Source: an uncultured Gemmatimonadota bacterium (GTDB taxonomy: Bacteria > Gemmatimonadota > Gemmatimonadetes > Gemmatimonadales > Gemmatimonadaceae). Taken from it: a DNA stretch of 64,000 nt. Shown here piece after piece: positions 1 through 64,000 of the stretch; position 1 is the stretch's first letter; every line of letters starts with the position of its first letter. The notes below the pieces were generated by a model. The model was not told the DNA's origin and did no database searches. It saw nothing but the letters and a program-made list of their open reading frames with translations. The stretch is taken from the NCBI GenBank assembly GCA_903882745.1, contig CAIRYG010000003.1:248001-312000 (forward strand). Reading direction: 5' to 3'. The position numbers and the translations under genes were made by a program.

Positions 1-157
1 TGGCGCCGGCATCGACCATCGCGAGCACCGTGACCATCGGCAAGCGGTGCATTGGCGCGACGGAAACACGAAGGCCGTTCGCCAGCGTGGCGTGATGCAC
101 CGCTGGAAATTCCCAGGGACGTCCCGGGCCGGCGACTGGGCGAGTGGACATACTCAT
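1..157 (-). CDS. M16 family peptidase, N-terminal fragment (cut by window edge)
   Basis: The first 52 residues are in the window; the rest lies beyond the left edge. After a short leader the protein reads HATLANGLRVSVAPMHRLP, the usual opening of an M16 (insulinase/pitrilysin-like) domain. Its ATG overlaps the TGA of the upstream M16 gene in an ATGA junction, so the two are translationally coupled. Bacterial M16 genes often occur as such pairs, one copy carrying the HxxEH zinc site and the other not. The visible part stops before that site, so whether this copy is active cannot be told. Confidence 0.75.
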   Translation of the reverse strand, partial: MSMSTRPVAGPGRPWEFPAVHHATLANGLRVSVAPMHRLPMVTVLAMVDAGA

Positions 158-1479
158 GCGCCCACCTCCTCGACAACTCCAGGCGTGACAGCACCGGCAG
201 CACCAGAACCACCAGCCGCGCGCGGGACGTACACAAGCGATGCCCGATTATCAGCCCCAAGGCGCGCGCGCGCAAAGGCGCTCACCTGCTCCACGGTCAC
301 CGCCCGATACCGGTCGATTTGTTCGTTCAGCAACGCGGCATCTCCGAAATAAGTAGCAAATTGCGACAATTTATCGGCTCGCTCGCCCGCCGACTGGAGC
401 GCGCCAATTAAATCCGTCTCGATCAGCGCGAGCGCACGCGCGAGTTCGTCCGCCGTGACACCGTCACGATGCAGTCGATCGACCTCAGCGCCCACTGCCG
501 CTTCGAGCTGTTCGAGTGTCACGCCGGGGCGCGCCATCGCGTCAACCACCAGCAAATCGCTGCCTTTGCTGAGATCATACGTAAAGGCCGACACTTCTTG
601 CGCGACTTCTTGCTCACGCACCAGCGACCGGTAGAGCCGACTGCCGCGCCGACTGCCGAGGATCGCGCCGCAGATGCTCGCCGCGTAATACTCCGCGGAG
701 CCGAACACGGGTGAGCGGAAGGCCAGGAAGAGGCGTGGCAACACCACATCATCTTCAAAGACCGCGCGCTGCGCGCCGCCGAATGACGGCGCCACCGTGA
801 ACGACGGCAACTCTGGACGCGCCGCGGCGCGCGGAATGGGTCCGAAATATTGCGCCACCAGCGCGCGCGCCTCGGTGGGATCAAAGTCCCCCGCAATCGT
901 CAGCACCGCGTTGTCCGGGGAATACCAGGTGCGGAAGAACTCGGCGATGTCCTCAAGACTCGCCTCACTCAAGTGCTCCATTGAGCCGATCAGCGAATGG
1001 TGGAACGGATGCTCCGGCGGAAAACACAATGCCGGGAGTCGCTCCCACCAGGTGCCGTAGGGCTGATTGTCCACCGACCAGCGGCGCTCATTCTTCACGA
1101 CGTCGCGCTGGGTGTCGAGTTTTTCTTGCGTCATCGCGGGGAGCAGTGCGCCCATGCGATCGGCTTCGAGCCAGAGCGCGGTCGCTAAGTGATTCGACGG
1201 CACCGTCTCGTAATAATTGGTGCGGTCGAGCCAGGTGGAGCCGTTGAGCGTTCCGCCGGCGCGTTGCACGAGTTCAAAATGTTCGTTGGCGCCCACATGC
1301 TCGGATCCCTGAAAAAGCATGTGTTCAAACAGGTGCGCGAACCCGGTGCGCCCCTCCCGTTCGTTGGCCGATCCAACATGGTACCACAGGTTCACGGCCA
1401 CGATCGGCGCCGAGTGATCCTCGGAGAGGGTCACGAGCAATCCGTTTGGCAGACGGTAGGACTCTACAGGAATGCGCAT
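154..1479 (-). CDS. M16 family zinc metallopeptidase
   Basis: A 441-residue predicted zinc endopeptidase. The inverted zinc motif HLFEH lies at residues 49-53, and E131, in VVKNERRWS, is at the right distance to be the third ligand. The N-terminal PNGLLVTLSEDHSAPIV strand is typical of the family. No signal peptide is evident from the ATG at 1479; in-frame GTG (1494) and TTG (1497) would add up to six residues and overlap the YdcF-like gene. It is followed directly by a second M16 gene, as expected for a two-subunit peptidase. The substrate is unknown. Confidence 0.88.
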   Translation of the reverse strand: MRIPVESYRLPNGLLVTLSEDHSAPIVAVNLWYHVGSANEREGRTGFAHLFEHMLFQGSEHVGANEHFELVQRAGGTLNGSTWLDRTNYYETVPSNHLATALWLEADRMGALLPAMTQEKLDTQRDVVKNERRWSVDNQPYGTWWERLPALCFPPEHPFHHSLIGSMEHLSEASLEDIAEFFRTWYSPDNAVLTIAGDFDPTEARALVAQYFGPIPRAAARPELPSFTVAPSFGGAQRAVFEDDVVLPRLFLAFRSPVFGSAEYYAASICGAILGSRRGSRLYRSLVREQEVAQEVSAFTYDLSKGSDLLVVDAMARPGVTLEQLEAAVGAEVDRLHRDGVTADELARALALIETDLIGALQSAGERADKLSQFATYFGDAALLNEQIDRYRAVTVEQVSAFARARLGADNRASLVYVPRAAGGSGAAGAVTPGVVEEVGA

Positions 1480-1490
1480 TTCGTTTCGTA

Positions 1491-2084
1491 TCACCAATCG
1501 AGGACAAGCGCCACCGGCGCTTTGATGGACTCCGCTAACAGAAAACTCCAGTGATTCCAGATGCGACTCCCGGCGCGTGATGGGAGCGCCGGGGAGGTGA
1601 GTGGCTCGATCCCGTACCGTCGACCGATGATCTCGAGTCGCAGCATGTGGAAGGGATCGCTCACAACAATCGCCGTCTGCAGTTGCTGGGTGTGCATCAG
1701 TTCGATTGCCGAACGCATGCTTTGCGACGAGGTCCGTCCCATGCTCTCGAGCAGAATGGCCGTGTCAGGCACCCCGCGCGACATCACGTAGTGACGCGAC
1801 ACTCCAGCCTCAGACAGGGTATCCCCGGTGCCGAAGCCTCCGGTGAGCACCATGCGCTTTGCGAGCCCGAGCTGCCAGAGCGCCACCGCATGATCCAGCC
1901 GCGAACGCAACACCGGCGACGGTTTTCCCTGATACTGCGCCGCCCCCATCACAATAATCGCATCCGCATGCTCGGCGTCATCTTCGAGCGCCCAAGCGAG
2001 CACGGCGCTCAGGGATGTGAGCCACCCCACCAATAAGAGACCAATCGCCCAGCGCACCCAGCGGACCCACGGACGGCGAGCCAC
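1491..2084 (-). CDS. YdcF/DUF218 family membrane-anchored protein
   Basis: A 197-residue protein with one N-terminal transmembrane segment (about residues 11-33) followed by a DUF218 domain. Family signatures are the ADAIIVMGAAQYQGKPSPVL strand-loop and the central VLTGGFGTGDTLSEA. Relatives include SanA, YdcF and ElyC, linked to envelope or S-adenosylmethionine-binding roles, but biochemistry is known for few of them. The GTG start shares one base with the TAG of the upstream nuclease gene, so it is probably co-transcribed with it. A specific envelope role would be inference. Confidence 0.8.
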   Translation of the reverse strand: MARRPWVRWVRWAIGLLLVGWLTSLSAVLAWALEDDAEHADAIIVMGAAQYQGKPSPVLRSRLDHAVALWQLGLAKRMVLTGGFGTGDTLSEAGVSRHYVMSRGVPDTAILLESMGRTSSQSMRSAIELMHTQQLQTAIVVSDPFHMLRLEIIGRRYGIEPLTSPALPSRAGSRIWNHWSFLLAESIKAPVALVLDW

Positions 2085-3478
2085 TACAGGTCAACCCGCG
2101 TTCCGGGCGTCGGGCAATGAGGGGTCAGTCCGTCTTCGGTCACGAGTGCCGCGAAGGCATCCTGGGCCTCCGGCTCCCCGTGCACGAGCCACACATCACG
2201 CAGTGTCGCGGACTGCGCACGCGCGGTGCGAATCCATTCGTGCAGTTCAGAGCGACCCGCATGCGCGCTATAGCCACTGATGATCTCGACCTGCGCACGG
2301 AGGGGCACTTCATCGCCGTACACCTTCACGAGTGGCTGCTTCTCCACAATGCGCCGTCCCAGGGTGTGCTCCGCCATGAAGCCCACCACAAGAATTGTGT
2401 TCCGTGGATCCGCGGCTCCGTGCGAGAGGTGATGCAAGATCCGCCCTGACTCGGCCATCCCTGAGGCGGCGATAATCACCGCAGGGCCTGGCGTTGTATC
2501 GAGGGCCTTGGATTCCTCCACCGACTCCGTGAAGCGCAGCAGCGGGAACTTGAACAGCCCTGCTGGGTCGTCGCGGTGCGAGCGCACAAAGGGCTCGTCG
2601 TCGTCAAAGATCGCGGTGTTCTTCTCGAAGACCGCCGTCGCCTTGGTCGCCAAGGGACTATCAATCACGATCGGCATACGCGGAATCTTTCCCTGCTCCG
2701 CCAACTGATGCAGGTCGTATACCAGTTCCTGTGTTCGCCCAACGGCGAAGGCGGGAATCAGCACTTTTCCGCCGCGCGCGGCCGTCTCACGCACGACCTT
2801 GGCGAGCGCGTCCATTCCGCCGGTGGTCGACGGATGCTCACGGTTGCCGTAGGTGCTCTCCATGATCACCAGGTCAGCACGTTCGGGAACCACCGGATCG
2901 CGGATAATCGGCAGTCCCACGCGCCCGATATCGCCACTGAAGACGAGGCGTACGGTGCGATTGCCCTCGGTGCACTCAAGCAGCACCGACGCGGACCCAA
3001 GGATATGGCCGGCGTCCAGAAAGGTCGCTTTCACCCCCGGCGCGACATCCACGACACGACCATATCGAGTGCCTTGCATGAGTTCGAGGGTCCGCACGAC
3101 GTCCTTCGACCCATACAGCGGCTCCGCGTGCTGCTGTTTGCGGCGCGACAGGAACTCCGCGTCCTTCTCTTGGATGTGCGCCGAATCGGCGAGCATCACC
3201 TCACAGAGGTCGCGTGTTGCGGTCGTGGCGTGGATGGGTCCCTTATACCCCTCGTGCACGAGGAAGGGAATTCGCCCCGCATGATCGATATGCGCGTGCG
3301 AGAGGACGACCGCCGATATGGTGTGCGGGTCGACCGGAAGCTGGTGGTTCTTTTTGAGGACGTCGGCCCGCTTTCCCTGGAACAACCCGCAGTCGAGCAG
3401 AATCGTCTGCCCGTTGACGCGCAGGATATGGCACGACCCGGTGACTTCGCGGGCCGCTCCATGGAACTCGAGTTGCAC
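2084..3478 (-). CDS. Metallo-beta-lactamase/beta-CASP family ribonuclease-like protein
   Basis: A 464-residue MBL-fold protein. HAHIDHAG near residue 62 is the dinuclear zinc motif (HxHxDH), GDIG and later histidines complete the site, and the middle part carries a beta-CASP domain. The C-terminal [18 protein letters not shown] is the RMMBL segment. This layout matches CPSF73/Ysh1-like RNA nucleases common in bacteria and archaea. I chose GTG 3478 because GGAG lies five bases upstream and the family core begins at VQLEFHGA; a TTG at 3520 would overlap the 58-residue gene. The RNA substrate is not predictable. Confidence 0.85.
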
Positions 3479-3491
3479 CGGAACTCCGGGG

Positions 3492-3668
3492 TCAGCGCTC
3501 GGGCTGCGAGGCCCGGGCAAAGATGATGGTCAAGCGATAGGGATCGGGCGTCATCATCGTGGGGTCCCACCCGCCGCGGCTCCGCTCATTGAGCAGATCG
3601 GTCAGGGCGTCCTCATCCTCGCGCGTACGCCCCGTAAGGCGCAGGATCACGGCCTGGTATTCTTTCAT
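3492..3668 (-). CDS. Small conserved-looking protein, DUF4177-like size
   Basis: A 58-residue ORF beginning [14 protein letters not shown] and ending FARASQPER. It opens the minus-strand cluster, with its ATG 27 bases from the divergent upp start. The next gene begins 13 bases after its stop. Length and the pattern MKEY.aVIlrl...L.dLLNE..rgGWdP...[11 protein letters not shown] resemble short DUF4177-type proteins, but I cannot confirm the family. The function is unknown. It is probably real because it fills the gap exactly and has a sensible amphipathic pattern. Confidence 0.6.
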
Positions 3669-3695
3669 GAAGGGAAGAATAGTAGTATCCGCAGC

Positions 3696-4352
3696 ATGAC
3701 AACAACGCCTCCGGCTCGCAGCACCCCCCTCTTCACCGTGGTGCAGCACCCACTCGTACGCCACAAGGTGACGCTCCTCCGCGACAAAAACACCCCGAAA
3801 AAGATCTTTAAGGAGCTCGTGGACGAGATCGCCATGCTCATGGCGTACGAGGCCACGGCGGATCTCGCGCTGGAGCAGGTCTCCGTGGAGACCCCTCTCG
3901 AGACCACCCAGGGTGAGCGCCTTGCCGGAAAAAAGCTCACCCTCGTGCCGATCCTCCGCGCGGGACTTGGCATGGTCGACGGCATTCTGCGGCTGGTCCC
4001 GTCGGCACGCGTTGGGCATATCGGGCTCTACCGTGACCACGATACCCTCGAGCCGGTGGACTACTACTTCAAGATTCCCGCCGACGCCCCGGAACGTGAG
4101 TTCCTCCTCCTTGATCCGATGCTCGCCACGGGCGGGAGCGCGGTCGCTGCCATCACCGCGCTCAAGCGCGCCGGTGCACAGCGCATCCGTTTTCTCTGCC
4201 TGGTAGCGGCCCCAGCGGGCGTGACGCGGGTACACGAGGCACACCCCGACGTCCCGATTATCTGCGCCGCTCTCGACCGCGAGCTGAACGCGCACGGCTA
4301 CATCCTGCCAGGATTGGGCGACGCCGGCGATCGTCTGTTCGGAACGCGCTAG
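3696..4352 (+). CDS. upp: Uracil phosphoribosyltransferase
   Basis: A 218-residue type I phosphoribosyltransferase that makes UMP from uracil and PRPP in pyrimidine salvage. The PRPP loop [10 protein letters not shown] is at residues 140-149, the N-terminal [14 protein letters not shown] is diagnostic for Upp, and [17 protein letters not shown] closes the uracil site. Length is normal (about 208-220). It is monocistronic and diverges from the minus-strand cluster with only 27 bases between starts, so the two promoters must overlap the opposing genes. De novo pyrE lies about 11 kb away. Confidence 0.97.
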
Positions 4353-4490
4353 CATTAATTGGTCAGCGCCACAAGAGGCTGACAGGCGCGATTCCGTTGT
4401 CGTACATTTGGTCTGCAAACACGTGTGCGCACCCCACCGCTGCTTCATTCCGCTGCTTCGTACCCTCGCTTCGTACCCTGACGACGCCTG

Positions 4491-5429
4491 ATGATCATCA
4501 ACCTGCTGCCTGACTTTCTGGCGATCCTGCATAGCACGGATCGGGCAGCAGCGTACGAGCGCTATTTCGAGCAGCACCGCCCGCTCCTCGAGGCGTATTG
4601 GCACAACTACGTGGTCGATCCGCGCGGCCCGCACTTCGCCGAGGTGGTGCGCGACACGGTGAACGCCGATCGCAGTGATCTGCTCGCGATGCTCGAGCGC
4701 ACCGATATCGACGCGATCGCGCGCGACACGGAAGCGCAGTGCGCGGAACTGATGGAAATCGATAGCACCATTGACGTGCTCATCATGGTGGGCGTCGGCG
4801 GCGCCAATGCTGGTGAGCTGGTCGTCAACGGACGCGCCGTGGCATTCGTCTGCCTCGAGCACTTCACCTCCGTGGCCAACCCCACCACCCACGCCCTGGG
4901 CCTCGATCCCGAGCTGATTCCCATGTGGCTCGCGCACGAAATCGCGCACGGGGTGCGGTACACGTCGCCGCAGAGCCGGAGCGAAATGCGCCCGCAGATC
5001 GCCGATGCCGGTGGTGTGTATTCGTATTGGGAAACCGGCCGGAGCGTGTCACTCCGGGAGCATCTCGTGAACGAAGGACTCGCCGTGCAGGCGGCGCGGC
5101 GTTTTAGCCCGGGACATGCGCCGTGGGAATATTTCGGATTCCAGCGCAAGCAGTACGCGCGGATCCGCGAGCTCGAGAGCGTGCTCACCCGCGCCGTAGC
5201 CGACGATCTTGAGCGCGCCGGACTCGGCCTGCGACTCCGGTGGCTCTCGGGCGGTATGAGTGACGAGGCCCGCACCGTGCAGCGTCATGTGATGCCCGAA
5301 CGTGCCGGCTATTTCCTGGGCGCCCGCATGGTTGAGGACGCGATCACCGAGAAGGGGCTCCCATGGGCGCTGCGCGCGAGCGCGACGGAGTTACTGGCGC
5401 TCGCAGAAGGGGCCGCACGCACCGCGTAG
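4491..5429 (+). CDS. Predicted zinc metalloprotease (HEIAH, DUF2268-like)
   Basis: A 312-residue cytosolic-looking protein without a signal peptide. WLAHEIAHG near residues 144-152 is a gluzincin HExxH motif, and the glutamate in LVNEGLAVQAARR about 45 residues later is a plausible third zinc ligand. The MVGVGGANAGELVVNGRAVA strand pair and the arrangement recall DUF2268 predicted proteases. It stands alone, 138 bases after upp and convergent with mnmE; a weak inverted repeat (GTCAGC/GCTGAC, 4362-4383) follows upp. The substrate is unknown. Confidence 0.65.
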   Translation: MIINLLPDFLAILHSTDRAAAYERYFEQHRPLLEAYWHNYVVDPRGPHFAEVVRDTVNADRSDLLAMLERTDIDAIARDTEAQCAELMEIDSTIDVLIMVGVGGANAGELVVNGRAVAFVCLEHFTSVANPTTHALGLDPELIPMWLAHEIAHGVRYTSPQSRSEMRPQIADAGGVYSYWETGRSVSLREHLVNEGLAVQAARRFSPGHAPWEYFGFQRKQYARIRELESVLTRAVADDLERAGLGLRLRWLSGGMSDEARTVQRHVMPERAGYFLGARMVEDAITEKGLPWALRASATELLALAEGAARTA

Positions 5430-5461
5430 CGTTGCGGTAGTGCGGGGTGCGCCGCGGCGAG

Positions 5462-6901
5462 TTACTTGCCGACGCAAAAGCTCGAGAAGACCTTCGCTAA
5501 GACATCTTCGATATCCACGGCGCCCACAAGCTCTTCGAGTGCGTGCGCCGCGGCGCGCACATGCGATGCGGCCACGGGTGCTGGCAACGCGCCGTCGGCC
5601 CAGGCGGCACGAAATGCGAGCAGTTCGTTGCGCGCGGTGGTAATCGCGCTCTGATGTCGCGCGCGAGTAAGCAGTGGGGTGTTCGTATCGAGCACGCCCA
5701 CGCGCTCCTCCAACTGCGCGCGCATCACGGTGGTGATGGCGGCAAGGAGCGCAGTCTGCCCATCGCCGGTGCGCGCGCTCACGGGCACCAGGTGTGCAAA
5801 GTGTGATCCGGCGTCTGCAATATCGTAACTAGTTGTTACTAAATCACGCTTCGTCAGCGCTCCAATCATGGGCGCTGCGGAACGCCCGCGGATTTCCGTG
5901 GCGGCCGCGGCGAGTGCCGCTGGTGTCTCGCCGCACACCACCACCACATGCGCAGACGCCACGTACCGCTCGCTGACCTCAATCCCAAGGCGTTCGACGG
6001 GGTCTTCGGTCTCGCGGAGCCCAGCGGTATCCACCAGTCGGAGTGGCCAAGGCTCGTGATCAAGCAACACCTCCACCGCGTCGCGGGTGGTGCCGGGAAC
6101 ATCACTGACAATCACTCGGCGCTCACCGACCAGCGCGTTGAGCAGGGAGGACTTTCCAACATTCGGCGCCCCCGCCAGCACCACGGTCACGCCATCGCGG
6201 CCGAGGACGGCGGCGGGTACAGTGGCTAAGAGCGCCTCAAGTCGTTCCACGAGGGTGTCGCACGCGGTGGTGATCCGTGCGCGTGGCACAGGGCCACCAT
6301 CTTCTTCAGGGAAATCGATATCGTAGGCGAGCAGGGCGTCGAGCTCAATGACTGCCGCGCGGAGCGCATCGAGTGCGCGCGACAGCGCGCCGTCGAGCTG
6401 CGTGAGCGCGGCGCGGTGAGTGGCCGTGGAGCGTGCATCAATCAGGTCTGCCACCGCTTCGGCGCGCAGGAGATCGAGTTTGCCGGCGAGGACTGCGCGC
6501 TCTGTGAACTCTCCGGGCAACGCCTGGCGTGCCCCCGCGTGTAACAGCGCTGCGCACACCGCAGTCGGCACAACACGCCCTCCGTGCGTCGCAAACTCGA
6601 TCACCGTCTCGCCGGTGTACGAGTGAGGCGCTGGGAAGCGTGTGACCAGCGCATCGTCGAGCGGTGCGGTGGGATCGTCGCACGCGTGCAGTCGTGTGCG
6701 TGTGGCGACACGTGGCGCGCACCGCGCGACCGACACTCCAAGGCGCGCGGCGATTGCCTCCGCCTGCGGACCACTCAAACGGACAATGGCCACCGCCGAA
6801 CGGCCAGGGGCCGTGGCGATGGCCACAATCGTGTCGCCACGAAGGGTCGTGCTTGTCAGCCGGTGGCCTTGGCCTTGGCCCGCTCGTTCGCGATCAACCA
6901 C
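5462..6901 (-). CDS. mnmE: tRNA uridine-5-carboxymethylaminomethyl modification GTPase MnmE
   Basis: Works with MnmG to modify U34 of certain tRNAs. The N-terminal formyl-THF domain begins at GDTIVAIATAPGRSAVAIV, the inserted G domain has GAPNVGKSSLLNAL (G1), DVPGTT, DTAGLRETED and TKRD, and the protein ends in the invariant CVGK. Start choice is awkward: GTG 6901 gives 479 residues and lies inside yidC with no ribosome site. CTG at 6859 gives 465 residues, has AAGG seven bases upstream, and overlaps the yidC TGA as CTGA, matching the ATGA/GTGA junctions elsewhere. Last gene of the rpmH-rnpA-yidD-yidC-mnmE run. Confidence 0.97.
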   Translation of the reverse strand: MVDRERAGQGQGHRLTSTTLRGDTIVAIATAPGRSAVAIVRLSGPQAEAIAARLGVSVARCAPRVATRTRLHACDDPTAPLDDALVTRFPAPHSYTGETVIEFATHGGRVVPTAVCAALLHAGARQALPGEFTERAVLAGKLDLLRAEAVADLIDARSTATHRAALTQLDGALSRALDALRAAVIELDALLAYDIDFPEEDGGPVPRARITTACDTLVERLEALLATVPAAVLGRDGVTVVLAGAPNVGKSSLLNALVGERRVIVSDVPGTTRDAVEVLLDHEPWPLRLVDTAGLRETEDPVERLGIEVSERYVASAHVVVVCGETPAALAAAATEIRGRSAAPMIGALTKRDLVTTSYDIADAGSHFAHLVPVSARTGDGQTALLAAITTVMRAQLEERVGVLDTNTPLLTRARHQSAITTARNELLAFRAAWADGALPAPVAASHVRAAAHALEELVGAVDIEDVLAKVFSSFCVGK

Positions 6902-8556
6902 TGTTGCGGGAGCGCCGCGATCTGCTGGACGGTGTAATAGAGCGAGAGTCCGGCAGCCGACTGGAGCAGGAAGAAGGTGAACATGAGCGGCATCATCCAG
7001 CTCATCATCTTCGCCTGCGGGTTATCGGGCATGTTGCGCAAGCCAATCCAGCTCAGCACGTACATCGAGATTCCCATGAGCAGCGGCAGGATGTACAGCG
7101 GATCATGCAGCGAGATGTCGTGCAACCAGAGGAACGACACGCCGCGGAACTCGATCGTGTTCTGGAAAACAAAGAACAGCGACATGAGCACCGGCATGGG
7201 AATGAGCGCCGGCACACATCCCGAGAGCGGCGAGAGCGGACTCATGCCATGATCTTTATAGATCCGCATGATTTCGGCCTGCTGCTTCTGTGGGTCGCTC
7301 TTGTACTTGGCCTGCACCGCGGTCAGTTCCGGCTGCAAGCGCTGCATACGGAGGCTGGCGCGCATGGCGCTCGCATTCAACGGCCACAGGACAATGCGGA
7401 TCGTGACGCCAAAGATGACAAGCACCCAGCCGTAGTTGAGGCCGAGGACTTTTTTCATCCAGAGCAGAATGCGCATGACGATCGTCGAGAAGGGCTGCAC
7501 CACCGGCTGCATGAAGCCGCCGTATGGATTGGCCGTCTCGAACTCGCGTCCCATTTTGCGGAGGCGCTCCCAGGACTGTGGGCCGGCGAACAGTTCAAAG
7601 GTCGCAGCGCCCGCCTTGAGCGGCATGACGACCGTCGCCTGACCCAATCGGGCTTGTTTCTTTTCGCGGGGACCGCCGACCATGTTCACTTCAGAGAACG
7701 GGGTTCCCCCCTTTTCTGGTGTTAGCAGGCCGACCAGGAAGTATTTGTCCTTGGCCACGGCCCAGGTGAGCGGCCCTGACTCAAGCTTCGTTTCCCCTTC
7801 GTCCAGTTTGGTGAACAGGGTGCCCTTCGCGCTCTTATTGACGGGCTTCACGGCATAGGACAGCGCCCGCAAATCGCCCGCGGAATCTGCTTCTTGGCTG
7901 TCGAAGCCGCGCGGCAGATCCACGAGTAAGAACGCCGACTCGGGCACGCCGGTCAGACGAACCGCGGTGGTGCTGACATAGGTGTCGCGCGACATCGTAT
8001 AGCTGATCGTCGCCGTCACTGGCCCACTGGTGCTCGTGGTGGTGCCCGTAAAGGTCACCGTCGGGTCGCCGTTGGTCGCCGTCCCGCGCTGCGCGCTGAA
8101 GTTCAGCGCATCAAGCCGGATGGTGTCGGTCGCCGAGATCACGCGATACCGGAGCAACGCTTGGGTGCCGTGCTTGATGCGCACCCCACCAGTCGGCGCA
8201 TTGAGCGCGGGGTAGCTGTCGACCTGGACATACAACGGCGCCGCGCCGATCGAGCCGTAGGCGGTCCGTGCTAGCGGCGTCTCAACGGTCAGCGTTTCGG
8301 CGGGAACCGCGGGGACCGTCTGTGCGGTGGCGCCAATCGTCGCGGCGCTACGTGGGGCCGCTCCGGCTGAGTTCGCGCCAGTCGCCTGGACGGCTGCCGG
8401 AGCGCCGGTGGTGGTCGTCGCGGGTGTGGACCCAACGGCGACAGTCGTGGAGTCCACCGAGGCTGTGATGGCCTTGGGTGGGGCAGGAAAGAGCCGAGGC
8501 GTGAGGACAACCACCACGCCAGTCAGCACGAGAGCGAGAAAGAAGCGCCGTTCCAT
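6856..8556 (-). CDS. yidC: Membrane protein insertase YidC
   Basis: A 566-residue inner-membrane insertase that acts with or without SecYEG. The N-terminal MERRFFLALVLTGVVVVLTP is a signal-anchor, followed by an Ala/Thr-rich linker (to about residue 90) and a long periplasmic beta-sandwich domain as in Gram-negative YidC. The C-terminal five-helix core follows, with GWVLVIFGVTIRIVLWPLNA and the charged hairpin MRASLRMQRLQPELTAVQAK. Lies 18 bases downstream of yidD in the canonical order. Confidence 0.97.
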   Translation of the reverse strand: MERRFFLALVLTGVVVVLTPRLFPAPPKAITASVDSTTVAVGSTPATTTTGAPAAVQATGANSAGAAPRSAATIGATAQTVPAVPAETLTVETPLARTAYGSIGAAPLYVQVDSYPALNAPTGGVRIKHGTQALLRYRVISATDTIRLDALNFSAQRGTATNGDPTVTFTGTTTSTSGPVTATISYTMSRDTYVSTTAVRLTGVPESAFLLVDLPRGFDSQEADSAGDLRALSYAVKPVNKSAKGTLFTKLDEGETKLESGPLTWAVAKDKYFLVGLLTPEKGGTPFSEVNMVGGPREKKQARLGQATVVMPLKAGAATFELFAGPQSWERLRKMGREFETANPYGGFMQPVVQPFSTIVMRILLWMKKVLGLNYGWVLVIFGVTIRIVLWPLNASAMRASLRMQRLQPELTAVQAKYKSDPQKQQAEIMRIYKDHGMSPLSPLSGCVPALIPMPVLMSLFFVFQNTIEFRGVSFLWLHDISLHDPLYILPLLMGISMYVLSWIGLRNMPDNPQAKMMSWMMPLMFTFFLLQSAAGLSLYYTVQQIAALPQQWLIANERAKAKATG

Positions 8557-8574
8557 CAGCGAAGTCTGCGCAAG

Positions 8575-8784
8575 TTAGGGAACCGGGTCATAGCCCCCGG
8601 GACGGAAGGGATGACAGCGCGCAATGCGCCGGACAGCCATCCACCCACCACGCCAAGCACCGTGTTTCTGTAGTGCCTCGATCGCATAGTGGGAGCACGT
8701 TGGATAATAACGGCACGACGCCGCGAGGTGCGGCGAGATCACCAGCTGATACCCTCGAACGCACCGAATGAAGAACCGCTGCAT
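8575..8784 (-). CDS. yidD: Membrane protein insertion efficiency factor YidD
   Basis: A 69-residue YidD protein that assists YidC-dependent insertion at the membrane face. It shows the family pattern [20 protein letters not shown] followed by [14 protein letters not shown] and the CHPF/GGYDPVP end. Three cysteines (in SCRYYPTCS and ARCHPF) are conserved in the family. The start ATG shares one base with the TAA of rnpA, and yidC follows after 18 bases. Confidence 0.95.
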
Positions 8785-9182
8785 TAAGGCGACGGAATCT
8801 TCGCGGGTGGAGCGAGTGGAGCGGACGGAGCGAGTGTGAGTTTCGCCGTGATGCTGGCGATCTCCAGTTGGAGCGTTGCGAACGATGCGCCGTATGCAGC
8901 CGGCAGCGCGCGCACGACGACATCGAGCACCGCTCCACTCGCATCCACTTTCGGCAACAGCTCACACCGTATCAAGCTACGGAGCCGCCGCTTCACAAGA
9001 TTCCGTTCGACGGAGTTGTGACCATACTTTGGCACAATCACTCCGGCTCGGACCCGACGCAGAAGGGAAGCGATGTACCGAACCTCGAGGTGCGTGGCTC
9101 GGACTCGCTTCCCTTTCTGACGAACGGCTTCGAGCTCCCCCTCCCGCGTCAGTCGCGACGCCGGCGGGAAACGGAAACGATC
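8784..9182 (-). CDS. rnpA: Ribonuclease P protein component (start unresolved)
   Basis: Protein subunit that helps RNase P RNA (rnpB, here at 13.4-13.8 kb) cleave tRNA 5' leaders. The RNR signature appears as [16 protein letters not shown], and the conserved N-terminal strand-helix part [20 protein letters not shown] is encoded upstream of the first usual start. Between the in-frame TGA at 9216-9218 and GTG 9041 there is no ATG, GTG or TTG, so GTG 9041 would delete nearly half the fold. Near-cognate candidates are ACG 9194 and CTG 9152. The end given here is simply the point just past the rpmH stop. Overlaps yidD by one base. Confidence 0.85.
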
Positions 9183-9345
9183 AGGCGCCGGCGTACTTCG
9201 ACGGCAGTTTGACGGTCAACTGCTTGCGCCCCTTCTTTCGACGGCGGCTCAGCACTTCACGTCCCCACTTGTCTGCCATCCGCGTACGAAAGCCGTGCGT
9301 CTTGAGACGACGGGTGTTGCGCGGACGGTAAGTTGGCTTCCCCAT
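9181..9345 (-). CDS. rpmH: 50S ribosomal protein L34
   Basis: A 54-residue ribosomal protein. [20 protein letters not shown] followed by [20 protein letters not shown] matches L34 closely, with a short C-terminal extension ([13 protein letters not shown]) beyond the usual 44-46 residues. GGAG six bases before the ATG fixes the start. It leads the rnpA-yidD-yidC-mnmE run and is divergent from dnaA, the standard arrangement at bacterial origins. The rnpA open frame overlaps its 3' end. Confidence 0.95.
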
Positions 9346-9416
9346 AGCTGCTCCAAAAAGCGCTGTTCAACTGCGATTCAAAATGCGGTTCAAATCGTAT
9401 GAACCCAAGTCTGCTA

Positions 9417-9445
9417 AACGTAGTCGTGGGAAACACATACATCAA
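9417..9445 (-). promoter_or_regulatory. Possible rpmH-operon promoter
   Basis: On the minus strand TTGATG (9445-9440) and TACGTT (9422-9417) are separated by 17 bases, a plausible sigma-70 promoter about 70 bases upstream of rpmH. The match is moderate, and the site is chosen by position rather than strength. Confidence 0.35.
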
Positions 9446-9488
9446 GTCCACCCCACCATTTCGCCGCATTTGTTCGCAAGCACGAGTG

Positions 9489-9517
9489 TTGACTTATCCA
9501 CATACGACCCGTACTCT
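9489..9517 (+). promoter_or_regulatory. Predicted dnaA promoter overlapping a DnaA box
   Basis: TTGACT (9489-9494) and TACTCT (9512-9517) are spaced by exactly 17 bases, the best sigma-70-like pair seen upstream of dnaA. The spacer is largely occupied by a perfect DnaA box. That geometry would let DnaA-ATP block RNA polymerase, the known mode of dnaA autoregulation in several bacteria. Transcription would begin near 9524, leaving a leader of about 150 bases before the dnaA start. Confidence 0.5.
9494..9502 (+). promoter_or_regulatory. DnaA box (perfect consensus)
   Basis: TTATCCACA is an exact match to the high-affinity 9-mer bound by DnaA domain IV. It is the only perfect copy I noticed in the 331-base gap between rpmH and dnaA (9346-9676). 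That gap also holds the predicted dnaA promoter and an 11-bp tandem array. The gap is a candidate part of a bipartite oriC; the other part would be the dnaA-dnaN gap. Confidence 0.7.
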
Positions 9518-9577
9518 TTGCCCCCTCGCCCCTCGCTCCTTCGGCGAACGAAACCGTACCGTGCTGTGCCTTCGTCA

Positions 9578-9643
9578 CACAGCACTCGCACAGCACTCGC
9601 ACAGCACTCGCACAGCACTCGCACAGCACTCGCACGGCCCTCG
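9578..9643 (+). repeat. 11-bp tandem repeat in the dnaA leader
   Basis: Five exact, consecutive copies of CACAGCACTCG (9578-9632) are followed by one degenerate copy (CACGGCCCTCG, 9633-9643). A GTGCTGTG at 9561-9568 is complementary to CACAGCAC in every unit, so the RNA could form alternative hairpins. The unit length is close to one helical turn, so bound proteins would line up on one face. It lies between the predicted dnaA promoter and the dnaA start. The frame is open through it, but it precedes the conserved DnaA N-terminus and is probably untranslated. Confidence 0.9.
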
Positions 9644-9676
9644 TACGCCACCCGCACCACACTCGTGACACCCTCT

Positions 9677-11065
9677 GTGACACTCTCCGCAGCTGAAGCT
9701 TGGGATCGTCTCCTCGATCGCGCAAAGACCGAGCTCCCGGAGCATGTCATTGACACGTGGCTCACGCCGCTCGCGCCGGAGAGCTTCGACGGCGAGGCGC
9801 TGATCCTGACCGCACCGGACCAGTGGTCGGTGGAGTGGAACGAGAGCAAGCATCTGGCCCTCCTGGAGGGCTATGCGCCGGCCTGCATCGGGCACCCGGT
9901 GAAGGTGGTCTTCAGGGTCCAAGCGGAACGTCTCAAAAGGTCGCAAATGGACCTTTTCATGCCGCAAAAGAGCGCCACCATGGCGCCACAACAGCGAGAC
10001 AATAGCGTCGTTTTAAGTACTTTGAACGATCGCTACCTCTTCGACTCGTACGTCATCGGACGGTCCAACGAACTCGCAGCAGCCGCCGCGTCCGCAGTCG
10101 CTGCAGCACCCGGAAAGACCTACAACCCGCTCTTCATCTACGGCGCCACGGGACTCGGCAAAACGCACCTCATGCAGGCCATCGCACACGATATCCTGGC
10201 CCGCACCCCAAACTGCCGCGTCATGTACATCAGCACCGAGCAGTTCACCAACGACGTCGTCACCTCGATCACAAAACGGACCATGCACGATTTCCGTCGT
10301 CGCTACCGCGAAACGGATCTCCTGCTGGTCGACGACGTGCACTTCCTCGGCGGCAAAGAAGCAACCCAAGAAGAGTTCTTCCATACCTTCAACGCCATCT
10401 ATGAAGCGGGACGGCAGATCGTGCTCACCAGCGATCGCCCCCCCTCAGAGATCCCCAAACTCGAAGCGCGACTCGTCAGTCGCTTCGAATGGGGGATGGT
10501 CGCCGACATTGCGCCACCTGACCTCGAGCATCGCATCGCCATCCTGCGCCAAAAAGCGCAGGCCGATCATCTCGAACACACGATCCCCGATGACGTTCTC
10601 CACTTCATCGCCGATCATGTTCAGGCCAATGTTCGAGAGCTTGAAGGCTCCATCATCAAGCTCCTGGCCTACGCCTCGCTCAAACATCGCGTGGTCACGG
10701 TCGACCTGGCCCGTGAAGCACTTCGGGACAAGCTGAAATCGAATGATGCTGCTCCGCCGCGGTCCTCTCGCCATGATAGAATGCGGACCGTGCAGCAGCG
10801 GGTCGCCGGCGAATGGGGGGTGACGGTCGACGGTCTGCAGTCCAAGACGCGCACCAAGATCCTCACGACCCCGCGACAAGTGGCGATGTACTTGGCGCGC
10901 GAGATTCTCGGGCTCCAGCTCGTGGAAATCGGGCAGGCGTTTGGGGGTCGCGACCACTCAACCGTGATCCATAGCTTGGAGCGTGTCGCAGAAATGATGA
11001 AGGAAGATGGGGAGTTCCGGAGCCGTGTGGAAAAGGTGAGGGAAACTCTGCGTCATGAACAATGA
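9677..11065 (+). CDS. dnaA: Chromosomal replication initiator protein DnaA
   Basis: A 462-residue initiator ATPase. Domain I begins EAWDRLLDRAKTELPEHVID, the AAA+ domain has Walker A GATGLGKTH (about residue 156) and Walker B LLVDDVHF (about 215). Domain IV has the DnaA-box-binding helix signature GGRDHSTVIHS (about 423). GTG 9677 is preferred because domain I begins immediately after it; GTG 9665 is four codons earlier and equally possible. The open frame reaches back to 9383 only because the tandem repeat lacks stops. dnaN follows after 237 bases. Confidence 0.97.
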   Translation: MTLSAAEAWDRLLDRAKTELPEHVIDTWLTPLAPESFDGEALILTAPDQWSVEWNESKHLALLEGYAPACIGHPVKVVFRVQAERLKRSQMDLFMPQKSATMAPQQRDNSVVLSTLNDRYLFDSYVIGRSNELAAAAASAVAAAPGKTYNPLFIYGATGLGKTHLMQAIAHDILARTPNCRVMYISTEQFTNDVVTSITKRTMHDFRRRYRETDLLLVDDVHFLGGKEATQEEFFHTFNAIYEAGRQIVLTSDRPPSEIPKLEARLVSRFEWGMVADIAPPDLEHRIAILRQKAQADHLEHTIPDDVLHFIADHVQANVRELEGSIIKLLAYASLKHRVVTVDLAREALRDKLKSNDAAPPRSSRHDRMRTVQQRVAGEWGVTVDGLQSKTRTKILTTPRQVAMYLAREILGLQLVEIGQAFGGRDHSTVIHSLERVAEMMKEDGEFRSRVEKVRETLRHEQ

Positions 11066-11302
11066 TCAACATCCTGTCCCCATTTCCTGGTGGGGTTTTC
11101 ACGTAACCCACGGGCGTCCCCACGTTTCACACAGTGGTTCCACATCAGGTGAAGCATCAGAAGTGCAAGTCAGATAACGACTTTCCTTGCTTTTCAACTT
11201 TCCACGCCTTACTACTACTACTGCGAATTAGATATCTAATTCATGTAGATACTAGTCCGGGCGCGGGATCCACATTCTCCTTATCCAGGGGACAGGTCGG
11301 GA
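11066..11302 (+). other. dnaA-dnaN intergenic region, candidate oriC unwinding site
   Basis: This gap is AT-richer than its surroundings. In order it holds a degenerate DnaA box CTTTCCACG (11198-11206), a two-base GC step, four ACT triplets (11211-11222; TAG repeats on the other strand), and a perfect 18-bp palindrome GAATTAGATATCTAATTC (11225-11242). Further weak boxes are GGATCCACA (11266-11274) and TTATCCAGG (11281-11289). Box, short GC step, DnaA-trio repeats, then AT-rich DNA is the order described for the Bacillus subtilis basal unwinding system. No gene lies here. Confidence 0.55.
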
Positions 11303-12421
11303 ATGCGATTTACTATCTCGCGTGAGAAGTTGCAGGAAGGGCTCGCCGCGGTCACACCGGCAGTCCCATCCAAGACGACGTTGCCGGTGCTCGCGAACCT
11401 TCTCGTGGAGACCACCGAGAAGGGGATTCGAATCTCCGGCACCGATCTCGATATCGCCGTCAGCACGGAAGTCACCGCTGATGTCGAAGCGCCAGGCGCC
11501 ATCACGATTCCTGCACGGAAGCTTGCAGAGATCGCGCGTGAGCTGCCGCCGGCATCGGTCAAGATTACGGCCGCCGGCGATCAGCGCATCACCCTGGAAT
11601 GTGGTCGCTCAAAGTTCAAACTCCTCGGCTTGCCCAAGAGTGAGTTTCCGAGCTTTCCGGCGGTTGCCTTTGAGAAAGCGCTTCGCATCCCCTCGGGTGA
11701 TCTGCAGCGTCTGATCTCCCACACCTCGTTTGCTGTGAGCAACGAGGAGAGCCGTCCGATTTTGAACGGGGTGCTCTGGGAAGTCCGCGCCGAATACATG
11801 CGCATGGTTGCCACGAACGGCCATCGCCTTGCCAAGATGGAGGTGCCGGTAGGCGCCAAGGCTGCCAAAGCCGCTCAGGGCGACCTTATCATCCCGCCCA
11901 AGGCCTTGGACCAGATTCACCGCCTTTTCCCCGCAGAAGAGGAGCTAGAGGTCGCGCAGGGGGATAACCACCTGGGCTTCCGCTCGCCGTTCACCTCGGT
12001 GTTCACCCGCCTGATCGAAGGGCCGTATCCGCCATACGATCAGGTGATCCCGAAGGACAACGACAAGGTCGCCACGATCGACAAGGCCGCGTTCGCCAGC
12101 GCGCTGAAGCGCATGCTGATTGTCGCCTCCGACCAGACCCACCGGATCCGCCTCTCGTTCAACTCGGGCATGCTCAAGTTCTCGGTCAGCACGCCGGATC
12201 TTGGCGATGCACAGGATGAGCTGCCGGTGCGCTACAACGGCGATCCGCTCGACATTGGATTCAACGGCACCTACTTGCTCGATATCCTGCGCTACATGCC
12301 CACCGACGAGATCCGCCTGACATTCAAGGCGCCGGATCGTGCGGCTACGATCGAACCAGAGGGTTGGACCGATCCCGCGAAGTATCTCTGCCTCCTGATG
12401 CCGCTGCGCTTGGTCGACTAA
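11303..12421 (+). CDS. dnaN: DNA polymerase III sliding clamp (beta subunit)
   Basis: A 372-residue beta clamp that tethers replicative polymerase to DNA. It opens MRFTISREKLQEGLAAVTPA and has the three-domain repeat. The inter-domain PILNGVLWEV (domain 2) and the C-terminal CLLMPLRLVD match the family, the latter being the usual clamp ending (MPMRL-like). Length is normal. It follows dnaA across the candidate origin gap and is followed by a convergent lipoprotein gene after 55 bases with no clear terminator. Confidence 0.98.
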   Translation: MRFTISREKLQEGLAAVTPAVPSKTTLPVLANLLVETTEKGIRISGTDLDIAVSTEVTADVEAPGAITIPARKLAEIARELPPASVKITAAGDQRITLECGRSKFKLLGLPKSEFPSFPAVAFEKALRIPSGDLQRLISHTSFAVSNEESRPILNGVLWEVRAEYMRMVATNGHRLAKMEVPVGAKAAKAAQGDLIIPPKALDQIHRLFPAEEELEVAQGDNHLGFRSPFTSVFTRLIEGPYPPYDQVIPKDNDKVATIDKAAFASALKRMLIVASDQTHRIRLSFNSGMLKFSVSTPDLGDAQDELPVRYNGDPLDIGFNGTYLLDILRYMPTDEIRLTFKAPDRAATIEPEGWTDPAKYLCLLMPLRLVD

Positions 12422-12476
12422 GGAGCAGCCACAGCAACAACGCGAACGCAACGCGAGCACAGCGCGGAGTGGGAGA

Positions 12477-13370
12477 TTAACTTCCGCGCGCGAGTGTAAT
12501 CACAGCCGCCTGCTGCACACGTTGTGTGCGCAGGCGGCTTTGCATGGTGAACTCTAGGGTGCTTGTGCCTGAGCCGCCCAGGAACTCACCGGTCGCAGGC
12601 TCGAGCTCAAACTGCACAGTGCCACGTCCCGTGCCACTGAATTTCACCCGCTCACCGAATTGCTCACCGTCGCCTGAAAGCATGGTGTGTGTGTCGCGCT
12701 GCACGGTGAGCACCGCACGTCCGCCACGCTCCGCCACCGCGCGCACCTGAAAGTCGCGACGCACGGAAAGGTGCAGCGGAATTCCATCGCGACAACTCAC
12801 ATAACTCGTGCTGTCGCGCCAGGTCGTTCCCACGCGCAGGGTGTCGGGCGCGCGGAACCACAGGTCGCGAATTCCCTGAACCACCGTCCACGCGACACTA
12901 CTGCACGTGGCGCCTTCCACCGGCGTTGTGAGTGTCCACTGCAGTGCCGCACTGAGTCCCGACGGGGTGGCGGACGCGGCAACCGTGATCGGAAGTGTGA
13001 TCCCCGCCGGCGTTGCTGGGGCACGTGAACCGGCGGTCACACGGAACGACGTCAACGATCCGCTGATCCGATTTGCCGAAACAAATTGCGTGAACGCCGC
13101 GCCGAGTTCACTGGCAACGGTGTCGATCTTGGTGAGGGTGTCTTGGCGCGTCGTAATCAGGGCGCGCTGTGTGATGAGGTACGCGCGGCGCTCACGCACC
13201 GGCGTCCAGCTCCACGGCCCATCGGTCACCGACACAGGCACCACGGCAGGCGCAGCGCGTGGCGGTTCAGGAACAATCACCTGCTGTGGAACGGGAGGGC
13301 GGCACGCCGCAACAGCGACGGCGACCGTCACAGTCAACAACGCGCGACCTCCACCGCCGTGACGCACCAT
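12477..13370 (-). CDS. Putative lipoprotein of unknown function
   Basis: A 297-residue exported protein. A short N-terminus (MVRHGGGGRALLTVTV) leads into VAVAAC with Cys23 as a plausible lipidation site, then a Pro-rich stretch. The body is predicted beta-rich (many Thr/Val strands: GSLTSFRVTAGS, RDSTSYVSCRDGIPLHLSV, GTGRGTVQFELEP). Two internal cysteines (CSS and SCRD) could form a disulfide. I do not recognise the family. It is convergent with dnaN, and the RNase P RNA gene lies just upstream on the same strand, so it may lie downstream in that transcript. Confidence 0.6.
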   Translation of the reverse strand: MVRHGGGGRALLTVTVAVAVAACRPPVPQQVIVPEPPRAAPAVVPVSVTDGPWSWTPVRERRAYLITQRALITTRQDTLTKIDTVASELGAAFTQFVSANRISGSLTSFRVTAGSRAPATPAGITLPITVAASATPSGLSAALQWTLTTPVEGATCSSVAWTVVQGIRDLWFRAPDTLRVGTTWRDSTSYVSCRDGIPLHLSVRRDFQVRAVAERGGRAVLTVQRDTHTMLSGDGEQFGERVKFSGTGRGTVQFELEPATGEFLGGSGTSTLEFTMQSRLRTQRVQQAAVITLARGS

Positions 13371-13391
13371 ACGAAAAAAAGAAGGTGGGAA

Positions 13392-13774
13392 GGGGAATCC
13401 CTCGGCCTATAAGCCGGGTTTTGTCAGAGCCTTGCGACTCCGGACGGTCATTTCTCTCGGAGTACGGTCGCCCGTACCCTCTAGCGGCCTACCCGCGGTG
13501 TATTGATCGCAGAGGACTGCTGCTCACCGCCTATTCGGCCTTGCTCCAGCTGGGGTTTACCGTGCCGTCCGTGTTGCCACGAACGCGGTGGGCTCTTACC
13601 CCACCTTTTCACCCTTACCTCCGTTTCCGAAGGCGGTCTCATTCTCTGTGGCACTATCCGTCACCTCTCGCGAGGTGCCCAGGCGTTACCTGGCAACTTG
13701 TCCATGGAGCCCGGACTTTCCTCGATGCAGTAATCCTGCCACCACGTCGCGACCGTCCGGCCGAGGGAACCCCT
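13392..13774 (-). ncRNA. rnpB: RNase P RNA, bacterial type A
   Basis: The minus strand holds the conserved catalytic-core segments in order: GAGGAAAGTCCGGGCTCC (just after the 5' helix), CACAGAGAATGAGACC, GGTGAAAAGGTGGGGTAAGA, GCAAGGCCGAATAGG and a 3' part ending ACCCGGCTTATAGGCC. The ends pair as helix P1: GGGGTTCCCTCGGC near 13774 with GCCGAGGGATTCCCC near 13392. About 383 nucleotides is the usual size. A run of seven T residues on the minus strand (13374-13380 region) just beyond the 3' end may aid termination. An ORF that crosses it on the plus strand is spurious. Confidence 0.95.
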
Positions 13775-13903
13775 CATCGGAATAGTAGCCATTTCCGCTC
13801 TGTCGTGCGACGGGGGCACCGATGGGCACGGGGTGACAGGGTGGTGACGACGGCGTCGCATCCTCCTTCCACACGATCAAACACACTACCCGAGGAGGGG
13901 CAC

Positions 13904-14890
13904 GTGACAACATCGACCGAGCGACTTCCACCTATTGCGACTGTGCTGGAACCATCCGAGCGACGGAGCGTCGACGCGGCCGGCGCTGGTCTGTACCGCA
14001 CGTTGCATCGCGAATCACTCGACGAAGTGCGGCGCGATCTCAAGGAGCGGCGCATAAGTGCGGTGGTGGTATCTGTGGCGCGCTGTGTGCGTGAGGAGCC
14101 AGCACACATGCAGGCGGTGGTTCGGGACTTTCCACGGATTCCCACCGTGGCCTTAGTCTCTGCGGCGACGGACACGGACCCCGCATCGGTGCTTGCGCTT
14201 GGCAACTGTGGTGTGCGGACACTCGTTGATGTGCGTTACGCAGCCGGGTGGGGGCGTCTCCGTGATGTGCTTGGTGCCGAAGTCACCAACGACATGGATC
14301 GGATCGCGCTTGGGGTGTTGCAAGACGACCTGCGTGACGCAAGTCCTGACTGCTGGAAGTTCTTCGAAGCGCTCTTCACACGATCCTATAGCGCGCCAAC
14401 TATCCGTGTGCTCGCGCGTCGACTTGGGGTGTTGCCGAGCACATTGATGAGCCGTTTCTTCCGTGCGCAACTTCCCGCGCCGAAGCGGTATCTCGCCTTC
14501 GCGCGACTCGTACGCGCGGCACGGCTCTTTGAGAATCCCGGGTTGTCGGTCGCGGACGTTGCCACACATCTCGACTATTCATCGCCGCAGAGTTTTGGTC
14601 GACACATCAAGACCGTGCTCGCGATTAACGCCACGGACTTTCGCCGTCGGTATGGCGGTCAAGAAATGTTGCAACGGTTCCGCGAGACGCTGGTGATTCC
14701 TCACCTCCCCGCGCTGTGTGAGCTCCGCCCACTCGCGCGGCGTATTCCCGGGACCGAAGCGGCACTGCTGTCGGGCGTGCCCGTTCACACACACACGGAC
14801 AGGGAGCGTGCGCCGGTGCGGGGGTACATCGTGGAGCCTTCCGCCGCGTCGGTGCTGTTTGCGCCTAAAGTGCCCCGGCTGCTCCAGTAA
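13904..14890 (+). CDS. AraC-type transcriptional regulator with receiver-like N-terminus
   Basis: A 328-residue protein. AGGAGG six bases before GTG 13904 fixes the start; the frame is open further upstream only through the RNase P RNA gene. The N-terminal half has alternating strands and helices (ISAVVVSVARC, IPTVALVSAATD, GVRTLVDVRY) resembling a receiver or pseudo-receiver domain, though I see no clear phospho-acceptor set. An AraC HTH domain follows: RLVRAARLFENPGLSVADVA, then YSSPQSFGRHIK. About 100 residues of unknown role follow the HTH. Monocistronic; targets unknown. Confidence 0.75.
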   Translation: MTTSTERLPPIATVLEPSERRSVDAAGAGLYRTLHRESLDEVRRDLKERRISAVVVSVARCVREEPAHMQAVVRDFPRIPTVALVSAATDTDPASVLALGNCGVRTLVDVRYAAGWGRLRDVLGAEVTNDMDRIALGVLQDDLRDASPDCWKFFEALFTRSYSAPTIRVLARRLGVLPSTLMSRFFRAQLPAPKRYLAFARLVRAARLFENPGLSVADVATHLDYSSPQSFGRHIKTVLAINATDFRRRYGGQEMLQRFRETLVIPHLPALCELRPLARRIPGTEAALLSGVPVHTHTDRERAPVRGYIVEPSAASVLFAPKVPRLLQ

Positions 14891-14965
14891 TCCACACGGG
14901 GCCAACGAGTCTCCGCGCAGCGTGTGGCAGCGTGTTGCGCTGGAGACTTGTTGGCCTGGTTGCCG

Positions 14966-15520
14966 TCACGCCATTAGCGCAACGATCTGCGAGGCCCGCG
15001 CGAGCGAGATCGACTCCACCCCTGCGGCGCGGATGGCTTCGACACCACCTTCTTCTCGATCAACCACCGCGAGTACCCCCAGCACCGTGCCGCCTGCCGC
15101 GCGCACCGCCTCCACCGCCTTGAGCGCGGAGCCACCAGTGGTGATCACATCTTCAATCACCACCACGCGATCGCCGCTGCGATACGGCCCCTCGATGAGC
15201 TTGCCAGTCCCGTGTGTTTTCGCTTCCTTCCGCACAGTGAAAGCGCGCACCGGTGTGCCGGCGAGTGCACTGGCGTGGGCAATCGCGTACGACACAGGGT
15301 CAGCGCCGAGGGTGAGTCCACCCACGGCATCTGGGGTCCAGCCGGCATCGCGGATCGCTGCGAGTCCGAGTGGTCCAATAGTGGCGAGTCCATCAGGACT
15401 CATCGTCGTGAGTCGGCAATCGACGTACAGTGTCGACTGACGACCAGAGGCGAGGGTAAAGTTACCGCGCTTCGCCGAGCGTTCGGCGAGCATCGAGAGC
15501 AGGCGTTCAGTAGGCGTCAT
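14966..15520 (-). CDS. pyrE: Orotate phosphoribosyltransferase
   Basis: Converts orotate and PRPP to OMP in de novo pyrimidine synthesis. The PRPP-binding motif VVVIEDVITTGGS lies around residues 114-126; KRGNFTLASGRQSTLYVDCR at the N-terminus and FTVRKEAKTHGTGKLIEG (flexible catalytic loop with Lys residues) are diagnostic. At 184 residues it is the short form seen in many non-enteric bacteria. Divergent from the histidine kinase, with 68 bases between starts. No other pyr gene is adjacent. Confidence 0.96.
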   Translation of the reverse strand: MTPTERLLSMLAERSAKRGNFTLASGRQSTLYVDCRLTTMSPDGLATIGPLGLAAIRDAGWTPDAVGGLTLGADPVSYAIAHASALAGTPVRAFTVRKEAKTHGTGKLIEGPYRSGDRVVVIEDVITTGGSALKAVEAVRAAGGTVLGVLAVVDREEGGVEAIRAAGVESISLARASQIVALMA

Positions 15521-15588
15521 GACGGCGGAGGTTAGGCGAGCGTGAGGGATGCGTCAAGGCAACGACGGATGATAGGCGGTCGGAACTG

Positions 15589-16653
15589 ATGGCGGAACGT
15601 CCAGAGACCCTTGCTGAGACGCGCGCGCAGTTGCGTCCGTCGACGTTTGCGATTGGCGCCGTGTTCGTCGGGCTCTTTGTGGCGCTCGCCATTGGCGACC
15701 ATTACGTCGGGCTCCACGGATCACTCGGCGTGCGTCTCGCGCTCTGGGGGGCGGTGGGCCTGGCGGTGCTCGCGTTGTGTGTCGGGCTTGTCCAGCAGCG
15801 CAAGCAGGCGGCGGATATTGCAGACCGATCGGCGGAGTTGGAGCAGTTGTCGGGGGAGTTGTATCGCGCGAATCGCGCAAAGGGCGAGTTTCTTGCGAAT
15901 GTCTCGCACGAGTTACGCACCCCGCTCGCGGCGATCGTTGGGTTTGTGGATCTCTTGCGCGACGGCGCCTATGGTGAGCTCTCGCCGCGCCAGGTTGGGC
16001 CAGTCGAGCGGATTGAGTCGTCGGCGAATCATCTGCAGACATTGGTCGAGCAGGTGTTGGATCTCGCCAAGATGGCCGCGGGGCGGCTCGACGTGCATAC
16101 GGAGCTCATCAAGCTGCGACCGTTTGTGATTGACGTGGCGAGTGAAGTCGAGCCGCTGATTACAGAGCGCGGGCTCTCGTTCTCGATCGCCATTCCTGCA
16201 ACACTGCCGCGCATTGCGACCGACCCGACACACCTCCGGCAGATTTTAGTGAACCTGCTAGGGAATGCCATCAAGTTCACCCCGTCGGGGAGCGTCACGT
16301 TGCGCGCGGCGTTGGTGTCGGATGGTGATGTGGCGCGCTTTGCGGCCTCCGCGAATCGGCACCCATTGTTGGCGAGCGGTGGGTCGTGGGTGGCGCTTCA
16401 GGTGGCGGACACTGGCATTGGCATCGCGGAGAAGGATCTTCTTCGCGTCTTTGAGGAGTTCGAGCAGGTGAATGCCGGGCCGCGCGGCGATTCGGCGCGC
16501 CGCGGGACGGGTCTTGGACTCGCGATTTCGCGTCGGCTCGCGCGATTGCTGGACGGCGATATTACCGTCGAGAGCACGTTTGGAGTCGGGTCGTCATTTA
16601 CGGTCTGGTTGCCCGCTGACAGTCCCACGCCACCCGCGGCCGACCTGCGCTGA
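15589..16653 (+). CDS. Membrane-bound sensor histidine kinase lacking a periplasmic sensor
   Basis: A 354-residue kinase. Two adjacent hydrophobic segments (about 17-36 and 47-67) with only a short loop (GDHYVGLHGS) leave no room for an extracellular sensor. A coiled-coil (70-98) leads to the HisKA motif FLANVSHELRTPLAAIVG with phospho-acceptor His107. The ATPase domain has DTGIGIAEKDLLRVFEEFEQ and GTGLGLAISRRLA. No response regulator is adjacent, so its partner is elsewhere. Convergent with a Ser/Thr kinase gene, stops 8 bases apart. Confidence 0.88.
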   Translation: MAERPETLAETRAQLRPSTFAIGAVFVGLFVALAIGDHYVGLHGSLGVRLALWGAVGLAVLALCVGLVQQRKQAADIADRSAELEQLSGELYRANRAKGEFLANVSHELRTPLAAIVGFVDLLRDGAYGELSPRQVGPVERIESSANHLQTLVEQVLDLAKMAAGRLDVHTELIKLRPFVIDVASEVEPLITERGLSFSIAIPATLPRIATDPTHLRQILVNLLGNAIKFTPSGSVTLRAALVSDGDVARFAASANRHPLLASGGSWVALQVADTGIGIAEKDLLRVFEEFEQVNAGPRGDSARRGTGLGLAISRRLARLLDGDITVESTFGVGSSFTVWLPADSPTPPAADLR

Positions 16654-16661
16654 CGGTCGGC

Positions 16662-17579
16662 TCAGCTCTTGAGGCCGAAGAATCCTTTCATCTTCGAGAA
16701 GAGTCCACCGTCGTCACTTCCCGGCTTCCCCACATCCTGGAGCGCGACCTCGAGTGCCTTGGCGAAGGCCAAGACATCCGGGAATCGGTCGGCGGGTGCT
16801 TTCGCGAGCGCCTTCATAACGGCAGTCTCGACGCTGCTCGGGTAGGCAATGCCGTGCACAGCCTTGTTGAGCGCGATCGGCGGCTGTGTCAGCAGCTGCG
16901 TGAACATGTCACGCGGCGTCTTGGCAGTGTAGGGCAACACCCCTGTGAGGAGCAGGTAGGCGATCGTGCCAAGGCTGTACTGATCGGCGGCGGCGGTCAC
17001 CACTTCACCGGAGAGCGCTTCGGGGGCCACGTACATCAGGGTCCCCACAAAGAACCCGGCGCGGGTCAGCCGCTCATTGGGTGCGGAGTCGGTGGCCATG
17101 GCGATGCCGAAGTCGAGCAGCTTCACATTCCGAGACACCGGATCGTACATCAGGTTCTCGGGCTTCAGATCGCGGTGTACGACGCCTGTGGCGTGGGCGG
17201 CATAGACGGCATCGGCAATCTGCAGGATGATGGCCGCGACCTCGTCAGGCTTGAGCGGGGCGTTCCGCTTGGCGTAGCCCTCAAGAATCTCCCCTGGTGC
17301 CCACTCGATGGCCAGAAAGTGGAGCCCTTCGGGGGATTGCCCAGCCTCTATGGTCCGAACGACCTTTGGGTGGACGACGCGCCCGCCAAATTGCGCTTCC
17401 CGCAGGAACCGGGTGACCGCCGTCGTGTCCTGTCGGAGTTTGTCCTTGAGGACTTTGACCGCAACGGCCCCATGTTCTGGGTGTTCGGCGCGATATACTA
17501 CGGCAGTTCCCCCTTCCCCGATGCGATCGAGGAGGGAATAGCCGGCGAGTGTTGTTCCAACGAGGGGGTCTCTAGCCAC
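16662..17579 (-). CDS. Ser/Thr protein kinase (Hanks type), soluble
   Basis: A 305-residue eukaryotic-like kinase. It has the Gly loop IGEGGTAVVY, catalytic lysine in VAVKVLK, HRDLKPENLM, DFG (LLDFGIAM) and the APE-type motif VAPEALSG, so all key catalytic residues are present. Unlike PknB it has no transmembrane or PASTA part; it ends with a basic, amphipathic GLFSKMKGFFGLKS that might touch the membrane. Start is GTG 17579 with a weak ribosome site. It is divergent from the GWxTD lipoprotein gene. Substrates cannot be predicted. Confidence 0.9.
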   Translation of the reverse strand: MARDPLVGTTLAGYSLLDRIGEGGTAVVYRAEHPEHGAVAVKVLKDKLRQDTTAVTRFLREAQFGGRVVHPKVVRTIEAGQSPEGLHFLAIEWAPGEILEGYAKRNAPLKPDEVAAIILQIADAVYAAHATGVVHRDLKPENLMYDPVSRNVKLLDFGIAMATDSAPNERLTRAGFFVGTLMYVAPEALSGEVVTAAADQYSLGTIAYLLLTGVLPYTAKTPRDMFTQLLTQPPIALNKAVHGIAYPSSVETAVMKALAKAPADRFPDVLAFAKALEVALQDVGKPGSDDGGLFSKMKGFFGLKS

Positions 17580-17686
17580 GCGGCGAAGCTAACCTTCCGC
17601 GAGGCGGCGTGCAAGCGAAACGATGTGGCGGACTGAGGGTAATCCTGTACATGTCGACGAATCTTTCTCGAATGCCCGGAGTTTGC

Positions 17687-19102
17687 ATGTTCATGAGGAT
17701 GTGGCGTGGTGGATTGTGCGGGGGACTGGTGGTGGCGTTCGCCGCCTGTGGCGGCGCGCGCCCTGCTGGCGGGCCGGCGGGTGCTCCTGCCCCTGTGTCT
17801 GCAGGCGGTTCATCCGGCAACGCCACCGCTCCTGCTGTGGCGTCCACCGGACCGCAGTTCGACCAAGTGGGACTCTATCAGCAGCTCGGGCTGCTTGCAC
17901 GTGGCGCGCCGATGCCCTTTGTCGGCAATGCCTCTTTTCTCGCGACCGGCACACAGGACTCGACCCACGTGCTGATTGGGCTCGGGATTTCGAATGCCTC
18001 GCTCACCTTCTCACGCGACGGGGATCGTTTCCGCGCGGGATACTCGGTGGAAATCGCGGTCAAGCAGAATGGCGCCACGGTGAAGCAGTCCGATGCGCGG
18101 GAGTCCGTGCTGCTCAGCAGTTTTCGTGAGACCTCACGGATCGACGAGAGCATCATCTTTCAAGAACTCCTCACACTGACGCCAGGGAGCTACAATCTCG
18201 TCCTCACGGTTCGCGATGACGGAAGCTCGCGTGCCAACACTGAGGACGTGACACTGCTCGTCCCCCAGGTGAAGGATGGAATGCTCTCCTCGCCGATCAC
18301 CTTTGCGCGCGCGGTCACTCGCAACAACAGGGACTCGCTTCCGCAGATCGTCTCAAGCCCCACCTCGACAATCACGTTCGGCAGCGACTCGATGGTGCCG
18401 CTCTACCTCGAAGGCTACAGCAGCGCGGCGGGGGCACGACTCCCCATTCGCTATGCCGTGATGAGTGAGAAGGGGCAGACCATCTTCGCGGATTCCACCT
18501 CACTCCCCAAGCGCGGCAACCTGTATTCGGGTGTGGTGATGATTCCTGTTGCGCGCCTGACGATCGGTGCGGCGCAGGTCGCGTTCCTGCAGCCCGGACG
18601 CTCGGATAGCGTCAAGGTGCCAATCTTTATTGGCTTTGGTGAGGATCTACCGGTTACCACCTACGAGGACATGATCACCTACCTCCGGTGGTTTGCCCCG
18701 TCGTATGAACTCAACACACTCCGTGATACCGCCCCAGCGTTTCGCGCGGGTGCGTGGGCAAGCTTCGTAAAGCGCCACGCCACACTCGGTGGAAGCAACG
18801 AGCCCCTGCGCGATTATTTCCGCCGGCTCCTTGGCGCGAATGCACGGTTCCGCGAAGAGGGGATCCCAGGCTGGACCACCGACCGCGGCAAAGTGTTGCT
18901 CGGACTTGGTGAACCGGACCAAGTGTTTGATCAACGAAACTCCACCGATTTCGGACAGCGTGGACGATCACAGATTTGGGATTATCGCAACCAGAACCTA
19001 CAGCTCACCTTCTACGACCAAACAGGCTTTGGTCGTTGGAGACTGGTGAACAGCAGCGAGATTGCCTTTCAGGCCGCGTGGCGCCGCAGAATCACGCCGT
19101 AA
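17687..19102 (+). CDS. GWxTD domain lipoprotein
   Basis: A 471-residue exported protein. The ATG at 17687 has GGAG five bases upstream and starts a short signal (MFMRMWRGGLCGGLVVAFAA) ending before a cysteine in CGGARP, a probable lipidation site. The middle is beta-rich. The C-terminal GWxTD domain is clear: GIPGWTTDRGKVLLGLGEPD, then IWDYRNQNLQLTFYD and GRWRLVNSSE. This domain is common in Bacteroidota, Gemmatimonadota and relatives, and its role is not established. A perfect hairpin begins 10 bases after the stop. Confidence 0.8.
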   Translation: MFMRMWRGGLCGGLVVAFAACGGARPAGGPAGAPAPVSAGGSSGNATAPAVASTGPQFDQVGLYQQLGLLARGAPMPFVGNASFLATGTQDSTHVLIGLGISNASLTFSRDGDRFRAGYSVEIAVKQNGATVKQSDARESVLLSSFRETSRIDESIIFQELLTLTPGSYNLVLTVRDDGSSRANTEDVTLLVPQVKDGMLSSPITFARAVTRNNRDSLPQIVSSPTSTITFGSDSMVPLYLEGYSSAAGARLPIRYAVMSEKGQTIFADSTSLPKRGNLYSGVVMIPVARLTIGAAQVAFLQPGRSDSVKVPIFIGFGEDLPVTTYEDMITYLRWFAPSYELNTLRDTAPAFRAGAWASFVKRHATLGGSNEPLRDYFRRLLGANARFREEGIPGWTTDRGKVLLGLGEPDQVFDQRNSTDFGQRGRSQIWDYRNQNLQLTFYDQTGFGRWRLVNSSEIAFQAAWRRRITP

Positions 19103-19111
19103 CGGAAGCAA

Positions 19112-19147
19112 CAACGCCCTCCGGTGCTCAGGCACCGGAGGGCGTTG
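19112..19147 (+). terminator. Perfect 16-bp hairpin after the GWxTD gene
   Basis: CAACGCCCTCCGGTGC (19112-19127), loop TCAG, then GCACCGGAGGGCGTTG (19132-19147) pair without mismatch. It looks like an intrinsic terminator stem, but no T-run follows; the next bases are CGCTATCG. The next gene may start at TTG 19156 just beyond it, so it might instead limit or tune read-through. Confidence 0.6.
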
Positions 19148-19155
19148 CGCTATCG

Positions 19156-19716
19156 TTGACCCGCGAAATCACCCGCAAGCTACTCCATCTCGCCACGGCG
19201 CTCATTCCGGTGGGCTACCACTTTGGCCTTCCCGCGCAATGGATCAGTCGCGCCCTCGCGCTTGCCGCGCTCGTTGCACTTGGCGTTGAGTGGCTCCGCT
19301 GGAACAACACGACCGTCGGTATGCGCTTCACCACTTGGTTCGGCGCGTTGCTCCGTCCGCGCGAGAGGCACCATCTGACAGGCGCTACCTGGCTGTGTCT
19401 TTCGTGCCTCGCCGCGGTGGTGCTGCTCCCCGCCCCCGCTGCGATTGCAGCGATGTGGTGTGCCACCATCGGGGACCCCGCCGCCGCGATCGTTGGGCGC
19501 GCTCTGGCGCGCCAGGGTGGCCACAAGACCTGGGCGGGCTCACTGGCCTGTCTGGTATGCAGCGCCATTGGCGTGTGGTGGCTGACCCCGCTTGCTCCTC
19601 TGGCAGCCGTGCTAGTCGGTACCGTTGCCGCCGTCGCGGAACGCCCCCAGGGCCCGCTCGACGACAATATTCGGGTAACCCTCGCAACCGGGGCGCTCAC
19701 CCTCTGGTTGTCCTAA
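19156..19716 (+). CDS. CTP-dependent lipid kinase-like membrane protein (dolichol/diacylglycerol kinase family)
   Basis: About 186 residues with four or five hydrophobic helices. It carries the family pattern REITRKLLHLATALIP near the N-terminus and MWCATIGDPAAAIVGR in the middle, resembling the SEC59/DGK1-type CTP-dependent kinases and phosphatidate cytidylyltransferase-like proteins. The likely substrate is a polyprenol or diacylglycerol, but I cannot tell which. TTG 19156 is chosen because the conserved part starts at once. GTG 19078, inside the GWxTD gene, is also in frame and would make the hairpin coding. polA follows 68 bases after its stop. Confidence 0.65.
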   Translation: MTREITRKLLHLATALIPVGYHFGLPAQWISRALALAALVALGVEWLRWNNTTVGMRFTTWFGALLRPRERHHLTGATWLCLSCLAAVVLLPAPAAIAAMWCATIGDPAAAIVGRALARQGGHKTWAGSLACLVCSAIGVWWLTPLAPLAAVLVGTVAAVAERPQGPLDDNIRVTLATGALTLWLS

Positions 19717-19784
19717 CAGGTTCCCTGTAGCTTCTCGGCCGGTTGTCGCTGGTGCCAAGGCCGCACGCGGGCGAAACTTCTCCT

Positions 19785-22700
19785 ATGCCTCCAGCCCCCT
19801 CTCCGCGCCTCTTTCTGATCGACGGGTACGCGATGATCTATCGCGCATTCTTCGCCTATGGCGCGCAGCCCCTGATCAACTCCAAGGGCGAGAACACCTC
19901 GATCGCCCGCGGCGCCTACGATTTCCTCCGGCGCCTCATGGACAAGCACAAGCCGGAATACCTCGGCTGGGTGCACGACGCCGGGCTCTCATTCCGTCAC
20001 GAGCGGTATCCAGCGTACAAGGCCACGCGCGAACGGCTGGATCCAGCTATGCAGGCCGATTTCGATACGGGGGTCGAGCGGATCTCGCAGATCCTCACGG
20101 CCATGCAGATCCCGATTCTCAAACTCGAGCACTACGAGGCCGACGATGTGATCGGCACTCTTGTACGCCAAGCGCCAAAGCTCGGCGTGAACGGCGTTAT
20201 CGTCTCAGGCGACAAAGATTTCGTGCAGCTGGTGGATGATGGCATTTGGATTCTGAATCCCTGGCACGGTCGCCCCGGGTTTACCTCGGAGAAGTGGTAC
20301 GATCGCGAGAACGCGGCCGAGCGCCTGGGGGTCATCCCTGAGCGCGTGATCGACTACCTCGCCCTTCTCGGGGACGCGAGCGACAACGTACCCGGGGTGA
20401 AAGGGATCGGCGATAAGTCTGCGATTGCCCTCATTGAAAAGTGGGGCTCACTCGAGAATATCCTCGAGCACATCGACGACGTTGAACCCACGCGTGCACG
20501 CAACGCGTTGAAGGAATTCCGGGACAACGGTGTTCTCTCCAAGAAATTAGTAACAATTCGCGACGATTTACCGATGACGCTCGACCTCGAGAGCCTCAAG
20601 GTCAGCACACCGGATTGGAATCGACTGCGCGATCTCTTTGTTGAGCTGGAGTTCCGCGGCAATGCACAGGAAGCGGCAGCACATGCTAGCGGCGTGCCGC
20701 CTGAGCCCCGTGGCGCGACCTCTGCACCCCCCGCTGCTCCAGTTGTTGTTCCCGATACAATTCCACGGCGCTACACCGTCGTCGACACCGTTGAGGCTGT
20801 TGCGGCACTCTGCGCGCGCGCACGGAGCGCGCCGTTTCTGTCGTTCGATACCGAAACAGTGCTCGAGCAGGGAGCGCCACCGATCATCACCCCGCATCGC
20901 GCGAACCTCGTGAGCCTCTCACTGGCGTTCGAAGAGGGAGAAGCGTTCTATCTCCCCTTCGCACACCGTGGGTGGGCGAGTGATCAGGGTGATCTTTTGC
21001 TCTCGACGCCAAAGTCGCCCAGTACCGCGGCGAGTGGTGGAAGTATTGCGGCGCGCGCTATCGCGGAAGGCGGCTCGGGCGAGGTGAAAAATCTTCCCTC
21101 GATCCTCTCAAGCGAGATGGCGCCACTGCGCGATCTCTTGGGAGATGCGTCGGTCAAGAAGACGGCCCACAACGCGAAGTACGATCTGCTGGTGTTGCGT
21201 CGCGCAGGGGTCGAGCTTCGAGGTCTCGACTTCGATTCGATGCTGGCGAGTTATGTCCTCGATCCAGGGCGTCGATCGCACGCCATTGATGCGCTGGCGA
21301 TTGAGTTCCTGCAACTTGCCATGACCGGCTACGACGAGCTCACAGGCAAGGGCAAGGCACAAATCCCGTTTGATCAAGTGCCCATCTCCGCGGCCTGCGA
21401 GTACTCGTGCGCCGATGCGGATATCGCGCTCCGACTCCGCAAACTCTTTGAGCCGAAACTCAAGGAGTCTGGCGCCGACGCACTCCTGCGTGATGTGGAG
21501 ATGCCGCTGGTCGAGGTCTTGGCACGGATGGAGTGGAACGGCATCGCGATCGATGTGCCGTGGTTCCACTCCCTCAAGACCCGTTTCGCACGCGAGCGCG
21601 GTGCGGTTGAAGTGCAGATCTACGAGGCCGCCGGCGAGGAGTTCAACATCAACTCCAACAAGCAACTCGGCGTCATTCTCTTTGGAAAACTCGGACTTCC
21701 CGTCAAGAAGAAGACATCGACAGGGCCAAGTACCGATGCGTCGGTCCTGACGGAACTGGCAGAAGAAGGGCACGCCCTGCCGTCGTTGTTGATGGAGTAT
21801 CGTGAACTTGCGAAGCTCGAGAGCACCTATCTCGACACGCTCCCCGTGCTGGTGAATCCACGCGACGGGCGCTTGCACACGTCGTTCAATCAACATGTGG
21901 CGAGCACCGGGCGACTGGCCTCGAGTGATCCGAATCTTCAGAACATTCCCATCCGGCGCGAACTCGGCAAGGAAATCCGCAAAGGATTCATTCCGGAGCC
22001 CGGGTGGACGATGCTGGCCGCTGACTATTCGCAGATCGAGCTGCGCTTGCTCGCGCATCTGTCGCATGATCCGGCATTTGTGGAAGCCTTCAAGGCAGGC
22101 GGTGACATTCACCGTCAGACCGCCGCGATTATTTTTGGCGTTGACCTCAGTGCCGTCACGAGCGAGATGCGCGCGCGCGCCAAGACGATTAACTTTGCGA
22201 CGATTTACGGGCAGGGAGCGTTTGCCCTGTCGCGACAGCTGAAGATCGAGGTCTCTGAGGCGAAGGCGTTTATTGAGACGTACTTCGAGCGATTCGCCGG
22301 TGTCCGGTCGTTCCTCGACACCACCGTCGAAGAGGCGCGCGCGAAAGGGTACGTGGAGACGATTTTCAAACGTCGTCGCTACATCCCGGAAATCAACGAT
22401 CGGAATTTCAACATCCGTGCCTTTGGCGAGCGCACCGCGCAGAACTCCCCGATTCAGGGGTCGGCGGCTGATTTGATCAAGGTGGCGATGATTCGCCTGC
22501 ATCATGCGCTGCAAGCTGGCGCGCTGAAGAGCCGGATGTTGCTCCAGGTGCACGACGAACTCGTGTTTGAGTGTCCGCCGGACGAACTCGAGGCGTTGCG
22601 GGCCTTGGTCAATCACGAGATGACCACAGCGGTGCAACTGGATGTTCCGCTGGTGGTCGATATTGGAACTGGGCCGAACTGGCTCGAGACAAAGCGATAA
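19785..22700 (+). CDS. polA: DNA polymerase I with both exonuclease domains
   Basis: A 971-residue Pol I for primer removal and gap repair. The 5'-3' nuclease domain (about 1-300) has LFLIDGYAMIYRAFFAYG, EADDVIGTL and SGDKDFVQL. The 3'-5' exonuclease domain keeps its metal ligands: FDTET (Exo I), HNAKYDLLVL (Exo II) and YSCADAD (Exo III), so proofreading is expected. A roughly 45-residue low-complexity insert (DQGDLLLSTPKSPSTAASGG) lies within it. The polymerase domain has DYSQIELRLLAHLSHD and VHDELVFE. ATG 19785 is preferred over an upstream TTG at 19743. Confidence 0.97.
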   Translation: MPPAPSPRLFLIDGYAMIYRAFFAYGAQPLINSKGENTSIARGAYDFLRRLMDKHKPEYLGWVHDAGLSFRHERYPAYKATRERLDPAMQADFDTGVERISQILTAMQIPILKLEHYEADDVIGTLVRQAPKLGVNGVIVSGDKDFVQLVDDGIWILNPWHGRPGFTSEKWYDRENAAERLGVIPERVIDYLALLGDASDNVPGVKGIGDKSAIALIEKWGSLENILEHIDDVEPTRARNALKEFRDNGVLSKKLVTIRDDLPMTLDLESLKVSTPDWNRLRDLFVELEFRGNAQEAAAHASGVPPEPRGATSAPPAAPVVVPDTIPRRYTVVDTVEAVAALCARARSAPFLSFDTETVLEQGAPPIITPHRANLVSLSLAFEEGEAFYLPFAHRGWASDQGDLLLSTPKSPSTAASGGSIAARAIAEGGSGEVKNLPSILSSEMAPLRDLLGDASVKKTAHNAKYDLLVLRRAGVELRGLDFDSMLASYVLDPGRRSHAIDALAIEFLQLAMTGYDELTGKGKAQIPFDQVPISAACEYSCADADIALRLRKLFEPKLKESGADALLRDVEMPLVEVLARMEWNGIAIDVPWFHSLKTRFARERGAVEVQIYEAAGEEFNINSNKQLGVILFGKLGLPVKKKTSTGPSTDASVLTELAEEGHALPSLLMEYRELAKLESTYLDTLPVLVNPRDGRLHTSFNQHVASTGRLASSDPNLQNIPIRRELGKEIRKGFIPEPGWTMLAADYSQIELRLLAHLSHDPAFVEAFKAGGDIHRQTAAIIFGVDLSAVTSEMRARAKTINFATIYGQGAFALSRQLKIEVSEAKAFIETYFERFAGVRSFLDTTVEEARAKGYVETIFKRRRYIPEINDRNFNIRAFGERTAQNSPIQGSAADLIKVAMIRLHHALQAGALKSRMLLQVHDELVFECPPDELEALRALVNHEMTTAVQLDVPLVVDIGTGPNWLETKR

Positions 22701-22723
22701 CCCTCACACGCGGTGGAGGCTCG

Positions 22724-23134
22724 ATGACGGATCGGAAGGAGTACTCGCTGGCTATCAGGCGCTGGTGTGGTTTTACGTTGATTGAGTTGGTGATTGTGGT
22801 GGTGCTGATTGGCATTTTGGCGGCCATCGCAATCCCCCAATTCAAGAACACCAAGGGAAAAGCAAACGCCGCCTCGCTCAAGTCAGACCTGCGCAACCTT
22901 GCGGTTGCCGAGGAATCGTACTTTTACGAGAATGCAGTCTATTCCAAGTCGATGACGGATTTGGTGTTCTCGACGTCGCCCGAGGTGGTCTTGTCGATTA
23001 CCACCGCCGGCAGAACCGGCTTCTCTGCTATTGCGACACACCCGGCGTCGTATCCACTGACCTGTGCGATTTTCGTGGGGACAGTGTCGCCACAACCCCC
23101 AGCGACCACGGAAGGGTTGATCGGGTGTCAGTAA
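22724..23134 (+). CDS. Type IV pilin-like protein (prepilin)
   Basis: A 136-residue secreted pilin or pseudopilin. A 16-residue charged leader ends in G before FTLIELVIVVVLIGILAAIA, the class III signal cut by prepilin peptidase, with Glu5 of the mature form present. The C-terminal part has a possible disulfide loop (TCAIFV ... IGCQ). GGTGGAGG upstream of ATG 22724 supports the start. It follows polA by 23 bases and overlaps the next small gene. No pilus assembly genes are in the window, so assembly depends on loci elsewhere. Confidence 0.88.
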   Translation: MTDRKEYSLAIRRWCGFTLIELVIVVVLIGILAAIAIPQFKNTKGKANAASLKSDLRNLAVAEESYFYENAVYSKSMTDLVFSTSPEVVLSITTAGRTGFSAIATHPASYPLTCAIFVGTVSPQPPATTEGLIGCQ

Positions 23135-23427
23135 GCGACACACGCGAGTGGCGAATTGAAGGGCCGTGGATTGAGTTCGAGCGACGGCGCGACGGGATGA
23201 TTCACGCAATGTCGGGGGGCCTCTGGTTGCATCGGCACGTGTGGAAGGGTCGTCCGATGGCGCATTTAGTGTCGACGGATCGATTCACCTTGGTGCGATG
23301 GGGTATCAGCGTGGGATTGAATCCCCATCGGCTGCAGTTCAAACCGCTGCGTGATCCACGCGATGACGTGCGTCGCGACGCATGGCATTGGGATCTTGTG
23401 GGACCTTGGCTTCCACCGCGCCTATGA
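23125..23427 (+). CDS. Small protein of unknown function, coupled to its neighbours
   Basis: A 100-residue protein. Its GTG start lies within the 3' end of the pilin gene (10-base overlap) and its TGA overlaps the next gene in an ATGA junction. That double coupling is the main argument that it is real. It is rich in Trp and Arg (REWRIEGPWIEFERRRDG, WLHRHVWKGRPMAHLVSTD, DAWHWDLVGPWLPPRL). The WKGRPMAHL ... HWDL spacing faintly recalls DUF4031 proteins, but I would not assign that. No signal or membrane segment. Confidence 0.6.
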   Translation: MSVSDTREWRIEGPWIEFERRRDGMIHAMSGGLWLHRHVWKGRPMAHLVSTDRFTLVRWGISVGLNPHRLQFKPLRDPRDDVRRDAWHWDLVGPWLPPRL

Positions 23428-24365
23428 TGCATTCGCACATCGCTTCAGTCTTCCACTCACGAGCTCCACGGCGCTTCGCGCCGGCTCTCGTGTTGCTGTC
23501 TGCGCTGGCCTGCGGAAAGAGCGACGTACCAGCGATCAAGTCGGCGCATCCAGAGGTGGCCACTCGTGTTGTCAGTGGGGGCACGGCATCGCAGTCAGCC
23601 CCCGCCATCACCGCGTGGGACGACTCGCTTGGCGGAGTAGTGGCTGTTATGTCTGTTGAGCGCGGCGCTCCCGTTGTCTTTGCCCGCGACTCGTTGACGG
23701 CGGTACCGCGGACTGTCGAACTGTTTTCACACGACCCGCAGCTGCAACCAGCGTTACTGGCTGCAGGCCCCGCGACCCGCGAGTGCGCGCGCCAGCGTAC
23801 CGCCACTGTCACCACACCGACACGACCAGGAGTGCCGGTCTGGTCGCTCGCACTGGATTCTGGCGTCGCAAATCCAATCGGCATCTCCAGTCTGGATGAC
23901 CTCCCCCCACGGGACTCAAGCGCAACCATCGTTCGCTTACGCCGACTCGCAGGGACTATTCCAGAGGATTCCACCTCCGCTCCGTTCCGTGGACTTCCTG
24001 TGGTGGTGCGCGAGTCGTGGCGCGTGATGACCGCAGACGGAACACCAGTCTGGATCACTATCTCCACACGCACACTCGGCACGGAGTCGAATCCGCGCCT
24101 CGAACTTCTGACAATGATCACGGAGCCTGATGCGACGGCAAAAGACGCCTGGCGCATTGCCTGGTCGCGCCGCGAGTCAGGGCCAGAGGACAAAGTCGTC
24201 GGCGCTGATCTGCTCGCAGCGGTCGCGCTACATGAGTCGCGCATGATCATGGCGATGTCACGCAGCGGTGATCACGGCGAGGAGATTGAAATCCTCGATC
24301 GGCCACAGCCCGGTACCTGGCGGCTGCGGTGGAGCTCTGCCGCCTTAGGCTGCGACGCGCGCTGA
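23424..24365 (+). CDS. Putative exported (lipo)protein of unknown function
   Basis: A 313-residue protein whose ATG overlaps the preceding stop (ATGA). The N-terminus has basic residues, then APALVLLSALACGKSD: a hydrophobic core with Cys30. The lipobox is imperfect (ALAC), so it may be a lipoprotein or an ordinary secreted protein. The remainder is Ser/Thr/Arg-rich and beta-strand-like (GLPVVVRESWRVMTADGTPVWITIS, PGTWRLRWSSAALGC). I do not recognise a family. Its position downstream of a pilin gene hints at an envelope role, nothing more specific. Confidence 0.6.
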   Translation: MMHSHIASVFHSRAPRRFAPALVLLSALACGKSDVPAIKSAHPEVATRVVSGGTASQSAPAITAWDDSLGGVVAVMSVERGAPVVFARDSLTAVPRTVELFSHDPQLQPALLAAGPATRECARQRTATVTTPTRPGVPVWSLALDSGVANPIGISSLDDLPPRDSSATIVRLRRLAGTIPEDSTSAPFRGLPVVVRESWRVMTADGTPVWITISTRTLGTESNPRLELLTMITEPDATAKDAWRIAWSRRESGPEDKVVGADLLAAVALHESRMIMAMSRSGDHGEEIEILDRPQPGTWRLRWSSAALGCDAR

Positions 24366-24414
24366 GCGTCCCTGCCTCACAAGCTGTGCGCCGAGCCGTG
24401 CGTAAAGCTGCGCT

Positions 24415-25323
24415 CTAGCCGCGCGCGCCCAACGCCGCCGGCGCGGCGGCGCGTTCCCCAGCTCCCGCGAGTGCGATAAGGGTCAGCACATACGGGAGGG
24501 CCAGCGCAAACTGATAGGGAATCCCCCACCCCATCGCTTGGGCGAAGTACTGGAGCGCACTGGCCGCACCAAACAACAACGCCGCGCCGCTAACACCAAC
24601 CGCGGACCACCGCCCAAGGACAACAATCGCAATCGCAATAAATCCGCGACCCGCGGAGATCCCTTCGTTGAAGGTGCCAACCTGCGCGAGGACGAGCGTT
24701 CCACCGCCGAGTCCGCCCATGGCACCACAAAAGAGGAGCGCGGCCCAACGCACACGAGCCGGTGAGATTCCTGCTGCGCTCGCCGCCTCTGGCCGTTCAC
24801 CAACCGCACGCAAGGCGAGTCCCGCTCCTGTGCGGCGCAGCCACCATGCCAGGCAGGGTACAATCACATACAGCAGATAGGTGATCGGCGGCTGGCCGAA
24901 GAGTGCTTCACCAATCCACGGAATGCTGTGCAAAAGTGGAATGGGAAGTGGGGCAAGAGTTGGCGTCTCAAGCGCGGCGCCCGTGGTGCCGAAAAAAATT
25001 CGGTAGAGCGTACCGGTGGCACCAACGCCGAGCATACTGATGGCGGTGCCGGTGATGATATGATCCGCTCTTAGTGTCACTACAAAGAATGCAAAGATCG
25101 CGGCGACGAACATTCCGGCAACAACGGCACCTAAGAAACCCACACCAACTCCCGCTGCTCCTGCCGCGACGAGACCGCCAAACGCCCCAGCGATTATTGT
25201 GCCCTCGAGCCCGATGTTGATCACGCCGGCGCGCTCGGCGACCAACTCACCAAGCGCCGCAAAGGCAAGCGGCGTCGCGGTGCGCACCGTGGCTTCAAAG
25301 AATGGGGCGATCGCGTCGGTCAT
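24415..25323 (-). CDS. ABC transporter permease, nucleoside/BMP type (second permease)
   Basis: A 302-residue inner-membrane permease with about eight hydrophobic segments. FAALGELVAERAGVINIGLE is the strongly conserved opening of the BPD_transp_2 subfamily that serves nucleoside and simple-sugar importers. ATG 25323 overlaps the stop of the first permease gene in an ATGA junction. Last gene of the BMP-Nif3-ATPase-permease-permease operon. The likely substrate is a nucleoside, from BMP-type transporters such as PnrA and YufNOPQ; this is inference. Confidence 0.9.
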   Translation of the reverse strand: MTDAIAPFFEATVRTATPLAFAALGELVAERAGVINIGLEGTIIAGAFGGLVAAGAAGVGVGFLGAVVAGMFVAAIFAFFVVTLRADHIITGTAISMLGVGATGTLYRIFFGTTGAALETPTLAPLPIPLLHSIPWIGEALFGQPPITYLLYVIVPCLAWWLRRTGAGLALRAVGERPEAASAAGISPARVRWAALLFCGAMGGLGGGTLVLAQVGTFNEGISAGRGFIAIAIVVLGRWSAVGVSGAALLFGAASALQYFAQAMGWGIPYQFALALPYVLTLIALAGAGERAAAPAALGARG

Positions 25324-26366
25324 GGACGCACCTCTCCACGACTGCGCGACCACTCAAGCGCGATCACGCCAAGCACCACCAGTGCCTCGACCACCGCGAC
25401 AAACTGGAACGGCACGCCAGCATCACGCTGCATAGCCGCCGCTCCCGCCTCGAGCGCACCAAAAAATATTCCCGTGCCAATCACCGCCAATGGGTGGAGC
25501 CTGGCCAGCAAGGCTACGGCAATCGCGGTGTACCCAAAGCCAGGAGAGATCCCTTCATACAACGCATAGGTGACACCCGTGACTTCGACACCGCCCGCCA
25601 GTCCAGCAATGGCACCACTCAGCAGGAACGCCGTGAACATCACACGCGGAACCACAACATGCCCCGCACTCGCGGCCGCAGCTGGCCCTGCACCAACGGC
25701 TCGCAGTCGGAATCCCAGGGCTGTGGATCGAAACATCCACCAGAGCGCCAGCGCGAGCACAAGGGCAATCGCGTAGCCGAAGTGGAGTCGCTGTCCACTG
25801 ATCAGGAGCGGGAGATGGGCGGAAGTGGAAAACGTTTCTGTTTGCGGATAGACATGCGTCGGCTCCTGCAGCGGCCCACGCACGAGATATGACACCAGGT
25901 ATTGTGCGACAAAGTTCAGCATCAGGGTGCTAATCACTTCGAGCACACCGAACCGACGCCTCAGCCATCCCGCAATCGCCGCCCAGAGCGCACCGGCGAG
26001 TATCGCTGCGGGAACAGCCACCCAAAGGACGAGTGTTCCTCCAATTCCACTGAGCGCAAGCGCACTCGCGGCACTCGCTCCCGCAAGGAACTGCCCCTCT
26101 GCGCCAATGTTCATCACACCGGATCGAAAGGCGAGTGCCACGGCGAGCCCAAGCAACGTGAGTGGTGTCGCGCGCACGAGCGTCGCGGACCAAAAGGCAT
26201 ACGCGCTACCAAATGATCCGCGCCAAAACGCCTGAAACGATTGCGCGATGTCATGATGACCCGCGACAATCACCAGAACAATCACACCGACAACCGCCGC
26301 GGCGACCACCACCGGCGGGAGGAGTTGTCGCCACGAATGCGACCGGCGCTCGGTATGCGTGGTCAT
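25320..26366 (-). CDS. ABC transporter permease, nucleoside/BMP type (first permease)
   Basis: A 348-residue permease. TPLTLLGLAVALAFRSGVMN followed by IGAEGQFLAGA is the counterpart of the other permease's conserved segment, so the two likely form a heterodimer. The start ATG 26366 overlaps the ATPase stop (ATGA), and its own stop overlaps the next permease start. An upstream in-frame extension to 26438 would lie within the ATPase gene and adds a Cys/Arg-rich stretch that does not look real. Confidence 0.9.
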   Translation of the reverse strand: MTTHTERRSHSWRQLLPPVVVAAAVVGVIVLVIVAGHHDIAQSFQAFWRGSFGSAYAFWSATLVRATPLTLLGLAVALAFRSGVMNIGAEGQFLAGASAASALALSGIGGTLVLWVAVPAAILAGALWAAIAGWLRRRFGVLEVISTLMLNFVAQYLVSYLVRGPLQEPTHVYPQTETFSTSAHLPLLISGQRLHFGYAIALVLALALWWMFRSTALGFRLRAVGAGPAAAASAGHVVVPRVMFTAFLLSGAIAGLAGGVEVTGVTYALYEGISPGFGYTAIAVALLARLHPLAVIGTGIFFGALEAGAAAMQRDAGVPFQFVAVVEALVVLGVIALEWSRSRGEVRP

Positions 26367-27835
26367 GTGAGTCCCACCATCGCGCGGCCAACGGCGTGCC
26401 GGTCCACGGCCACATCTCGCACAGTGCCAGCGAAACACACCACCATTCGGTCGCTCACACTGAACAGTTCGTCCAAGTCACTGGAATGGATCACCACCGC
26501 AACCCCGGCATCGCGCGCGGCGCGCAGCGCGTCGAGGACCTGCGAGGCAGCGCGGACATCGAGGCCACGGGTGGGATTCTCGACGATCAGCGCCGCGGGT
26601 GCCCCTTCGAGTTCGCGTGCGAGCACAAACTTCTGTTGATTTCCACCCGAGAGCGACGCCATGGAGTTGTGCACGCTGTTCGTGCGAACGTCCTGTGTCC
26701 GCACCCCAGCCTCCGCGCGCGCCGCATACCCTCGCCACGCCAGTGTTCCGCTGGCGGTCCCCGCATCCTTGAGCGCGAAGTTCTCAACGAGCGTCCACGC
26801 ACCGATCACTGCGTCGCGGTGACGATCTTCGGGAACAAAACCGATCTGTGCAGGGCGGGTCGCGCTCCCAGCATACGGCGCGCAGCGCCCCGCCATCACC
26901 CGCAGCAGTTCGAGTTGGCCCGCCCCCTCCACACCAGCGACACCAAGAATCTCACCACCAAACACTCGCACCTTCACACCCTTCAGCCGATCAGTGCCTC
27001 GGCTATCCCGCACCCGCACATCGTCGACGGTGAGCACCGGTACGGCTGAGAGATGCGCGGGAGTGCGAACGTGCGGTGCGGTGAGCGTCGTCGCCTCTCC
27101 AAGAAGTGCAGCCAGCACCTCAATCTCACTCGCATCCTTGGCCGGCACCTGCAGCACCGTGCGGCCGCGGCGTAGCACCGTGATGTCGTCGGCAATCTGG
27201 AGCGCTTCGCGCACCTTGTGGGTGATCAACACCACCGTGCGCCCACTCTCCACGAAGCGACGGAGCCACGCATACAGGTCCTGCGTTTCCTGCGGCGACA
27301 ACACAGCGGTCGGTTCATCGAGAATCAAGACGCGCGCGTCGTGCGAGAGCGCCTTGAGAATCTCGAGGCGCTGTTGTGCGCCTACTGGGAGCTCTCCCGC
27401 GCGTGCCGTAGGGTCGATCGCGAGTCCCGTCTCAGCAACCAGAGCGGCCACGCGCTCAGCGGCTGCCCGTGGATCGAATCCACTGAACATCCCCCCGCGC
27501 CCAAGACTGATGTTCTCGGCGACGGTCATCGCCGGCACGAGCAGGAAATGCTGGTGCACCATACCGACGCCGGCGCGGAGCGCATCGGCACTTGATCGCC
27601 AGACACACAACTGCCCGTCTACCTGGATCGTGCCGGTGTCGGGCTTCGCCATGCCGAACGCCAGGCGCATGAGCGTTGTCTTTCCTGCACCATTCTCGCC
27701 GAGGAGTGCGTGCAGCGTGCCGCGACGCACGTTGAGCGTGGAACGGTCGAGCGCCTGCGTGGCGCCAAACCGTTTGCTGATATCCCGCAGTGAGAGCGCG
27801 AGTGGCGTTGCGTCGGGAGTAGGCGCGCTCACCAC
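26363..27835 (-). CDS. ABC transporter ATP-binding protein, tandem cassette (BMP/nucleoside type)
   Basis: A 490-residue protein with two nucleotide-binding domains. The first has LLGENGAGKTTLM (Walker A), a degenerate signature LPVGAQQRLEILKAL and VLILDEPTAVLSP (Walker B). The second has a degenerate P-loop GVEGAGQLELLRVMAG without the lysine, a good signature SGGNQQKFVLARELEG, and LIVENPTRGLDVRA with N in place of the catalytic Asp-Glu pair. This asymmetry is typical of sugar and nucleoside importers of this class. GTG 27835 or the adjacent GTG 27832 starts it, 21 bases after nif3. Confidence 0.94.
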   Translation of the reverse strand: MVSAPTPDATPLALSLRDISKRFGATQALDRSTLNVRRGTLHALLGENGAGKTTLMRLAFGMAKPDTGTIQVDGQLCVWRSSADALRAGVGMVHQHFLLVPAMTVAENISLGRGGMFSGFDPRAAAERVAALVAETGLAIDPTARAGELPVGAQQRLEILKALSHDARVLILDEPTAVLSPQETQDLYAWLRRFVESGRTVVLITHKVREALQIADDITVLRRGRTVLQVPAKDASEIEVLAALLGEATTLTAPHVRTPAHLSAVPVLTVDDVRVRDSRGTDRLKGVKVRVFGGEILGVAGVEGAGQLELLRVMAGRCAPYAGSATRPAQIGFVPEDRHRDAVIGAWTLVENFALKDAGTASGTLAWRGYAARAEAGVRTQDVRTNSVHNSMASLSGGNQQKFVLARELEGAPAALIVENPTRGLDVRAASQVLDALRAARDAGVAVVIHSSDLDELFSVSDRMVVCFAGTVRDVAVDRHAVGRAMVGLT

Positions 27836-27856
27836 GAGGTGCTCATCACGAGGTGC

Positions 27857-28657
27857 TCACAATCCCGTGGGGGCCGAAATCCAGCTCCACGGAATACCGA
27901 ATGACGTGGTCACGTGATCGGCCAGCGCGCGCACGCCAAGTGTTTCAGTTGCGTAGTGGCCGGCATAAATAATGACGAGCCCCTTCTCGGGGGCGTCGAC
28001 GGCGCTCCAGTGCGGCCCCTCACCCACAATCAACGTATCAACGCCCAGCGCCACCGCCTCGGCGATAGTCGAGTGCCCAGCGCCGGCGCCCGAACAAATC
28101 GCCCAGTGTTTGGTCTGCCGGTTTGGCGACATCGCGCTCGCGATTGCGGTACCGCCGTGGCCGGCGGAGAACGTCTGGCAACGTTCGAGCAATGTCGCGG
28201 TGGGAAGCTCGCTCCGACCACGCACACCGCAGTAAATGTGTTCGTGTTTCGCGAAGCCGCCGTCAGGGACAAGTCCGAGCTCCGCGGCCAACAGCCGCGA
28301 GTTCCCGATCCGTTCGTGCGCGTCGAGCGGGAGGTGCGCCGAATAGAGCGCTACGTCGTGGTCGATGAGCAGGCGCACTCGTTCGAGGTGCGGACCCGTG
28401 AGTGTCTGCAGCCCGCCCCAGAAGAGTCCGTGGTGTACGACTAAGAGGTTTGCCCCTGCGGCAATCGTCTGTTCGATCGTGTGGCGCGAGCAGTCGACGG
28501 CCGCGGCGATCTTGACGATCGGCGCTCGATTTCCGACCTGCACACCGTTCAGCGCCGTTTTGTAGTCAGGCGTGTCTGCGGTGCGGAGCAGTGTGTCGAG
28601 CTCGCGCGCGATCTGCTCTAGGGGAACTCCTGTAACTCCCGCGGGCGTCGTGGTCAC
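27857..28657 (-). CDS. Nif3-like dinuclear metal centre protein (YbgI/DUF34 family)
   Basis: A 266-residue NIF3/DUF34 protein. ALNGVQVGNRAPIVKIAAAVD is the usual N-terminal signature, LLVVHHGLFWGG provides the paired histidines, and GHYATETLGVRAL the C-terminal His/Glu ligands. The family is often reported as a GTP cyclohydrolase I type 2 homologue, but its real activity is unsettled. The GTG start overlaps the TGA of the BMP lipoprotein gene, and the ABC ATPase follows, so it is embedded in a nucleoside-type importer operon. That hints at a role on an imported purine-like compound. Confidence 0.9.
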   Translation of the reverse strand: MTTTPAGVTGVPLEQIARELDTLLRTADTPDYKTALNGVQVGNRAPIVKIAAAVDCSRHTIEQTIAAGANLLVVHHGLFWGGLQTLTGPHLERVRLLIDHDVALYSAHLPLDAHERIGNSRLLAAELGLVPDGGFAKHEHIYCGVRGRSELPTATLLERCQTFSAGHGGTAIASAMSPNRQTKHWAICSGAGAGHSTIAEAVALGVDTLIVGEGPHWSAVDAPEKGLVIIYAGHYATETLGVRALADHVTTSFGIPWSWISAPTGL

Positions 28658-29697
28658 TTGGCTCCAGTGGGCTGCACTGCAGGGGGCAGCACAAAGGTGC
28701 CTGCTTTCATGAGCTGCTGTACCGAGTCGACCCGCGCGCGCATGGCGGCGGGAATCGTCTGCAGGGTTGCGGGGTTCGGGACCCAGCGCACCACATCGGT
28801 TTTCGTGTCGAGCCGCACGACGCGGGGCTGAAAGTTTCCGCCCTTCACTTCGCGGGCCATCACGAGAAATGCGTGTGGCACGTCGATCACCACACTACCC
28901 AGTGTGACACTCGGCGCGACGTTGTTCTGATCGGCGTTCGATCCGATCACCCAAATGCCCTTTCCTTCCTTGGCGGCCTGGAACACACCGAGCCCAGCTG
29001 CGTCGGCGTTCTGGAAGATCACGTCGGCGCCGCGCCCAATCAGCGCGAGTGCCTGTTCTTTCCCCGCGCTCGCGTCATCCCAGTTTCCAATGAAGGCGGT
29101 GACGACTTTGATTTTCGGATTGACAGAGAGCGCGCCCGCCGTGAACGCCGCGAAGCTGGACTTCACTGGCGGCAACTCCGTGCCGCCAATGCATCCCACC
29201 GTTCCTGTCTTCGTGACCGCGGCGGCTGCCATCCCTGCCAGGTAGCTGGGGTCTTCGAAGGCGAATGACATCGCGGCGATGTTTGGCCCCGACGAGTTGC
29301 CACCGGTCGTGATATAGATGGTCTTGGGAAACTCCGGGCCGACGCGCTTGGCGGCATCCTGGAACTCAAACCCATGGCCGATCACCATGGTATACCCCTG
29401 CGCGCCGTACTGGCGGAAGTTTTCCTCAAACTCGGCGGGGGTCTTGGTCTGGATATGACTGACCGCTGCGCCGAGGCTGTCCTTGATGCGCATCAGTCCG
29501 GAATAGGCGCCACCATTCCACGACTGGTCGGTGATCGGCCCTGGTGTCAGGAGGGCAACTTTCATGGCGCCCGCGGTTCCCGCTGCTCCGGATTCCGCGG
29601 CCGGCTTTCCGCCTTTTGTGCCGCCGCAGGCCATGGCGAGCAACGCGACAGTGTTGATAAACCAAACCATTGCACGGCGTGTCATCGTAATATTCAT
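28654..29697 (-). CDS. BMP family nucleoside-binding lipoprotein
   Basis: A 347-residue substrate-binding protein for the downstream ABC importer. The signal MTRRAMVWFINTVALLAMAC ends at a cysteine followed by GGTKGG, a probable lipid anchor. The core shows BMP/PnrA features: VALLTPGPITDQSWNGGAYS, GHGFEFQDAAKRVGPEFP, YLAGMAAAAVTKTGTVGCIG and IGRGADVIFQNADAAGLGVF. ATG 29697 is chosen because it places the signal correctly. First gene of the operon, with a clear -10 and an inverted repeat just upstream. Confidence 0.92.
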   Translation of the reverse strand: MNITMTRRAMVWFINTVALLAMACGGTKGGKPAAESGAAGTAGAMKVALLTPGPITDQSWNGGAYSGLMRIKDSLGAAVSHIQTKTPAEFEENFRQYGAQGYTMVIGHGFEFQDAAKRVGPEFPKTIYITTGGNSSGPNIAAMSFAFEDPSYLAGMAAAAVTKTGTVGCIGGTELPPVKSSFAAFTAGALSVNPKIKVVTAFIGNWDDASAGKEQALALIGRGADVIFQNADAAGLGVFQAAKEGKGIWVIGSNADQNNVAPSVTLGSVVIDVPHAFLVMAREVKGGNFQPRVVRLDTKTDVVRWVPNPATLQTIPAAMRARVDSVQQLMKAGTFVLPPAVQPTGAK

Positions 29698-29732
29698 AAC
29701 TAAAACGTTATCCAGCAACGAGATAATGGTGA

Positions 29733-29779
29733 ATTATAAACAAATGATTGCCATTGGTGCTGGATGTGCATAATGGCAA
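29733..29779 (-). promoter_or_regulatory. Promoter and inverted-repeat operator of the nucleoside importer operon
   Basis: On the minus strand a perfect -10 (TATAAT, 29738-29733) lies about 35 bases before the BMP start. Upstream of it is an inverted repeat, TTGCCATT (29779-29772) and AATGGCAA (29755-29748), separated by 16 bases. No good -35 is visible; the repeat's proximal arm lies roughly at the -25 to -30 region, so a bound factor would act on polymerase directly. The gap is AT-rich compared with the genes around it. Confidence 0.55.
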
Positions 29780-29794
29780 ACGCTTGTGGATTAC

Positions 29795-30205
29795 TTATTC
29801 CTGCGACGGAGCCCCGGTTGATGCCACGAGTTCCGACATCCGCACATGCCCCGTGATCTGTGCCCCTTCCATCACCACGATCGACTTGGTGTCAATGTCG
29901 CCTTGCACCGTCGCGGTTCCCTGAAGCTCGAGCCGATTGGTCGCCCGGACCGATCCGATCACATCGCCGCCAATCACCACCTCATCCGCTTCGACATTCC
30001 CATGAATCGCGCCACCTCGGCCTAACAAGATCTGTCGCGCCCCGATCACCGAGCCGTCCACGCGCCCGTCAATCTTGATAACACCACCGCTCGCGATGTC
30101 GCCACTGATCCGCATCCCCGCGGCGATGATCGACAGTGACGTCTCGGCCATGCGTCCCGCACTTCGCGTGTCACTGGCGGCGCTATCCTTTCCGAAAAGA
30201 GCCAT
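29795..30205 (-). CDS. Bactofilin
   Basis: A 136-residue polymer-forming cytoskeletal protein. The central beta-helix repeats read ISGDIASGGVIKIDGRVDGS, ILLGRGGAIHGNVEADEVVI and GDVIGSVRATNRLELQGTAT, with disordered tails at each end. This is the standard DUF583 architecture. It is the last gene of the parA-parB-coiled-coil-bactofilin set, three bases after the preceding stop. In Myxococcus and Caulobacter, bactofilins scaffold envelope and segregation factors, which fits this context. Confidence 0.95.
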   Translation of the reverse strand: MALFGKDSAASDTRSAGRMAETSLSIIAAGMRISGDIASGGVIKIDGRVDGSVIGARQILLGRGGAIHGNVEADEVVIGGDVIGSVRATNRLELQGTATVQGDIDTKSIVVMEGAQITGHVRMSELVASTGAPSQE

Positions 30206-30208
30206 ACG

Positions 30209-30625
30209 TCACTTCTCCTTGGGATTCTTCTTTGGTGACTTCTGTGCTGGCTCAGCCGGCGTGACGGCGACCTTTGATGCCGTCAGTAAGCGCTGCACCT
30301 GCCCATAGCGATCCTGCAACTCCGCCAGGGTGCGCTGGAGCGTGTCCAACCGTTGTGCGTCCTGCTCGAGATGTGCGATGCGCTGGTTCAGCAACGGAAC
30401 CCGCGCAGATTGCACGGCAAAGTAGCCCCAGCTCAACAGGCCAATCGAAAGAATGGCAAGAAAGAGCTTCGATGTCAGCACACGCAGCGCCTGCACCTGC
30501 CACGGCAGGAGCACCAATGTGCGGTGCGCTAATCCATTCTCGCGCTGCACGTGGATCAACATCGACCCCGAATCACGCGCGAAGATATTTCCGTGGTGCT
30601 GTGCCCCAGATGCGCGCTCACTCAC
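30209..30625 (-). CDS. Single-pass membrane coiled-coil protein between ParB and bactofilin
   Basis: A 138-residue protein of no recognised family. About 50 cytoplasmic residues precede a transmembrane helix (LTSKLFLAILSIGLLSWGYF, about 50-69). A heptad-patterned coiled coil follows (VPLLNQRIAHLEQDAQRLDT onward to about 115), then a Lys/Pro tail. The GTG start overlaps the ParB stop (GTGA), and bactofilin follows after three bases. Topology and context suggest a membrane adaptor between the segregation proteins and the bactofilin scaffold. The coiled coil resembles those preceding M23 peptidase domains, but no peptidase domain is present. Confidence 0.8.
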   Translation of the reverse strand: MSERASGAQHHGNIFARDSGSMLIHVQRENGLAHRTLVLLPWQVQALRVLTSKLFLAILSIGLLSWGYFAVQSARVPLLNQRIAHLEQDAQRLDTLQRTLAELQDRYGQVQRLLTASKVAVTPAEPAQKSPKKNPKEK

Positions 30626-31665
30626 AACGCGTCTCGATTGGCCCCGAGTACGATGTCGAGCACGCGCTCAAGGTCATCGGAGGAGTAGAAGCTGATCCGG
30701 ATCTCCCCTTTTTCCTTGGCCGAGAGATTGATCTTCACCGCTGTCTGCAGCTGCTTGCGGAGCTCTTCTTCGATGCGGGCTACTTCTGGCGGCCGCACCA
30801 CGCCGGCCTTTGGCGCGGCCCCGCCCTTGGTCGCTGCCCGTGCCGTGCCAGCTTCACGCACACGACGTTCGACCTCACGCACATTCAGCCCCTCGGCGAT
30901 AATCGCCTTGGCGAGCTCGACCATACGATGATCGTCGCCGAGTGAGAGGAGTGCGCGCGCGTGGCCGATCGTGAGTTCCCCTTCGCGGACCATGCGTCGG
31001 ACAGTGGACGGGAGCGCGAGCAGGCGCAGTGTGTTGGCGACAGTGGAGCGGTCTTTGCCGACGACATCGGCGACTTCTTGCTGCGTGAGCGAGAACTGCG
31101 AAATCAGTTGCTGATAGCCTTCGCCTTCTTCGATCGGGTTGAGGTCGGCGCGTTGCAGGTTCTCAACGAGGGCGAGTGTGAGCGCGGCCTTGTCATCGGT
31201 TTCGGCGGCGCCGCGCACGATGGCGGGGATTTCCGACCATCCGATGCGCGTGACGGCGCGAAAGCGTCGCTCACCCGCGATCAGTTCGTAGCCCGCGCCC
31301 GCGACCCGCACTGTGACAGGCTGGAGCAGTCCATTCGATCGGATGCTTGCTTCGAGGTCGGCGAGGTCCGCGGCGCTGAACTCTTTGCGTGGCTGGAGCG
31401 GATTCGGGCGAATCAGTGCGAGGGGGAGCGACCGGAGCGCGGAGCGTGGTTCTGCGGCCGGCGTTGGGGCAGGTGCCGCGATCGCAGGTGCCGTTCCCGC
31501 AGGTGGTGCGACCGGTTTTGCAGCCGCCGGCGCGACAGGTGGCGCTGGCACCGTGAGCACCGGAGCGACGGCAGGGGGCGCAGGGGTGGCTGGCACCTGT
31601 GTGTGGCGAGCGGAGAGGAGCGCTTCGAGCCCTCGTCCAAGGCGGCGCGGTTTTTCAGTCGACAT
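30622..31665 (-). CDS. parB: Chromosome partitioning protein ParB (CTPase clamp)
   Basis: A 347-residue ParB/Spo0J. It begins with the ParA-contacting RRLGRGLEALLS, then an unusually long Ala/Pro-rich linker (about 20-75). The CTP-binding ParB domain has IRPNPLQPRKEF and LIAGERRFRAV; the HTH reads LTQQEVADVVGKDRSTVANT. The C-terminal dimerisation part is EIRISFYSSDDLERVLDIVL. It loads at the parS at 32592-32607. parA lies 54 bases upstream and the membrane coiled-coil gene overlaps its stop. Confidence 0.97.
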   Translation of the reverse strand: MSTEKPRRLGRGLEALLSARHTQVPATPAPPAVAPVLTVPAPPVAPAAAKPVAPPAGTAPAIAAPAPTPAAEPRSALRSLPLALIRPNPLQPRKEFSAADLADLEASIRSNGLLQPVTVRVAGAGYELIAGERRFRAVTRIGWSEIPAIVRGAAETDDKAALTLALVENLQRADLNPIEEGEGYQQLISQFSLTQQEVADVVGKDRSTVANTLRLLALPSTVRRMVREGELTIGHARALLSLGDDHRMVELAKAIIAEGLNVREVERRVREAGTARAATKGGAAPKAGVVRPPEVARIEEELRKQLQTAVKINLSAKEKGEIRISFYSSDDLERVLDIVLGANRDAL

Positions 31666-31684
31666 ATTTGTGTGCTCCTGTATA

Positions 31685-31713
31685 CGTAAGTCGTTGGTGT
31701 GTAATAACTTACG
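31685..31713. promoter_or_regulatory. Inverted repeat in the parA-parB gap
   Basis: CGTAAGT (31685-31691) and ACTTACG (31707-31713) are exact inverted repeats 15 bases apart in the 54-base AT-rich gap between parA and parB. It may be a binding site or a weak RNA hairpin affecting the parA:parB ratio. It bears no resemblance to parS. Confidence 0.4.
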
Positions 31714-31719
31714 ATACTT

Positions 31720-32511
31720 TTACGAGGCCCTGTTTCGGCCAATGATGGAGTTGCGTTCGATCAATTCCTTGGCGACACCCATGTAGGCTTGTGCGCCGAC
31801 TGATGCCACGTCGTAGAGGATGATCGGCTTGCCGAAACTTGGGGCTTCGGCGAGTCGCACATTACGCGGGACCACCGCCTGGAAGACCTTGGCACCGAAG
31901 TAATCGCGGGCATCGGCGGCGACCTGACGGGAAAGGTTCAGGCGGGCGTCGTACATGGTGAGCAGTACGCCATCGATGGCGAGGGTTGGATTCACCCCCT
32001 GCTGTACCAGATGGACCGTATTCAGCAGCTGCGAGAGCCCTTCGAGGGCGTAGTACTCGCACTGCAGCGGAATCAGGAGGGCATCCGCTGCTGCGAGCAT
32101 ATTGATCGTGATCAACCCCAGCGACGGGGGGCAATCGATGAGGATGAAGTCGTAGTTCTCGCGCACCGACTCCAGTGCATGGCGCATGGAGTGTTCGCGG
32201 TCGACCCGACTCACCAGCTCAACCTCTGCTGCGGCGAGATCTGGGGTCGCGGGGATGACGTCGAGGTGCTTGAACTGCACTTCGCGCACCGTGGCGGCGA
32301 CAATCGTGGTAGGGTCGAGGAGGACGTCGTAGACCGTGGTCTCGTACGACTCTTTCTCAAGCCCGATGCCGCTCGTAGCATTCCCCTGGGGATCACCATC
32401 AACAAGGAGGACGCGCTGTTCAGCGGCCGCGAGACTAGCGGCGAGATTGACGGCGGTTGTGGTCTTGCCAACCCCACCCTTCTGGTTGGCGATTGCGATA
32501 ACTCGAGCCAC
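31720..32511 (-). CDS. parA: Chromosome partitioning ATPase ParA (Soj type)
   Basis: A 263-residue deviant-Walker ATPase. [20 protein letters not shown] carries the signature lysine and P-loop, [11 protein letters not shown] is Walker A', and [12 protein letters not shown] Walker B. It lacks the N-terminal HTH of plasmid ParA, as in chromosomal Soj. GTG 32511 puts the P-loop directly after the start; the frame is open to 32556. It binds DNA nonspecifically as an ATP dimer and is released by ParB. parS lies 81 bases upstream of the start. Confidence 0.96.
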
Positions 32512-32591
32512 GGCGATGTGTTCCGGTAACGGTGAGACGGAGGAGCTCCCCCTCAAGATACCGGCGTGTGGAGGGGAAGGGCAAGGCGGAT

Positions 32592-32607
32592 TGTTTCACG
32601 TGGAACA
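32592..32607 (-). promoter_or_regulatory. parS centromere site
   Basis: The minus strand reads TGTTCCACGTGAAACA, an exact match to the ParB-binding consensus TGTTNCACGTGAAACA. Symmetry extends outward to about 20 bases. It lies between the parA start and the SIMPL gene, outside coding sequence. This is the only consensus parS I found in the window; more copies near oriC would be expected beyond it or in degenerate form. Confidence 0.95.
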
Positions 32608-32638
32608 ATCCGACGCAAAGCCACCCCTCCCATACACC

Positions 32639-33385
32639 TCAGCGGGGGATAAAGCCCCAGCGACCGCTCACGGTAGCGCTCACGGTGATCATTCCCTCGG
32701 CAACTGGCATTGGCGCGGAGGCCCGGGAGGCAAAGGAGAGCGCCGGAGCACCGTACATTCGGACCATATCGGGCTGTGCATTGAGTTCAATGAGACCGCC
32801 GAGTGTTCCGCCGGCAGCAAGCGCCATGGATTCGGCCTCCCCACGGGACTTGGTCACGGCAAGCACCAATGCCTGCCGTCGAGCCTCTGGTTCCTTGGAG
32901 GAGCTGAAGCGGAGCCCCTGGATACCTGTGGCCTCCCCAGAGAGGCCGGCATCAACAACAGAGCCCACCTGGTCGATCCGCAACACTTCGACTCGAATCG
33001 AGCTGACGGCCACATACCCCGAGACTCGCTGGCGCTGGCCGGGGGCGGGGTTTGAATACTCGGGATTGATCTGTAGGGATGCGGTCTGGAGCTGATCCGC
33101 ACCGATTCCAAGGGCGCGCAGCGTGTCCAACACCTGCTTCTGGCGTCGCGCAGTCTCACTCCCGGCCTTCGAGGCGGTCACGCCTCGACTTTCCACGCTG
33201 AGGGTCAGGGTGGCTCGGTCTGGACGTAGCTCGACCTCGCCCGTTGCTGAGCTGTTGAGCTGTGGAGCTTTGAGTGATGGCGTTCCTGCACCAGTCTGCC
33301 CATCCTGCGCGCGCGCAGCCGAACCGCTACCAAGGATGAGTACGGATCCGACGACTACGCTGAACCACCCCGAAAGACGGTGCAT
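32639..33385 (-). CDS. SIMPL domain (DUF541) periplasmic protein
   Basis: A 248-residue exported protein. The signal peptide (WFSVVVGSVLILGSGSAARA) is followed by a SIMPL domain: SSATGEVELRPDRATLTLSV, the KQVLDTLRALGIGADQLQTA helix, and the repeated half near EARRQALVLAVTKSRGEAES. ATG 33385 is preferred since GGAG lies five bases upstream; GTG 33391 is two codons earlier. Family members sit in the periplasm or outer membrane (E. coli YggE) and relate to stress tolerance, without known biochemistry. parS and parA follow on the same strand. Confidence 0.88.
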   Translation of the reverse strand: MHRLSGWFSVVVGSVLILGSGSAARAQDGQTGAGTPSLKAPQLNSSATGEVELRPDRATLTLSVESRGVTASKAGSETARRQKQVLDTLRALGIGADQLQTASLQINPEYSNPAPGQRQRVSGYVAVSSIRVEVLRIDQVGSVVDAGLSGEATGIQGLRFSSSKEPEARRQALVLAVTKSRGEAESMALAAGGTLGGLIELNAQPDMVRMYGAPALSFASRASAPMPVAEGMITVSATVSGRWGFIPR

Positions 33386-33571
33386 CTCCACTCCGTTGTA
33401 ATAGTTCTATTGTGTTACTAATAGTGCCGAAATAAACGCATAGTGCTACTAATACGCCCCGCGGGTGCTCGGGCGCGGCTCGCATATCATCGTACACCTG
33501 AGGAGCCACAATGGGGGACGCTTCTCGATCTGAGCGCTGCGAGACGCGGCGAGTTTGTGTGACCGAAGCCA

Positions 33572-33631
33572 CGAGACACTGCGAGACACTGCGAGACGCT
33601 GTGAGACTCCGTGAAACTCCGCGAACCCTAC
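33572..33631 (+). repeat. Degenerate 10-bp tandem repeat
   Basis: Six consecutive 10-base units: CGAGACACTG twice, then CGAGACGCTG, TGAGACTCCG, TGAAACTCCG and CGAACCCTAC, decaying rightward. It lies in the 250-base gap between the SIMPL gene start and the 3' end of the GT-C-type gene. The same gap also holds two similar copies of a TACTAAT core (33416-33421 and 33445-33451 region). A plus-strand ORF running through it (33511-33768) has AGGAG upstream, but it is antisense to the GT-C gene and low complexity, so I do not call it. Confidence 0.75.
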
Positions 33632-33637
33632 GGCGCC

Positions 33638-35767
33638 CTACGGCGCGCCACGCCGCCAATGCGACAACACGGAATCGCGCGACAGCGGCATCCACTCCAG
33701 CGCGCCGCCAACCTCTGCTGCGCGTCGGCGCATCAGATACACCATGCGCCGTGGGTACTGCGCCATAAGGAGCGAGTCGCGCGCACCCAGGTCGCGCGCA
33801 TACACATTCCCGCTCGTGCGATCCAACAGCACGGGCGGGAGCAAGGCGTAGCCCGCGCGATCTTCGTTCAATCGCGCCACGCACGTCGCGTCGTAGGGCG
33901 CGCCGCGACGGAAACGTTCCGTGCTATCAGGGGAAAAGGGACTTCCTGTGACGACACTCGAATCGGCACGCAGCGGTGCAAGCGCCCGTTCGGCCACTGC
34001 CCCCCGTGCGCCGGAGTACTCAAGGGCACGAATCGCTCGGTCGAGCGTACAGGCATCCACGTCGTGATACAGTGCCGCCGCCGCACTCCGTGACACATCG
34101 AGCGCCCAGAGGCGCGCCACAATTTCTGAGCCCCACGACTCGCGCACAAACACCAGTGCATCCCGTGCCCCCGCCGCGGTGGCCGAGGCCCCGTAGTCGT
34201 CGCGCATAGACGACAGCCCACTGCGATACTGCGCCACTCGCACCGGCAACGCAAAGACAACCGCCATCACCACACCAGAAAGGAGTGCGGCATTCGTGGC
34301 GACCGATACCACACCCACTCCATATCGGTCACGCACTACACGCGGGAGCCGTGCGCTCCAGAGGACCAGGACCGGGAGCCACGAAAACACAAAGCGCGGA
34401 CCGAGGAAAAACCCATCGTGCCAGTAGGCGAAATACAGCGCGCCGAGAAATGCCGAGCTCGCCAATAAATAGCGATCAATGACCGAGCAGCGACGGGTAA
34501 GCCAGAGCGCCGCCACCGCTGGCAGCAGCGCGGGAAATGGCGACTCAAACAGATACGTCTGCAGGCGCGTGACGTAGAGCGAAAGCAACGCGAGCCCGCG
34601 CGCGGGAGTGTGTGCAGCTCCCCACGGCGCCGCATGGAAGCCGAGTCCGTGCGATGCGCCCCAGAGCACTTCGTAGCCGAAGCGCAGGGGGGAGCCCGTG
34701 GTGCGAGCGTTCACCCACATCATAACGGCAAAGGGCACTGCGATTCCGGCCGCAGAGGCGAGGGCATCGGCCCAGCGCGCCGGGGTCTTGAGTGCGCGCC
34801 CGAGGAACCAGAGGCCCGCAGGAAGGGCGAACGCAAAGGCGTCGAGTGGTCGGATCGTGGCCGCGGCCCCGAGTCCGAGTCCGCAGATAAATGCTGGCGC
34901 CAGAGCCACCACCGTCCGATTCGCCGAACCGGCATCAGGCACCACGGCAGCGTCGCGCGCCATCAGTTGAGCAATGGCCACTATGGCGACCATCACAAAG
35001 AGCAGCGCCGTCACATGATTCATGTGCGACGCAAACATGAACGCCCCAAACGGAGCCGCAGCAAAGAGCGCGGTCGTGCCAACCTGCCAGCGGGCCGAGG
35101 CGTCGGGATCGGTGTAGCGAAGGAGTCGTGCAAAGAGCGCAACGCAGAGCGCGCCCGAGACCGGACCCACAAGCCAGGTCGCGCCAAAGAGTTCGCCGAG
35201 GGCCAACATCGCCGGCCCACCGGGCGGGAACTGCGAGTAGACCTTGCCGCCGGTGTCGACCACGTGGAGCACCGAGAAGAACTCTCGGTAGCGCTCAACA
35301 GGGGCGAACAACTGTCCGGCCGCGTAGAGCCGTGCCTGCATCACCTGCACGAGTTCGTCGATGAGCAGCGGACGGCCATCGAAAACGAGTCGCGCAATGC
35401 AGGCGTAGAGCGCAAGCGCCGCTACGGGAATTGCCCAATCGCGAAGCGCCCAACCGGTGTGTACATGACCATGCGCGTTGCGCGGTCCCGCTGTGCCGCT
35501 GCGCGCGCGCCACACAATCACCGCCAATACGGCGACCGTCGCGCAGATCGCCGAGCCCGTGCCCCAGTCGCCCCATTGGGCGAGGTACTGTGCCAGTGAT
35601 TGCGCGCGGGCACGTTCGTCGGTGAACCCTCCGGTGACCAGACTCGCGATCGGCAGGCAGCCGAGCACCAGCAGACACAGCGCGATCAACCTCGGGACGA
35701 GTGGGCCCGACCAACGCCCCTCGCGCTCTGTCGCGTCCACCGGTCCTTCAGCGGCGTGCGCTGTCAC
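33638..35767 (-). CDS. Multi-spanning membrane protein, GT-C glycosyltransferase-like
   Basis: A 709-residue polytopic protein with about 11-12 hydrophobic segments. After the first segments an outside loop has PLLIDELVQVMQARLYAAGQ, whose Asp-Glu pair resembles the catalytic acidic motif of GT-C (PMT/ArnT-like) enzymes using lipid-linked sugars. FPPGGPAMLALGELFG in the next loop is also typical of such proteins. A soluble C-terminal domain of about 200 residues follows. Its GTG overlaps the mnmG stop (GTGA), which says little about function. Donor and acceptor are unknown. Confidence 0.7.
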   Translation of the reverse strand: MTAHAAEGPVDATEREGRWSGPLVPRLIALCLLVLGCLPIASLVTGGFTDERARAQSLAQYLAQWGDWGTGSAICATVAVLAVIVWRARSGTAGPRNAHGHVHTGWALRDWAIPVAALALYACIARLVFDGRPLLIDELVQVMQARLYAAGQLFAPVERYREFFSVLHVVDTGGKVYSQFPPGGPAMLALGELFGATWLVGPVSGALCVALFARLLRYTDPDASARWQVGTTALFAAAPFGAFMFASHMNHVTALLFVMVAIVAIAQLMARDAAVVPDAGSANRTVVALAPAFICGLGLGAAATIRPLDAFAFALPAGLWFLGRALKTPARWADALASAAGIAVPFAVMMWVNARTTGSPLRFGYEVLWGASHGLGFHAAPWGAAHTPARGLALLSLYVTRLQTYLFESPFPALLPAVAALWLTRRCSVIDRYLLASSAFLGALYFAYWHDGFFLGPRFVFSWLPVLVLWSARLPRVVRDRYGVGVVSVATNAALLSGVVMAVVFALPVRVAQYRSGLSSMRDDYGASATAAGARDALVFVRESWGSEIVARLWALDVSRSAAAALYHDVDACTLDRAIRALEYSGARGAVAERALAPLRADSSVVTGSPFSPDSTERFRRGAPYDATCVARLNEDRAGYALLPPVLLDRTSGNVYARDLGARDSLLMAQYPRRMVYLMRRRAAEVGGALEWMPLSRDSVLSHWRRGAP

Positions 35768-37710
35768 TCAGTGAGTGCCGCGTCTGACGCGAGCGCGGAG
35801 TCTGATGCGAGCGCCGCCTGCGGCTGCCGTAGGCGCTCGATCTCGAGGACCAGATTTTGGAGATCGGCAGGACTCACACCCGGGATACTCGAGGCCTGTG
35901 CGATGGTCTGTGGGCGCCGCGCCGCGAGCTTTTGCCGCGATTCCATCGAGAGCGTCTTCATGCGCTCGTATGGCGCGTCTGCTGGCAGTGGCAGTTCTGC
36001 CATGCGCGCCAGGCGATTGGCCGCAAATCGCTCTTTCTCGAAGTAGCCGGAATATTTGATTTCGAGATCCACTGTGGTGAGCTCGTCGCGCGAGAACGAT
36101 TCGGTGACGCCGACTGCGGTGAGCACGTCCTCGAGGGCGACGCCGTTGCGCTTGGCCAGTTCCACCACGCGCACCGCGTGGTGTAGGGGCAAACCGCCTG
36201 CGGCAGTGACCAATCGCTCGACGAGATCGGGGCGCGCGCTCGTTTCGCGTGCCACCTGCCAGAGGCGATCGTATTCCGAGGCTCGCGCATCAATGCCTGC
36301 GCGCTCCGCATCGGTGTAGATCCCCTGTGCGAGGCCGATGGGCGCAAGACGGTGCAGCGCGTTGTCCTGCCGCACGGTGAGCCGAAACTCAGAGCGCGAG
36401 GTGAAGAGTCGGTAGGGCTCATCGACGCCGCGTGTGACGAGGTCGTCGACGAGCACGCCGATGTACGAACTTTCGCGCCCCAGGACGAGCGGGGCGCGGT
36501 CGCGGGCGCGCAGCCCGGCATTCAACCCCGCGAGGACCCCCTGCCCACCCGCTTCTTCATAGCCGGTGGTGCCATTGATCTGTCCGGCGAGGAACAATCC
36601 GTCAATCGCGCGAACCTCGAGCCAGGGATGCAACTGCGTGGGTGGATAATAGTCGTACTCGATCGCATAGCCGGCGCGCGTCATCTCCACCTGCTCAAGG
36701 CCACGCACGGAGCGCAGCATCTCGATCTGCACCTTGGCGGGGAGTGAGGTGGAGAGCCCGTTCACGTACAGCTCGTGCGTGTCGAGCCCTTCGGGTTCCA
36801 AAAAGAGCTGATGCCGTTCGGCGTCGGGGAACCGGACAATCTTGTCTTCGATACTGGGGCAGTAGCGCGGGCCGCGCGCGCCAATGGCTCCGCCATACAT
36901 CGCCGATTCGTTGATATGGTCGGCGACGATCTGCTTGGTTGGGGTATCGGCGAAGGCGATCCAGCAGGCGAGCTGCTCAAGGGGAGCGGGGCGTGCGGTG
37001 TCGAGTGCCGACCAGCGATAATCGAAATCGGCGAGTTCGGATTCTTGCCGTTCGAGGGCGGAGTAGTCCACCGACCGGCCGTCGATGCGCGGCGGCGTTC
37101 CCGTTTTGAAGCGCTCGACCGTTAGTCCGACCGCTGCGAGTTGTTCGGCGAGGTGTGTCGTGCTCTGTTCGCCCGCGCGCCCACCGGCGAGCGCCGTGTC
37201 GGTGCCAATATGGATGCGGCCACGGAGGAAAGTGCCCGTGGTGATGACCACGGCGCGCGCGCTAAAGCGACGTCCTTCCATGGTCTCCACCCCGCGCACC
37301 GCCGGATCGCCAGGGGCGAACAGCAGTTGGCGCACAGTGCCCTGCACCAGCGAAACCCCAGGATGCTCCTCGAGCAGCGACCGGACGGCCCGTCGATACA
37401 AACCACGGTCCGCCTGCGCGCGCGGAGCCCACACGGCCGGCCCCTTTCCGCGATTGAGCATACGGAACTGAATCGTCGCGCGATCAATAGCCCGTCCCAT
37501 AATGCCACCAAGGGCGTCGATTTCGCGCACGACAGTTCCCTTGGCCACCCCGCCGATCGCGGGATTACACGACATCTGCCCGATCGTCTCAACCGAGCTG
37601 GTGACGAGCGCCACGCGCGCGCCACTTCCGATTGCGCGCGCCGCGGCCACAGCGGCTTCGGCGCCGGCGTGCCCACCGCCAACGACGATGACGTCGTACG
37701 CAGACTCCAC
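35764..37710 (-). CDS. mnmG: tRNA uridine-5-carboxymethylaminomethyl modification enzyme MnmG (GidA)
   Basis: FAD-dependent partner of MnmE. YDVIVVGGGHAGAEAAVAAA is the dinucleotide-binding fold; MSCNPAIGGVAKGTVVREID and LAGQINGTTGYEEAGGQGVL are family signatures; the C-terminal helical domain has KYSGYFEKERFAANRLARM. I chose GTG 37710 (648 residues) because GGAG lies six bases upstream and the GGG loop starts ten residues later, as in most homologues; ATG 37761 would add 17 residues. mnmG usually neighbours rsmG and parA; rsmG is absent from this stretch. Confidence 0.97.
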   Translation of the reverse strand: MESAYDVIVVGGGHAGAEAAVAAARAIGSGARVALVTSSVETIGQMSCNPAIGGVAKGTVVREIDALGGIMGRAIDRATIQFRMLNRGKGPAVWAPRAQADRGLYRRAVRSLLEEHPGVSLVQGTVRQLLFAPGDPAVRGVETMEGRRFSARAVVITTGTFLRGRIHIGTDTALAGGRAGEQSTTHLAEQLAAVGLTVERFKTGTPPRIDGRSVDYSALERQESELADFDYRWSALDTARPAPLEQLACWIAFADTPTKQIVADHINESAMYGGAIGARGPRYCPSIEDKIVRFPDAERHQLFLEPEGLDTHELYVNGLSTSLPAKVQIEMLRSVRGLEQVEMTRAGYAIEYDYYPPTQLHPWLEVRAIDGLFLAGQINGTTGYEEAGGQGVLAGLNAGLRARDRAPLVLGRESSYIGVLVDDLVTRGVDEPYRLFTSRSEFRLTVRQDNALHRLAPIGLAQGIYTDAERAGIDARASEYDRLWQVARETSARPDLVERLVTAAGGLPLHHAVRVVELAKRNGVALEDVLTAVGVTESFSRDELTTVDLEIKYSGYFEKERFAANRLARMAELPLPADAPYERMKTLSMESRQKLAARRPQTIAQASSIPGVSPADLQNLVLEIERLRQPQAALASDSALASDAALTE

Positions 37711-37784
37711 CGAGTGCTCCGAGGAATTCCCCAAGTTCAGCTCAACCCTTGCTCTGGTCATTCCTTCAAAGGTATCCTGCCTGC

Positions 37785-38075
37785 ATGCCACTTCCACTGT
37801 CTTCCAGCGCCACCACCCTGTTGGTGCGCAAAAGTGCCTTTGAACGGTCCGGCCTGACCCGGGTCCAGATCGACCAAGCGCTGACCCTCACGGACAATGA
37901 ATTCCGCGTCGAAAAGGATCTCGTCGCCATTGGGCCAATCTTTGACGACGACGGCCTGGCCGCGCTGATCGAGGCCTTTGAGAAGGCCGGATTGGTCTTT
38001 TTCGACGATTTCTTTGAGATGCCCGGGAACTGGCCGGAGTGGCTGGCGCTGTTTGGGATGTCAAACGACGCCTAG
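37785..38075 (+). CDS. Small acidic protein of unknown function
   Basis: A 96-residue cytosolic protein divergent from mnmG. It has an N-terminal strand (TTLLVRKSAFERSGLTRVQI), a helix (DQALTLTDNEFRVEKDLVAI) and an acidic, aromatic C-terminal part (EKAGLVFFDDFFEMPGNWPE). The composition is well-ordered, not low complexity, and it ends just before a strong bidirectional terminator. I do not recognise the family. ATG 37785 is chosen; a further 12 codons upstream are open but look unstructured. Confidence 0.65.
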   Translation: MPLPLSSSATTLLVRKSAFERSGLTRVQIDQALTLTDNEFRVEKDLVAIGPIFDDDGLAALIEAFEKAGLVFFDDFFEMPGNWPEWLALFGMSNDA

Positions 38076-38104
38076 TACTCGGCCGACTCCCTGCCGACCA
38101 ATAA

Positions 38105-38138
38105 AAAGGGCCGACACCACAGACGGTGTCGGCCCTTT
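38105..38138. terminator. Bidirectional intrinsic terminator
   Basis: AAAGGGCCGACACC (38105-38118) and GGTGTCGGCCCTTT (38125-38138) form a perfect 14-bp stem with a six-base loop. On the minus strand it is followed by a T-run (TTTTTAT), serving the dienelactone hydrolase gene; the plus strand has a shorter T-tract for the 96-residue gene. Confidence 0.9.
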
Positions 38139-38182
38139 CTCACAACCGCGCCTGCCAGCCGCGCCTAATAACCGCGCCTGCT

Positions 38183-39175
38183 CTACTTCACGCCAAGGTT
38201 CTTCTTAAAAAAGGCGATCGTCTTGGGCCAGGCATCCTTGGTGGCCGTCAGGTTCGCCTGACCGGCAGCATCCGGGGTGTCGTCCTGTGCGCGGAGGAAT
38301 CCATGGATCGCCCCCTCATAGTTGGTCGACTCGTATGTCTTCCCCAGCGACTTCATGGCCGCCGCAAGATCGGGCATGGCGGCCGTGATCCGGGCGTCGC
38401 CGGTGCCGCTCAGCAGCATCACAGGAACCTGGATCTTCTTGAGCGAGTCCACCGCCGGAATCTGCTTGGTCGGATCGGCAGGATTTGGGCCAGTGTATGG
38501 GAGACCATAATACGCCACGGACGCGGCGTGCCCCTTGCTGTTGAACACGGCATGATTGAACGCCACCGAACCACCCCAGCAATAGCCAACCACGCCGTAC
38601 TTCTTCTCGGCGGCGGGCTGTGACATGGCGTATGTCGCAGCGGCGAGCACTCCAGCGTCCTTATCGGCGTTCGGCACGCCACGGATGATCTTCTGCGACG
38701 AGTCACGCGTGAGTTCATCGGTCGACGGTCCACCGCGAACGCGCGAGTTCAGGTCTGGGGCAATCGCGATAAACCCTTCGGCCGCAACTTGGTCAGCAAC
38801 GCCACGCACCCAGGTCGACAACCCGTAGATCTCGTGCACCACCACGACAACAGGCGCCTTCTTGCTGCCGACTGGATAGACAATCCACGCCATCAGCGAG
38901 TCCTTGGAGCCAGGTGCCCACGCAATCTTCACCCATTCGGCGTGACGCGGGCTCGCCTGAATGCGCGCGGCCGCGGCGTTATTACTCGCGGGAAGCCCCG
39001 GGACTCCCTGCCAATCCGCACTGCGATTGCTCGCAGACGCGGTCGACCGAATATCGGCGACCGACATGTGCGACATGTGATCGTCCATTGCAGGGGAGCG
39101 GGACGGACGCCACTGCTGCACGGAGCAGGCCGCGAGAAGCATGGTGGCTGAAACACTAATTGCGCGACGCTGCAT
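38183..39175 (-). CDS. Dienelactone hydrolase family lipoprotein
   Basis: A 330-residue exported alpha/beta hydrolase. The signal MQRRAISVSATMLLAAC ends at a good lipobox (LAAC), then a His/Met-rich stretch (MDDHMSHMS). The hydrolase domain has VVVVVHEIYGLSTWVRGVAD, nucleophile Cys in VGYCWGGS, acid in SGTGDARITAA and His in YEGAIHGFLR: the Cys-Asp-His triad of dienelactone hydrolases. The substrate is unknown, and its envelope location makes a classical chloroaromatic pathway role unlikely. Ends before a strong terminator. Confidence 0.9.
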   Translation of the reverse strand: MQRRAISVSATMLLAACSVQQWRPSRSPAMDDHMSHMSVADIRSTASASNRSADWQGVPGLPASNNAAAARIQASPRHAEWVKIAWAPGSKDSLMAWIVYPVGSKKAPVVVVVHEIYGLSTWVRGVADQVAAEGFIAIAPDLNSRVRGGPSTDELTRDSSQKIIRGVPNADKDAGVLAAATYAMSQPAAEKKYGVVGYCWGGSVAFNHAVFNSKGHAASVAYYGLPYTGPNPADPTKQIPAVDSLKKIQVPVMLLSGTGDARITAAMPDLAAAMKSLGKTYESTNYEGAIHGFLRAQDDTPDAAGQANLTATKDAWPKTIAFFKKNLGVK

Positions 39176-39375
39176 AAGTATCCCTCAAAGGGGTTGATGA
39201 CACCGAGTATAATAGATTGGCCGGACCGCTGGTGCGAGGGGGCAACCGTAGTGCCCGCGGTTGGCGAGGTGCCCGATGTTCGCCACGCGCGCCCCGTGCG
39301 CGCTGATACCAAACTGTTGCTTGCAAAGGACGTCTACGGGACGTAGCGTAGAACTCTACACCTCATCACATCTAT

Positions 39376-42162
39376 ATGATTGCGACCGTGCTGACCCCTG
39401 CCCTCCTTTTTGCCCTTCAAGTCCAGGCTCCCGCACCTCAGCGCGACGTCGTAAAGCCTGGGGTGATTGCGACAAACCAGCGGGTCACCCCCGCCGGCGT
39501 CCAGACTGTATTCAATGACCGCGTGGGCGGCGTTCGCTTTGGTGAACGGTCCGACGAGATCTGGGTTGGCGCGCAGAGCGCGGTGTGGCGCATGTCCTGG
39601 CGCGACAATCGAGTGCTCGCAAAGGCAACGTTTGATGGCCGTCCCGGCGTCCATGGCGTGACCATGGATCCTGTGCTTGGGCGCGTGCTCGTCTCAACCG
39701 TCGGGCGCTTGCCCGACGCCGTTGCGCAGAGTCGGCTACCGGGCGGTCCTCCGCTCGCCCGAGCCAAGAGTTTCTCGCAGCTCTTTTTCTACGATCGCGC
39801 AGGCACTGCACCCGCCGCGGTTGCGGGTGGCGACAGTGTCGTCGTCGCCGCCGTGTCCGGCCGGCTTGGCGAGTTTATGTCTGGTGCACCGGCGGTGGCA
39901 CGTCGTGCGGGCGCGGACGGCAAGCGACTCGCGGTTCTGCCGCTGCCGGCCAATGATCAACTCGCAGTGCTCGACGCCGAGACGGGTAAGCAGCTTTCGG
40001 TGATCGACATGGGAGTGCTCCCGATCGCGGCCGTTATCAATGAAGCGGGGACGGTGGCGTATGTCTCCGTCTTTGGCGGACCAAAGCCGAAGCCCGGTGA
40101 GCTCGCCACCAAGCAGTGCTGCGATCCACTCGCCGAGGATGTGCGGGTGGACACGCGCGGCATTGCACAGCCAGGGACGATCGCGCGAATCGATCTGACC
40201 ACCGGGACTATCACGACCAACATCATTGTTGGGCGTCATCCGAGTGGACTCGTGTGGGACGAGAAGCGGAACCGCCTCTACGTTGCCAACGGAAACAGCG
40301 ATGCGGTGAGTGTCATTGACACGCGCTCCAACACGCTCGCGGGCGTGATTGAGATTGCACCATTCCGCGAGCGCAAAATTGGGTACGCGCCAACCGCGGT
40401 CGCACTCTCCCCCGACTTCAACAAGCTCTACGTCACACTCGGCGGCCTAAACGCGGTGGGAGTGTACGATGTGTCGGCGACCCTCGGACTCAAGTACGGT
40501 GTGTTCAAGGGGCTGATTCCGACCGGGTGGTACCCCGCCAGCATCGACATCAGTGGCGACGGCACGACGATCGCCGTGGGTACGCTCCTTGGTGTTGGCT
40601 CTGGAGACGGACGCACGAGCGGGCACCCGGGCAAGACGGCCGGCTTTGTGCATGCGGTGCGTGGTTCGGTCAACGTGATTCCGGTTCCGACGGACGCCGA
40701 ACTCACCGCCTACACGACGAGTGTCGCCCAGAACAATCGCTTGACCCTGCTGACGCAGCCTGATCGCGCGCTCGCCGTGCGTCCGACCGCGAGTGCGCGC
40801 GCCGTACCAGAGCGTCCTGGCGAGGCGAGTTTGATCAATCACGTGGTGTTCATCGTGAAGGAAAACCGCACCTACGATCAGGTACTTGGCGATATTGGCA
40901 AGGGGGCCAGTGACTCGACGCTCGCCATGTACGGGCGGGATATTACGCCGAACACCCACGCGCTCGCCGATCAGTATGTGCTGCTCGACCATTTCTTCGC
41001 CTCCGGCGGCAACTCCGCGGACGGGCACCAGTGGCTCGTGTCGGCGAATGAGACCGAGTATCCGATGTGGCCGCTGTATTATGGCCGTTCGTATCCGTCC
41101 GAGGGACGCGACGCCTTGGCGTACTCGAGCGGCGGGTTCCTGTGGGAAGGCGCGCAGGCCAAGGGGAAAAAGGTCAGTGTGTTTGGTGAATATGCGCCGC
41201 CGCCCAAGGATCGCGACGTTTCCGTACGGCAGAAATACCTCGCCGAGTGGCGCGATCGGCAGCCGCACGATCCGGCCTATTTCCGTGAGCTTGTGAAGAA
41301 GGACTACAACACCACGTCGCCGATCGCGTCGCTTGATCGCACGCTGGTGCGCGAATATCCGTCGTGGACGCAGGATGTTCCGGACGTAATGAAGGCCGAT
41401 ATTTTCACCGAGAATGTCAAGGAATGGGAAGCCAAGAAGGCGATGCCCAACCTGGTGATGGTGATTCTGCCGAGTGACCACACGGATGGGACGGCCGCAG
41501 GGCGTAGCACGCCCGCCTCGCATCAGGCGGATAACGACCTCGCGCTTGGCATTATGGTGGAGAGCCTTACCAAGAGTTCGTTCTGGAAGGACATGGCGAT
41601 CTTCGTGGTTGAGGATGATGCGCAGAACGGCGTCGACCATATTGATGGGCATCGCACGGTGGCGCTGGCGGTGTCGCCGTACACGAAGCGCGGGAGCATT
41701 GATAGCACGTTTTACGGGCAGCCCAGCATGGTGAAGACCATTGAGTTGATGCTCGGGCTCCCGGCGATGAGCATGTTTGATCTGGTGGCGCCGGACATGC
41801 GCGCGAGCTTCATTCGGCCTAATGAGAAGCCCGATTTCACGACCTACTCGGCGATTATGCCGAAGCAGTCGCTCTTTGATGTGAATGTGAAGCTTGGGGC
41901 GATTACGGGGCCGTATGCCAAGGAGCGCCGGAATGCGGCGTTGCAGAGTGCGCGGATGGACTTCAGCGCGCCGGATGAGGCGCCGAGTGATTTGTTGAAC
42001 CAGATTCTTTGGCACGAAGCCAAGGGGTGGGGGGTGAAATACCCTGGGGTGAAGCAGTCGCTGTTCTCGCCGTTCGCGATTGATATTCCGGATGATGAGC
42101 GTCGGGAGAAGGCGACGGAGAAGGCGGCAGAGAAATCCGCGGCCAAGAAGGCGAGAAACTGA
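39376..42162 (+). CDS. Secreted phosphoesterase with N-terminal beta-propeller
   Basis: A 928-residue exported protein. A short signal (MIATVLTPALLFALQVQA) is followed by a YVTN-type beta-propeller to about residue 450, with blade repeats such as VWDEKRNRLYVANGNSDAVS and VALSPDFNKLYVTLGGLNAV. A phosphoesterase domain of the alkaline-phosphatase/phospholipase C superfamily follows: VVFIVKENRTYDQVLGDIGK, SGGNSADGHQWLVSANETEY, MVILPSDHTDGTAAG and VVEDDAQNGVDHIDGHR. It ends in a Lys/Ala-rich tail. Phosphomonoester or phospholipid substrates are possible. Monocistronic between terminators. Confidence 0.88.
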   Translation: MIATVLTPALLFALQVQAPAPQRDVVKPGVIATNQRVTPAGVQTVFNDRVGGVRFGERSDEIWVGAQSAVWRMSWRDNRVLAKATFDGRPGVHGVTMDPVLGRVLVSTVGRLPDAVAQSRLPGGPPLARAKSFSQLFFYDRAGTAPAAVAGGDSVVVAAVSGRLGEFMSGAPAVARRAGADGKRLAVLPLPANDQLAVLDAETGKQLSVIDMGVLPIAAVINEAGTVAYVSVFGGPKPKPGELATKQCCDPLAEDVRVDTRGIAQPGTIARIDLTTGTITTNIIVGRHPSGLVWDEKRNRLYVANGNSDAVSVIDTRSNTLAGVIEIAPFRERKIGYAPTAVALSPDFNKLYVTLGGLNAVGVYDVSATLGLKYGVFKGLIPTGWYPASIDISGDGTTIAVGTLLGVGSGDGRTSGHPGKTAGFVHAVRGSVNVIPVPTDAELTAYTTSVAQNNRLTLLTQPDRALAVRPTASARAVPERPGEASLINHVVFIVKENRTYDQVLGDIGKGASDSTLAMYGRDITPNTHALADQYVLLDHFFASGGNSADGHQWLVSANETEYPMWPLYYGRSYPSEGRDALAYSSGGFLWEGAQAKGKKVSVFGEYAPPPKDRDVSVRQKYLAEWRDRQPHDPAYFRELVKKDYNTTSPIASLDRTLVREYPSWTQDVPDVMKADIFTENVKEWEAKKAMPNLVMVILPSDHTDGTAAGRSTPASHQADNDLALGIMVESLTKSSFWKDMAIFVVEDDAQNGVDHIDGHRTVALAVSPYTKRGSIDSTFYGQPSMVKTIELMLGLPAMSMFDLVAPDMRASFIRPNEKPDFTTYSAIMPKQSLFDVNVKLGAITGPYAKERRNAALQSARMDFSAPDEAPSDLLNQILWHEAKGWGVKYPGVKQSLFSPFAIDIPDDERREKATEKAAEKSAAKKARN

Positions 42163-42180
42163 GTTGATGGACGGATGGAG

Positions 42181-42212
42181 AAAGGGGCGCACCAGTAGTG
42201 GTGCGCCCCTTT
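42181..42212. terminator. Bidirectional intrinsic terminator
   Basis: AAAGGGGCGCACCA (42181-42194), loop GTAG, TGGTGCGCCCCTTT (42199-42212) form a perfect 14-bp stem with a T-rich tail (TTTGTGTTT) on the plus strand. It lies between the convergent phosphoesterase and the AT-hook-like gene. Confidence 0.92.
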
Positions 42213-42234
42213 GTGTTTCGCAGGCGGTGAGCTG

Positions 42235-42906
42235 TCAGTCCTCGCGCGGAATCAGATCGAGGGGGCCGTCGCTGGTGGTGAGTGCGAGCCGCGGAACCGT
42301 GCGGATTGTGATGGCGTCGATGGTGTTTGGCCAGTTGTCCGGGATGCCGCGATGTTTGGCGCGCAGTGCAGTGAGCGCTGCGGCAACGCGATCGAGGTTT
42401 TTCGGGCTGGGATCGTAAATCGCCGTCAGAACCCCCTGTTTGGAGCTGAGTAAAACACGAACATCGGCGCCGTGGGCGTCAAACGCTCCCAAACGGACGG
42501 TTGGTGTTTTGGCTGCCCCAGATATGGACGTGTCTGCGTTCGCGTCTTGGCGGGGCTTTTTTGGAGGACGTCCTCGTGGCGCAGCGACCGAAAAATTCCG
42601 GGCGGAGCTCAATGCGGCGCTCGAGGACGAGAGGAATCGGTCCATATCTAACTGGATGGCGACCGATCCATCCGGGGTTGCATTGAGCCGGACCTTGGTT
42701 GAGGCGAGCCCATTGAGGGTCGCGTCAGCGATTTTTGCGGCAGCGCGGAGGGGGAGTCCGAGGTCGGTATGAATCAGACGGACCAGGCGCCACCATCTGG
42801 TGTCGTTAGGGGTGCGCTGAATGTCGGTATGCAGAAGCCGGCTGGCGTTGTAGAGCCAGGTGGTTGAGCATCCAACGGCGCTAGAAAGCACAAGATCTGA
42901 GAGCAT
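42235..42906 (-). CDS. Putative DNA-binding protein with AT-hook-like motif, unknown function
   Basis: A 223-residue protein. The N-terminal 65 residues (DLVLSSAVGCSTTWLYNASR, RTPNDTRWWRLVRLIHTDLG) have the periodicity of a helix-turn-helix, loosely like MerR-type or antitoxin DNA-binding domains. RGRPPKKPR, near residue 113, is an AT-hook core (GRP flanked by basic residues). The C-terminal half (VRLGAFDAHGADVRVLLSSK onward) is unrecognised. ATG 42906 follows an AT-rich leader without a ribosome site; TTG 42915 is an alternative. It stands alone between terminators. Function unknown. Confidence 0.6.
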   Translation of the reverse strand: MLSDLVLSSAVGCSTTWLYNASRLLHTDIQRTPNDTRWWRLVRLIHTDLGLPLRAAAKIADATLNGLASTKVRLNATPDGSVAIQLDMDRFLSSSSAALSSARNFSVAAPRGRPPKKPRQDANADTSISGAAKTPTVRLGAFDAHGADVRVLLSSKQGVLTAIYDPSPKNLDRVAAALTALRAKHRGIPDNWPNTIDAITIRTVPRLALTTSDGPLDLIPRED

Positions 42907-42998
42907 TGTGTACAACTGTACTAACTAAATGTCTTTTGCGCTAGTTGTGATGCAGTACATGCGTTCTGATTACAGTCGAAAAAGCCCAAGAAAACAGC

Positions 42999-43026
42999 AA
43001 AAGCCGACCAAAACTGGCCGGCTTTT
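42999..43026 (-). terminator. Intrinsic terminator of the YheT-like gene
   Basis: In the minus-strand RNA, AAAAGCCGGCCA pairs with UGGUCGGCUUUU (one G-U pair) around a GUUU loop, ending in U-rich sequence. It lies 53 bases after the hydrolase stop. The remainder of the 42907-43078 gap is AT-rich and contains ACAACT/AGTTGT inverted arms just upstream of the AT-hook-like gene. Confidence 0.85.
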
Positions 43027-43078
43027 AACTAACACTCCAAAATACAGTCATTAAATAAATAACTTCGAGCCAAAAATC

Positions 43079-44062
43079 TCAAAAAGCAGCCGCAAACCAA
43101 TGAGCGACCGTCGACTCCATAAAAAACCGCTGAGAAAATGGCAAACCTTCGACCCAGCCTACATGGCCACCCAATTCCGTGAAAAGTGGGCGCAGATTGT
43201 GGTTGCGACCGGCGATCACCGACACTTGGTCGAGAATAGCCGCCGGCAGAAATGGGTCGTTGCGAGCGCTTAGCAGTAACGTAGGCACCTGAATCCGATC
43301 CAAGAAGCCGATTGAGCTGGACTTTGCGTAGTAGTCCGCCGCACCACGAAAGCCGTGTACAGGGCCAGTCACGAGGTCATCGAATTCCCCGAATGTGCGG
43401 CATTCCAGGAGCTTTTTCCGGTCACAGAAGTCGGGATACTGCTCGAGTTTTGCGAGCGTCTTGGCCGTCAGCGTCTTCAAAAAGTGCTTCACGTACTGGC
43501 GCGCGAAGCCCTGCTCGAGGTGGCGCGACCCGGCGGCGAGATCAAAGGGGGTACTCACCGCTGCTGCGCGAACCACCTGCGGCGGGGTGGCGGACCCCTG
43601 CTCGCCGAGCCACTTCAGTGTGACATTGCCGCCCAGGGACACGCCGACCAGCACGATCGGCGTCTCCGGAGACTCGGAAATCAAGCGCCGGACCACAAGG
43701 TCGAGGTCTGTCGTCTCCCCAGAGTGGTACATACGCCGGGCGCTGTTCCGCTGGCCGTCACAGCTCCTGAAGAGCATCAGGTCGCCGCTCCAGCCGAATG
43801 CGCGAACCTGAGCCAGCAGACCGTGGGCGTATTTCGCGGTCAGCTTCCCCTCGAGCCCGTGCAACATCAGCAGGTGCGGAACCCCGGGCCGAGCACGGCC
43901 CATACGTGCGAGTGTGAGGTGATCGTCGTCGGGGGTGGTCCACCGCTCGAGGCGATCGTGCACCGTAGGCTGGTAGCGACCGAACTTCCCCCACACGGTC
44001 GGGAGGTGCGGTCCGGGAAGCCACCAGGCGGGCCGGAAGGATTCGGGGGAAAAATCGCGCAT
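43079..44062 (-). CDS. YheT family alpha/beta hydrolase
   Basis: A 327-residue hydrolase. It opens with the YheT/ABHD1 pattern FRPAWWLPGPHLPTVWGKFG and has the oxyanion segment LLMLHGLEGK. The nucleophile elbow is VGVSLGGN, the acid is in LSARNDPFLP, and the histidine is in ELGGHVGWVEG, so Ser-Asp-His is complete. Relatives are esterases or lipases of uncertain substrate, some with medium-chain ester activity. Lone gene with its own terminator, divergent from the ArsC-like/TerC operon. Confidence 0.92.
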   Translation of the reverse strand: MRDFSPESFRPAWWLPGPHLPTVWGKFGRYQPTVHDRLERWTTPDDDHLTLARMGRARPGVPHLLMLHGLEGKLTAKYAHGLLAQVRAFGWSGDLMLFRSCDGQRNSARRMYHSGETTDLDLVVRRLISESPETPIVLVGVSLGGNVTLKWLGEQGSATPPQVVRAAAVSTPFDLAAGSRHLEQGFARQYVKHFLKTLTAKTLAKLEQYPDFCDRKKLLECRTFGEFDDLVTGPVHGFRGAADYYAKSSSIGFLDRIQVPTLLLSARNDPFLPAAILDQVSVIAGRNHNLRPLFTELGGHVGWVEGLPFSQRFFMESTVAHWFAAAF

Positions 44063-44136
44063 CGGGTGATATTATAACGCGTGGCGTCGCACGGCAGTTG
44101 GTATTTGCGCCCAATGCACACTCAAGAGGAAGACGC

Positions 44137-44496
44137 GTGGAAGTCCAGGTATTCGGAACCCAGAAGAACCAGGATGTCCGAAAAGCGCTGCGCTTTTGGA
44201 GTGAGCGCCGCGTCAAAGTTCATTTTGTGGACCTCAAGGAGAAGGCTGCAAGTAAGGGCGAGCTGCAACGATTCACGCAGAAGTTCGGAATCAGCGCACT
44301 GATCGATAAGTCATCCAAGCGCTACGCGGAGCTCGGGCTCGGCGCGGGCCGCTACGATGACGCCAAGTGGATGCAGTGGCTGACCGAAGAGCCGCTGCTG
44401 TTGGTAATGCCGTTGACCCGCTGGCAGCACAAGGTCACCGTTGGGTACGCCGAATCGGACTGGAAGGACTGGGTCACTCAAGACAAAGGCTCGTAA
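44137..44496 (+). CDS. ArsC/Spx-fold protein lacking cysteine
   Basis: A 119-residue thioredoxin-fold protein. VEVQVFGTQKNQDVRKALRF is the position of the ArsC catalytic loop, but the active cysteine is replaced and the whole protein has no cysteine. The rest fits ArsC/Spx: RRVKVHFVDLKEKAASKGEL, FGISALIDKSSKRYAELGLG and PLLLVMPLTRWQHKVTVGYA. It therefore cannot reduce arsenate by the usual chemistry. GTG 44137 has GAGGA upstream. terC follows two bases after its stop. Confidence 0.8.
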   Translation: MEVQVFGTQKNQDVRKALRFWSERRVKVHFVDLKEKAASKGELQRFTQKFGISALIDKSSKRYAELGLGAGRYDDAKWMQWLTEEPLLLVMPLTRWQHKVTVGYAESDWKDWVTQDKGS

Positions 44497-44498
44497 CG

Positions 44499-45497
44499 AT
44501 GCTGCTGCTGTGGGTGGGATTCATTGCCTTCGTGTGCATGCTGCTCGCGCTCGACCTTGGCGTATTCAACAAGACCGAACATGCGCCCAGCGTGAAGGAA
44601 GCGCTAGCGTTTACGGCGATGACCGTTGCGCTCGCGGTGGCGTTCGGCGGCTTCATCTATGAAGGCTACGCGAACCACTGGGCCGGACTCGGCACCGTGA
44701 TCGATGCGGTTGACGGCCAGTACAATGGCGGCCGACTCGCGGCGGTAAAATTCTTCACGGGCTACATCGTGGAGATGAGCCTCTCGATGGACAACGTGTT
44801 TGTGATTGCGTTGATCTTCGAGCATCTCAAGGTGCCACGGACCTTGCAGCACCGCGTGCTCTTCTGGGGTGTTCTTGGTGCGCTCGTTATGCGCGGCGTG
44901 ATGATTGGCGGCGGCGCGGCGCTCGTTGCGCGCTATCACTTTGTGTTCTATATCTTCGGCGCCTTCTTGATCATTACGGCGCTCAAGATGCTCTTTGCCA
45001 AAGGCGAGAGCGAATCGCCCGAAGAGACCTCGATCGTGCGGTGGCTCAATAAACATTTCCGAGTGGCCAAGACTTTTCACGGACGCCACTTCGTGATCAC
45101 AGAAAATGGCAAGAAGGTGATTACGCCGCTCTTCGTGGCGCTGGTCCTTGTGGAGAGCACCGATCTCCTGTTTGCGGTGGATAGCATTCCCGCAATTTTT
45201 GCAATCACGACAGATGCGTTCCTGGTGTTCACCAGCAACGTGTTCGCCATTCTCTGTCTCCGATCCCTCTACTTTGGATTGGCCGGCATGATTGAAAAAT
45301 TCCGGTATCTCAAATTGAGCCTGGCACTGATTCTGGCACTCGTCGGCACCAAGATGCTGTTTGCCGACTGGCTCACGGAGCATGTGGGCGAAAAACAAAA
45401 CTTCATTATGCTGGGGGTTGTCGCGGGGATTCTCGCACTGGGCGCCCTCGCGAGTAGCGTGATCACGCCCGCCCGCCACCACAAAACCAAACCGTAG
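44499..45497 (+). CDS. TerC/Alx family membrane protein
   Basis: A 332-residue protein with about nine transmembrane helices. The two acidic membrane motifs of the family are present: VEMSLSMDNVFVIALIFEHL and VESTDLLFAVDSIPAIFAIT, the latter coordinating metal in models of Alx. Alx/TerC relatives export Mn2+ or assist metalation of secreted proteins. It starts two bases after the ArsC-like gene, and rmuC starts four bases after its stop, so the three are one operon. The substrate is inferred from the family. Confidence 0.92.
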   Translation: MLLLWVGFIAFVCMLLALDLGVFNKTEHAPSVKEALAFTAMTVALAVAFGGFIYEGYANHWAGLGTVIDAVDGQYNGGRLAAVKFFTGYIVEMSLSMDNVFVIALIFEHLKVPRTLQHRVLFWGVLGALVMRGVMIGGGAALVARYHFVFYIFGAFLIITALKMLFAKGESESPEETSIVRWLNKHFRVAKTFHGRHFVITENGKKVITPLFVALVLVESTDLLFAVDSIPAIFAITTDAFLVFTSNVFAILCLRSLYFGLAGMIEKFRYLKLSLALILALVGTKMLFADWLTEHVGEKQNFIMLGVVAGILALGALASSVITPARHHKTKP

Positions 45498-45501
45498 TTC
45501 G

Positions 45502-46536
45502 ATGTCTACAGAACTGCTGGTCGGTGCCGCGATTGTCCTGCAGTTGGTCATCCTGGCGGTGCTTCTGCTGCGCCGTCCCGCCGACCCGGCCGCGCAGATG
45601 GACGCGGCCATGCAGCGGGTACGCGACGAGCTCCAGCAGTCGCGCGGCGAACAGCAACGCACCGCCGGCGATTTGCGCAGCGAGATCAACGCGCGGCTCG
45701 ATTCGCAGATCACCGCGCTGCAGCGCGGGCTCGGCGAGATGCAGGCGCTGACCTCTGGTATGGACGATCTTCGCAAAGTGCTCGGCAACGTCAAGGTGCG
45801 CGGCATCTGGGGCGAGTATCAGCTGGGGGGAATTCTCGAGCAGTTCCTCACGAGCGCGCAGTATGTGGCGAACTTTGTACCGGATCCGACGTCGCGGGAA
45901 TCGGTGGAATACGCCGTACGCTTCCCAGGGCGCGATGGTGCGACCACGCCGCTCTATCTCCCGATCGACGCTAAGTTCCCGCAGGAAGATTTCCTACGAC
46001 TCGTTGACGCGTCCGAGAGTGGCAACGCCGACGATGTGCGTGCCGCGCGTGAAGGGTTGATGCGCGCGGTGCGGAAAGCCGCGAAGGATATCAGCACCAA
46101 GTATTTGCGTCCGCCAACGACGACGGATTTCGCCGTGATGTTCCTGCCAACAGAATCGCTCTTTGCCGAAGTGGCCCGCGAGCCCGGGCTGTTGGAGGAG
46201 ATGCAGCGCGAGTACCGGGTAAACCTCGCGGGACCGACAACCCTTGCGGCATTGCTCACCAGCCTGCGCGTTGGGTTCCACTCGCTGGCGATTGAACAAC
46301 GCGCAGGCGAGGTTCGGGAGCTCCTGGGGGCGGTCAAGGCAGAGTTCGGCAAGTTCAACGAAACAATCGCGCGCGCCCAGAAGCAGCTGGCCACGGTAGG
46401 GACGACCCTCGACGAAACGGGTCGTCGCACCCGGGCGATGGAGCGAAAATTGAGAGAGGTGGAGGCCGCACCTGGTCCTGCTGCCGAGCGCCTCCTCGAA
46501 CTTGGCCCCGGGCTTGGTGACGAGACTGAGACGTGA
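45502..46536 (+). CDS. rmuC: DNA recombination protein RmuC
   Basis: A 344-residue RmuC. An N-terminal membrane anchor (LLVGAAIVLQLVILAVLLLR) and a short coiled coil (about 32-85) precede the nuclease-like domain: KVRGIWGEYQLGGILEQFLT, LPIDAKFPQEDFLRLVD and FAVMFLPTESLFAEVAREPG. DAKFP is the conserved acidic-lysine motif of the PD-(D/E)XK-like fold. It is shorter than E. coli RmuC (475) mainly in the coiled coil. RmuC limits recombination at short inverted repeats, with recently reported antiviral roles. Third gene of its operon. Confidence 0.95.
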   Translation: MSTELLVGAAIVLQLVILAVLLLRRPADPAAQMDAAMQRVRDELQQSRGEQQRTAGDLRSEINARLDSQITALQRGLGEMQALTSGMDDLRKVLGNVKVRGIWGEYQLGGILEQFLTSAQYVANFVPDPTSRESVEYAVRFPGRDGATTPLYLPIDAKFPQEDFLRLVDASESGNADDVRAAREGLMRAVRKAAKDISTKYLRPPTTTDFAVMFLPTESLFAEVAREPGLLEEMQREYRVNLAGPTTLAALLTSLRVGFHSLAIEQRAGEVRELLGAVKAEFGKFNETIARAQKQLATVGTTLDETGRRTRAMERKLREVEAAPGPAAERLLELGPGLGDETET

Positions 46537-46588
46537 CGTGACGGAGGAGGAATCCGTCAATCTCGCGACAGCTTCCAGCCGGGACTAA

Positions 46589-47242
46589 ATGGCGTACATC
46601 ACCTGTTCGAACTGCGGCGCTAAGGCGCTTGAGATTGCCACGCTGTGCCCGCGCTGCCAGCGCCCCTTCCCCTCACGGGAGGAGCGCCGCGCGAGCCAGC
46701 CAGTGCAAAAACCAGCGCCCAAGGCCCCGTGGTATATGGCGGGGCTCGCGGTGTTGGTGATCGCCGGTGTGTGGATTGCGTGGAGCACGGCACGACAGGC
46801 CGCGGCAGATAAAAAGGCGGCGGCGGCTCGAGTCATTCCGGTCGAGGCGGTTCCCGCTCCCGATACGACCACAACCGCGATGTTGGACTCGACGGCGCTG
46901 AATCCCGCGCCCATTACACCACCGCCGGTCGCTCCAACACCAACACCAGCGCCAACACCGGCGCCAGCATCAGTATCAGCACGCGCGGAGCCTGTGGTTG
47001 AACTGCCTCGGGCGTTAGCCCCAAAACTCTCGGCCCCGAAGCGCTCTGCCCCGCCAGAGAGTGGGACATGGCAACATGGGGTTGTAGCACTTCCGGTGAA
47101 CGTTCGCGAGAAGTCAGCGCGCGGGGCAAAGGTGCTCCTCGTGCTGGCGAAGGGCGACACCGTACTAGTCGGTGAACAAATCACAGGCTGGACGCACGTG
47201 CGTGTCGATGGAATCGACGGCTGGGTCGACTCGCGTCGTCTC

Positions 47243-47266
<24 letters not shown>
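46589..47266 (+). CDS. Zinc-ribbon, membrane-anchored SH3b protein
   Basis: A 225-residue protein of three parts. An N-terminal zinc ribbon (CSNCGA at 6-11, CPRCQR at 20-25) precedes a transmembrane helix (WYMAGLAVLVIAGVWIAW, about 48-65), then a long Pro/Ala/Thr linker. The C-terminal bacterial SH3 domain reads LPVNVREKSARGAKVLLVLA, then GDTVLVGEQITGWTHVRVDG and DGWVDSRRL. SH3b usually binds cell-wall peptide. The zinc ribbon would be cytosolic. Possibly part of the ArsC-like/TerC/RmuC operon (52-base gap). Its 3' end overlaps the M1 peptidase gene by 24 bases, tail to tail. Confidence 0.85.
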
Positions 47267-49960
<2,694 letters not shown>

Positions 49961-50041
49961 GAGGGGGCGATGAAAGTGAGGCGGACTACGGACTACCGGA
50001 TTGTGGGCCGGTGGGGGCGGGGGGTCAAGGGACCGCCGGCG

Positions 50042-52036
50042 TTAAGCGCCCAGGACCGGAATGCCGATACCGGCGAGATAATCGAAGGTCTCGTCGTAGA
50101 ACGCGGGGGGGCGTGTGGGGTCCTCCTCATCACCGGGCGGGATGAAGATGGCCATACCTTGCCTAGCACGGGTCAAGAGAACCCGATAGGCGTTGAGGAG
50201 GTAGCGCTTTCTGATAGGATTTGTAGCACCGACCTTCTGCCACCTCGAGCCCTTGAACTCATTGTACGTCCACTTGTTTGCGGCTATTCGCAGGTCCGCG
50301 TCCCACGTGACAAGCGTCCAGTCGAGTTCGAGGCCCTGCACCTGGAATTCGGTGGCCGCGTCCTCGAGATAATAGCTCGAGCGCGTATCATTCCGGTCAC
50401 TGAGAAACCAATGCACCGGGTTCACTTGGATGCGCACGTCAATCGCATGAGGCTTCAGACGCTGAGCAGCGGAAGAAGCCACAAGCCCGAAGCGCTCCGT
50501 TCCCCTTGCGTTGTTTTTGATCCATCCTTTGGCGGCTTGCAGATCTCGCGTCAGCACAATCGGGTACTTTTCCAGCAACTCACGAGTGCACGACCGCGCC
50601 GCCTCGACTTCGAGATCCAAGATTGCGCGAACCAGATGGGATAGCCGCTCAGCACGAAAGGAGCGCATCGACGTCGCCAGATGGAGGTCGCTTGTGTACG
50701 AGACTCCCGTGTGATCCTTCAGTCTCGCGAGCGCATCCTCCGCCGCGTATTCCGATTCCGCGAGAGTCGAAGACACGTGAATCTTCCAGTTCGGGAATCG
50801 TTCGCGAGCGGCGTCCAACCATGCTGAGATTCCTGCCTCGCCTTTATGGATCTCCTGGCCACCGCCGACGAGACAAACGATGACTGCCCAGTCGACATGG
50901 CGATCGAGATAGGAAATCAAGAAGGCTGACTCCGACTCATCGAAGTCCGGCTGTCCCTTCTTCCGACGCATGAAATCAGAGGTCTGCTTGCGATCCCAAG
51001 CGCGTTGGGCCTCGTCGAAAATCACCAGATGGTCGCCAGGAGCATCCGCACTCCGCAGCGCATCGTCTCGGAAGTGATGGATGTTCTGGATGAACGTCTT
51101 GACGATTCGCCGAGCATCTCCCTTGCGTACCCGCTCCGTACCAGCCGCCTTCTGTTCGATGTAGTCGAGCGCAAGCACCTCTCGCAGCACTTCGACCAAC
51201 GGACCATTCCCAGACAGAAAAACCGAATGTTGCGCGTCCGGGCCAAGTCGCTTAGTCGCAAGGTTGAGTCCGACCAAGGTTTTTCCAGCCCCCGGCACAC
51301 CGGTGACGAAAACGATCGCCTTCTCGCGATTCACCTGCGCTAAATCTGCAATCCGCTCTACACACGCCGAGGTGGTCACGAGGTTCTTGGCCCCTGCATC
51401 GTTGCGCGTAATCGAATCCACCGAATGTTCTCGATAGAGCGCTCGTGCGGCCTCGATAATTGTGGGAGTTGGCCGGTACCGGCTCGCAGCCCAAGATACC
51501 GCGTCGATTGCAACTCCCGTTGCTTGTAGCTCCGCATCCATAAGCAATGCGCGCAGGCCAGCGGCATTGCAGTTCGCAGGCGGAAACACATGGTCGCGGA
51601 ACGGCGACCGAAAGGAGACGTCCGAACGCTTGGCATCGGTCGCGACAAGAATCGGAAAGATTGAGGCCTCGTGACTCGCCTCGTGGAAATTCTTGAGATC
51701 AAGCGCGTAGTCCCACACCTGATCGCGCCCGCTGCGATCGTATTCGCGTGCGCCCACCTTAAATTCGATCACCACGAGTGCGGCGCCGAGGATCACTACA
51801 ACATCGACGCGGCTCCCAATACGCGGCACGATGTACTCGAGGGTGACCGAGCCGTGTAGCCCGTCGAGCGCTTCGTGCAGAATCCCTATCTGCGCGCGCC
51901 ACGCATCGCGCTGTTCCTGTGTGATGTCGAAGCCCGATCCGTCCGCTAGCGTACCAAGGATTCTCGGCGCGGGCTCAGCTACGAAACGCGCAATCGTCTC
52001 GATCGTGTAATAGCTGGCGTTCGCTCCTAGGGGCAT
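50042..52036 (-). CDS. Schlafen-type helicase (DUF2075) with nuclease-like N-terminus
   Basis: A 664-residue protein. The N-terminal part has SRVDVVVILGAALVVIEFKV, a D-(n)-E-x-K arrangement like PD-(D/E)XK nucleases. A P-loop ATPase of the DUF2075/Schlafen group 3 helicase family follows: VFVTGVPGAGKTLVGLNLAT (Walker A), HLVIFDEAQRAWD (Walker B), with C-terminal motifs VQGLELDWTLVTWD and NAYRVLLTRARQGMAIFIPP as in SF1 helicases. ATG 52036 is used; TTG 52045 is upstream. It lies alone between housekeeping genes. A nucleic-acid-targeting, possibly antiviral, role is inference. Confidence 0.82.
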   Translation of the reverse strand: MPLGANASYYTIETIARFVAEPAPRILGTLADGSGFDITQEQRDAWRAQIGILHEALDGLHGSVTLEYIVPRIGSRVDVVVILGAALVVIEFKVGAREYDRSGRDQVWDYALDLKNFHEASHEASIFPILVATDAKRSDVSFRSPFRDHVFPPANCNAAGLRALLMDAELQATGVAIDAVSWAASRYRPTPTIIEAARALYREHSVDSITRNDAGAKNLVTTSACVERIADLAQVNREKAIVFVTGVPGAGKTLVGLNLATKRLGPDAQHSVFLSGNGPLVEVLREVLALDYIEQKAAGTERVRKGDARRIVKTFIQNIHHFRDDALRSADAPGDHLVIFDEAQRAWDRKQTSDFMRRKKGQPDFDESESAFLISYLDRHVDWAVIVCLVGGGQEIHKGEAGISAWLDAARERFPNWKIHVSSTLAESEYAAEDALARLKDHTGVSYTSDLHLATSMRSFRAERLSHLVRAILDLEVEAARSCTRELLEKYPIVLTRDLQAAKGWIKNNARGTERFGLVASSAAQRLKPHAIDVRIQVNPVHWFLSDRNDTRSSYYLEDAATEFQVQGLELDWTLVTWDADLRIAANKWTYNEFKGSRWQKVGATNPIRKRYLLNAYRVLLTRARQGMAIFIPPGDEEDPTRPPAFYDETFDYLAGIGIPVLGA

Positions 52037-52051
52037 GGATCTCAAGTTGTA

Positions 52052-52654
52052 TCAGAACCCATCCACCCGCCAGGGACCCGCCTCCGCCCGCCCCCGCACA
52101 TCACAGCCGTGCATGTGGTCGTTCACCAGCCCCATCGCTTGCATGAAGGCGTAGGCAGTGGTGGGCCCAACAAAGCTCCACCCGCGCGCCTTCAGCTCCT
52201 TGCTGAGTGCGGTCGATTCCGGCGTGCTGGGCATGGCGCGAAGCACGTCCAACGTCATACGCGCTGGTCGCGTGTGCGCTTCGGGTTCAAAGCGCCACAC
52301 AAAATCCGCCAACGACCCCTCGGTCTCAATCAACGCAATACACCGCCGCGCATTGTTGATCGTGCTCTCAATCTTCCCGCGGTGCCGCACAATCCCGGCA
52401 TCGCCTAACAATCGTGTCACATCTTGGGCCCCAAAGCTCGCGACACGCTCCAGGTCGAAATCCGCGAACGCGCGACGAAAATTCTCCCGCTTGCGCAGGA
52501 TCGTGAGCCAACTGAGCCCGCTCTGGAACCCCTCCAGCGAGATTTTCTCAAAGAGCCGACGGTCGTCGCGCACCGGAAAGCCCCATTCGCTGTCATGGTA
52601 CGCGATGTAGTCCGGCCCCGCCTGACACCACGAGCAGCGCGTTACCCCATCCAC
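52052..52654 (-). CDS. tag: DNA-3-methyladenine glycosylase I
   Basis: A 200-residue base-excision repair enzyme removing 3-methyladenine. RCSWCQAGPDYIAYHDSEWG has the N-terminal zinc Cys and His; LEGFQSGLSWLTILRKRENF holds the catalytic region, and the C-terminal ligands are in LVNDHMHGCDV. RHRGKIESTINNARRCI is also typical. GTG 52654 places the start a few residues before RCSWC, as in E. coli Tag. Upstream GTG/TTG codons to 52693 would add an Ala/Val stretch without homology. It stops 15 bases before the Schlafen-type gene start. Confidence 0.95.
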   Translation of the reverse strand: MDGVTRCSWCQAGPDYIAYHDSEWGFPVRDDRRLFEKISLEGFQSGLSWLTILRKRENFRRAFADFDLERVASFGAQDVTRLLGDAGIVRHRGKIESTINNARRCIALIETEGSLADFVWRFEPEAHTRPARMTLDVLRAMPSTPESTALSKELKARGWSFVGPTTAYAFMQAMGLVNDHMHGCDVRGRAEAGPWRVDGF

Positions 52655-52778
52655 TGTAAAAAGACCGCTGGCCGCCACAAACACTCCCGCCAAGAGCGTG
52701 GTAAATCACAAGAGCTCGCCGTATCGTATAATAGATGGGGGTTACACCCCCGTGCGTACACACCCTGCCTATCCGACC

Positions 52779-54098
52779 ATGACCACTCGTCGCGATTTCT
52801 TCTCGGTTTCCGCCGCATCCGCCGCCGCACTCGCACTCGGCGCTGACGCACTCGGCGCTGACACACTCGGCGCGCACACCGCGCACGCACAAGGAAAACC
52901 CGCCGCACCAGAACTTCCGCCCGCTATCAAAGCGCTGACCTCAATGAAGGCGCTCGCTAAACCCATCACCGTCGACGAACGGCGCGCACGCCTCGACAAG
53001 GCGCGCACCCTCATGAAAGCCAACAACATCGACGCGCTGATGCTCACCGGCGGCACCTCGATGGAATACTTCACAGGCATCCGCTGGGGACTCAGCGAGC
53101 GCCTGCTCACGGCAATCATTCCCGTGAAAGGATCGGCGTTCCTCGTCACACCGAAATTCGAAGAAGAGCGCGCCATGGAGCAGGCACACCTCGGCCCCCT
53201 CGGGAAAGACGCCGATGTGTATGCGTGGGAAGAAGACGAAAGCCCCTACGAACTCATCGCCAAAGGGTTCAAAGCCCGTGGCCTCTCGAGCGCCACCATC
53301 GGCGCCGAAGAAACGGTCCGATTCCAGTACGTCGATGGCGCACAGCATCTGAGCGCCATGAAAGTCGTGAGCGGAACCCCCATCACGGCCGGCTGCCGCA
53401 TGGTCAAGGACGCGCACGAAATCGCCCTCATGCGGCTCGCCAGCCAAGTGACGCTCAAAGCCTACGAGGCTGCCTGGAAGTCGCTCAAAGAAGGGATGAC
53501 GCAGGACGACTTTGCGAAACTCGTGTCCCAAGCACACCATCAGCTGGGCTTCGACGGCTCTGCCGGCGTTCAAGTTGGAAAATACTCCGCGCTTCCCCAC
53601 GGATCGACCACGCCGCAGGTCGTACGCGAAGGATCGATCCTGCTGATCGACGGCGGATGCAAAGTTGAAGGCTACTCGAGCGATCTCTCGCGTACCTTCG
53701 TGCTCGGTAAGGCCACGCAGCGCATGAAAGACGTCTTTGAGATCGAGCACAAAGCGCAGACGACGGCCGTGAAAACTGCTCGCCCGGGCTTGCCCTGCGA
53801 GGCGGTCGATGCCGCCGCGCGCAAGGTGATTACCGATGCTGGATTCGGTCCCGACTACAAGTATTTCTCACACCGCGTCGGACACGGGATGGGAATGGAC
53901 GGACACGAGTGGCCATATCTGGTGCGCGGGAACAAACTTCCGCTGCAGCCTGGCATGGTCTTCAGCGACGAACCCGGGATCTACATTCCGGGCGAGTTCG
54001 GGATCCGACTTGAGGACGATATGGTCATCACCGAAAATGGCGCGGAACTCTTCACGCCACAGAGCCCAAGTCTCGAAAAGCCGTTCGCCACCCCCTGA
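52779..54098 (+). CDS. M24 family metallopeptidase, Tat-exported
   Basis: A 439-residue creatinase-N/M24 peptidase (X-Pro dipeptidase or aminopeptidase P-like). MTTRRDFFSVSAASAAALAL is a twin-arginine signal, so it is exported folded. The creatinase-N domain begins near residue 65; the catalytic half has the five metal ligands: Asp in LLIDGGC and SSDLSRTF, His in HRVGHGMGMDG, Glu in DEPGIY and RLEDDMVIT. The signal contains a 15-bp tandem repeat. The barrel protein gene starts 13 bases after its stop. Confidence 0.93.
   Translation: MTTRRDFFSVSAASAAALALGADALGADTLGAHTAHAQGKPAAPELPPAIKALTSMKALAKPITVDERRARLDKARTLMKANNIDALMLTGGTSMEYFTGIRWGLSERLLTAIIPVKGSAFLVTPKFEEERAMEQAHLGPLGKDADVYAWEEDESPYELIAKGFKARGLSSATIGAEETVRFQYVDGAQHLSAMKVVSGTPITAGCRMVKDAHEIALMRLASQVTLKAYEAAWKSLKEGMTQDDFAKLVSQAHHQLGFDGSAGVQVGKYSALPHGSTTPQVVREGSILLIDGGCKVEGYSSDLSRTFVLGKATQRMKDVFEIEHKAQTTAVKTARPGLPCEAVDAAARKVITDAGFGPDYKYFSHRVGHGMGMDGHEWPYLVRGNKLPLQPGMVFSDEPGIYIPGEFGIRLEDDMVITENGAELFTPQSPSLEKPFATP
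52833..52877 (+). repeat. 15-bp repeat within the Tat signal region
   Basis: GCACTCGGCGCTGAC occurs twice exactly (52833-52847, 52848-52862) and a third time with changes (52863-52877), encoding ALGAD-ALGAD-TLGAH in the hydrophobic/c-region of the signal peptide. Copy change would keep the frame and lengthen or shorten the signal. Confidence 0.85.
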
Positions 54099-54110
54099 TC
54101 TCGGAGTTGC

Positions 54111-56381
54111 ATGCTCGGATTCGCCTTAGCCCTGCAGATTATTGCCGTCACCGGCGTGACGCAGGGTGTAGACACCAGCACGTACAAAACACCGGCGCTT
54201 CGCGCGTTGGTGCTCGAAGCGGCGCGTATCAATCACCGCGTGCCGGCAACGCTCGGCCGCTATCATGCGCAGCTGGAAAGCGAAATCTCGATCGGCAAGA
54301 CGAATGGTGTCGGTGCAGAAAACTCCCTGACCCTCGAACAAGTCGCGAGCGATCTCACCTGGAATCGACTCGGCGAGTTTGAACAGCATGTGATTGGCTA
54401 CCGCCAGCAGGCGGCCGGCTTGCAGTTCTCAACACTCGGCGTGCTGCAGAACTCGTGGGCCGTGCCCTCGCTGTACGGCAATCGACTGGCGTTGCTTTTT
54501 GGGAGTGACACCGGGCGTCGAGGCATTGGCCGAGGCTCGAATGATCGTCGTACGATGTTTGCGGTGCACCCACTGAGCGACGATCGCGAGCGGTATTATC
54601 GCTATGCCGGCGGCGACACGATCCAAGAATTGAAAGTTGGCGACCGCACGATTCGGATTGTGCGCATCGACGTGGCGCCACATGGCGTGCTGCCCGCGCG
54701 CTCGGTGGTGTTCACCGGTGAAGTGGATCTCGACGTGGACCGCAAACATATCGTGCGGATGCGCGGCGCCTTTGCGGTGGCCGGCGATGAACCACAGGGT
54801 GCGCTGAATGGGATTCTCAAAGCCACGCGCCTCGAGGGAATCGCCTATGTGGAGCTGGTGAACAGCGAGGTCAATCAAGAGTTTTGGTTGCCGAGTTATC
54901 AGCGGTTTGAGGCACAGGCCACCGCGGCGGTGCTTGGCGATTCCAAGGCGGTGTTCCGGATTGTGTCACGATTCCGGAACTATGAAATCGAAACGCCAGC
55001 GCAGGCGCATCTCGCGGTGGCGGACACCCTGCGGTCGGCGGTACATGCGCTGACGAAAGCGACGCTGGATTCTTTGGCCAAGTACGGGACCTGGAACGAA
55101 GAAATCGGAGCAGCGACGTCAGCGACACATGCTGATGATTTCACGGATGTGTCTCCTGCGCGGTATCGTGGTGAAGGTCCGGGCAAGGTGGAGCTCCAAG
55201 GGGAGCGCCTCTCTGATTTTGTGCGCTTCAACAGAATTGAAGGGCTCTATACGGGCGCGGGTCTGACGTACCACGGCAATGCAACATTTCCCGGCTACGA
55301 TTTCCATCTGCAGGGTGGCTATGCCTGGACCGAGCAAACGCTTCGTGGTCGAGCAGCGGTAGAACTCAAGCGCGGTGCGTGGCGGTATGCCATTCGCGCT
55401 GGGCGCTCGCTCGACAACACCAATGACTTCCGCAACACCTTCGACTCTGCCGGATCAGTGGGTTCGTACTTTGGCCAGGATCAATACGACTATGTGAGTC
55501 GTGGTTTCGCCTTGGCCTCAGTACAGCGCGATCTGTTCGGCAGCGACGGGCGTGTGCGCCTTGAAAGTGGCTGGATGCGAGATGAGGCCACGGTGAACCA
55601 TGTGGGCTGGTCCCCGGTCAAAGGGAAACGCTATCTCCCGAATCGCACAATCGCTCCGGGTGATTACCTCCGCACGCAGTTGGTGTTTCAGTGGCATCCC
55701 GATGCGAACGCCGAGTATATGCGGACGGGGTGGGGGGCGCAGTTCAAGTATGTGCGCGGCGATGGCCAGGTAAAATTTCAGCGCCTTGAGGTTCGCGCGG
55801 AAGAGCGTGTGAATCGTGGGCGGTGGACGTACGCTGGGCGATTCGACGCCGGCACGATGTTGGGGAGCGATTTCCCTCCGCAGTATTTGTTTGAGGCCGG
55901 GAGTGAGAGCGGGCTCACCGGCTACAACTACAAGGAGTTCGTGGGAACCGAGGCGGCGCTTCTGCGCGGACTGGCGATGTACCGGCTTGGGGTGCTCGAA
56001 CAGCCGATTCGGCTCACGGAGCGCTTTTGGCTGCCCGGGATCGCGCCGGCCGTGTCATTCAGCATGCAGACTGTGTGGACCGCGATTCCTGGCGGTACCC
56101 CGGCGAGCATCGGGTTGAATGCACTCACAACGCCGCCGCCGTATAGCTGCTCGATTGCGTCGGCGGCGCGGTCGAACGTGCTTGGGATTGGAGAAACGTT
56201 CAATGCGGCGTCGAACGGCGCACCGTGCGCCACAGACTACACCGGCGTCGCGAGCCCGGCCCGCACGACTATTTCGGCAGGGCTGCGATTCTTTGGTGGC
56301 GCGTTCGGTGTCGTGATTGGCCGTCCGATCGACCACAGTGCCCCGTGGAAGCTCGACGTGCAGTTCGGACGGCTGTTCTAG
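54111..56381 (+). CDS. Outer-membrane beta-barrel protein (DUF5686/Omp85-like)
   Basis: A 756-residue exported protein with a short signal (MLGFALALQIIAVTGVTQG). The N-terminal half (to about 330) carries periplasmic regions with a VVFTGEVDLDVDRKHIVRMR strand pair. SDFVRFNRIEGLYTGAGLTY begins a predicted beta-barrel of alternating strands, and the C-terminal strand is KLDVQFGRLF with terminal Phe, the signal used by the BAM complex. The RFNRIEGLYTGAG segment matches DUF5686-type barrels. Its role (uptake, assembly or surface) is unknown. It follows the Tat peptidase gene by 12 bases, so they may be co-transcribed. Confidence 0.72.
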   Translation: MLGFALALQIIAVTGVTQGVDTSTYKTPALRALVLEAARINHRVPATLGRYHAQLESEISIGKTNGVGAENSLTLEQVASDLTWNRLGEFEQHVIGYRQQAAGLQFSTLGVLQNSWAVPSLYGNRLALLFGSDTGRRGIGRGSNDRRTMFAVHPLSDDRERYYRYAGGDTIQELKVGDRTIRIVRIDVAPHGVLPARSVVFTGEVDLDVDRKHIVRMRGAFAVAGDEPQGALNGILKATRLEGIAYVELVNSEVNQEFWLPSYQRFEAQATAAVLGDSKAVFRIVSRFRNYEIETPAQAHLAVADTLRSAVHALTKATLDSLAKYGTWNEEIGAATSATHADDFTDVSPARYRGEGPGKVELQGERLSDFVRFNRIEGLYTGAGLTYHGNATFPGYDFHLQGGYAWTEQTLRGRAAVELKRGAWRYAIRAGRSLDNTNDFRNTFDSAGSVGSYFGQDQYDYVSRGFALASVQRDLFGSDGRVRLESGWMRDEATVNHVGWSPVKGKRYLPNRTIAPGDYLRTQLVFQWHPDANAEYMRTGWGAQFKYVRGDGQVKFQRLEVRAEERVNRGRWTYAGRFDAGTMLGSDFPPQYLFEAGSESGLTGYNYKEFVGTEAALLRGLAMYRLGVLEQPIRLTERFWLPGIAPAVSFSMQTVWTAIPGGTPASIGLNALTTPPPYSCSIASAARSNVLGIGETFNAASNGAPCATDYTGVASPARTTISAGLRFFGGAFGVVIGRPIDHSAPWKLDVQFGRLF

Positions 56382-56390
56382 GCGGCTTCT

Positions 56391-57359
56391 CTAGAACTCG
56401 CCGATGAACCCGATCTCGGGTTCGAGCCGCTCGCTGAACTTCTCGAACACGGCGTGTTGGGCATGGGCGATCAGCGCGCGGACATCGGCCGCGGTCGCCC
56501 CGCCCAGATTGACCATGATATTGGCGTGGATATGCGAGATCTGCGCCCCGCCAATCCGGTGGCCCTTGAGGCCGAGTTGATCAATGAGCCGCCCAGCGCC
56601 CACCCCTTCGATCTTCTTGAAAATCGACCCGGCGCTCGGATGTACATCCAGCCAAGGATGCCGCGACCCGCGCCAGCTCAGGTTCTCCTGGAGCACGCGG
56701 TGCATCGCGAACGGGTCCCCGGGCGCGAGCTTGAAGGTCACCGCCAGGGCGATCTCCCCCGAGCCATGCAGGCGGCTCGTGTCGTAGCCAAAGGCCATCT
56801 CCTCGCCGCTGACGGTGCGTCGAGCGCCGTCGGCCAGCAGCAGCTCCACCGACTCCACGACCTCGGCGATAAACATCGTCCGTTCACGCTCAGGGGCCGG
56901 CGACAGGAAGTGCAGGTTCTGCCAGACCGCCCCACCGACGGTGCTCGGGATCCCCACGTAGTGTTCCAGCCCGGAGAGCCCCTTCCCGACCGCGATTTTG
57001 ATCAGATTAGCGACAGACGTGCCGCTCTCCGCCCGAACGCGGTCCGGGGCGGGAAACTCTACGTGTCCCGCAGTGTTTCTAATAACGAGCCCACGGAATC
57101 CCTTATCGCCGACCAGGATATTGGCCCCGAGGCCCAGCACGAACCAGGGGATCCCGGCCGAACGGGCCGCGGTCACAGCGCTGGCGAGTTCGTCTGCCGT
57201 GGTGGCATCGTATAGGAGGTCTGCGGGCCCGCCAATCTTGAACGAGGTATACGGGGCCAGCGGAACAGCAGTACGCAGTTGCTCAACGGCGATCGCGCCG
57301 CGGAGCGCTTCACGCATCGCGTCGGTGGATTTGGCCGGGGCGGAGACTTCACGGGACAT
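56391..57359 (-). CDS. murB: UDP-N-acetylenolpyruvoylglucosamine reductase
   Basis: Reduces UDP-GlcNAc-enolpyruvate to UDP-MurNAc in peptidoglycan synthesis. The FAD-binding part has TSFKIGGPADLLYDA and FVLGLGANILVGDKGFRGLV; the catalytic serine is in HPSAGSIFKK and the C-terminal glutamate in LEPEIGFIGEF. 322 residues from ATG 57359; an internal ATG 57317 would also leave the core whole. No other mur gene is adjacent. Its start codon overlaps the start codon of the divergent M16 gene in a CATG. Confidence 0.96.
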   Translation of the reverse strand: MSREVSAPAKSTDAMREALRGAIAVEQLRTAVPLAPYTSFKIGGPADLLYDATTADELASAVTAARSAGIPWFVLGLGANILVGDKGFRGLVIRNTAGHVEFPAPDRVRAESGTSVANLIKIAVGKGLSGLEHYVGIPSTVGGAVWQNLHFLSPAPERERTMFIAEVVESVELLLADGARRTVSGEEMAFGYDTSRLHGSGEIALAVTFKLAPGDPFAMHRVLQENLSWRGSRHPWLDVHPSAGSIFKKIEGVGAGRLIDQLGLKGHRIGGAQISHIHANIMVNLGGATAADVRALIAHAQHAVFEKFSERLEPEIGFIGEF

Positions 57360-58797
57360 GATGAAGGAAATCAACAAGCGCTGGCGTCGGATTGCCAGCG
57401 CAACGACCATCTTCGCGGGTTCTGTGCTGGCAGCGCTGGCGGCCGATACACTCGCCGCCGTGCCGGCTCAGGCTCAGCGCGCCGAGCTGGAAAAGGTGAT
57501 CCAGCGCAAGGTGCTCCCGAACGGCCTCGAAGTGATTGTCTTTGAGTCGCACGGGGTTCCGATTGTGACCGCCGAGATCACGGTGCGGAACGGAAGCTTT
57601 ACCCAGACGCCGGAATACGCCGGGCTCGCGCACCTCTACGAGCATATGTACTTCAAGGCCAACGACCAGTTTCCAAACCCCGATCAGTACATCGATCGTG
57701 CGTCGGAACTCGGTGCGGTGTTCAATGCGAGCACGCGCGAGGAGCAGGTGAATTACTTTCTCACCCTCTCGTCAGATTCGCTCGAGCCCGGACTCAAGTT
57801 CCTGGTGGCACCGCTCCTTGCGCCAAAATTTCGCCCTGACGAGCTCGAACGTGAGCGCCAGGTGGTGATCGGTGAGTACGACCGCAATGAGTCGTCCCCG
57901 TTTTTCCGCCTCGAAGAAGCAATGGGAAAGAAGCTCTGGACCACCGAGTGGAGCCGCAAAAATGTTATTGGCGACCGCAAGGTGATTAGCACCACCACGC
58001 CAGACAAAATGCGGGCGATTCGCGATCTGTACTACGTCCCGAACAACTCGGTGCTGATCATTACCGGCGACGTCAATCCGACCGCGGCGTTCGCGCTCGC
58101 TGAGCGGATTTTCACGCCGTGGAAGCGCGGCGACGATCCATTTGTGAAAGCGCCCGTACCGTCGATTCCGCCGCTCACGAAGAGTGAGGGAGTGATTGTC
58201 GAAGAGGATGTGAACGCTGTTAGTGTTGTGATTCAGTGGCACGGCCCGAGTGTCCGGAAGGACGAAGCGGCGACGTTTGTTGCTGACGTTTACTCGGATG
58301 TGCTGAATAATCAACAGTCGCGCTTCCAGAAAAAGTTGGTGGACAGCGGGCTCTGGCAGGGTGTGGCGGTGAACTACTACACACTCGACAACGTTGGTCC
58401 GATTTCTGTGAGTGGGCAAACGTCAGCCGAAAAACTACGACCGGCGATGGCTGCGCTCTACAAGGAACTTGAAGCGTCCACCAAGCCTGGCTATTTCACG
58501 CAGGAAGAACTTGAAGCCACCAAGGCATCGCGCGCCGTGTCGAGCGCTTTCGGTCGCGAGAAGGCCAGCGACTTCTCCCACACGATCGGCTTCTGGTGGG
58601 CGGCCTCAGGACTTGAGTACTACATGAAATACGTCGACGAAATGGCCAAGCGTACCCCCGCAGATCTTCGGAGCTACGCCACCAAGTACATCATCGGCAA
58701 GCCACATATTGTTGGTGTCATGATGACCCCCGCCGATCGCGCCAAGCTCAAGCTCACGCCTGACGAGCTCGCTCGGCTCGGGGAGACGGTACCATGA
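57358..58797 (+). CDS. M16 family zinc metallopeptidase, exported, catalytic subunit
   Basis: A 479-residue peptidase. A signal peptide (RRIASATTIFAGSVLAALAA, cut near AQAQRAELE) precedes the M16 domains. HLYEH at residues 92-96 is the inverted zinc motif, and the later glutamate (in VVIGEYDRNE) the third ligand, so this member should be active. The next M16 gene, which lacks the motif, overlaps its stop as ATGA. Together they resemble the periplasmic PqqL/processing-peptidase pairs. Start could be ATG 57358 or 57361; the first overlaps murB's start by two bases. Confidence 0.94.
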   Translation: MMKEINKRWRRIASATTIFAGSVLAALAADTLAAVPAQAQRAELEKVIQRKVLPNGLEVIVFESHGVPIVTAEITVRNGSFTQTPEYAGLAHLYEHMYFKANDQFPNPDQYIDRASELGAVFNASTREEQVNYFLTLSSDSLEPGLKFLVAPLLAPKFRPDELERERQVVIGEYDRNESSPFFRLEEAMGKKLWTTEWSRKNVIGDRKVISTTTPDKMRAIRDLYYVPNNSVLIITGDVNPTAAFALAERIFTPWKRGDDPFVKAPVPSIPPLTKSEGVIVEEDVNAVSVVIQWHGPSVRKDEAATFVADVYSDVLNNQQSRFQKKLVDSGLWQGVAVNYYTLDNVGPISVSGQTSAEKLRPAMAALYKELEASTKPGYFTQEELEATKASRAVSSAFGREKASDFSHTIGFWWAASGLEYYMKYVDEMAKRTPADLRSYATKYIIGKPHIVGVMMTPADRAKLKLTPDELARLGETVP

Positions 58798-60095
58798 AGC
58801 GTTTCTTGCTGAGTGTCGTATTGCTGTTCGTCGCGGTCCCAGGTGGCGCGCAGATTCAACGCGACACCGCGACGACGAGCTACACCGTCTCCGGCGTGAA
58901 AGTCATTCATCGACGCACGAATACGTCGATCGTCGTTGCGAATCTGTATCTGCTTGGTGGTGCGCGGCAGCTTACCCCCGCGACCTCGGGGATTGAGACC
59001 TTCTTGCTTGCGGTGACCGAGCGTGGCACCAAGGGCTATTCCCGAGATGTGCTGCGCCGCGCAATGGCGCGCACTGGGAGCGAGATCGGTGTGAGCCCTA
59101 AAGAAGATTGGACCGTCTTCGGGCTTCGCACCACCAAGACCGAGCTCGACTCGTCCTGGGCGATTTTCGCCGATCGCCTCATGCGCCCGAACATCGACAC
59201 GAGCGATGTCGAGTTCATTCGTGATCAACTCGTCACGGGGATTCGTCAGCGGGCCGATAGCCCCGACGCCACGCTGGATTACCTCGCGGACAGCATCACG
59301 TTCGCGGGATCTCCCTTTGCGCTGGATCCTGTTGGGTCGGCCGCATCAGTTGCCAAGATCACCACTGCGCAACTTCGGGCGTATCACAAGAATGCGTTTG
59401 TGACGTCGCGCATGATGCTCGTTGTTGTGGGCGATGTGTCGCGCGAGAAGATCGAAGCATTGGTCAACAGGAGCATTGGCAAGCTTCCCGCCGGAACCTA
59501 TGCCTGGACCGCACCCGATACACTCGCCACGGCTCGGGCCGATGTGGTGTTTCTGCGCCGCCAGCTCCCGACGAATTATTTGCAAGGCTATTTCCTCGGT
59601 CCACGCGCCGATTCTCCCGATGCGGCGCCACTGCGTGTCGCCGCCGCGGTACTCTCTGGGCGGCTCTTCAGTGAGATTCGCAGCAAGCGGAATCTGACCT
59701 ACGCGGTGTCGTCAAGTTTCCGCGATCACGGAATCACGACGATCGGGTTGTATGTGACCACGAATGATCCCGAGCAGACCGTGTCCATTATGCGCAACGA
59801 AGTGCGGGCGCTCAAAGATCTCACGATCAACACGCAACTCCTGCGCCCGTTGATTCAGCAGTTCATTACCGAGTACTTCCTCGAAAACGAAACGATCGGG
59901 GCGCAGGCAGATTTCTTGGCGCGCAATCAGTTGTATCGCGGGGACTTCCGCGCAGCCGAACGGTTCGTCCAAGACCTGCGCAATGTGACGGGTTCTGATA
60001 TTCAACGCGTGATGCGCCGCTATTTCCAGAACGTCCGATGGGCGTACATCGGCGAGCCGTCGAAGATCCGCCGCGAACGGCTGCTCGATTTTTGA
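58794..60095 (+). CDS. M16 family protein, non-catalytic partner
   Basis: A 433-residue exported M16 homologue (signal MKRFLLSVVLLFVAVPGGAQ). At the zinc-motif position it reads TSGIETFLLAVTERGTKGYS, with no HxxEH, so it should not be catalytic. The C-terminal half is a normal M16 structural domain (SGRLFSEIRSKRNLTYAVSS, a substrate-binding Arg-Tyr pair). Such partners close the chamber around substrate in heterodimers. Its ATG overlaps the upstream stop, so equal production is expected. Confidence 0.92.
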   Translation: MKRFLLSVVLLFVAVPGGAQIQRDTATTSYTVSGVKVIHRRTNTSIVVANLYLLGGARQLTPATSGIETFLLAVTERGTKGYSRDVLRRAMARTGSEIGVSPKEDWTVFGLRTTKTELDSSWAIFADRLMRPNIDTSDVEFIRDQLVTGIRQRADSPDATLDYLADSITFAGSPFALDPVGSAASVAKITTAQLRAYHKNAFVTSRMMLVVVGDVSREKIEALVNRSIGKLPAGTYAWTAPDTLATARADVVFLRRQLPTNYLQGYFLGPRADSPDAAPLRVAAAVLSGRLFSEIRSKRNLTYAVSSSFRDHGITTIGLYVTTNDPEQTVSIMRNEVRALKDLTINTQLLRPLIQQFITEYFLENETIGAQADFLARNQLYRGDFRAAERFVQDLRNVTGSDIQRVMRRYFQNVRWAYIGEPSKIRRERLLDF

Positions 60096-60102
60096 GTGAC
60101 GC

Positions 60103-60693
60103 TTAGCGCGCCCGCGCTCTGAGCACGTCCCGCACGCCGTCGAGGGAGCCCCCGACGGCGTGCAGTGCAACCAGGGCATGATAGATCAAGTCAGCCGCCT
60201 CTTCCGTCGCGCGCGCGACATCACCATCGGCACACGCCGTGACGAACTCACTCGATTCTTCGCCAATCTTCTTGAGCCGAAGATTTCGGTCCGCAAACAA
60301 CTTGGCCGTGTAACTCGCCCCCGCGTCGGCGCCACGACGCGACGCAATCGTCTCGTCGAGCTCCCCCAGTTCCTCAGCGGCGCCATCACCAAAGCAGGTA
60401 GCGGCGCCTGTGTGACAGGCGGGGCCCGCCGATACGACGCGGGCGAGGATTGCATCGCGGTCACAGTCGGCAGTCAGCGATACGACACGCTGCACATTCC
60501 CGCTCGTGGCACCCTTGTGCCAGAGTCCACGCGTGCGCGAATGGTAGTGCATCTCGCCGGTCGTCAACGTCTGCTCGAGTGCTTCACGGTCAGCAAAGGC
60601 GATCATGAGGACTTGGCCTGAGCGGGCGTCCTGTGTGACGACACTCACGAACCCGTTTCCTTTGGCGAAGTCCAGCGACGTGAGATCAAGCAT
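60103..60693 (-). CDS. hisI: Bifunctional phosphoribosyl-AMP cyclohydrolase / phosphoribosyl-ATP pyrophosphatase
   Basis: Catalyses histidine steps 2 and 3. The N-terminal cyclohydrolase half (about 1-105) has the Mg site DCDRD and zinc cysteines CHTGAATCF; the C-terminal pyrophosphatase half has KKIGEESSEFVTACADGD and EEAADLIYHALVALHAVG. The HisIE fusion of 196 residues is the common form. Its ATG lies eight bases inside the 3' end of hisN. Last gene of the his cluster; it is convergent with the M16 partner gene. Confidence 0.96.
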   Translation of the reverse strand: MLDLTSLDFAKGNGFVSVVTQDARSGQVLMIAFADREALEQTLTTGEMHYHSRTRGLWHKGATSGNVQRVVSLTADCDRDAILARVVSAGPACHTGAATCFGDGAAEELGELDETIASRRGADAGASYTAKLFADRNLRLKKIGEESSEFVTACADGDVARATEEAADLIYHALVALHAVGGSLDGVRDVLRARAR

Positions 60694-61468
60694 TGGCGCT
60701 CGTGAGCAGAGCCCGCGCTTCCTGAGCGAGGGCTGCGTTAGTAGCGATAGCGTGTCCGCCGAACGGCGTTGCCGCGCCACTGATATCCGTAAACACACCA
60801 CCTGCTTCCGTGATAATCGGCTGAAAGCAGGCCACATCCCACGCATTCGCAATCGGATCGATCATGACGTCCGCGCGTCCCGTCGCGACCAAGAGATACC
60901 CGTAGGCATCGCCCCAGCTGCGGCACACCCCGGCGGCTTGTGAGAGACGATCCCACCCTGCTGCAGTAATGGGCGCGCAGATGGTGCGCGGGTCGGTGAT
61001 CAACACCGTTCCCTCGCTGAGCACCGACGTGGTACTTACCTGGGCGCGACTCCCATTGTGCCACGCGCCACAACCATTGGCCGCGACCAGTGATTCACCA
61101 ACGGCCGGAAAGTTCGCCGCCCCGGCGAGTACGGTGTCACCCTCAACGACAGCGACCAACGAACCCCAGAGCGGAACCCCACGAACAAAGGCCTTAGTCC
61201 CGTCAATTGGGTCAATGATCCAGCGACGTCCAGTCTGACCACGAATCTCGCCAAACTCCTCGCCGAGCACCGCATCGCCCGGAAATCGCGCATTGATCCA
61301 GGCGCGGACTGCGGCTTCAGCGCCGCGGTCCGCAATCGTGACGGGGCTTCCGTCCTCTTTGGTCTCTACCGCGACGCCGGTGCGATAGTGCCGCAGTGCG
61401 AAGTCGGCCGCCAGCGCTGCCGCCTCACTCGCGGCCTGCATGAGCGATTCAATCGGCACGCGCGTCAT
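60686..61468 (-). CDS. hisN: Histidinol-phosphatase, inositol monophosphatase family
   Basis: A 260-residue IMPase-fold phosphatase. [20 protein letters not shown] followed by [11 protein letters not shown] carries the Mg-binding Glu and D-P-I-D-G-T motif; the C-terminal [18 protein letters not shown] supplies the last aspartate. Position inside the his cluster, overlapping hisF by an ATGA junction, argues for histidinol phosphate as substrate (HisN type), replacing the unrelated HisB N-terminal phosphatase or PHP-type HisK. Inositol phosphate activity cannot be excluded from sequence alone. Confidence 0.9.
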
Positions 61469-62232
61469 GCGGCGACCTGTCGTACGGGAATGGTTGCATC
61501 GCGCATCGCGCCCTTGAGTGCTGCGATGCTCGTGACGCCATCATGGAGAATGCCGGCAACGAGGGCCGCATCGGCCTCCCCTGCGAGAATCGCGTCGCAC
61601 ACATGGCTGGCATTGCCAGCACCACCACTCGCGATGACCGGCACAGACACCGCGTGCACAATCGCCCGAGTCAGCTCGAGATCGTAGCCGTCGCGTGCGC
61701 CATCGCGATCAATGCTTGTCAGCAAAATCTCCCCTGCCCCGCGCGCAACAACCTCCCGTGCCCACGCAACAGCATCGAGTGCGGTCGCGGTGCGGCCGCC
61801 GGCGGTATACACCCGCCACCCAGTTCCCTCGCGCTTGGCGTCGATGCTCGCCACCACACATTGTGTCCCAAAGCGCTCCGCGCCCGCGGTGAAAATCGAC
61901 GGATCGCGCACCCCTGCCGAATTCACCGCCACTTTGTCCGCGCCCGCGCGCAGCGCGAGGCCGATGTCCTCGACCGTGCGAATCCCTCCACCGATTGTCA
62001 GTGGAATAAACAACCGCTCCGCCGTGCGCCGCGCTAACTCAAACAAGGTCGCGCGCTCCTCATGCGTGGCCGTGATGTCCAGAAAGACGAGCTCGTCGGC
62101 TCCCTCGCGCTCGTAGCGCTCCGCAAGCTCCACGGGATCGCCCACATCGCGCAGGCCCACAAAGCCCGTGCCCTTCACCACGCGCCCGGCTTGTACATCA
62201 AGGCACACAATCAACCGCCGCGTCAGACTCAC
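61465..62232 (-). CDS. hisF: Imidazole glycerol phosphate synthase, cyclase subunit
   Basis: A 255-residue TIM barrel that forms IGP and AICAR from PRFAR with ammonia from His[21 protein letters not shown] has the catalytic Asp11-equivalent, [20 protein letters not shown] the Asp130-equivalent, and [14 protein letters not shown] a phosphate site. GTG 62232 overlaps the hisB stop as GTGA and gives the standard length; an extension to 62310 lies inside hisB. hisH is upstream at the right end of the window. Confidence 0.97.
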
Positions 62233-62780
62233 GGCGCGCCCTGCTGCACCGACACCGAGCCCTTGGTGCTGAAGACACTCCCGGTATCCGTGAGTGCCTG
62301 ACGCAAGCAAAATCCGAGTGCTTTGAATGCCGCCTCAACAATGTGATGCCGGTCCTTTCCTCGGAACACCCGAATGTGCAGCGTAAACCGCGCGGCATCG
62401 CAGAACGAACGGAACCAATGCTCATACAACGAACTCGGCACGGGCCCCTGATAAAAGGGCCGGCCACCAGCGTCGAGCACCGCCTGCACGAGCGCTTCAT
62501 CCATTGGGACGGTGCGCTCCCCGTAGCGCGCCGCACCCACGGGGACGATGCCCGCAATCGCTTGTCCCACGGTGAGCGCAACATCTTCAACAATGTGATG
62601 CCGAAGATCACCCGTCGCCGTCACGGTGAGGTCTACGCCACTGTACTTCGCGAGCGCGGTGAGCATGTGATCAAGGAACGGCACGGTGGTGCTGACCGTC
62701 GCGACGCCCGTGCCAATGCGCGCTTCCACACGGATCGTGGTCTCCTTGGTCGCACGTTCCACCACAGATGTCGGGTTCAT
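62229..62780 (-). CDS. hisB: Imidazoleglycerol-phosphate dehydratase
   Basis: A 183-residue monofunctional IGPD for histidine step 6. The two Mn-binding HHxxE motifs are present as [16 protein letters not shown] and [14 protein letters not shown], with [15 protein letters not shown] also typical. There is no N-terminal phosphatase domain, consistent with a separate hisN. Overlaps hisA by four bases (ATGA) and hisF by GTGA. Confidence 0.97.
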
Positions 62781-63490
62781 CGTCCGAACTCCTCCGCGAC
62801 GGCGCGCGGGTCGAGGATGCCCGTGTACAGGGCCATGCCGAGCACTGCGCCGGCGACACCCATGTCATCGAGCGCACGCATTTCACCAATCGACGCGATG
62901 CCGCCGGACGCAAAGACCGGATGCGAACTCGCGTCCACCACGTCCTCCATCAAGCGCATATCGGTGCCGCCCATCAACCCCTCGCGATGCACGGCGGTCA
63001 CCAAGAACCCCGCGAGCGGCAACGCCGAGAACTCGTCCACGAAGTCCACCACACGGATACTCGTGTCCTTGGCCCAGCCTCGCGTGGTGATTTTCCGCTC
63101 GCGCACATCTGCAGCCACAATGATGTGCCCAGGGTGCGCATCGGCAATCTCAATGAGCCAATCGGTCTCCTCGATTGCCCGTGTCCCCACGACGACAAAC
63201 CGCGCACCGTCGTCCAGCAACTCCTGCACGCGTTCAGCGGTGCGAACGCCACCACCCACCTGCGCTGGCGCTTCGTCGTCCTCGAGGAGCGCGCGGATTG
63301 CAGCGTGATTGTTGCCACGATTCGTCGCAGCGTCGAGATCGACGCAGTGTAGACGAGTGAAGCCGGTGCGTACCCACTCGCGCGCCACCTCAATTGGATT
63401 CTCGAGTCGCACGACCTCGTTGGCGTAGTCGCCACCAACAAGCTGCACAACTTTCCCTTCACGCAAATCAATGGCTGGAATGGCCAACAT
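62777..63490 (-). CDS. hisA: ProFAR isomerase
   Basis: A 237-residue TIM barrel that isomerises ProFAR to PRFAR. IPAIDLREGKVVQLVGGDYA has the catalytic Asp8-equivalent; LHCVDLDAATNRGNNH, VGGGVRTAERVQELLDDGA and VTAVHREGLMGGTDMRLMED (Asp-equivalent region) follow the family, as does FASGGIASIGEM. The usual DxD/T of the second catalytic site reads HREGL here, with the expected acidic residue displaced. Two bases after the hisH stop. Confidence 0.95.
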   Translation of the reverse strand: MLAIPAIDLREGKVVQLVGGDYANEVVRLENPIEVAREWVRTGFTRLHCVDLDAATNRGNNHAAIRALLEDDEAPAQVGGGVRTAERVQELLDDGARFVVVGTRAIEETDWLIEIADAHPGHIIVAADVRERKITTRGWAKDTSIRVVDFVDEFSALPLAGFLVTAVHREGLMGGTDMRLMEDVVDASSHPVFASGGIASIGEMRALDDMGVAGAVLGMALYTGILDPRAVAEEFGR

Positions 63491-63492
63491 GG

Positions 63493-64000
63493 TCAGAGAG
63501 ACTCGAGGAATAACTGAATAAAGCGCACGCCTGGCGCCGAGGATTTTTCAGGATGGAACTGCACGCCAACGGTACGCGCGGTGCGGACCGATGCCGGAAA
63601 ACGGTCATTCCCGTGTGATGACCAGGCACTCACCACCGACGAATCCGCGGGGCGGCAGACATAACTGTTCGCGTAATACGCCGTTTCAAGTTTTGCAGCG
63701 CGCAGATCGACGTCTGTGACATCGTCGAGGGTATTCCACCCAATCTGCGGGAGCTGCGGTGCATCAATCTTGGTCACACGCCCGCTGAACAGGCCGAGCC
63801 CCTCGCCTGCCCCTTCGTCGCTGGCCTCGAACATGAGCTGCATGCCCAGACAGATACCGATACACGGGAGTCCATCACGGAGCGCATCGCGCATGGCGTC
63901 ACGCGCCGGCGCGAGCGCTGCCGCTGCCGGCGCAAACGCACCGACGCCGGGGAGCACAAGGACATCCGTGGCGAGCGCCGCGCGCGGATCGGCCTCGAGC
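63493..64000 (-). CDS. hisH: Imidazole glycerol phosphate synthase, glutaminase subunit (cut by window edge)
   Basis: The last 169 residues of HisH, which releases ammonia from glutamine for HisF. DVLVLPGVGAF, the nucleophile in CIGICLGMQLMFEA, and the His-Glu of GVQFHPEKSSAPG form the class I amidotransferase triad. The N-terminus continues past the right edge. Neighbour order (hisH-hisA-hisB-hisF) fits a his operon; hisG, hisD and hisC are not visible. Confidence 0.95.
   Translation of the reverse strand, partial: LEADPRAALATDVLVLPGVGAFAPAAAALAPARDAMRDALRDGLPCIGICLGMQLMFEASDEGAGEGLGLFSGRVTKIDAPQLPQIGWNTLDDVTDVDLRAAKLETAYYANSYVCRPADSSVVSAWSSHGNDRFPASVRTARTVGVQFHPEKSSAPGVRFIQLFLESL

Follow-up and report, generated by a model that had tools for sequence, protein, structure and literature searches.

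The gap between dnaA and dnaN in this uncultured bacterium holds, one after the other, a weak DnaA box, a GC step, a run of short repeats and a palindrome, which raises the question of whether these elements form a replication origin and whether the palindrome is one of its working parts. The stretch that we analysed, hereafter the window, comprises 64,000 nucleotides (G000:C3:248001-312000); the genome to which it belongs amounts to 3.06 Mb and is divided over 14 contigs. Its nearest relatives with a name are metagenome assemblies from lakes and fens that carry the label Gemmatimonadetes or Gemmatimonadaceae. A literature search for a Gemmatimonas oriC, or for a Gemmatimonadota replication origin with DnaA, returned no paper with a matching title.

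Layout and conservation of the box-trio module

The gap is 237 bp long (11066-11302), and direct reading of the sequence found the box, the GC step, the four ACT repeats, the 18-bp palindrome and the two weak far boxes at the very bases where the original prediction had placed them. The features of the region are, in window coordinates:

9494-9502, forward strand: perfect DnaA box TTATCCACA in the rpmH-dnaA gap, a second box region, with which the origin is probably two-part
9665-11065, forward strand: dnaA, presumably with a GTG start
11026-11034, reverse strand: DnaA box TTTTCCACA with 1 mismatch, inside the 3' end of dnaA
11191-11199, forward strand: weak upstream box TTTTCAACT, the partner in a tandem pair
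11198-11206, forward strand: proximal DnaA box CTTTCCACG
11207-11208: CC spacer leading from the box to the trios
11209-11223, reverse strand: five DnaA-trios, bottom strand 3'-AAT GAT GAT GAT GAC-5'
11210-11254: least stable duplex segment, presumed melting core
11225-11242: 18-bp perfect palindrome GAATTAGATATCTAATTC, clade-specific
11266-11274, forward strand: far-side DnaA-box-like site GGATCCACA, oriented as the proximal box
11281-11289, forward strand: second far-side box-like site TTATCCAGG
11303-12421, forward strand: dnaN

The top strand reads TTA-CTA-CTA-CTA-CTG from 11209 to 11223, with ACTx4 within it (11211-11222). Between 9580 and 9660, directly upstream of the dnaA start, there are several copies of the 11-bp repeat GCACAGCACTC, because of which the exact start is ambiguous. 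An exact box lies 1.6-1.9 kb upstream of dnaN in 7 of the 14 relatives examined.

In the model of the Bacillus basal unwinding system (BUS), DnaA bound to its boxes extends onto the trios and opens the duplex (PMC8287927, PMC6669920). The search rules in the available text of PMC8287927 require that three or more NAN trios lie no further than 16 bp from a box, and the program setting given there admits a best box with up to 2 mismatches to TTATCCACA, species-specific motifs being allowed. In the window, 2 bp separate CTTTCCACG from the first of five consecutive trios with a middle A; this box has 3 mismatches to TTATCCACA, and its counterpart CTTTCCACA in the nearest relative, G014, has 2. The pattern TCCACR-N2-8-CTACTACTAC, which describes box, spacer and trios, was observed once in the whole genome, a control pattern giving 0 matches, and the 45-mer starting at 11210 has the lowest stability of any in the gap and the second lowest in the 64-kb window.

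The distribution of the module was followed across the class by requiring a box and then four good trio steps (score at least 11.5). All 15 genomes of the genus carry it, as do 35 of the 38 in the rest of the family, 21 of the 23 in the rest of the order and 39 of the 52 from other orders of the class, and none of the 4 from the rest of the phylum. The upstream tandem box was observed in 13/15, 28/38, 13/23, 36/52 and 2/4 genomes of the same groups, respectively, and in 4.9% of shuffles. In an alignment of the 15 genus genomes the trio letters TACTACTNCTACT are invariant and the core is variable. A first series of 70 loci from the order (68 in the downstream test) gave 60 that beat 95% of their shuffled gaps and 44 at p<=0.005, values which, like all P values in this work, are uncorrected for the several scoring schemes applied to the same gaps, with thresholds and box and trio weights set by hand. 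The grouped tests used 132 loci with G handles, from which L080-L159 (mostly duplicates) and L079 (the same genome as L069) are excluded; 131 of them entered the dyad test, 132 the trio-array test and 131 the inverted-module test. The dnaA gene was not found for 2 of 40 loci (L257 and L265) and for 3 of 105 (L090, L117 and L127).

One genus of another order (g61; L161, L240, L243, L251 and L261) has TATGATGACGA in place of CTACTACTA after the box, and TTACTAATTC or a similar sequence further into its core. The box-proximal sequence is possibly a variant trio code; anchoring fails for some genomes of this genus and its trios differ, and they were counted as misses.

The cumulative GC3 skew reaches its minimum, at a depth of -2235, precisely where dnaN ends (contig C3, 332 kb, 227 ORFs), which puts the module within the chromosome origin, and the relative G132, a single contig sampled as 20 x 20 kb, agrees, with its minimum between 3.48 and 3.68 Mb and dnaN at 3.686 Mb. 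The raw GC skew of the window gives a noisy curve with its running minimum near 40 kb, not 11 kb. The Bacillus-like unwinding that had been proposed for this gap thus finds good support in its conservation, strand and spacing, in the instability of the duplex and in the skew, and an origin here was refuted neither by the GC3 skew nor by the comparison of relatives, in which the trios are kept far beyond the genus. Judged from sequence, the dnaA-dnaN gap is very probably (about 0.85) the unwinding half of oriC and would work like a basal unwinding system.

Far-side boxes and facing modules in relatives

A second DnaA-box-like site, whose offset from the first CTA trio is constant, was found downstream of the core. 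In the family it has the orientation of the proximal box (7 of the 31 genera at offsets 45-54 and 12 of the 31 at 55-64; inverted, 0 and 3), and within the genus a same-orientation far box reaches p<=0.05 in 10 of the 15 genomes. The two weak boxes that had been noticed on the far side are therefore real, a same-orientation box at that distance being conserved in the family. In the other orders the far box is inverted, with a score of at least 9 at offsets 45-54 in 15 of the 24 genera (0 of the 24 in the same orientation) and p<=0.05 in 26 of the 52 loci.

Behind the core, the family, the rest of the order and the other orders all show an excess of inverted trio arrays (Fisher over genera 2.8e-4, 1.7e-4 and 2.3e-3, respectively); reversed and complemented controls were not enriched, the same-direction signal was weak (family 0.017), and the genus itself has no inverted trios (0.55). 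A full inverted module, defined as a box, a spacer and three trios facing back, occurs at p<=0.05 in 11 of the 24 other-order genera (Fisher 1.5e-10), against 0 of the 24 in the same orientation (Fisher 1), and this result is strong enough to survive exploratory testing. The same module is not enriched in the family (0.15), in the rest of the order (0.76) or in the genus (1).

A mirror module in the window itself was among the candidates tested, and it was rejected on the two genus values, for the module and for the inverted trios.

Two unwinding modules therefore appear to face each other across one core in the other orders. In the family the far box is turned the other way and only traces of inverted trios are left. 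We tentatively suggest, at clearly less than even odds, that Gemmatimonadota origins are two-sided: two box-trio modules would face each other across an AT-rich core with trios on each strand, each DnaA filament would direct one helicase, and initiation would be bidirectional by design. The far half would have been rebuilt in the family of the window, its box turned and its trios decayed, and the palindrome would be the leftover symmetric centre. Facing box-trio modules across one core are not described in the parts of the DnaA-trio literature that our search reached, most subscription journals and preprints lying outside it.

The palindrome and other candidate sites

Inverted-repeat structure around the trios was measured by folding and by arm exchange, after L029, L072 and one short row were dropped to leave 67 loci. 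The 58 nt from the trio start fold with a mean z of -0.78 over the 67 loci, 14 of which reach p<=0.05, and arms pair better with their own partner than with that of another genus (mean z -0.55 over 48 groups, Wilcoxon p=0.015). These signals indicate weak intrinsic complementarity in some lineages and no conserved palindromic element.

Such complementarity might have arisen without selection, through mutation templated by hairpins (quasi-palindrome correction) at a place where the DNA is frequently single-stranded. In L020, L031 and L046 the inverted partner arm repeats the trio array's own irregularities almost perfectly, and this mirroring of oddities within single lineages, with no conserved register, is what such a process could produce. 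It leaves unexplained, however, the inverted DnaA boxes at constant offset in 15 of the 24 other-order genera, which lie outside the hairpin arms, and we regard templated mutation as a rather unlikely account of the signal.

The palindrome of the window had been put forward as an extra element next to the trios, and a function as the operator of a dimeric regulator, or as a cruciform that holds the origin open, would agree with several of its properties. GAATTAGATATCTAATTC is the longest perfect palindrome in the 64-kb window, its dyad stands out against dinucleotide shuffles of the 40-nt surroundings (p=0.005), and the folding of its own strand is slightly stronger than that of shuffles (z=-2.0, p=0.045); the better pairing of own than of swapped arms points the same way. 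The core dyad is significant in 4 of the 15 genus genomes (the window, G014 and G010 at 0.005 each, G015 at 0.020) and in 6 of the 38 from the rest of the family (Fisher over genera 0.0072). It is, however, not significant in the other 11 genus genomes, and it is not enriched in the rest of the order (2/23, Fisher 0.6) or in other orders (4/51, 0.21), so that a palindrome conserved at the level of order or class was rejected. Among six close species no pair of the window dyad is altered on both sides, and 2 of its 9 pairs are broken in most distinct rows. A search of the genome allowing up to 3 mismatches found no second copy, although further copies are often expected for the operator of a regulator, and a genome-wide regulator site was rejected on this uniqueness. 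A functional palindrome is accordingly a decidedly improbable reading. The check on conservation counts against this half of the prediction, the palindrome being clade-specific and without compensatory pair changes, and from its sequence distribution it looks local rather than essential.

A comparison of GAATTAGATATCTAATTC with GGAATTGATATTCAATTCC was also tried as a case of compensatory change and rejected; the dyad of the sister sequence is out of step by half a base pair, and in none of the pairs are both sides changed.

Outside the window, an AT-rich region upstream of tilS (C11:187530-188090; L032:3530-4090) contains three perfect DnaA boxes together with near-perfect ones, and it could be a DnaA-titration site, a regulatory site or a rival origin. 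Were it the real oriC, the dnaA-dnaN gap would be only a DnaA-regulated promoter region. The cluster holds 3 of the 6 perfect TTATCCACA boxes of the genome (C11:187628, 188026 and 188073) and is the least GC-rich 200-bp window in the 120 kb of C11 examined, the gene-strand pattern and the GC3 skew shift at it, and 9 of 17 relatives likewise have near-perfect boxes in an AT-rich upstream region. Its cumulative skew dip is nevertheless shallow (-312 vs -2235 at dnaN), no trio array was noticed by eye in the cluster sequence, the exact-box sites of 14 relatives include no cluster of three perfect boxes, and the dnaA-dnaN module is near-universal in the order, all of which makes an origin on C11 very unlikely.

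Two further gaps, at C10:231724-231776 (L034:2224-2276) and C10:203372-203452 (L033:2372-2452), have TTTTCCACA and TTATCCACA facing each other across AT-rich DNA; from the translations we take them to lie next to recA and near a dprA-like gene.

That the gap is a mere dnaN promoter or dnaA terminator with a chance simple repeat is scarcely credible and was rejected, since simple scans found neither a sigma-70-like promoter nor a terminator-like site in it and, although it lies directly upstream of dnaN, the repeat beside the box is conserved across the order.

Comparison with known origins and proposed mechanism

The preferred reading, an oriC unwinding region in the dnaA-dnaN gap, can be set beside origins already described. 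In E. coli oriC both arrays of DnaA boxes lie on one side of the melting element, unlike the Gemmatimonadota relatives, in which opposed arrays flank it. The likeness to E. coli is in its two opposed DnaA box arrays, oppositely oriented sites being tied there to the loading of two helicases (PMC10316083, PMC13220808). The BUS of Bacillus subtilis oriC (boxes 6/7, a GC-rich spacer and DnaA-trios), as far as it is described in the available text of PMC6669920 and PMC8287927, shares with the window the dnaA-dnaN location, the tandem boxes, the short GC spacer, the trios opposite the box-reading strand, the AT-rich core and a second box region upstream of dnaA. The window differs from it in its weaker boxes, its far-side box at a fixed distance, its palindromic core and DciA in place of DnaD-type loading. 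Helicobacter pylori oriC2 is alike in its trio array, which includes 3'-GAC-5', and in belonging to a two-part origin, whereas the portion of that report available to us describes no far-side box or palindrome (PMC8235120). Thermotoga maritima oriC has similar TAG-type single-strand repeats and variable box orientation, but its own inverted box lies within the box cluster and not across the melting core (PMC10316083). The window itself appears to be an ordinary box-trio origin of known plan, and the surprising part would be the two-sided form in its relatives.

For the window we infer DnaA binding, melting and helicase loading as follows. DnaA would bind the tandem boxes at 11191-11206 and feed an oligomer onto the bottom-strand trios, with the perfect box upstream of dnaA probably supplying extra DnaA; stretching of the trio strand would open the AT-rich core (~11209-11254), where the helicase would be loaded. 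The palindrome, which is particular to a few species, would serve mainly to give this core a centre that is symmetric and melts easily, and the far-side box would be a second DnaA anchor at a fixed distance, or a loop anchor. With the inverted module of the other orders, the second strand would have a separate filament. The distal box of B. subtilis functions whichever way it points (PMC6669920), and in T. maritima inverted boxes still permit head-to-tail contacts (PMC10316083), two observations that could explain why the far box is able to flip between families.

For Bacillus the current view is that DnaD acts on the strand that does not carry the trios (PMC10201434). DciA (PF05258) was observed in the genome (C4:11753), and a search of the same genome for DnaD/DnaB_2 (PF07261) gave no match, this domain being found in 2 of 14 controls; loading is therefore probably DciA-assisted, with DciA as the likely helicase-loading operator.

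How two helicases are loaded in opposite directions at one origin is stated to be an open question (PMC10721633). The window contributes an origin from a genus that was encountered here solely in the form of environmental assemblies, and a phylum that has DciA, and in whose sister orders box-trio modules appear to face each other, would offer a sequence-level hypothesis for symmetric loading.

Follow-up and report, generated by a model that had tools for sequence, protein, structure and literature searches.

AddAB/RecB and Dna2, which belong to the core repair machinery, combine an SF1 helicase with a PD-(D/E)XK nuclease bearing the QxxxY motif. A nuclease and a helicase are also joined in a single polypeptide in Hna and in the Nhi (nuclease-helicase immunity) protein of Staphylococcus epidermidis. 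For both, replication-DNA sensing has been reported, with escaper phages mutated in SSB or replication genes. Phage replication complexes, including SSB, have been proposed to activate Nhi, which would then degrade phage DNA or replication intermediates (PMC10732053, PMC11084316). The defense systems Gabija, DdmDE, Shedu, and McrBC likewise contain PD-(D/E)XK-type or helicase modules but in other architectures, and Gabija, DdmDE, and McrBC require two genes. The eukaryotic group 3 Schlafens (SLFN11, SLFN13, and SLFN14) carry a C-terminal SF1 helicase of family PF09848 together with an N-terminal Schlafen RNase core. In PADLOC, the PDC entries are putative, mostly untested defense candidates that were obtained by a guilt-by-embedding approach (PMC12988326).

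The gene described here lies in a window of 64,000 nucleotides, the whole stretch of DNA that was analyzed. It encodes a 664-residue protein that combines, like Nhi and Hna, a nuclease and a helicase in one chain: a predicted PD-(D/E)XK-like nuclease at the N terminus, where the Schlafens have their RNase core, and a C-terminal Schlafen group 3 SF1 helicase (open reading frame and translation, PF09848, and PADLOC). Whereas AddAB/RecB and Dna2 are core machinery, this gene is a patchily distributed, horizontally moved accessory gene. The reading that we regard as reasonably probable is that of a self-contained, horizontally moving defense gene of the PDC-S41 family, in which the helicase would recognize replicating DNA and the nuclease would cut it.

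Family assignment

The coordinates given in the initial annotation, 50042 to 52036, were confirmed from the open reading frame and its translation. The gene reads on the minus strand from its ATG at 52036 to its stop codon at 50044-50042, and an in-frame TTG upstream (52045) is a possible alternative start. Residues 9 to 662 matched the PADLOC PDC-S41 profile (positions 4 to 653 of 657; E = 3.4e-267) and, judged by sequence, the gene is a member of this already catalogued candidate phage defense family (PDLC05014). It shares with PDC-S41 the full-length profile and the single-gene make-up, and none of the tested features differs. The distance of the gene from known kinds is therefore small, and what is added to the catalog entry is its anatomy, including the invariant nuclease residues, an empty and swapped insertion site that speaks against repair, and evidence of modules in the form of a domain chimera. 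Membership in Nhi was considered and rejected, as the PADLOC Nhi profile matched only 27 residues around Walker A (236 to 262; E = 0.0018), corresponding by sequence to a different family.

A genome scan returned 406 stretches encoding relatives, and the best 80 of the 406, being 48 to 59% identical, were analyzed. These originated from Verrucomicrobiota, Pseudomonadota, Planctomycetota, Acidobacteriota, Bacteroidota, Bacillota, Nitrososphaerota, Promethearchaeota, and others, and homologs of about 50 to 59% identity were present in more than 12 bacterial and archaeal phyla among the matches listed. Cultured relatives with a copy include Daejeonella lutea DSM 22385 and Anoxybacillus calidus DSM 25220. 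PDC-S41 is broad (bacteria and archaea) and compact (one gene of about 2 kb), and has its helicase in common with the human antiviral Schlafens. Residue conservation was assessed in an alignment of 92 homologs, mostly 48 to 59% identical. No paper on PDC-S41, or on DUF2075 in defense, and no biochemical or phage data for the family were found in the literature searched.

The C-terminal helicase

The helicase domain spans residues 239 to 633 (50138-51322, minus strand) and was assigned from PF09848, Foldseek, and VIA. The match to PF09848 (SLFN-g3_helicase) gave an E value of 3.1e-73 and 247.5 bits against a cutoff of 24. In the Walker A motif GVPGAGKT (residues 246 to 253; 51278-51301, minus strand), G246, G249, G251, K252, and T253 were invariant in the 92 homologs, as were D341, E342, Q344, and R345 in the Walker B (motif II) sequence DEAQR (residues 341 to 345; 51002-51016, minus strand). 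The motifs GGGQE, QGLELDW, and YRVLLTRARQG were also intact, with the tested positions invariant in the same 92 homologs, 2 rows of which are truncated at the C terminus.

The predicted full-length structure was compared with the PDB by Foldseek, giving human SLFN11 and SLFN14 as the top matches, followed by Upf1-type and other helicases, and with Dna2 (5ean) and the Gabija complex further represented in the list. By VIA, UvrD scored a Z of 19.9 and SLFN11 a Z of 18.9 over 279 residues. The Schlafen-type helicase claimed in the initial annotation is supported by the PF09848 match and by both structure comparisons. The Schlafen core (AlbA-like RNase) domain was not matched by Pfam in this protein or in 47 N-terminal domains of the family. 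The Schlafen comparison accordingly holds for the helicase but not for the N terminus.

The predicted N-terminal nuclease

The nuclease core was placed at residues 40 to 132 (51641-51919, minus strand) from AlphaFold2 models and VIA-align. The predicted order of elements is alpha-beta-beta-beta-alpha-beta, comprising a helix at 40-57, strands at 63-70, 75-83, and 86-93, a helix at 101-117, and a strand at 125-132. The mean pLDDT was 87.8 for the full protein and 90.5 for residues 1 to 190 modeled alone. The motif earlier proposed as a nuclease active site, VDVVVILGAALVVIEFK, corresponds to residues 77 to 93 and holds the catalytic hairpin D78 ... E91-F92-K93 (51758-51805, minus strand). It is followed by Q106-V-W-D-Y110 (51707-51721, minus strand), the QxxxY signature of RecB-type PD-(D/E)XK nucleases. 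Zero variation was observed among the 92 aligned homologs at E67, R72, G74, D78, E91, K93, Q106, D109, Y110, and D113. The catalytic signature (D78, E91xK93, the supporting E67, and Q106xxxY110) is therefore complete in 92/92, and this invariance of D78, E91, K93, E67, and Q106xxDY110 argues that the motif is no chance resemblance and upholds the proposed active site. In the predicted structure, a pair of strands carries D78 and E91/K93, and the next helix carries Q106/Y110. The same placing is found in RecB-type PD-(D/E)XK enzymes, with the catalytic residues on paired strands and the QxxxY residues on the helix that follows.

Comparison of the nuclease domain with known structures was consistent with this assignment in part. 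The best VIA-align rows were Can2 (Z of 7.3), the TBP-interacting protein TIP26 (7.1), McrC (6.6), and EndoMS (6.4), and further rows included the type III CRISPR nuclease 6sce, Kpn2I, NucC, Nt.BspD6I, FokI, Card1, AspBHI, Shedu, DdmD, and Argonaute-associated Cas4-family nucleases. These are mostly PD-(D/E)XK enzymes and so form consistent company, every Z score being weak (<8); Can2, McrC, NucC, Card1, DdmD, and Shedu derive from defense systems. Foldseek of the domain alone against the PDB gave no significant match (none at E < 0.001). The predicted element order fits a PD-(D/E)XK core and the VIA rows point the same way at low Z scores, but Foldseek does not. The lack of a nuclease fold was looked for as a refuting outcome and did not show in the predicted structure. 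Among the 47 N-terminal domains, the most common Pfam matches were NERD (12), HSDR_N (5), CoiA_nuc (5), and PDDEXK_4 (2), all of them weak with an E value of 0.006 at best. A sequence profile search of solved structures with the N-terminal domain gave no match, and the search of solved structures by sequence yielded nothing useful, the only profile matches (E = 0.002 to 0.004) being to potassium channel entries. From its motifs and topology, the N-terminal domain is very probably a PD-(D/E)XK nuclease.

The proximity of the helicase to SLFN11 and SLFN14 in Foldseek raises the question of whether the protein could instead target translation, as a Schlafen-like tRNA or rRNA nuclease that causes abortive infection once the helicase has sensed infection. 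This would accord with the cleavage of tRNA and rRNA by SLFN13 (PMC5862951) and with the Schlafen-family RNases reported as prokaryotic defense effectors (PMC12839542). It was nevertheless deemed very unlikely: the N-terminal domain is not a Schlafen core by Pfam, and its motifs (D, ExK, and QxxxY) are those that RecB-type DNA nucleases carry.

The insertion site

The gene is flanked by tag, encoding a 3-methyladenine DNA glycosylase (52052-52693, minus strand; PF03352, E = 2.7e-71), and by an M1-family aminopeptidase gene (47243-49960, minus strand; PF01433, E = 4.5e-52). On the gene's own strand, tag is co-directional and about 16 bp upstream, and the M1 gene is about 82 bp downstream. The neighbors in the window (M1, M24, and M16 peptidases, tag, and histidine biosynthesis) are ordinary genes that form no defense island, and the description "among housekeeping genes" is broadly correct. 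Beside the M24 peptidase gene, a 756-amino-acid protein (54111-56381) gave no Pfam match at E ≤ 1; it is kept near M1 in three other genomes (G015, G006, and G008) at 47 to 52% identity.

The adjacency to tag, in the same direction and at so short a distance, could indicate a repair or replication fork nuclease-helicase resembling Dna2 or AddAB that acts with tag. The architecture of a nuclease plus an SF1 helicase is indeed that of Dna2 and AddAB, and Dna2 was among the Foldseek matches. However, in three congeners (G009, G005, and G003) the site is empty: tag and M1 are adjacent with no third gene, their matches being separated by about 84 to 99 bases. In the sister genome G014, tag and M1 are 97 to 98% identical to those of the window and the PDC-S41 gene is absent. 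The identity with G014 ends at a junction in the last codons of tag (52075-52080), beyond which G014 has an HNH_2 endonuclease gene (L112:1-666, on contig C71) that ends at the contig end. The GC3 of this HNH gene is 0.44, compared to about 0.72 here, marking it as clearly foreign. Since the M1 gene of G014 begins at the edge of another contig, we infer that the HNH gene likewise has tag on one side and M1 on the other. Given the empty site in three congeners and the HNH gene beside tag in G014, tag marks an insertion site and is not a partner of the PDC-S41 gene. Moreover, the gene is missing from most congeners and from about 94% of the sampled genomes of the phylum, and a recurrent repair neighbor was found at none of the 92 homolog loci. 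A repair role with tag was consequently considered improbable.

Direct repeats flanking the PDC-S41 gene were looked for and none were found. Recent transfer judged from base composition was unsupported, the gene having a GC3 of 0.67 against a mean of 0.72 (z of −1.1).

A conserved partner gene was not observed, as no neighboring gene family occurred at more than 4 of the 92 homologous loci. This bears out the description of the gene as stand-alone, and the action of the protein probably involves no fixed partner. PADLOC models matched at E ≤ 1e-15 numbered 40 among 150 proteins neighboring homologs, compared to 3 among 136 control genes taken from the window and congeners (one genus). These counts are of models, several of which can match one protein, and so give the direction of the enrichment rather than its size.

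Distribution and gene tree

Of the 61 relatives, 10 gave a match to PDC-S41, as did 18 of the 298 Gemmatimonadota genomes that were sampled, with partial and diverged matches counted. Universal vertical presence, which the initial annotation had set against a defense role, was looked for, and the presence/absence pattern proved patchy instead. The phyla are intermixed in the gene tree, and the copy of G001, the other long one of the genus, clusters with one from Acidobacteriota (support of 99) and not with the window copy; this was a quick tree that leaves the position of the window copy itself without resolution. An accessory, mobile role is deduced from this distribution, the insertion site, the mixing of phyla in the gene tree, and the PADLOC-rich neighbors of the homologs. 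Nine viral contigs in IMG/VR (L161 to L169) carry PDC-S41 or diverged relatives at 28 to 53% identity, which indicates that phage or prophage DNA can serve as a vehicle for the family.

By tblastn, PDC-S41 matched 4 of 72,556 plasmid records and 1 of 50,697 phage records, and so was rare in both. This scarcity could reflect a nuclease directed primarily against plasmids, conjugation, or transformation rather than against phages, with the same enzymatic mechanism, and the VIA rows do include the plasmid defense helicase-nuclease DdmD as well as the Argonaute-associated Cas4-family nucleases. A chromosomal anti-phage gene would also be expected to be rare on plasmids, however, and PADLOC files the family under phage defense candidates; a primarily anti-plasmid role was accordingly judged unlikely.

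Remnants of the family were also noted. In the congener G009, a 75-amino-acid frame contains a 47-residue stretch of the PDC-S41 C terminus (L131:9359-9499, on contig C25; 62% identical, residues 613 to 659), apparently a decayed copy. Two further PDC-S41-like copies (L132, in G038:C238, and L129, in G012:C43) each have one in-frame TGA and are possibly decaying or misassembled.

Proposed mechanism and relation to Schlafens

The full-length PDC-S41 match, the patchy distribution, the empty tag-M1 site in three congeners, and the other nuclease gene in G014 together favor defense over repair, in agreement with the initial annotation; protection is predicted. The mechanism proposed for PDC-S41 was modeled on Nhi because of the similar architecture, in the sense of working like Nhi and not of belonging to it. 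The C-terminal Schlafen-type SF1 helicase would bind single-stranded or branched DNA arising from phage or plasmid replication and would translocate on it with ATP. It would thereby bring the N-terminal RecB-like PD-(D/E)XK nuclease to the bound DNA, or license it to cut there. Cutting would either clear the invader directly or kill the cell, as in abortive infection. Nuclease and ATPase activity, a DNA rather than an RNA substrate, the trigger, and phage protection are all inferred. A bare candidate is thereby turned into a testable single-gene nuclease-helicase model, offering a route to what Schlafen-type helicases recognize.

A wider suggestion, tentative and rather doubtful, is that the Schlafen-type helicase is an ancient sensor of invader DNA that has been paired with varied effectors, namely a PD-(D/E)XK nuclease in the broadly spread prokaryotic family described here and an RNase core in the animal Schlafens. 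On this view, PDC-S41 would be a counterpart, in bacteria and archaea, of SLFN11 acting at replication forks, with its nuclease as a movable part. That the nuclease may be separable is suggested by a chimera in a related genome (L130:9067-10380, in G029:C31), in which residues 11 to 150 are a PDC-S41-type N-terminal nuclease (PADLOC PDC-S41, E = 7e-36) and residues 144 to 421, fused to it, a SoFic Fic domain (E = 2e-59). The chimera, apparently natural but perhaps an assembly artifact, had no second case in about 290 genomes from the order or in the 298 from the phylum.
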